From a virus, in IMG/VR virus record IMGVR_UViG_3300021977_000009, positions 1-20,423 of that record: a stretch of 20,423 nucleotides of DNA, one strand, 5' to 3'. Both the position numbers and the translations under genes were made by a program. Shown one piece after another: positions 1 through 20,423 of the stretch (position 1 is its first letter; every line of letters starts with the position of its first letter). The notes under the pieces were generated by a model. That model saw only the letters and a program-made list of their open reading frames with translations, did no database searches and was not told the origin of the DNA.

Positions 1-40
1 TAAATAATTTGTTTTCTTCTTTATAAATTTTACCTGACAT
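1..40 (-). CDS. 5' end of an unidentified gene, cut by the window edge
   Basis: Only about 13 codons are visible, starting M-S-G-K-I-Y-K-E-E-N-K-L-F, and the frame runs off the left edge. An AAAGGA ribosome binding site lies 5 bases before the ATG at 40-38. A second in-frame ATG at 43-41 sits only 2 bases from that site, so the inner ATG is the better start. The gene lies downstream of the topoisomerase genes. A second topoisomerase subunit could follow there in a T4-like phage, but 13 residues are too few to say. Confidence 0.55.
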   Translation of the reverse strand, partial: MSGKIYKEENKLF

Positions 41-43
41 CAT

Positions 44-240
44 TATCCTTTTTTTTATTATATTTAAAAAAAAAAATTAAAATTATTTGATTTTTTATAA
101 TTTTTATTAATAAATTTATTGCTTTTATATTTATTTAAAATTATTATTTTTATTAAAAAATAATAATTTTTAAATATTAAATTTTTAATTTCATTTAAAA
201 TATTTAATTTTTCAGCATAAAATTGATTTATTTTATCACC
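44..240 (-). other. 197-base gap after the topoisomerase gene, with an in-frame open stretch
   Basis: No ATG-started gene was found here. In the frame of the preceding topoisomerase gene, the codons after its TAA stop stay open for 58 triplets, from 240 down to 67, before the next TAA at 64-66. The first 20 or so codons look protein-like (G-D-K-I-N-Q-F-Y-A-E-K-L-N-I-L-N). The rest becomes Lys/Asn/Ile/Phe-rich, as plain AT-rich DNA would read. The stretch could be a decayed C-terminal extension, a small gene with a non-standard start, or chance. Confidence 0.35.
137..170 (-). repeat. Perfect 15-bp A/T inverted repeat
   Basis: Arms 137-151 and 156-170 are perfect reverse complements around the 4-base loop ATTA. 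All pairs are A-T. No U-tract follows in the transcribed direction, so it is not a classical terminator. It may stop or stabilise the topoisomerase mRNA, or be an effect of base composition. Confidence 0.4.
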
Positions 241-1314
241 TTAAATTTTGTTAATATCTAATGAATATTTTTTAATATATTCTTTTCTTTTATCTGATTT
301 TTTATTAGATAACCAATCATCAATTAATTCTTCTTTGTCTATATCTATTTTTTCTAACATTTTATCTAACCCATCTTCTTTAATTACTTTTTGGAGCCAT
401 TCCTTTTTCCAAGAACCATATCCTTTAAAATATTTATTAAAATCTCCATCTGTAATTTTATAAGACCATTTTATAATTTTTCCATTTTGTATTTTTGCCA
501 TAATTGGAGTATTTAATATATAAATTTTATTTGACAATTCAGGTAAAAATCTTTTAAAAAATGCAATTAATAAACCTGCAATATGACTTCCATCAGCATC
601 TTTATCAGAAGTAATAATAATTTTATCTAATTCATTTTCAATATTTTTTATAATTTTGAATAATTCTGATAATTCTTTATTTGAACTTAATTTTTGTGGA
701 GTAACTTCCCAAGCATTTAAAGGAACTCCTTTTAATTCATAATAACAATTTTCTTTTCTTCCTAAAATAGGTTGAATTGACCCATTTGCAGAAGCACCCT
801 CGGTAATAAATAAATATTTATTTGTTTTAATTGCAGGATAAAATTTATCACTTTTAATTTTTTTCTCTTTTTTAGACAATTTTTTAAGTTCAGCATTCTG
901 TTTTGCTTTTTCTTTTAAATTAAAATATTCTGTTATTGATAACATTAATTCTTCATCTTTAAGTAATTGTCTAACAATTTTATCCCAATTAACATCTCCA
1001 AAAAATTTTTCTAAATCTTTTTGAGAATTTGACACTTCAATCTTTTCTTGTGAACTAAATTCTAAACTTGGAAAAAATCTCATTACTAAAAGAATTTTCA
1101 TTTTATTTTTTATATCTGCAGGTTTTATACTAGGGAATTTTTTAATCAATTTTTCCCTTATTTTAGGAATTATTTTATTTGTTATATATGTTATAGGAGT
1201 TCCACCATTCCTTATATATAATCCATTTACTATTAAACATTGAGAAAAATCATCAAATTCATTATGTTTTATTTCAAAATAAAAATTATCCTTTTTAATA
1301 TTTCCGTATTTCAA
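241..1314 (-). CDS. DNA topoisomerase II large subunit, transducer and TOPRIM part (T4 gp39-like, C-terminal portion)
   Basis: This 357-residue protein matches the second part of a T4 gp39/GyrB-type subunit. Residues 1-130 are the transducer domain, with the ATP-contacting Q-x-K loop as Q89-E-K91. The TOPRIM domain shows T-E172-G-A-S-A and the metal-binding triad D237-x-D239-x-D241-G-S-H, followed by a K-G-Y-G motif near 297. The usual E-G-D-S-A is E-G-A-S-A here, an Asp to Ala change. The metal-binding Glu and Asp residues are kept, so activity is plausible. The GHKL ATPase domain is absent and is encoded separately at 1657-2388. Translation starts at TTG (1314-1312) behind a GGAG site. This TTG overlaps the TGA stop of the upstream 99-residue gene, which suggests translational coupling. 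The protein should pair with its ATPase partner to supercoil or untangle phage DNA. Confidence 0.88.
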   Translation of the reverse strand: MKYGNIKKDNFYFEIKHNEFDDFSQCLIVNGLYIRNGGTPITYITNKIIPKIREKLIKKFPSIKPADIKNKMKILLVMRFFPSLEFSSQEKIEVSNSQKDLEKFFGDVNWDKIVRQLLKDEELMLSITEYFNLKEKAKQNAELKKLSKKEKKIKSDKFYPAIKTNKYLFITEGASANGSIQPILGRKENCYYELKGVPLNAWEVTPQKLSSNKELSELFKIIKNIENELDKIIITSDKDADGSHIAGLLIAFFKRFLPELSNKIYILNTPIMAKIQNGKIIKWSYKITDGDFNKYFKGYGSWKKEWLQKVIKEDGLDKMLEKIDIDKEELIDDWLSNKKSDKRKEYIKKYSLDINKI

Positions 1315-1610
1315 TTTAACTCCTTAATAAAAAATTTTGTCAATGAATAAGAAATTTTTTCCATTATATTATTAAAAGGTTTATTAATTTTTTCTGAAAC
1401 TATATATCCAAAAATAATGATTACTAAAAATATATTTATTCCTGGGAATAGAGACATTCCTATAATAACAGGCATATCTTCTTTTAATTTTTTAGAAACA
1501 TAATCAATATCTTTTTTATTATTATCTTCAATAATTTCATTGATTGATAATTTTGTCAATGTATAAAATACAATAATAACTGATAAAATGTAAATAATCA
1601 AAATTGTCAT
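1311..1610 (-). CDS. Small two-helix membrane protein between the topoisomerase halves
   Basis: A 99-residue protein with two clear hydrophobic segments, about residues 2-20 and 48-71 (the second contains F-P-G-I-N-I-F-L-V-I-I-I-F-G). A charged, Asp/Lys-rich linker joins them and the tail is basic and amphipathic. No family is recognised. A strong AAAGGA site precedes the ATG, and an extended -10 element lies just upstream at 1625-1633. Its TGA stop overlaps the TTG start of the topoisomerase C-terminal gene by 4 bases, so the two are probably translated together. It could anchor the topoisomerase to the membrane or be an unrelated insertion; the sequence does not decide. Confidence 0.75.
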   Translation of the reverse strand: MTILIIYILSVIIVFYTLTKLSINEIIEDNNKKDIDYVSKKLKEDMPVIIGMSLFPGINIFLVIIIFGYIVSEKINKPFNNIMEKISYSLTKFFIKELN

Positions 1611-1624
1611 TTTTATTCCTTTTT

Positions 1625-1633
1625 ATTATATCA
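1625..1633 (-). promoter_or_regulatory. Extended -10 promoter element
   Basis: Reading the minus strand, TGATATAAT fits the extended -10 consensus TGNTATAAT and follows a T-rich run. It sits 15 bases before the ATG of the 99-residue membrane protein. No good -35 hexamer is seen. The stretch A4-T5-GATATAAT is nearly repeated at 4485-4493. Confidence 0.55.
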
Positions 1634-1656
1634 AAAATTTTCAAAAAAAATAAATA

Positions 1657-2388
1657 TTAAAATTCAATTTCATTCAATTTTATAGTTTTTCCATTATAAA
1701 CAAATTTTATTTCAGGATAAGTTAAAGCTAACATATAAATTCTTGAAACAATAGCTAATTTTTCATTATCTGTAAATTTATCAACTTCAAATCTTGAAAA
1801 ATCAGGTTCTACATATACTTCAACTCCTGTTTTATTTGTTTTCTTTTCTTTTATAATAATATCACTAGCATTATTTTTACTTTTATATATTATTTCAATT
1901 CCTGAATTTCTGTTTTTTCCTATAAATAATTTACTAAAAAAATTTGTTAAAGCGGCACCCATTCCATTTGCACCGGCAGATTTTCTTTTTTTATCATCAA
2001 AATTACTTCCAGCTTTTAATGTTCCCCAAGCAGATTCACACATCCATTCTTCTTTTTGATTTAATTTATTAAAATGTTTTATATTTGGAATTCCTACTCC
2101 ATTATCTGTAACTTTAAAAGAATAATCATTTAATTCTATTTTTATTTTTGGATTTCCTTCAAAATTATTATCCACAAATGCATCCACTGAATTATCTAAT
2201 ATTTCTTCAAATATTTTTACTAATCCTGGAACGTAATCTAATTCAACTTCTTTAAATTTTCCATCTTCAACTACATATCTTTTTTCTCTAATTATTTTAA
2301 CCGAACCTATATATACATTAGGTCTTCGTAAGGCATGTTCCTTGTCATCAAGAATTTCTATTTTTCTATCTATTTTGTTTGAACTCAT
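1657..2388 (-). CDS. DNA topoisomerase II large subunit, GHKL ATPase part (T4 gp39-like, N-terminal portion)
   Basis: This 243-residue protein is the ATPase domain of a type IIA topoisomerase. The opening L-R-R-P-N-V-Y-I-G-S is typical of the family. The N-box E62-I-L-D-N66-S-V-D-A, the G1 box D95-N-G-V-G and the ATP-lid G139-A-N-G-M-G are all present. The protein stops where the transducer domain should begin; that domain and TOPRIM are encoded downstream at 241-1314. The lysine of the Q-x-K loop that contacts the ATP phosphate is therefore on the other polypeptide, so ATP hydrolysis should need both chains. The start has a strong AAGGAG site 5 bases before the ATG. T4 also splits this subunit (genes 39 and 60), but further downstream in the protein. 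Confidence 0.9.
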   Translation of the reverse strand: MSSNKIDRKIEILDDKEHALRRPNVYIGSVKIIREKRYVVEDGKFKEVELDYVPGLVKIFEEILDNSVDAFVDNNFEGNPKIKIELNDYSFKVTDNGVGIPNIKHFNKLNQKEEWMCESAWGTLKAGSNFDDKKRKSAGANGMGAALTNFFSKLFIGKNRNSGIEIIYKSKNNASDIIIKEKKTNKTGVEVYVEPDFSRFEVDKFTDNEKLAIVSRIYMLALTYPEIKFVYNGKTIKLNEIEF

Positions 2389-2439
2389 ATACTCTCCTTA
2401 TTTATTGTATTTAACTAATAAATAAAAAATATTCAAAAA

Positions 2440-2622
2440 CTACAAGCATTGGAATTCTTCAATTTCTTCTTTTTTATTTTTAAAATAAAAATACAAATGA
2501 TAATTACTATTGTAATATTTAAAGTATCCTTTATCTATTAAATCAAAAAGAAACTTTTTATCCATTGAATTTAAAAAATGATGTAATTTTGTTTTTCTTG
2601 TTATTTTCCATAATAATCTCAT
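2440..2622 (-). pseudogene. Downstream part of a frameshifted small gene (60 residues from its first ATG)
   Basis: A 60-residue basic and aromatic-rich reading frame that ends with TAG and has no ribosome binding site before its ATG at 2622. The same frame stays open upstream to about 2699, overlapping the end of the 27-residue frame at 2678-2761. Removing one T from the T8 run (A8 at 2683-2690 on the plus strand) would join the two into one protein of 106 residues with a strong promoter and ribosome binding site. This is probably the 3' part of one gene, either truly frameshifted, carrying a sequencing indel in the homopolymer, or read by +1 slippage. The product is not recognised. Confidence 0.5.
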
Positions 2623-2677
2623 AAATTTAGAAATTTTTTTAATATTTATTTTAAAAATTATTTTATCAGAAAAATCT

Positions 2678-2761
2678 TTATGAAAAAAAATTTTTTCTTA
2701 ATATATCTAATTTTTCTCTTTCAAGATCTGAATCATGCCAAAATTCTATAAAAATTTTCAT
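2678..2761 (-). CDS. 27-residue frame, probable 5' part of a frameshifted 106-residue gene
   Basis: Begins M-K-I-F-I-E-F-W-H-D-S-D-L-E-R-E-K and ends at TAA just after an A6T8 run. A GGAG site lies 6 bases before the ATG, and a near-perfect promoter (2790-2818) lies just upstream, so this start is well supported. A single-base deletion in the T8 run would carry the frame into the 60-residue frame at 2440-2622. If not broken, it encodes a very small unknown protein. As the first gene after the promoter, it should be expressed early from host RNA polymerase. Confidence 0.6.
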   Translation of the reverse strand: MKIFIEFWHDSDLEREKLDILRKNFFS

Positions 2762-2789
2762 ATTTACTCCTTCAATTTTTTACAATAAA

Positions 2790-2818
2790 ATTATAACAAA
2801 AATTAAAATGAATGTCAA
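2790..2818 (-). promoter_or_regulatory. Near-perfect sigma-70 promoter
   Basis: On the minus strand TTGACA (2818-2813), a 17-base spacer and TATAAT (2795-2790) match both consensus hexamers. A TG one base before the -10 makes it an extended -10 as well. The start of transcription should be near 2783, about 20 bases before the ATG of the 27-residue frame. It probably drives that gene and the topoisomerase ATPase gene, because no terminator is seen between them. Such a strong host-type promoter is typical of early phage genes. Confidence 0.85.
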
Positions 2819-2819
2819 T

Positions 2820-2844
2820 AAAAAAATTAAATTTTTTTTAATTT
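2820..2844 (-). terminator. Possible weak A/T-only terminator
   Basis: On the minus strand AAATTAAA and TTTAATTT (2824-2831 and 2837-2844) form an 8-bp stem with a 5-base A loop, followed by four U residues. It overlaps the stop codon of the 54-residue gene and lies directly before the promoter at 2790-2818. All pairs are A-T, so the stem is weak and could be a composition effect. Confidence 0.3.
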
Positions 2845-2991
2845 ATATTTTTTATTATTGATTTCAAAAAAATGATTTGAAGATAATGTATTAATTTTAT
2901 ATTTTTCTTTCAATAAATTGAAAAAATAAATTGCATCATAAAAATCATCAAATTTTTTTAATATTTTATTATTTTCAAATATTACATACAT
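2827..2991 (-). CDS. Small unknown protein, 54 residues
   Basis: Starts M-Y-V-I-F-E-N-N-K-I-L-K-K-F-D-D-F-Y-D-A and is rich in aromatic and lysine residues. No family is recognised. Its ATG directly follows the TAA stop of the helix-turn-helix gene (TAAATG), and an AAAGGA site lies inside the end of that gene, so the two are likely translationally coupled. Codon use matches the neighbours. It ends just before the promoter at 2790-2818. Confidence 0.6.
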   Translation of the reverse strand: MYVIFENNKILKKFDDFYDAIYFFNLLKEKYKINTLSSNHFFEINNKKYKLKKI

Positions 2992-3195
2992 TTAAATATT
3001 CCTTTGTTCTTGTTTTTTTAAAAATTCAATAATATGTTTTTTTGAATATCTTATAATTTTTCCAAATTTATAATGATTAATTTTTCCTTCCCATCTCCAT
3101 TTTTTCAAAGTATTTAAATGTACATTTAATAATTCTGCAACTTCTTTTTCAGTTAATAAAGAATTAAAATTTAATTTTTCAATTTTATCTATCAT
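2992..3195 (-). CDS. Small helix-turn-helix DNA-binding protein (excisionase/MerR-like)
   Basis: A 67-residue protein whose core, L-L-T-E-K-E-V-A-E-L-L-N-V-H-L-N-T-L-K-K-W with the following basic wing G-K-I-N-H-Y-K-F-G-K-I-I-R-Y, is the winged helix-turn-helix of the excisionase/MerR class. Nearly the whole protein is this domain, so it probably acts as a dimer or with a partner. It starts 10 bases after the late sigma factor gene with an AAAGGA site, which puts it in one transcript with the sigma factor. A role in switching phage transcription is plausible from context. No target site can be assigned. Confidence 0.75.
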   Translation of the reverse strand: MIDKIEKLNFNSLLTEKEVAELLNVHLNTLKKWRWEGKINHYKFGKIIRYSKKHIIEFLKKQEQRNI

Positions 3196-3205
3196 ATTTT
3201 ATCCT

Positions 3206-3892
3206 TTAAAGTAAATCTTCAATATTATTTTTTACAAATCCATCTGCATTTATATTTTGTGAATGTAATGTTAAATAAATATTATCATTATATTTTTCAA
3301 CTATTTTTTTAAGTTGTTCTTCTTCATTTTTAAATTGTTTTATTTTATTTTTTGCACCTGTAAAAGCAAATGTTGTTAAAAATGTAAATCCACCTTTTAA
3401 ATTTTCTTTTGTATCAAATTTATATTTAGGTTTCAAATATATTACATCATCATTTACAGTTACATTTGATTTCAATTTATTAAATAAAATAATTTGATAC
3501 TTATTATCATTAATTTTTTTGCATTCTTTTACAGTATAAGTTCTATTATGAATTTCAAGCATATCATATTTTTTAAAACATTTATTTGTATAAATTATAT
3601 TTGCTTTTTGTTTTGCATCCTCTACTAAATATTTATTTTTATCAATTACTTTATAATTATTTTTTACTCTAAAAGGTTTAAATTTCTTCCAATGAGTTAA
3701 AAATAAATGAACTCCTTCAGATTTCATTTCATCTTTTATTTTTCCATAATAACCTGCAAAGTTAGGTTTCATCAAAACTCTTTTTTGAATTTCTAAAAAT
3801 ATTTTTGCTAATTCATCTGACATTTTATTATTTTCAATATCTCTTAATAATATACTTGTAACATATTCATCATTTAAATATTCATTTTTCAT
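3206..3892 (-). CDS. Late-transcription sigma factor, T4 gp55-like, with an inserted domain
   Basis: A 228-residue protein. Residues 31-75 (F-L-E-I-Q-K-R, K-P-N-F-A-G-Y, D-E-M-K-S-E-G) follow the T4 gp55 pattern of a short sigma-2-like region: R-F-N-F-S-G-Y, Q-E-M-I-A-D-G, then an F-D/F-K-P turn. Residues 168-200 (G-G-F-T-F-L-T-T-F-A-F-T-G-A-K-N-K-I-K-Q) match the gp55 segment A-Y-I-T-Q-A-C-F-N-A-F-V-Q-R-I-K. In gp55 these segments lie close together; here about 90 beta-rich residues (76-167) separate them. The C-terminus N-I-E-D-L-L loosely recalls the sliding-clamp motif of gp55. The protein should direct host RNA polymerase to late promoters. The gene starts at an ATG with an AAAGGA site and follows the second tube-like gene by 23 bases. 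The assignment is from motifs recalled by eye. Confidence 0.62.
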   Translation of the reverse strand: MKNEYLNDEYVTSILLRDIENNKMSDELAKIFLEIQKRVLMKPNFAGYYGKIKDEMKSEGVHLFLTHWKKFKPFRVKNNYKVIDKNKYLVEDAKQKANIIYTNKCFKKYDMLEIHNRTYTVKECKKINDNKYQIILFNKLKSNVTVNDDVIYLKPKYKFDTKENLKGGFTFLTTFAFTGAKNKIKQFKNEEEQLKKIVEKYNDNIYLTLHSQNINADGFVKNNIEDLL

Positions 3893-3915
3893 AAATTATT
3901 CCTTTAATAAAAATT

Positions 3916-4467
3916 TTATACAAATTGTAAGTCCCAATCAACTATAATAAATTCTACATCAAATGCTTGTAATGAATTATTTTCATAATCATTTACCCAT
4001 TTAGGTAAAGTTTTAGGAAATATTGTAAAATTTGAAACTAATTGATCATCACCATTATAATCATATCTGTTTAAAGAAAATGAAATACTATAATTATGTA
4101 AATTTGTTGGTTTTATGCCTACAAATCTTGTAATTCCAGCTAATTTTGCCCATTTATGAAAAAATCTATATATATTTCCTTGTTGATTATCAATAAAAGT
4201 AATTGATCCATTTGTAGGTTTTTTCCAACCTCTTGGATATTCTATATTAAAAAATGAAAAATAATCTATAGAACCTACTTCAATGTTACCTTCTTCAAAA
4301 TCTACTGATTTTACTAAAAATCTTTTTTTCTCACTGTCTGTATATATTAAATAATTTTCTAAAGATTGAACTTGTTCTCCGAATCCTAATATTTCAACGT
4401 AAAATCTTGAAGAAGATGATGGAATAAATCCTTTAGGTTTAAATTTTTTAAATGATACATCAGCCAT
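3916..4467 (-). CDS. Second tail-tube-like protein
   Basis: A 183-residue protein. F-N-I-E-Y-P-R-G-W and K-P-T-N-G-S-I-T-F-I-D in the middle, and F-P-K-T-L-P...S-L-Q-A-F-D-V-E-F-I-I-V-D-W at the end, give the pattern of a tail-tube/baseplate-tube fold (gp19 or gp54 type). It has its own promoter (4485-4514) behind the terminator of the main tube gene. A paralogue next to the tube could cap or initiate the tube, as gp54 does in T4, but a minor tube protein is equally possible. The ATG follows a TGAGGAAAT site. No terminator follows, so the sigma factor gene is probably co-transcribed. Confidence 0.62.
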   Translation of the reverse strand: MADVSFKKFKPKGFIPSSSSRFYVEILGFGEQVQSLENYLIYTDSEKKRFLVKSVDFEEGNIEVGSIDYFSFFNIEYPRGWKKPTNGSITFIDNQQGNIYRFFHKWAKLAGITRFVGIKPTNLHNYSISFSLNRYDYNGDDQLVSNFTIFPKTLPKWVNDYENNSLQAFDVEFIIVDWDLQFV

Positions 4468-4484
4468 TTAATTTCCTCAATTGA

Positions 4485-4514
4485 ATTATATCAAAAAATT
4501 TTAAAAAATGTAAA
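4485..4514 (-). promoter_or_regulatory. Promoter with extended -10, overlapping a terminator U-tract
   Basis: On the minus strand TTTACA (4514-4509), an 18-base spacer and TGATATAAT. The -35 hexamer starts in the U-tract of the tail-tube terminator. It should drive the second tube-like gene, the late sigma factor gene and the helix-turn-helix gene. Confidence 0.65.
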
Positions 4515-4545
4515 AAGAAAAGAAAAAATTACCAAGCATCTTGGC
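4515..4545 (-). terminator. Intrinsic terminator of the tail tube gene
   Basis: On the minus strand GCCAAG, loop AUG, CUUGGU form a 6-bp stem (one G-U pair, 4531-4545), followed by AATTTTTTCTTTTC. The stem lies inside the last codons of the tube gene (Q-D-A-W) and the U-tract overlaps the stop. Confidence 0.75.
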
Positions 4546-5119
4546 CGTTTTTCATTCCTTCTTCATACATTGAATAAATAAATGTAAATTTATATTTAAA
4601 TGCAGCAGCTTCTTGACCTAAAGTTGCTTCAGGTTCAACTTTTGCAATTGCATCATAAAAAATCCATTGTTTTGTTTCTTCACCTTCATTATCTGCTAAT
4701 TTAACTACAATTTTAAATCTAACATCTTGATCTTTTTTCATATAATTGTTATCAGCCGCCATTGTAGCATCATTAACTTTACCAGTTGAACTAATACCTT
4801 TTGCCCAAATTCTTCTAATTTCTCTTGCAAGTTGTCCAACTTTTCCTGTAACATCTTCGTATGCAGAAAATGAAATTTCTCCGTTCTTTTTAGTTCTTCC
4901 ATAATATGTAAATGTAAATCCACCTACATTAACTTCAATTGTTTCATCTTCATTTGCAGGTGGTACACCTTCAATTTCTTCTGTTCTAAATTCAATTGCG
5001 GCATCTTTTAAATGATTTAATTTACCTTTTTCTACTGAAATTTCAATAATCCAGTTATGACTTGATTGAACTACTCCGATATGTTTTCTAAAATCTTGAA
5101 ACTTTCTTGGAAATCCCAT
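4529..5119 (-). CDS. Tail tube protein (T4 gp19-like)
   Basis: A 196-residue protein opening M-G-F-P-R-K-F-Q-D-F-R-K-H. A beta-rich body contains V-N-V-G-G-F-T-F-T-Y-Y-G-R-T and E-I-S-F-S-A-Y-E-D, followed by L-A-R-E-I-R-R-I-W-A-K and the final K-F-T-F-I-Y-S-M-Y-E-E-G-M. This layout, the size and the position directly after the tail sheath fit the tube that the sheath surrounds. GC-richer codons are used than in its neighbours, as also seen in the capsid and sheath genes, which suggests high expression. A TATAAAAA box lies 30 bases before the ATG (5142-5149), and terminators bound the gene on both sides, so it is probably its own transcript. Confidence 0.82.
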   Translation of the reverse strand: MGFPRKFQDFRKHIGVVQSSHNWIIEISVEKGKLNHLKDAAIEFRTEEIEGVPPANEDETIEVNVGGFTFTYYGRTKKNGEISFSAYEDVTGKVGQLAREIRRIWAKGISSTGKVNDATMAADNNYMKKDQDVRFKIVVKLADNEGEETKQWIFYDAIAKVEPEATLGQEAAAFKYKFTFIYSMYEEGMKNGQDAW

Positions 5120-5141
5120 TTTTATCCTTTATTCTTTTTTA

Positions 5142-5149
5142 TTTTTATA
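5142..5149 (-). promoter_or_regulatory. Candidate late promoter box before the tail tube gene
   Basis: TATAAAAA on the minus strand begins 30 bases before the tube ATG, between the sheath terminator and the tube gene. It differs by one base from the T4 late box TATAAATA. The same octamer begins 29 bases before the capsid ATG. Confidence 0.4.
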
Positions 5150-5151
5150 AA

Positions 5152-5177
5152 TAAAAGCAAAACGGTAATTATACCGT
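5152..5177 (-). terminator. Intrinsic terminator of the tail sheath gene
   Basis: ACGGTA, loop TAAT, TACCGT on the minus strand (5162-5177), followed by TTTGCTTTT. The stop codon TAA falls in the loop. The C-G pairs stand out in this AT-rich DNA. Confidence 0.75.
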
Positions 5178-7775
5178 AATTGCTAAACTTCTATTAAATA
5201 CTGCTAAAGTAACTTTAATTTCATTAATATCCATTGTAGGCTTAATTCCTAAAAATATAGGAAGTCTTCTATTATCAATATCAAAATCTGTTGGATTAAC
5301 AACGCATTGGAATTCGTAAACACCTTCTTTAGCTTGAATTTCATTACTCATAAAGCTGTCAATTGTCGCCTTAATTCTATTCCAAGTTGCAGGATCATTA
5401 TAATTGAATAATTCATATTTTAAGTAATTTTCAAGTCCGTATCTAATTGCCATTAATAAGAATGCAACTGATCTTAATTGTAATGGACTAGGTTTTGCAT
5501 ACATTGTTCTGTTACCCCAAATAATTAATCCTTGTCCTTCTTTATAAATAATTGGATTAATTCTTGAATCTACAATTAAATCTAATTCACCATCACTAAA
5601 TTGATGTTTTAATTCTAATCCTAAAACTCTTCCTCTAACTAATCCTGCAGCAGGTGTGAATAATGTATAATTTCTATGAACATAATTTTGAGTTATTGCA
5701 CCATAAATACTTGGCGCAGTCCAAATATATTCTTTATTATATGGATCATATTGTTTTACCCAACCTGTAAATAATGATCCAAGATGAGTATTAATCATTA
5801 ATTTTTCAGCATATTCTCTTACTGCATTAAGTGGATTTGCACTTTCTTCAGCAGCAGGATCCATACTCCAATAACAATGTGTATTATTTTCACCTTGAGA
5901 CATTGCAACTCTTAACATTTCTTGTGCATATGCAGGAACTGCATATCCACCATCAACTAATAATTGAACTGGTGTTTTGTTATTATTTCCTAAAGTTCTT
6001 AATGCAAATATCATATTTGCTAAACTTACAGGTGAACCATTATCTGCACCGAACATATAATTTACACCTGCATCTAAAACTTTTCCAATTTTATCACCAA
6101 TTGCTAATTCATCACCAATATGTTCACCAATTAATGGATAATCTAAAATTGTATATGGAAAATATTGTTTTCCTTCTAAAATATGATTATCAATATCAGT
6201 TATTTTATTAAATTTGTAGATTTTCCAACCTTTTTCTTCAGCATCATCATATTCATAATCTCTTTGAATTGGTCTATCTACAAATATTTGATTATTGTCT
6301 GTATCAATATTTTCAATTGTATATTCTTCATAATAATCACTTCCATAAATTTGTTCATCTGTTGCATAATTAGGAAGTAATTTAATTGTATCTCCAATAT
6401 TTAAATTACCTAAATCAGATACAAAAATTTCTACATCACCTACAAATAAATCTTCTTTTGTTTCAATAACATTACCGTTACTATCTAATGCAGGTTTGAA
6501 AATTTTTTCTTCTTTTCTTCTCCAAATTGCATAATTAGTTGTTTTTGGATTTAGTGGAACACCGTCAACTGTTTTTGCAAGAATATTATCTTTTACTTGA
6601 ATATAATTTGAATTTCCATTTACTACTGTTTCAATGTATAATTTTTTTCCAAATCCATCTACAAATTCTGGATCTTTTGAAACTAACCATCTTTCAACTT
6701 CAACTCCATCTTCATAAACAACTAAATAAAATGCTTTCATATCTGGATAATCAGGTGATTTTTCAATTCCTATTTCAAGTGCATTATTCCATTCACCTGG
6801 ATTTACACCAGTTACTAAAAATGTAAACATTTGATTCCAAATTGAAACTTTTGTTACTTTATAAATTGTATCAGTACTTTTAATTGTTACAGGTTGTTTT
6901 GTTTTTACAAAGAATAAACTAATTTGATCTTTAAATTTTTGAATTGCAGTATCATCACTTTCAGATCCATCTGAATTTAATTTAACAATTTCATCACCAT
7001 CGTGGAATTCATCTGAATTTGCAACTACAATATATGGACTATCAACTGCATCAAGTAAAACTACAGTTGTTGCACCATTTGTTTTATTTTTAACTACATC
7101 ACCTTTTTTAACAGTCATTGTAGTTTGATTTCCATCTGAATCTACATCAAATACAATTCTGTCAAAAGGTTTTCTTTCTTCTACATCAACTACATCAACT
7201 ACATTGAATTTTTCAGCTTCTACATCATAATCAGTTAAAGGTGCATAATTAGGATTTGAACTAATTACAATTTTTTCACCTGCTTTAATATTTTTAGGTT
7301 CACCGTTTAATACAAATTCATATGTATTAATATAATCAGCACCCGGTTGATCTAACATTTTTTCAATTTGAATTTTTCCAGGTTCTTGTATAAATAAAAA
7401 TTTATCATATTCTTCTTGGGTTAATCCTGCAGGTAAAGGCTCAACTACTCTTTTAATATTATCTGAATATTTATCTCCAATTTCAAAATTTCCACCTCTA
7501 ACAAGAACTCCACCATATTTAATATCATCAGATGCAGCTCTTACTACCCATAATTTATCAGTATATTTACTTAACCAAACAGCTCCATTAGTTTCTGGAT
7601 ATCTTAAATCAGGAATTCCAAATTTATCAATTAATTCATTTTCACCTGTAATTAAAATAGGTTTATTTACAGGACCTTTTCTAAATCTTCCTACAATTCC
7701 TGTATAAATACCTGCTAAACTTTGAATAACAGCAGATCTATCTTGTGTAGCAAATATTACTTTTGCAGCTCCCAT
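5169..7775 (-). CDS. Tail sheath protein (T4 gp18-like)
   Basis: An 868-residue contractile sheath protein. The N-terminus (S-L-A-G-I-Y-T-G-I-V-G-R-F-R-K-G-P) and G-A-V-W-L-S-K-Y-T-D-K-L-W-V-V-R-A-A match the sheath N-terminal domain. The C-terminal 220 residues carry T-P-A-A-G-L-V-R-G-R, G-L-I-I-W-G-N-R-T, L-R-S-V-A-F-L-L-M-A-I and an ending like the conserved sheath handshake strand. It is longer than T4 gp18 (about 660). The extra length lies in a beta-rich middle (roughly residues 130-560), probably decorating domains on the outside. It starts 2 bases after the 63-residue gene with an AAAGGATAATT site, so it shares a transcript with the neck genes. Confidence 0.9.
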   Translation of the reverse strand: MGAAKVIFATQDRSAVIQSLAGIYTGIVGRFRKGPVNKPILITGENELIDKFGIPDLRYPETNGAVWLSKYTDKLWVVRAASDDIKYGGVLVRGGNFEIGDKYSDNIKRVVEPLPAGLTQEEYDKFLFIQEPGKIQIEKMLDQPGADYINTYEFVLNGEPKNIKAGEKIVISSNPNYAPLTDYDVEAEKFNVVDVVDVEERKPFDRIVFDVDSDGNQTTMTVKKGDVVKNKTNGATTVVLLDAVDSPYIVVANSDEFHDGDEIVKLNSDGSESDDTAIQKFKDQISLFFVKTKQPVTIKSTDTIYKVTKVSIWNQMFTFLVTGVNPGEWNNALEIGIEKSPDYPDMKAFYLVVYEDGVEVERWLVSKDPEFVDGFGKKLYIETVVNGNSNYIQVKDNILAKTVDGVPLNPKTTNYAIWRRKEEKIFKPALDSNGNVIETKEDLFVGDVEIFVSDLGNLNIGDTIKLLPNYATDEQIYGSDYYEEYTIENIDTDNNQIFVDRPIQRDYEYDDAEEKGWKIYKFNKITDIDNHILEGKQYFPYTILDYPLIGEHIGDELAIGDKIGKVLDAGVNYMFGADNGSPVSLANMIFALRTLGNNNKTPVQLLVDGGYAVPAYAQEMLRVAMSQGENNTHCYWSMDPAAEESANPLNAVREYAEKLMINTHLGSLFTGWVKQYDPYNKEYIWTAPSIYGAITQNYVHRNYTLFTPAAGLVRGRVLGLELKHQFSDGELDLIVDSRINPIIYKEGQGLIIWGNRTMYAKPSPLQLRSVAFLLMAIRYGLENYLKYELFNYNDPATWNRIKATIDSFMSNEIQAKEGVYEFQCVVNPTDFDIDNRRLPIFLGIKPTMDINEIKVTLAVFNRSLAITV

Positions 7776-7777
7776 AA

Positions 7778-7969
7778 TTATCCTTTAATAATATTTATTT
7801 GAGCACCTTTAGGTAACTCATTCATAATTTTTTTAATTTGTTTTTCTGAGATATTTAAAACAATTCTTTCACCTAACCCAATTACATAAATATGTTCAGG
7901 TTTTGAATCTCCCACAGTATCAACTACAAATTGTCTTTCTTTTCCATTAATTATCTCAACTTTAATCAT
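7778..7969 (-). CDS. Small unknown protein before the sheath gene, 63 residues
   Basis: Reads M-I-K-V-E-I-I-N-G-K-E-R-Q-F-V-V-D-T, with a second half L-N-I-S-E-K-Q-I-K-K-I-M-N-E-L-P-K-G-A-Q. It looks like a small beta-strand domain followed by a helix. No family is recognised. An AAGGA site precedes the ATG, and the gene sits 20 bases after the neck gene and 2 bases before the sheath. It is therefore part of the same operon and may help sheath or neck assembly. Confidence 0.6.
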   Translation of the reverse strand: MIKVEIINGKERQFVVDTVGDSKPEHIYVIGLGERIVLNISEKQIKKIMNELPKGAQINIIKG

Positions 7970-7989
7970 TCTTCAAATCCTTATATTTT

Positions 7990-8814
7990 TTATTTATTTA
8001 AAATTTCTTTTTCGTGTAAACTTTCACACATTTCTTCATCAATTAAATGTGTTTTTTCATCAATTTTACAAGTTTCAGAACATACTAATTGATCTTTATT
8101 ATAATTATTTAAATTATATGATGTTAAAATAGTTATATCGCTTTCTTTATTAAATGCAAAAACTCTTAAATCAATTTCTTCAATTGTATTTGTATTATCA
8201 AGATAATAAAATGGACTAAAAAATACACCATAAACACTAAATGTAAATTCAATTAATTGAATTCCACCATAAGATTGAACATTTATAAAATCAATTGAAT
8301 CTATTGGCTCAAAATATGTATTATAATCAATTTCTAAAGGCTCACCATCTAATAAATATGTTACTAAAATTGGAGGATTAACATCATAAAAAATTGTATT
8401 ATATAATAATTCAAATAAATAAATTATTTTTGCTTCTGATGAAAATAATTTAATATTAAATGTTGTTTTACCATAAAATACATCTCTTAATTCAATACCA
8501 TTTTTTGTATATATTCTTAATTTATCTTGTGGATTTAAAATAAATGGAGAAACGCCATTTTCTTCATTTTTAAATTTTAAAATTGGAGTTCTTTTCCATA
8601 TTGCAATATTAATATCATCAAGTTTATCAGATCCCAATAATTCTTTTGCTATATCAGTACTTAAAGAATTATTTATTTTTGAAAATCTATCTTTTCTAAA
8701 TTCTTCAATAAAATCCATATCAGGAGAATATTTAAAAGAAACATTTACTCCCATTCTTTCCAATATTCTATCTTTAATAAATTTAATTATGCTTGCTTCA
8801 AATAATTCAACCAT
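7990..8814 (-). CDS. Probable neck or tail-completion protein
   Basis: A 274-residue protein with a helical N-terminus (M-V-E-L-F-E-A-S-I-I-K-F-I-K-D-R-I-L-E-R) and a beta-rich centre with many aromatic residues. No single family is recognised. It lies between the head-tail adaptor and the sheath, where T4-like phages keep neck and tail-terminator genes (gp13 to gp15 type), so a role in joining head and tail is inferred from position. Odd: the last 40 residues are polar and hold three cysteines (C-S-E-T-C and M-C-E-S), unlike the rest of the window. The ATG is preceded by AAAGGGGAT. Confidence 0.45.
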   Translation of the reverse strand: MVELFEASIIKFIKDRILERMGVNVSFKYSPDMDFIEEFRKDRFSKINNSLSTDIAKELLGSDKLDDINIAIWKRTPILKFKNEENGVSPFILNPQDKLRIYTKNGIELRDVFYGKTTFNIKLFSSEAKIIYLFELLYNTIFYDVNPPILVTYLLDGEPLEIDYNTYFEPIDSIDFINVQSYGGIQLIEFTFSVYGVFFSPFYYLDNTNTIEEIDLRVFAFNKESDITILTSYNLNNYNKDQLVCSETCKIDEKTHLIDEEMCESLHEKEILNK

Positions 8815-8828
8815 TAAAAAAATCCCCT

Positions 8829-9446
8829 TTATGATAATGCATCAATTACTTTTCCCCACCCATCATTTGTTACTCCTTTTAATTCATCTAATACTTTTTC
8901 AACTAATTGTTCACCTTCATCTCTTAAATCTCTAATATCAAACGGTAATTCTGATAATGCAAAATCTGTTCTATTATGTCCAATGTAAATTAATGCTAAT
9001 CCTAACATTAATTCTAAAAATAAAGTTTCATTTGAATTAATATCTTCTAATTCTGGCGTACATAAAGCTTCAATATAAAAATATTCACCAGGAGCAGAAA
9101 AATATAAAATATTTTTTACACTGTCATATTTCCAATTATATGGAACTTTTAACATATTTTTTGAATTAGGCCATAAATTTTTTGTATAATCATTAAAATA
9201 AATTTCATTAATATTTAAAATTCTTCTGGTAATTCCAAAATTATCTTCAATTTTTTCTAATTTTATTTTATGACTATCAATAAATACGGGAGAAATTACA
9301 TATACAGGATTATAATCTCCCCAAATATTTAACGCTCGTTTAATTAATCCATCTAATACAGGGTCAGTAATTTCAAAATTTTCTTTTCCCACAAAATATT
9401 GATTTGTATTAACTAAAATATAATTATATACTTCTTCTTTTGTCAA
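8829..9446 (-). CDS. Probable head-tail adaptor/neck protein
   Basis: A 205-residue protein. L-D-G-L-I-K-R-A-L-N-I-W-G-D-Y-N-P at residues 28-45, a central beta region ending in Y-F-S-A-P-G-E-Y-F-Y-I-E-A-L, and a helical C-terminus (L-R-D-E-G-E-Q-L-V-E-K-V-L-D-E-L) follow the layout of head-tail connector proteins that bind the portal. The start is TTG at 9446, since no ATG fits and a GGG site lies 6 bases before it. It is the first gene after a strong terminator (9488-9521) and the first of the neck-sheath transcript. The assignment is by layout and position, not by a definite family motif. Confidence 0.5.
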   Translation of the reverse strand: MTKEEVYNYILVNTNQYFVGKENFEITDPVLDGLIKRALNIWGDYNPVYVISPVFIDSHKIKLEKIEDNFGITRRILNINEIYFNDYTKNLWPNSKNMLKVPYNWKYDSVKNILYFSAPGEYFYIEALCTPELEDINSNETLFLELMLGLALIYIGHNRTDFALSELPFDIRDLRDEGEQLVEKVLDELKGVTNDGWGKVIDALS

Positions 9447-9487
9447 TTTATACCCTTTTTATAATATTTAACTAAATTAAACATTAT

Positions 9488-9521
9488 AAAAAAGGCAGAA
9501 AAATTAAATTAATTTTTCTGC
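9488..9521 (-). terminator. Strong intrinsic terminator of the repeat-protein gene
   Basis: On the minus strand two 13-base arms (9495-9507 and 9509-9521) are perfectly complementary and begin GCAGAAAAATTAA; they are followed by C and six U. The stem is made from the last codons (A-E-K-L-I-stop) of the gene at 9504-10391 plus the following bases. Confidence 0.88.
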
Positions 9522-10391
9522 TAATACATCAGAATTTTCTGATATATTTTCAGGATTTTCTATTGAACCATCAATTAATTTTTCAAGTAAATCAACTTTA
9601 CTTCCTGTATTACTTTCAAACATTGTTGTTGATTCTTTAATTTCACTTTTATCTGATTCATTTAAACTTTCAATAATTTTATTTTTCATTTTTTCTTCAA
9701 TTTCAGGAATTAAATCTTCTGTTAAAACATAAATATTTTCACCTTTTTCAATTGCACTTTCAATTAATTTGAAATTTTCTTCACCAATTGCTTCTTCAAT
9801 TTTTCTATCTAATTTTTCAATAAATTCTTCTTCAATTTTTTCAATGTCTGATTCTTGTATTACATAAACTTTTTCACCACTTTCAATTGCACTTTCTAAT
9901 TTTCTGAAATTTTCTTCACCAATTGCTTCAGCAATTTTTTTATCTAATTTTTCAATAAATTCTTCTTCAATTTCTTTAATTTCAGATTCTTTTATTACAT
10001 AAACTTTTTCGCCACTTTCAATTGCACTTTCTAATTTTCTGAAATTTTCTTCACCAATTTCTTTTTTTAATTTATTTTCAATTTCATCAAGTAATTCATT
10101 TTCAGCTATTTCAATTTCTTTATTTGTTAAAATATATACTTCTTCATCATTTTCAATTGCACTTTCTAAAATTTCAAAATTTTCTTCGCCTAAAGCTTCT
10201 TTTAATTTATTTTCAATTTCTTCAATTATTTTTTCTTTTTCACTTTCAATAATATTTTTTAACTCAGATTCTGTTAAAACTACATTTTCAGATAAAATTG
10301 TTTCATATGCTTCTAAAAATGCTTGTTTTTTAATTTCTTTAATATCAACTGATTCTGTTACTTTTTTTTGTTTTCTTAAATCTTTAATCAT
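9504..10391 (-). CDS. Acidic repeat protein, candidate head-core (internal) protein
   Basis: A 295-residue, strongly charged, helical protein. Four tandem 45-residue repeats cover about residues 49-228; each holds I-G-E-E-N-F (L-G-E-E-N-F in the first), L-E-S-A-I-E and a V-Y-V/I-Y-V strand, spaced exactly 45 residues apart. The C-terminus D-V-L-A-E-K-L-I nearly equals that of the prohead scaffold (T-L-A-E-K-L-L), and V-D-L-L-E-K-L-I occurs at 266-273. L-x-E is the cleavage pattern of the T4 prohead protease, so this may be a core protein that is processed during head maturation. It begins directly after the stop of the gene upstream (TAAATG). No known family is recognised. Confidence 0.7.
   Translation of the reverse strand: MIKDLRKQKKVTESVDIKEIKKQAFLEAYETILSENVVLTESELKNIIESEKEKIIEEIENKLKEALGEENFEILESAIENDEEVYILTNKEIEIAENELLDEIENKLKKEIGEENFRKLESAIESGEKVYVIKESEIKEIEEEFIEKLDKKIAEAIGEENFRKLESAIESGEKVYVIQESDIEKIEEEFIEKLDRKIEEAIGEENFKLIESAIEKGENIYVLTEDLIPEIEEKMKNKIIESLNESDKSEIKESTTMFESNTGSKVDLLEKLIDGSIENPENISENSDVLAEKLI
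9708..10247 (-). repeat. Four tandem coding repeats of 135 bp
   Basis: Four in-frame 135-bp units, each encoding 45 residues with I-G-E-E-N-F followed by E-S-A-I-E. The second to fourth units are closest; the first is more diverged (E-N-D-E-E-V-Y-I-L). The exact length suggests growth by duplication. Confidence 0.8.
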
Positions 10392-10946
10392 TTATTGTCC
10401 TTTCACTATAATTTTATCATCATAAATATCAACTTCAAAATTATCAAGATCATTTTCAATTGATTTGAAAAAATCAACTAATTCATCTGAATATGGTAAT
10501 TCAAGTTCATTGTCATTAATAATAAAAATTTCAATATTAGGAAATTCATTGTCTAACAATTGTGCTAAATCATCAATTGTTACAATTGCATCTACTGGAG
10601 TATCTCCTAAATCATCAATTGAGCCATCAGCGCCTTCATCTATACCACCAATAAATAAATCTTTAATTAATAATTGATATTTATCTTTAATAATTAATTT
10701 ATCCAATGGATAATATGGACTTAAAAGAATTTGTAATTTTCTTGCATCATATAATTTTGAATTTATTAAAGTTCCTTCATCTGAAATAACAATATCATCT
10801 TGTTTTACACCAAATGTTTTTAAAACATCTACAATTTGTGGAATTATATCATCAGATTCTTTAAAAATTATTAATCCATTTGCAGTTTCTTTATATTTTA
10901 AATTTGATTTTTCTAAAATTTTTTTAATATCATTTAAATTAATCAT
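10392..10946 (-). CDS. Unknown acidic protein, 184 residues
   Basis: Starts M-I-N-L-N-D-I-K-K-I-L-E-K and is acidic throughout, with clusters such as D-E-G-A-D-G-S-I-D-D-L-G-D-T near residue 105 and two similar-sized alpha/beta halves (around 1-60 and 110-184). No family is recognised. It overlaps the 96-residue gene by 8 bases and abuts the repeat protein (TAAATG), so the three are translated as a unit downstream of the homing endonuclease. The position among head genes suggests a virion or head-assembly part. Confidence 0.6.
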   Translation of the reverse strand: MINLNDIKKILEKSNLKYKETANGLIIFKESDDIIPQIVDVLKTFGVKQDDIVISDEGTLINSKLYDARKLQILLSPYYPLDKLIIKDKYQLLIKDLFIGGIDEGADGSIDDLGDTPVDAIVTIDDLAQLLDNEFPNIEIFIINDNELELPYSDELVDFFKSIENDLDNFEVDIYDDKIIVKGQ

Positions 10947-11229
10947 TTTTATCCTTTTTTGAAGTTCTTCTTGATTTTTTTTGTTTATTTTCTACTTTTT
11001 TATTTTCTTTTTCAACTTTTTCTTCAGATTTTACTTCAGTTTCTTTTTCAACTTTTTCTTCAGATTTTTTAGATTCATTTGTTTTTTCAACTACTAAAAC
11101 TGAAGGTTTTCTTAAAATAAAAGATTCTTCAATTAAAACATATTCACCAGGTTTTACTGAAACTGAAGTATAATCTTTTTTCAAAAAAACAGCAACTGAA
11201 TTTGAAGTATTTTTTAATTTAACAACCAT
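10939..11229 (-). CDS. Unknown protein with a highly charged C-terminal tail, 96 residues
   Basis: Residues 1-48 look like a small beta domain (V-V-K-L-K-N-T-S-N-S-V-A-V-F-L, V-K-P-G-E-Y-V-L-I). The remainder is a Lys/Glu-rich tail containing a near-repeat K-S-E-E-K-V-E-K-E, ending very basic (K-S-R-R-T-S-K-K-D-K). No family is recognised. It could be a small capsid-associated or DNA-binding virion protein. It has an AAAGGATAAT site 6 bases before the ATG. Confidence 0.6.
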   Translation of the reverse strand: MVVKLKNTSNSVAVFLKKDYTSVSVKPGEYVLIEESFILRKPSVLVVEKTNESKKSEEKVEKETEVKSEEKVEKENKKVENKQKKSRRTSKKDKND

Positions 11230-11240
11230 TTTATTATCCT

Positions 11241-11257
11241 TTTTAAATTATTTAAAA
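11241..11257 (-). repeat. 17-base palindrome TTTTAAATAATTTAAAA, copy 1
   Basis: Perfect inverted repeat around a central base, overlapping the stop codon of the endonuclease gene, 11 bases before the next ATG. An exact copy lies at 18541-18557 and a one-mismatch copy at 14465-14481, all at gene junctions. The A+T-only composition makes chance possible. Confidence 0.35.
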
Positions 11258-12960
11258 ATATATTTTTTATAATATTTAAAATTACCTGCATCATAAATAA
11301 TTCTATATCCATTATTAAAAATATTTTCTTTTGCAGATAAATTTTCATTATAATTATTTAAAATATTTTTTAATTTATGTTTTTGAAATTTTATTCTATG
11401 ATATAAATTTAATTCATCATTAAATACATAAAAATTCGGTTCAATTATTTTTTCCAATTTCATAAATTTTTGATAAACATTATTTTTATATACCCATCTT
11501 CTATTTCCAAAAGATATTAATTTTTTAATATTTAATTTTTCAATATAATTATTTTCAAAATATTTTAAAAATTTACCAAATAACCCTCTTATAGTTGTAT
11601 ATTTTTTTGATGCAAATCTGATTAATTCATATTCATTATTTTTAAATCTACTTTTACCAAATGTCATAACAGCTAATAATTCATTATTAATAAAAAATCC
11701 TAATTTTATTTTTGATTCTGAATAACCTTGTAAATGATTTTCTTTTAAAAATTGTCTTGCTATTTTTGTATCAATTTCTTTTATAATTCCATCTCTTGCA
11801 TTGTATTTTTTAATTTTATTTGATTTCAATTTTAATAATATTTTACTTTTCCAAATATCTCGTTTTATTTCATCTAACCATTCATTTGAAAAAATATGAA
11901 ATAAATGAATATCATTTTGTTCACATAATTTTGTTTTTTCTAAATGATAATTTTTATCAATATTTTTGAAAAAAGTATGATTTCCTTGTGAATGAAAAAA
12001 TATACCATCATATTCAATTGCAAATTTAAATTCAGGAATATAAATATCAAGTTCTTTATTATGAATTATTTTTCTTGTATTTGTTAAAATTTCACCATTA
12101 TAATTTTCTTTAATAAATTCTAAAATTTCTTTTTCTTTAGAATTTTTTAATTTTCCATTAATATTATAATCGTGTATAATTTTATATGTAAAACTATCTG
12201 AAATATTAAAATATTCTTTTATTTTTTTAAAATTAATAATTCCATTTTCAATAAAATTTTCTTCAATAAATTTTTTATTAAAATTTTCATAATTTTTAAT
12301 ATGTTCTTTAGTATGATGATTATTTTTATATTTTTCTAATTGAAAAATTGAATTTACACCGTATTTATTTTGAATATTTTTTACAAATAAATTTTTATAT
12401 TTATCATTTTTCATATGATTTTCAAATCCATATTTTTTTAAACAAGTTTCTTGTGCTTTTTTTCTATTATTGTAATTTTCATTCCCGTATTTTTTTAAAC
12501 AAGTTTGTTTTCTTTTTTCTGATATGATTTTAGCTTTTTCAGAAACTTTCTTACCTCTAATTTGATTTAATTCTTTATTATTAGATGAACATTTATAAGA
12601 ACAAAATTTAATTTCTTCTTTAAAAGGATTATAAAATTTATTTTCTGAAATATATTTATCAAATAAATTTTTTCCACAAGTTAAACATTTAGGTTCTTCT
12701 AAACCTTTTTTATTCCAAATCCATCTAATTATTTTTGTTTTAATTGAATCTTCTATAATAAAATTTGAATTTTTAAATTTTAATGTTTCAATATTAATTA
12801 ATTCATTAATATATTTTTCATCAAAATTATTATTTTTAATTTTATTCAAACAATATAATTTTTTATGAGTATTATTACAAAATAATTTATTATCAAATTT
12901 TTGAAGATTTTTTTTATATTTTATTTCAGATTTACAATAAGAACAAATCCCGTAAGACAT
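11248..12960 (-). CDS. Free-standing homing endonuclease (VSR-like/EDxHD type)
   Basis: A 570-residue protein. Two zinc-finger-like sites open it (C6-x2-C9...C28-x3-H32 and C92-x2-C95...C120-x3-C124). Three K-Y-G-x-x-N units (two as C-L-K-K-Y-G) follow, typical of phage homing endonucleases. The nuclease core reads E-L-D-I-Y-I-P-E-F-K-F-A-I-E-Y-D-G-I-F-F-H, like the EDxHD/VSR family (I-Bth0305I type). A C-terminal domain has L-L-A-V-M-T-F-G-K-S-R and G-N-R-R-W. It probably cuts related phages lacking the element and copies itself in. It lies directly behind the capsid gene with its own promoter (12990-13018) and heads the transcript of the three next genes. The ATG follows a GAAGGAATT site. 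Confidence 0.85.
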   Translation of the reverse strand: MSYGICSYCKSEIKYKKNLQKFDNKLFCNNTHKKLYCLNKIKNNNFDEKYINELINIETLKFKNSNFIIEDSIKTKIIRWIWNKKGLEEPKCLTCGKNLFDKYISENKFYNPFKEEIKFCSYKCSSNNKELNQIRGKKVSEKAKIISEKRKQTCLKKYGNENYNNRKKAQETCLKKYGFENHMKNDKYKNLFVKNIQNKYGVNSIFQLEKYKNNHHTKEHIKNYENFNKKFIEENFIENGIINFKKIKEYFNISDSFTYKIIHDYNINGKLKNSKEKEILEFIKENYNGEILTNTRKIIHNKELDIYIPEFKFAIEYDGIFFHSQGNHTFFKNIDKNYHLEKTKLCEQNDIHLFHIFSNEWLDEIKRDIWKSKILLKLKSNKIKKYNARDGIIKEIDTKIARQFLKENHLQGYSESKIKLGFFINNELLAVMTFGKSRFKNNEYELIRFASKKYTTIRGLFGKFLKYFENNYIEKLNIKKLISFGNRRWVYKNNVYQKFMKLEKIIEPNFYVFNDELNLYHRIKFQKHKLKNILNNYNENLSAKENIFNNGYRIIYDAGNFKYYKKYIFK

Positions 12961-12989
12961 ATTAATTCCTTCTTTACAATATTTTCAAA

Positions 12990-13018
12990 ATTATAACAAA
13001 TTTAAAAAATATTGTAAA
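12990..13018 (-). promoter_or_regulatory. Promoter of the homing endonuclease operon
   Basis: TTTACA (13018-13013), a 17-base spacer and TGTTATAATTTTG on the minus strand, with an extended -10 (TGTTATAAT). The -35 hexamer begins in the U-tract of the capsid terminator, as at 4485-4514. Confidence 0.7.
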
Positions 13019-13069
13019 AAAGGAAAGAAAAAGAACAAGAATTAAGCGTTAAGTACTTTAATTCTTGTT
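13019..13069 (-). terminator. Strong intrinsic terminator of the capsid gene
   Basis: AACAAGAATTAA and TTAATTCTTGTT (13058-13069 and 13034-13045) pair perfectly as a 12-bp stem around a 12-base loop, followed by CTTTTTCTTTCC and six T. The stem includes the last sense codons and the stop. Confidence 0.87.
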
Positions 13070-14442
13070 GCAAGTGTAGGAACAACTGCTTTACTTCCTG
13101 CCATTGCAGCAGCTGCTTTTTGTGCATTAAGTGGATTATGATCCATCCCGTGAAATGTATCAGTAACAAATAATGGCATATATGGTGCATATACCACAGC
13201 CGCAGTGAATGGATCTTCACCTTTACTTACTACAATCATTTCATCAGCAGGTAATACAATACTTCTAATTACTGGTCTTCCATCTAATGTTCCGTAAAAA
13301 TGAGTTCCTAATGTTGCTTTAACATCTTGAGCAGGTGTAAATCCTGGTAATGCTCTTATTAATCCAGCAATGCTTGTTCCAACTATATAAACAATATCAC
13401 CTCCAATTCTTCCTGCTTGTTCTAAAATTTTGTTTTCAGCTTCTGCAAGTGTTGCAGTAAAGCTTAATAAATGTTCCATATATCCTACACCACTTGGTGC
13501 TTGTCTATCCCAAGTTAATGCACCTGGAGTTGCTAAATATAATTTTTTAACTACATCAGTAGAAATATTAGTTGTTAATTCATTTACTAAATCTTGTGCA
13601 AGTACTTCTTCAGGATTAATATTAAATCTTTTTTGCATTTCATAAGATTTGAATAATCCAATTTCAGTTCTTAATGCAAATGTTCTTGCTACAATTTCAG
13701 TACTATCAAATTGTGTTTGAATTGTTTGAAGTTCTGTTAAATGTTCAAGGTTTGTTGCATATGTTGCATTTACAGTTGCCCCATCTCCTGGAGCGGTATC
13801 AAAACTTACACTTACTTCACCAGTTTGATAATTAATTGTTCCTTTTCCACCTACACCAATTAAATTACCTTGTCCGTCATCAATTAATTTTGTTGCAGGT
13901 TGATCACTTACAGTAACAGTTACAGTTCTTAATCTTACTGGAGGATATTTTACTACAAATGTAAAATCAGTTGCTTTTCCATCACCAGTTGCTTCAACTT
14001 CATTTTCAACTATTTCACCAGCATATCCTTCTGGAAGTCCAACTCTTCCTTGTGTTGCACTTAATAATGTTTGTCCTGCTTGAATATTACCTCTTGTATT
14101 TGTTGCAACTACATTTTTGAACCAAACAAGACCTTTTCTTTCATTAATAGGTTGAACTGATGCAAATAATGGAATAACACTTGAAGCATTTGCAGCAGTA
14201 ATAACATCTAATGCAATTTTTGGTAAAACACCTAAATCGTCTGCACTACCGTTTGCTTCTTTAAAAGATTTCCAATTTTCAAATTGTTCTAATTGAGCAC
14301 CTAAAACTGCTAAATCCCATTCATCAACTCTTTTTTTAGCTTTTGCTAAAGTTGATTTTTTTTCAAATACATCAAAATATTTTTTATATTTTTTTTCATA
14401 AGTTCCAAGTTTTTCCATTACAGCTTCTTTACCAAATGCCAT
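13042..14442 (-). CDS. Major capsid protein (T4 gp23-like)
   Basis: A 466-residue protein. V-I-P-L-F-A-S-V-Q-P-I-N at about residues 88-99 corresponds to gp23 I-A-F-D-I-C-G-V-Q-P-M, the start of the HK97-type core. F-K-S-Y-E-M-Q-K-R-F and the T-F-H-G-M-D-H-N-P-L-N-A-Q-K-A-A-A-A-M-A stretch near the C-terminus also fit. An insertion at about 155-225 has Ig-like or decorating-domain character. The first 62 residues are helical and charged like the gp23 propeptide; S-F-K-E62-A-N-G-S is a plausible maturation site (T4 is cut after residue 65). The gene has a structured 157-base leader, a TATAAAAA box 29 bases before the ATG, an AAAGGA site and a strong terminator, consistent with high late expression. 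Confidence 0.88.
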   Translation of the reverse strand: MAFGKEAVMEKLGTYEKKYKKYFDVFEKKSTLAKAKKRVDEWDLAVLGAQLEQFENWKSFKEANGSADDLGVLPKIALDVITAANASSVIPLFASVQPINERKGLVWFKNVVATNTRGNIQAGQTLLSATQGRVGLPEGYAGEIVENEVEATGDGKATDFTFVVKYPPVRLRTVTVTVSDQPATKLIDDGQGNLIGVGGKGTINYQTGEVSVSFDTAPGDGATVNATYATNLEHLTELQTIQTQFDSTEIVARTFALRTEIGLFKSYEMQKRFNINPEEVLAQDLVNELTTNISTDVVKKLYLATPGALTWDRQAPSGVGYMEHLLSFTATLAEAENKILEQAGRIGGDIVYIVGTSIAGLIRALPGFTPAQDVKATLGTHFYGTLDGRPVIRSIVLPADEMIVVSKGEDPFTAAVVYAPYMPLFVTDTFHGMDHNPLNAQKAAAAMAGSKAVVPTLATRIKVLNA

Positions 14443-14463
14443 CTTAATCCTTTGTTTTAATTT

Positions 14464-14471
14464 TTTTTATA
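14464..14471 (-). promoter_or_regulatory. Candidate late promoter box before the capsid gene
   Basis: TATAAAAA on the minus strand begins 29 bases before the capsid ATG. It is one base away from the T4 late consensus TATAAATA and equals the box before the tail tube gene. It lies in the one-mismatch copy of the 17-base palindrome. Confidence 0.4.
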
Positions 14472-14497
14472 TTATTTAAAATTATTTAATTTTTTTA

Positions 14498-14591
14498 CCG
14501 TGATATTTTTGCAATTTTATTAATATCGGGAATGTGTCCGATTTTAATACTTAAATATTTTAATTATTTAAAATACTTAAATATTAAAATC
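14498..14591 (-). promoter_or_regulatory. Structured leader upstream of the capsid gene
   Basis: The transcript here can form several hairpins. The largest (14540-14591) pairs 24 bases. At two positions it forms G-U pairs in minus-strand RNA where plus-strand RNA would have C-A mismatches, so the structure is better in the transcribed strand. Next come AUCGG/CCGAU (14525-14529 with 14538-14542) and GATATT/AATATC (14502-14507 with 14522-14527). The last two overlap or compete. The few G and C bases of this region mostly fall in stems. It may process or stabilise the abundant capsid mRNA. Confidence 0.5.
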
Positions 14592-14618
14592 AAGCGGAAT
14601 TAAAGTAATTTTTCCGCT
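14585..14618 (-). terminator. Probable intrinsic terminator of the protease-scaffold gene
   Basis: AGCGGAA and TTCCGCT (14612-14618 and 14593-14599) form a 7-bp stem with a 12-base loop holding the stop codon; TGATTTTA follows. The U-tract is short, so termination may be partial. Confidence 0.6.
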
Positions 14619-16585
14619 AATGTTACTTCTTTTTCTTTTTCAACTATTTCAAATGTATTTTCTACTATATAATTATTTTGTAAACTTTGTATTTCTTTTT
14701 CTTCTAAAATTTGTTTTGCTTTTTCTATATTATAATTATTTAAAACATTTTTTACAGTTGATTCATCAATATTTTTATATAAACTTTTCAAATATAAAAT
14801 TTGATAATTTTTTAATTCTTCTTTTAAATTTTCAATTTCATTTTTTAATTTTTCATTTATTGAATTATTAAATTTTTCTGAAATTTGTTTTAATTCATTA
14901 TTTTTATTATTTAATTTTTCTTCAATAATTTTTATATTTTTTTGTAATTTTTTATTTTCATTTTCCAATAAATTTATTTTTTCAATTAGTTTATTTTTTT
15001 CTTTCAATTCATTTTTATATTTATTATTAATTTTATTTAATTCATTTTCTTTTAATTTTAATTCTTTTTTAATAGTTTCAATTTTATAAGTTGTTAATTC
15101 TTCATATTTTTTTGACAATTCTTTTTCAAGTTTTTCTTCAATTTCTTTTCTTATATTTTCAATTACTTTTATTTTTTCATTTTCAACTTTAGTTTCAAAA
15201 TTTTCTTTTAAAATTTGATATTCTTTTTCAATATTATTTAATTTTTTTTCTAAAATTTTTTTACTTTCTTTTTCTTTATTTAATTCTTCTTGTAAATTTT
15301 GAATTTTATTTTTAAAAGTTTTTATTTTTAAATTTAATTGTTCTATAATAATATTTTTATTATTTAATTCTTTTTTTAATTTTTTAAAATCTTCAATTAT
15401 TGAATTATATTTTTCCATTTTATTTTTATTTTCAATTAATTTATTTGATAAATCTTTGATAATATCTTTATAATCATTTATTAAATTTTCATTTTCTTTT
15501 TGAACTAAAAAATCATTTAATTCTTTTCCAAAATTATAAATTTTTTCTTCTTTTGATTTTTCTTTATATTTTTCTAATAATTTATCAATTAATTCTATAA
15601 TTTTATTTGTATATATAGATTCTACTTCATTTAATTTATCTTTTAATTTTTTTAAATTTTCTTCATTAATTTCATCACTATCTAAAAATTCAATAATTTC
15701 TTTAACAATATCATCTCTGTTTTTTAATACTGATATTTTTTTAAGATAACTTTCAACTTCTGCAATTAATAATTCTTTTAAATCATTTGTATCTATATTA
15801 TTTATTAATTTTTGTTCTAATGATTTATTTTCATCTTTTAAATTTTTAATTATTTTTTCATATGTTTTAATTTTTTCATTAAATTGATTTTTGATTTTTT
15901 CATATAATTCTACTTCTTCAATAATTGTGCAAACACCATCTTCACATAAAGTTATTTTGCTTTTTTTAAGTTTTTCAATATCTTCTTTATTTTCTTTTTC
16001 AAGTTTCTCAACTAATGATACATCAACTGAAGCAATTCCAGGTTTTATAACAAAATCAATACTTTCTAATTTAAAATTTTTAGGATTAATTACTTGATAT
16101 TTTTTACCGTCAATTTCTTTATATTCATTTATAAATTCACCAAATGCTCTTGTTGAAACTTTTAATTTTGAACCCGCTTTTAATACAGTATATAAAATTC
16201 TTCCAGCAGGAGTATCTAAAATTTCATATGTTGCGTATCCAAATCCATCATTTCCAAGTCTTATATCTGTTACAATATGTGAAACTTTACCTTCAGCTAA
16301 TAAATCATCTAGAGTATAATTTTCAGGATGTCCAATACAACCAAACATTAATTTATCATTTAACATTTGAATAACTTCAGGATCTTTTAATGCATTTTCC
16401 CATAATTCTTTAGGATAATATCTTCCATTTCTACTTACGCCATTTAATACAAATGATTTTCCTTCAACTATTCCAAGAATTGAACTTTTATCTGAAGGTT
16501 TATATGATTCATTTACATTTTTGTATTCTTCAACCGTATAAAAATTTTTAGGTTGAAAATTAAATTCATCAATAAATTTTAACAT
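14600..16585 (-). CDS. Prohead protease fused to coiled-coil scaffold (T4 gp21 + gp22 type)
   Basis: A 661-residue protein from the ATG at 16585. This start has an AAAAGGATAAA site; an in-frame ATG 21 bases upstream has none and would put that site inside the gene. Residues 35-195 are the prohead protease: S-R-N-G-R-Y-Y-P near 51-58, the catalytic H86 in G-H-P-E and S144 in S-T-R-A-F-G, as in the gp21/S80 family. Residues about 195-650 are almost all Lys/Glu/Asn/Ile coiled coil, the character of a scaffold core. The junction D-V-S-L-V-E193-K-L and the C-terminus T-L-A-E-K-L-L both carry L-x-E, the T4 gp21 cleavage pattern, so self-release of the protease and trimming of the core are likely. 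In T4 these are two genes. Confidence 0.85.
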   Translation of the reverse strand: MLKFIDEFNFQPKNFYTVEEYKNVNESYKPSDKSSILGIVEGKSFVLNGVSRNGRYYPKELWENALKDPEVIQMLNDKLMFGCIGHPENYTLDDLLAEGKVSHIVTDIRLGNDGFGYATYEILDTPAGRILYTVLKAGSKLKVSTRAFGEFINEYKEIDGKKYQVINPKNFKLESIDFVIKPGIASVDVSLVEKLEKENKEDIEKLKKSKITLCEDGVCTIIEEVELYEKIKNQFNEKIKTYEKIIKNLKDENKSLEQKLINNIDTNDLKELLIAEVESYLKKISVLKNRDDIVKEIIEFLDSDEINEENLKKLKDKLNEVESIYTNKIIELIDKLLEKYKEKSKEEKIYNFGKELNDFLVQKENENLINDYKDIIKDLSNKLIENKNKMEKYNSIIEDFKKLKKELNNKNIIIEQLNLKIKTFKNKIQNLQEELNKEKESKKILEKKLNNIEKEYQILKENFETKVENEKIKVIENIRKEIEEKLEKELSKKYEELTTYKIETIKKELKLKENELNKINNKYKNELKEKNKLIEKINLLENENKKLQKNIKIIEEKLNNKNNELKQISEKFNNSINEKLKNEIENLKEELKNYQILYLKSLYKNIDESTVKNVLNNYNIEKAKQILEEKEIQSLQNNYIVENTFEIVEKEKEVTLAEKLL

Positions 16586-16595
16586 TTTTATCCTT

Positions 16596-17060
16596 TTAAT
16601 AATCATTGAAATAATTTAATATTTCAATTAAAATTATTTTATAATTATTTAATAAATTAGGATTAAATATTAAATTTTTAAATTCATTTAATAATTTATT
16701 ATAATTATTTAAAAAATAATTTGTTATATTTAAAAATTCTTTTAATTGTTTTCTATTAGATTCATAATATTCTAATTCTATAAAAATATGAGTTAAAATT
16801 GAAGATAATGTTTTATAAATAAAAATTATATCAGAATAATTAAATTCATCTTTTTTTAATATTTTTAATGATCTTTTTATTTTATCTTTAAATTTTTTTC
16901 CATTTGTTGAATTATTCCATTTTTCTCTTGCTTCATCATATTCAAAAATATTATTAACATTTGAAAAGGGATTTAAAAGTTTTAATTTTCTAATATAATC
17001 TTCTTCCGTTAAATTTAATAAATCCCATTCAAATTTATCATCTTTATTTTTAAATTTCAT
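16596..17060 (-). CDS. Unknown protein between portal and protease, 154 residues
   Basis: A helical, Lys/Asn/Tyr-rich protein with no recognised family. Its ATG shares a base with the portal stop (TAATG), and the protease-scaffold ATG follows its stop by 10 bases, so it is translated with both. T4 holds the small prohead core genes 67 and 68 at this point, but no sequence likeness is claimed. It is probably a head-assembly or core protein. Confidence 0.6.
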   Translation of the reverse strand: MKFKNKDDKFEWDLLNLTEEDYIRKLKLLNPFSNVNNIFEYDEAREKWNNSTNGKKFKDKIKRSLKILKKDEFNYSDIIFIYKTLSSILTHIFIELEYYESNRKQLKEFLNITNYFLNNYNKLLNEFKNLIFNPNLLNNYKIILIEILNYFNDY

Positions 17061-18523
17061 TAATCTTCCTCATCATTATTTGTATCATCTTTTGTTAATG
17101 TAAAAAATATATCTTCATCTGAAAATAATTTTTTAAATGTTTTATTATAAAATTTAATTAATGATTTTCTATTTACATTTATACCCAATTCATCTGAATT
17201 TTCAGCAATACTATCAATAAAGTCTTTAATTGTTCTCATTGTCTCAATTACCATTGAAAGATATTCTATTTTTTCTAAATCTGAAATATTAATAACATTT
17301 GTAAATTCTATTGAAATATTTTTATAATTAATATCAAAATTTTGATTTTTTAAATGTATTAAAAATAATTGTTGAAGACCATATTTTAATGACTGTTGAA
17401 ACATTTTTAATTTTTTTGTATATCTAACATTATTTTGAATTAAATCAATTCTTTGTGAAGATTCATTTTCAAATAAAGAACTTGGAAAACCGTTTGTATT
17501 TAATATTAAAGTTCTTAAATCATTTATTTTTTCATATATATCATCTAATTCTGAATAAACTTCTAAATCTTGTTTTTGTATTTGACCTTTATTTCCCCAA
17601 TCAGGTATAACTTTTACTTTACTTGTATTTTCTAAAATACTATCAAGTGTTTCTTTAATATTTTCAAAATCAATTTCAACTTTATTTAAAGAATTATTAA
17701 TTAATTTTTCATATGATTTTGCAATATCAATTGCTTGGTCCGGTTTAATATTTTCAGGAACTGTAACTGTTAAAATAGGTTGTTTTGATGCTTTTTTAAT
17801 TAAATTAATATGAACTAATCCTTCTAATAAATATAATGATCTTATTAAAGGCAATACAGGTCTTAATAATCCTTTTCCAATTTTAAAATAAATTATTTTA
17901 TCATCATTTAATTCTACATTAACTTTTATTCTTTCACTTCCATATCCAAAATAAACATATTTATATGGAGATTCTTTATAAATTTTACCATTTTTAATAA
18001 CATTATAATATATAATTTGATTATCTCTCCAAACAGGAATAATATTTGAAGGGTCTACATCATCGTGAATATTAATTATTCCTTTTAAAACATTATCAGA
18101 ATTAATTGTATTAACATCTAATCTTAAATAATGTGTTCCATAAGCTAAAATTTCTGAAGATATATCAACTATAATTTTTTCAATATTCAAATTTCTTTTT
18201 AATAATCTTGCTTCTTTTGTTGCTAATTCATTTTCTGAACCGTCATCATTATAAATTGTTACTGTAAATAATTCATTTGAATCTGCAGTCGGATTTAAAC
18301 TATCATCAATAATTCTATTTATCATTAATTGTGAAATATAAAAATCTTTTAATATTGATAATTCATCATATAATTTTTTTAAATTATTATGTGTATTAAC
18401 AATTGCAATATTTATTTTTCTTTCTTCACTATTTTTAGTATAATCAATCCCAACTAAAGGATCTTGTTGTGTATTTTTCCACCAAAATAATTTTTGTGCC
18501 AATTTATTCCATTCAAAAGACAT
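17060..18523 (-). CDS. Portal protein (T4 gp20-like)
   Basis: A 487-residue protein. The layout fits a portal: a helical start (N-K-L-A-Q-K-L-F-W-W-K), A-Y-G-T-H-Y-L-R-L-D-V near 128, and a long central region with L-L-R-P-V-L-P-L-I-R-S-L-Y-L-L-E-G-L. V-K-V-I-P-D-W-G-N-K-G follows around 300, then N-T-N-G-F-P-S-S-L-F-E-N-E. It forms the DNA gate at one capsid vertex and docks the terminase. It lies 28 bases after the large terminase gene and overlaps the 154-residue gene. The ATG is preceded by AGGAGATAAATAAA. Confidence 0.85.
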   Translation of the reverse strand: MSFEWNKLAQKLFWWKNTQQDPLVGIDYTKNSEERKINIAIVNTHNNLKKLYDELSILKDFYISQLMINRIIDDSLNPTADSNELFTVTIYNDDGSENELATKEARLLKRNLNIEKIIVDISSEILAYGTHYLRLDVNTINSDNVLKGIINIHDDVDPSNIIPVWRDNQIIYYNVIKNGKIYKESPYKYVYFGYGSERIKVNVELNDDKIIYFKIGKGLLRPVLPLIRSLYLLEGLVHINLIKKASKQPILTVTVPENIKPDQAIDIAKSYEKLINNSLNKVEIDFENIKETLDSILENTSKVKVIPDWGNKGQIQKQDLEVYSELDDIYEKINDLRTLILNTNGFPSSLFENESSQRIDLIQNNVRYTKKLKMFQQSLKYGLQQLFLIHLKNQNFDINYKNISIEFTNVINISDLEKIEYLSMVIETMRTIKDFIDSIAENSDELGINVNRKSLIKFYNKTFKKLFSDEDIFFTLTKDDTNNDEED

Positions 18524-18540
18524 TTTATTTATCTCCTATT

Positions 18541-18557
18541 TTTTAAATTATTTAAAA
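18541..18557 (-). repeat. 17-base palindrome TTTTAAATAATTTAAAA, copy 2
   Basis: Exact second copy of the palindrome at 11241-11257. It overlaps the terminase stop codon, 17 bases before the portal ATG. No clear terminator or promoter is otherwise seen in this gap. Confidence 0.35.
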
Positions 18558-20144
18558 CTTTAAATAATCAATTTCTTTACTTTTAAATTGTAATAATTCA
18601 TTATATATTTCATCATCAGATTTTATTTTTGTTTTAATTGTAAGTTCATTTATGAAGTTTTCATTTTCAAAAGGAGACGCAGGAATTTGCTGAAAGTTAT
18701 AGAGAGCATTTGCAAGTGCATCAGCAATATCTTTTGATATCATTAAATTTCTTTGTTTTAATATTTCAATATTTGATTTTACATCTTGTAAATGATCTAT
18801 TTTCTTTTCAGTTTCAATTAATGATGTTAATTCCTCTTTTAAAATTTTATTATCAGGTAATGCAATTCTTTCTTCTTCAATTGCATATTTTAATGTATAA
18901 TATGCTTTTTTATCTCTATCAACTGAATATTGTTTTACATTATAACCTTCATTTTGTAAAATTTGTTGTGTATCAACTGACTGAAAACCGTCCATTACAA
19001 TTAATTCAATTTCAAATCCAATTTCTTTTAAATCTCTAATAAAATCTCTTATTTTTTCAAGTCTAATTTTTTTAGCAGGATTTTCAGGTAACATTGCAAT
19101 TGCTAAATCAGCCCAATATACAAAATCTTCATATGTTCCCAATTTTCCTGCAATTTCTCTTTCAATTTTTTTAACTGATCTTCTATGTAACATAACAAAT
19201 CCAAGTCTATCTCTATTTAATCCAAAATCAATTCCAATTACTCTTTTTTGTTTTAATCCAAATTTTATTAAATTATTGATATCAAAATTATCTATAATTT
19301 TTTCTGATACTTTATCTGAAACTAATATATAATCTTTATTATATAATTTTGTTAAACTCATTACTTTATTTAATAAAGTTTTATCTTTTATAAATGTTTT
19401 AGTATTTATAGTAGGTTTTCCTAAAACATCTTGAATACCTGCATAGATATTTACAATAAATTCTTGTTTATGTTCAATAGGTACTTCAAAAATTTTATTA
19501 GGATCTATATCTATTGCTTTTTGTAAATCTTCTTCAGTTTCAATTATAAAAGGATCTGCATCATAAGTTCCTATAAATACTTTAAATTTTTTACCAGAAT
19601 ATTGAATTTTATGTTTCAAAACTTCAAATCTTGCAGGATTAATTATTTCAATACTTTCTTTCATCTCCTCAAATTGTTCTTTAATTTTTTCAATTAAAGA
19701 ATTTTCAGTTTGAGCAGATGAAATTACAAAATAATGGCCAGGCCATTTATTACCTTTTAATAAAAATCTTGAGTTAATTCTGTTAATCATTTCTGTAACT
19801 AAATCAAAACTTCCACCTTTTACTACTTCTTGATTAATTTCATCTGAAATTGCACTAAAAACATCTCTACCTACTAATTGTCTTTTTCTACTTGCAATTT
19901 TTATATCTATATTTTTTTCAAATAATGTTCTTCCTGTTTTTGAAAAGTGTTCCACAAAAAATGGACTTTCTCTAATAATTGCCATCATTGGGTCATAATT
20001 AATAGACTCAGCAGTTTCTAATGAACTGTTTGTAAGCATAAATATGATTTTTGTAGTGTCAGGTAATTTAAATTCTGCTTGAGGATTTTTTAAATGTAAA
20101 ACTCTACAAATATCATATAGAAGAGCATATGTAGATATTTTTGT
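18552..20144 (-). CDS. Large terminase subunit, C-terminal extein (partial; N-terminal part outside window)
   Basis: The DNA-packaging motor, 530 residues visible. The first residue T-K-I-S-T-Y-A-L-L-Y-D continues a Walker A motif (expected G-x-G-K before T) that the intein interrupts. A Walker B-like segment V-F-S-A-I-S-D-E-I-N-Q-E and the coupling motif Y-F-V-I-S-S-A-Q follow. The RNase H-like nuclease shows its acidic residues in G-I-D-F-G, V-M-D-G-F and K-D-I-A-D-A-L-A-N-A-L. The ATPase pumps DNA into the prohead through the portal encoded next, and the nuclease cuts the concatemer. The part before the K|T junction lies beyond the right edge. Confidence 0.92.
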   Translation of the reverse strand, partial: TKISTYALLYDICRVLHLKNPQAEFKLPDTTKIIFMLTNSSLETAESINYDPMMAIIRESPFFVEHFSKTGRTLFEKNIDIKIASRKRQLVGRDVFSAISDEINQEVVKGGSFDLVTEMINRINSRFLLKGNKWPGHYFVISSAQTENSLIEKIKEQFEEMKESIEIINPARFEVLKHKIQYSGKKFKVFIGTYDADPFIIETEEDLQKAIDIDPNKIFEVPIEHKQEFIVNIYAGIQDVLGKPTINTKTFIKDKTLLNKVMSLTKLYNKDYILVSDKVSEKIIDNFDINNLIKFGLKQKRVIGIDFGLNRDRLGFVMLHRRSVKKIEREIAGKLGTYEDFVYWADLAIAMLPENPAKKIRLEKIRDFIRDLKEIGFEIELIVMDGFQSVDTQQILQNEGYNVKQYSVDRDKKAYYTLKYAIEEERIALPDNKILKEELTSLIETEKKIDHLQDVKSNIEILKQRNLMISKDIADALANALYNFQQIPASPFENENFINELTIKTKIKSDDEIYNELLQFKSKEIDYLKF

Positions 20145-20423
20145 ATTATGATGAATTGAACCATCAGGAGTAATATATAAATGAGGAGATTCAATAAATA
20201 AATCATATACAATATCATTTCTTAAAAATTCTTTTTTTATAATTTTATAACTTTTTCCATCTATATTATCAATATATTTAGCGTTTTTTATTTTTACAAA
20301 TTTATTTTTTTCTTGAATGATATGATTATCTGAAAGATATAATTCAGAATTATTTTCTAAAGTTATTTTATAAATATCTGATTTTTTAGTCACTAAACTT
20401 TTTATCTTTGATTTTCCATTAGG
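20145..20423 (-). CDS. C-terminal part of an intein inside the terminase (partial at the window edge)
   Basis: The frame is open to the edge of the window. S-D-I-Y-K-I-T-L-E-N-N-S-E-L-Y-L-S-D-N-H matches Hint block B (L-S-D-N-H for the usual T-x-D-H), and V-Y-D-L-F-I-E-S-P-H-L-Y-I-T matches block F. It ends D-G-S-I-H-H-N just before Thr, which is the classical intein C-terminus (His-Asn, then a +1 Thr). Only about 30 residues separate blocks B and F, so no homing endonuclease domain is present: a mini-intein. It would splice itself out to rebuild the terminase. Block A is outside the window. A GTG at 20393 is not a real start, since the frame continues upstream. Confidence 0.88.

Follow-up and report, generated by a model that had tools for sequence, protein, structure and literature searches.

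The locus described here raises the question of whether a phage late sigma factor of the T4 gp55 type can carry a folded domain within its sigma-2-like core, the part that binds RNA polymerase and the −10 box, and, if so, what such a domain would do there. The stretch of DNA analysed (the window) is a virus contig of 20.4 kb (20,423 nucleotides, 22% G+C). A first-pass annotation, made from the sequence before any database was searched, had suggested that one of its predicted proteins resembles gp55 in two separate parts (residues 31–75 and 168–200), and that these are split by about 90 residues with beta-strand character. Below, we describe what is known about the identity of this protein, the position and predicted fold of the insert, its occurrence in related phages and the promoter elements found alongside it, before considering what the insert might do.

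The gene and its assignment to gp55

The open reading frame is intact, begins with ATG, has TTAAAGGAATAATTT immediately upstream and starts 23 bases past the stop codon of a tail-tube-like gene. It lies in a virion block of the T4 type: the terminase, a portal-like gene, a prohead-protease-like gene, a Gp23-type major capsid protein and the sheath are encoded here together with two tube-like genes and, besides gp55, an HTH_17 protein and a gp39 topoisomerase in two pieces; the portal and prohead-protease labels are assigned by position alone. The two consecutive tail-tube-like genes between sheath and gp55 (3916–4467 and 4529–5119, minus strand) give weak PHROG tail-tube matches (E=0.02 and 0.003). 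The sheath gene (5169–7775, minus) encodes 868 residues, compared with roughly 600 in the relatives RHph_TM30 and IME392, and the extra length apparently comes from insertions in its middle. Directly after gp55 is the HTH_17 protein (67 residues; 2992–3195, minus), which occupies the same place in the related contigs L001, L002, L170 and L171 and could be a partner of the late sigma factor in regulation. The gp39-type topoisomerase II large subunit (241–2388, minus) is divided into two open reading frames (1657–2388 and 241–1314), separated by a 99-residue hydrophobic one (1311–1610), and L001 is arranged alike. A homing-endonuclease-like gene of 570 residues (11248–12960, minus; phrog_3339, E=5e-102) comes after the major capsid gene and has its own host-type promoter, TTTACA-N17-TATAAT. 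The first ~85 residues of the terminase large-subunit open reading frame (18552–20393, minus) resemble an intein C-terminus (...SPHLYITPDGSIHHN/TKIS), the match to Pfam Intein_splicing being weak (E=0.095) and the sequence being cut by the window edge.

The PHROG 234 profile ('late sigma transcription factor') matches residues 18–80 of the protein (E=4.6e-7), while searches of Pfam and NCBIfam gave no match. Against an HMM built from ten gp55 proteins of phage records, the two halves joined together (75/165) score 50.7 bits, the N-terminal half alone 39.8 bits and the intact protein 30.6 bits, and the split first suggested is thus confirmed. The best single deletion among those tried removes residues 79–167 (55.9 bits); the limits of 76–167 given in the first-pass annotation were off by no more than a few residues. 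The joined score was reached by none of 2000 shuffles of the C-terminal half and by none of 1616 tails cut from other proteins of the window, and a chance likeness to gp55 was rejected on these controls. In a sequence search of the PDB with a four-member profile, T4 gp55 ranked first, at E=0.09 only. Among isolated phages, direct tblastn gives only weak matches (best E about 2), and it found no carrier of the insert there, whether the query was the whole protein, the insert segment or the protein of L171; in 50,697 phage records, the insert is covered by no match. No relative of the protein was found in bacterial and archaeal genome contigs. PHROG 234 was not detected in the capsid-related isolates RHph_TM30, phiLo, 1.031.O and IME392, which is not proof of its absence from them, and the literature searched (open-licence papers) contains no report of such an insertion.

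Table 1. Coordinates in the window of the late sigma factor gene, its parts and the promoter elements.
Feature	Position	Strand	Extent	Evidence
gp55-type late sigma factor with inserted domain	3206..3892	minus	228 aa + stop	ORF, phrog_234, joined-halves HMM, AF2 model
N-terminal half, sigma region 2.1/2.2-like helices	3659..3892	minus	residues 1–78	HMM score alone; T4 alignment
Inserted beta-barrel domain (predicted)	3392..3658	minus	residues 79–167, strands 80 to 155	best-scoring deletion; pLDDT about 96; PDB barrel matches
C-terminal half, region 2.3/2.4 long helix + extension	3263..3391	minus	residues 168–210	shuffle control; helix 168–210; alignments
Disordered C-tail (predicted), ending hydrophobic-acidic NNIEDLL	3209..3262	minus	residues 211–228	pLDDT under 50; variants; fast-evolving
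Host-type promoter TTTACA-N18-TATAAT, upstream of tube2-gp55	4485..4514	minus		
Candidate late-promoter element TTTAAATAAT, upstream of major capsid gene	14471..14480	minus		
Candidate late-promoter element TTTAAATAAT, upstream of portal-like gene; overlaps terminase stop codon	18547..18556	minus		
Candidate late-promoter element TTTAAATAAT, upstream of 96-aa gene; overlaps endonuclease stop codon	11247..11256	minus		

Predicted fold and point of insertion

An AlphaFold2 model made with seven homologues has a mean pLDDT of 86, with a higher value in the insert (Table 1). It places three main sigma helices at residues 8–21, 26–40 and 50–70 and the long helix after the insert; the insert itself is modelled with six strands (80–86, 99–102, 111–114, 117–128, 131–136 and 150–155), in agreement with the beta-strand character noticed at the outset. 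The top row for the model in VIA-align is T4 gp55 in its open complex (7d7c_F; Z 12.4, rmsd 2.5, 115 aligned residues, model 5–212), and what was found is therefore not a continuous fold of another family. Profile, structural and comparative evidence together support an inserted domain within a sigma-2-like core. Most of the model also aligns with two BFVD entries, A0A8S5VU51 (248 aa) and A0A6J7XBX4 (207 aa, labelled 'RNA polymerase sigma factor'), which might likewise contain an insert.

In T4 gp55, E70, D74 and E77 contact the beta-prime clamp helices, and N13, L54, R57, F86, H95, Y97 and T99 line the pockets for the flipped-out bases −12, −9 and −8 (PMC7892883). By alignment, the clamp-contact positions correspond to E55, E59 and H62, so that two acids are kept and the third is a histidine; in L170 and L171, the middle acid alone is kept. 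The pocket positions correspond, in the same order, to D8, V39, K42, F71, F169, F171 and T173, of which F71 and T173 are identical, V39, K42 and F171 are conservative, and D8 and F169 differ. T4 R114, which holds the template strand, corresponds to K188, invariant in alignment A7. Since F71 and F169 correspond to T4 F86 and H95, the insert sits between two residues of the −10 pocket. The point of insertion is the loop that joins the helices of regions 2.2 and 2.3, which is naturally variable in length (8–28 residues in relatives), so that no helix is broken. With a net charge of +7 to +9 over about 88 residues, the barrel resembles the window's HTH protein and endonuclease and differs from most virion proteins encoded there, although this is a weak argument because lysine is common in an AT-rich genome. 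The C-tail ends in NNIEDLL, NNIEDLF, QNIGEIL or RDLKDFL in the variants; judged by sequence, it is a putative sliding-clamp-binding motif, resembling that of gp55 in place and style only.

The protein is almost certainly a gp55-type late sigma factor with an inserted barrel. Were it some other helical protein with an accidental likeness to gp55, the empty Pfam and NCBIfam searches and the weak direct tblastn hits would be readily understood; this is exceedingly improbable, however, given the PHROG and HMM scores with their shuffle controls, the rank of T4 gp55 as the top structural match and the finding that gp55 proteins of sister phages, which have no barrel, match phrog_234 over almost their whole length (E=4e-11 and 1e-9). 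Hardly more credible is the suggestion that the insert is selfish or artefactual, be it an intein, the remnant of an intron, a frameshift or an assembly chimera. The presence of a homing endonuclease gene and a weak intein-like end in the same window might be thought to favour it, but the insert is in frame and without stops, is too short (about 89 residues) for an intein with a Hint fold, and is carried by five contigs from several metagenomes. Added to this is the absence, from the edges of the insert in the aligned variants, of the residues needed for intein splicing (Cys, Ser or Thr after the junctions and His-Asn at the right edge), and the prediction of a barrel other than the Hint fold. 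It is on the absent splice residues and the presence in five contigs that an intein, intron or assembly artefact was rejected.

Distribution of the insert, loop length and promoter elements

The five contigs are the window, L001, L002, L170 and L171, with identities to the window of 99, 89, 63 and 63%, respectively; this clade is known here from metagenome contigs alone, and the genomes are partial. Some handles denote the same material: L170 is the same contig as L021, L167 the same contig as L159, and L168/L169 the same protein as L161. Among 191 gp55 hits, the loop has 8 residues in 140, 9 in 3, 13–15 in 33, 27–28 in 9 (three distinct contigs) and 99 in 6 (two distinct contigs), and it has 97 in the window. 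Loops of 27–28 residues occur in the sister phages L167 and L168/L169, whose capsid proteins are 44–51% identical. A model of the L167 gp55 is closest to T4 gp55 (Z 13.3) and next to bacterial sigma region 2, with the loop as a low-confidence hairpin. The start of the insert (NNYKVIDKNKYLVED, its first ~15 residues) aligns with this sister hairpin (NFTQRNGELFYKED), and it is therefore simplest to regard the barrel as having been added onto the hairpin. As far as sequence comparison goes, the barrel is probably an elaborated beta-hairpin, one still present in simple form in the sister phages.

The barrel is under purifying selection (dN/dS 0.29–0.45), the hairpin part and the C-tail being looser and fast-evolving, and invariant stretches such as NRTY-VKECKK are kept in contigs that differ at 37% of residues. 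An HMM of the insert, run against the open reading frames of the fetched loci, found nothing convincing except gp55 itself. The idea that the barrel derives from the sheath of this phage (hhalign probability 0.1) or from any other protein of the window (at most 2.6) found no support in sequence.

Upstream of the tube2-gp55 genes is a host-type promoter (Table 1). Its TATAAT, together with ACATTTTTT farther upstream, is conserved in L001, L002, L170 and L171; the arrangement TTTACA/TTAACA-N17/18-TATAAT is kept across the clade. A promoter of this type would be expected where production of the late sigma factor depends on that of the host. A different element was found by de novo counting of 8-mers in the upstream regions of three non-identical members of the capsid clade (the window, L021 and L022). 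Ranked first, beside Shine-Dalgarno words, is TTTAAATA, which occurs in 11 of the 30 regions compared with 2.1 expected, its reverse complement occurring in one; the longer TTTAAATAAT has 14 sense copies and no antisense copy in upstream regions (shuffle mean 0.64, maximum 4). These counts are affected by the relatedness of the contigs (the window and L020 being near-identical), by the 78% A+T content and by the overlap of some copies with stop codons. A copy of TTTAAATAAT is also present upstream of the capsid gene in L020–L023. The T4 box, TATAAATA, has no sense copies in the upstream regions of the clade and is not enriched, and is an unlikely late box of these phages. In the sisters L028, L032 and L049, TATAAATA is strongly biased to the sense strand, and L048, L030 and L024 have ATTAAATA instead; TAAATA is common to all three words. 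The late boxes of known T4 relatives also vary, at −13/−12 (PMC2988020).

We infer that TTTAAATA may be read by the barrel-carrying sigma factor, which makes the two a candidate pair. It should be noted that L028, L032 and L049 have no gp55 on their contigs and that, among the clade members counted for promoter words, a barrel gp55 was seen only in the window and L021; for this reason, the change of promoter and the barrel cannot be linked. In the sister phage L027/L087/L167 (IMGVR_UViG_3300026484_000001), which has a hairpin gp55, another upstream word, TGTACGGTATAATA, is over-represented (4 of 27 regions), and is possibly that phage's own late or middle promoter.

The role of the barrel and comparison with known systems

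As an orthologue of T4 gp55, the protein would bind the beta-prime clamp helices of the host RNA polymerase with its region 2.2 helix, read a −10-like box (TTTAAATA in this clade) with the pockets of its region 2.3 helix, and use its long last helix to hold the template strand. The positively charged barrel, at the mouth of the promoter pocket, might then touch DNA, either the non-template strand or the duplex beside it, or else the RNA polymerase surface opposite, and such contact would stabilise the open complex and tune the choice of late promoter. Cellular sigma factors share these tasks with region 1.2, which gp55 lacks, and it is conceivable that the barrel replaces it. Taken as a whole, a gp55 orthologue whose barrel braces the open promoter and tunes late-promoter choice is the best explanation, and we give it slightly better than an even chance. 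Contact with promoter DNA or polymerase as the main job of the barrel, which its place at the pocket mouth and its basic charge favour, falls a little short of even; it counts against contact with DNA that barrels of the same fold in virion proteins and enzymes are not DNA-binding. It is rather doubtful that the sigma-2 core gained a DNA-contacting barrel stepwise from the loop hairpin and that the late promoter changed in parallel from TATAAATA to TTTAAATA.

The main rival to DNA or polymerase contact is that the barrel is a protein-docking module, whether for a gp33-like or sliding-clamp protein acting as phage co-activator, a host factor or an anti-sigma-like regulator. In its favour are the compactness and conservation of the insert and the purifying selection on it; barrels like it serve as protein-contact modules in virion proteins, and insertions in loops are often docking sites. 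The barrel is, however, basic and beside the DNA-reading pocket, and no partner gene was identified in the partial genome; on balance, we regard docking as possible but on the unlikely side. Less probable again is a structural or nearly neutral barrel, a tolerated expansion of the loop that would stiffen the sigma-2 fold, for example against heat. Loop length does vary across the family, and the hairpin part does evolve fast, but the dN/dS values and the invariant stretch, kept despite the divergence of the contigs, are not what a merely tolerated insert would be expected to show.

Were a DNA-contacting barrel gained in that stepwise way, the 2.2/2.3 loop would give the sigma-2 domain a second module in contact with the promoter. 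A folded domain is accepted exactly between two promoter-pocket residues, and the loop intermediates (8, 13–15, 27–28 and 97–99 residues) make a route of domain gain visible. Should the barrel touch DNA or polymerase, a module for promoter opening can be accommodated in the 2.2/2.3 loop, and the role played elsewhere by region 1.2 becomes directly testable. Such gp55 genes also escape Pfam, NCBIfam and plain BLAST. The gp55-type late sigma factor itself is already known; what is new here is the beta-barrel of ~89 residues in the 2.2/2.3 loop.

T4 gp55 (PHROG 234; PDB 7d7c/7d7d) and the window protein share the order of the sigma-2 helices and the long final helix, and resemble each other in part in the clamp-helix acids, the aromatic and threonine residues of the pockets and the hydrophobic C-tail. 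They differ in that T4 has 8 residues where the window protein has 97, in three of the aligned positions (N13 to D8, H95 to F169 and E77 to H62), and in the promoter element, for which the clade's candidate is TTTAAATA and T4 has TATAAATA. The hairpin-loop gp55 proteins of the sisters L167 and L168/L169 are about 28–39% identical and have the same core and site residues, but their loop is modelled as a beta-hairpin, at low confidence, with no barrel. In AR9 gp226, a sigma-like subunit of a jumbo-phage RNA polymerase, a sigma-2-like loop carries extra structure that changes how the promoter is read (PMC9209446), and by analogy it may serve as a precedent for the window protein. The extra structure in AR9 gp226 is a short helix between regions 2.1 and 2.2, whereas that in the window protein is a whole barrel between 2.2 and 2.3; AR9 gp226 also differs in working on template-strand uracil promoters with a phage-encoded polymerase.

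The fold of the insert resembles that of beta-barrels in virion proteins, namely the K1 lyase tailspike (7w1d), the Mystique tail tube (9n71), the JBD30 baseplate (8rk3), the Chi tail tip (8vjh) and T5 Dit, with Z about 6.5–9.4 over about 70–77 residues. Taken alone (residues 82–153), it matches the K1 lyase tailspike best (Z 9.4, rmsd 1.7, 71 residues); it matches T5 Dit, GH110 enzymes and the barrels at the N-termini of rotary ATPases more weakly. No sequence relation to the insert was detected for the virion barrels or for the phage's own sheath (hhalign probability 0.1), and a shared fold of the barrel's size shows no function. The virion barrel modules, unlike the insert, are parts of the virion.
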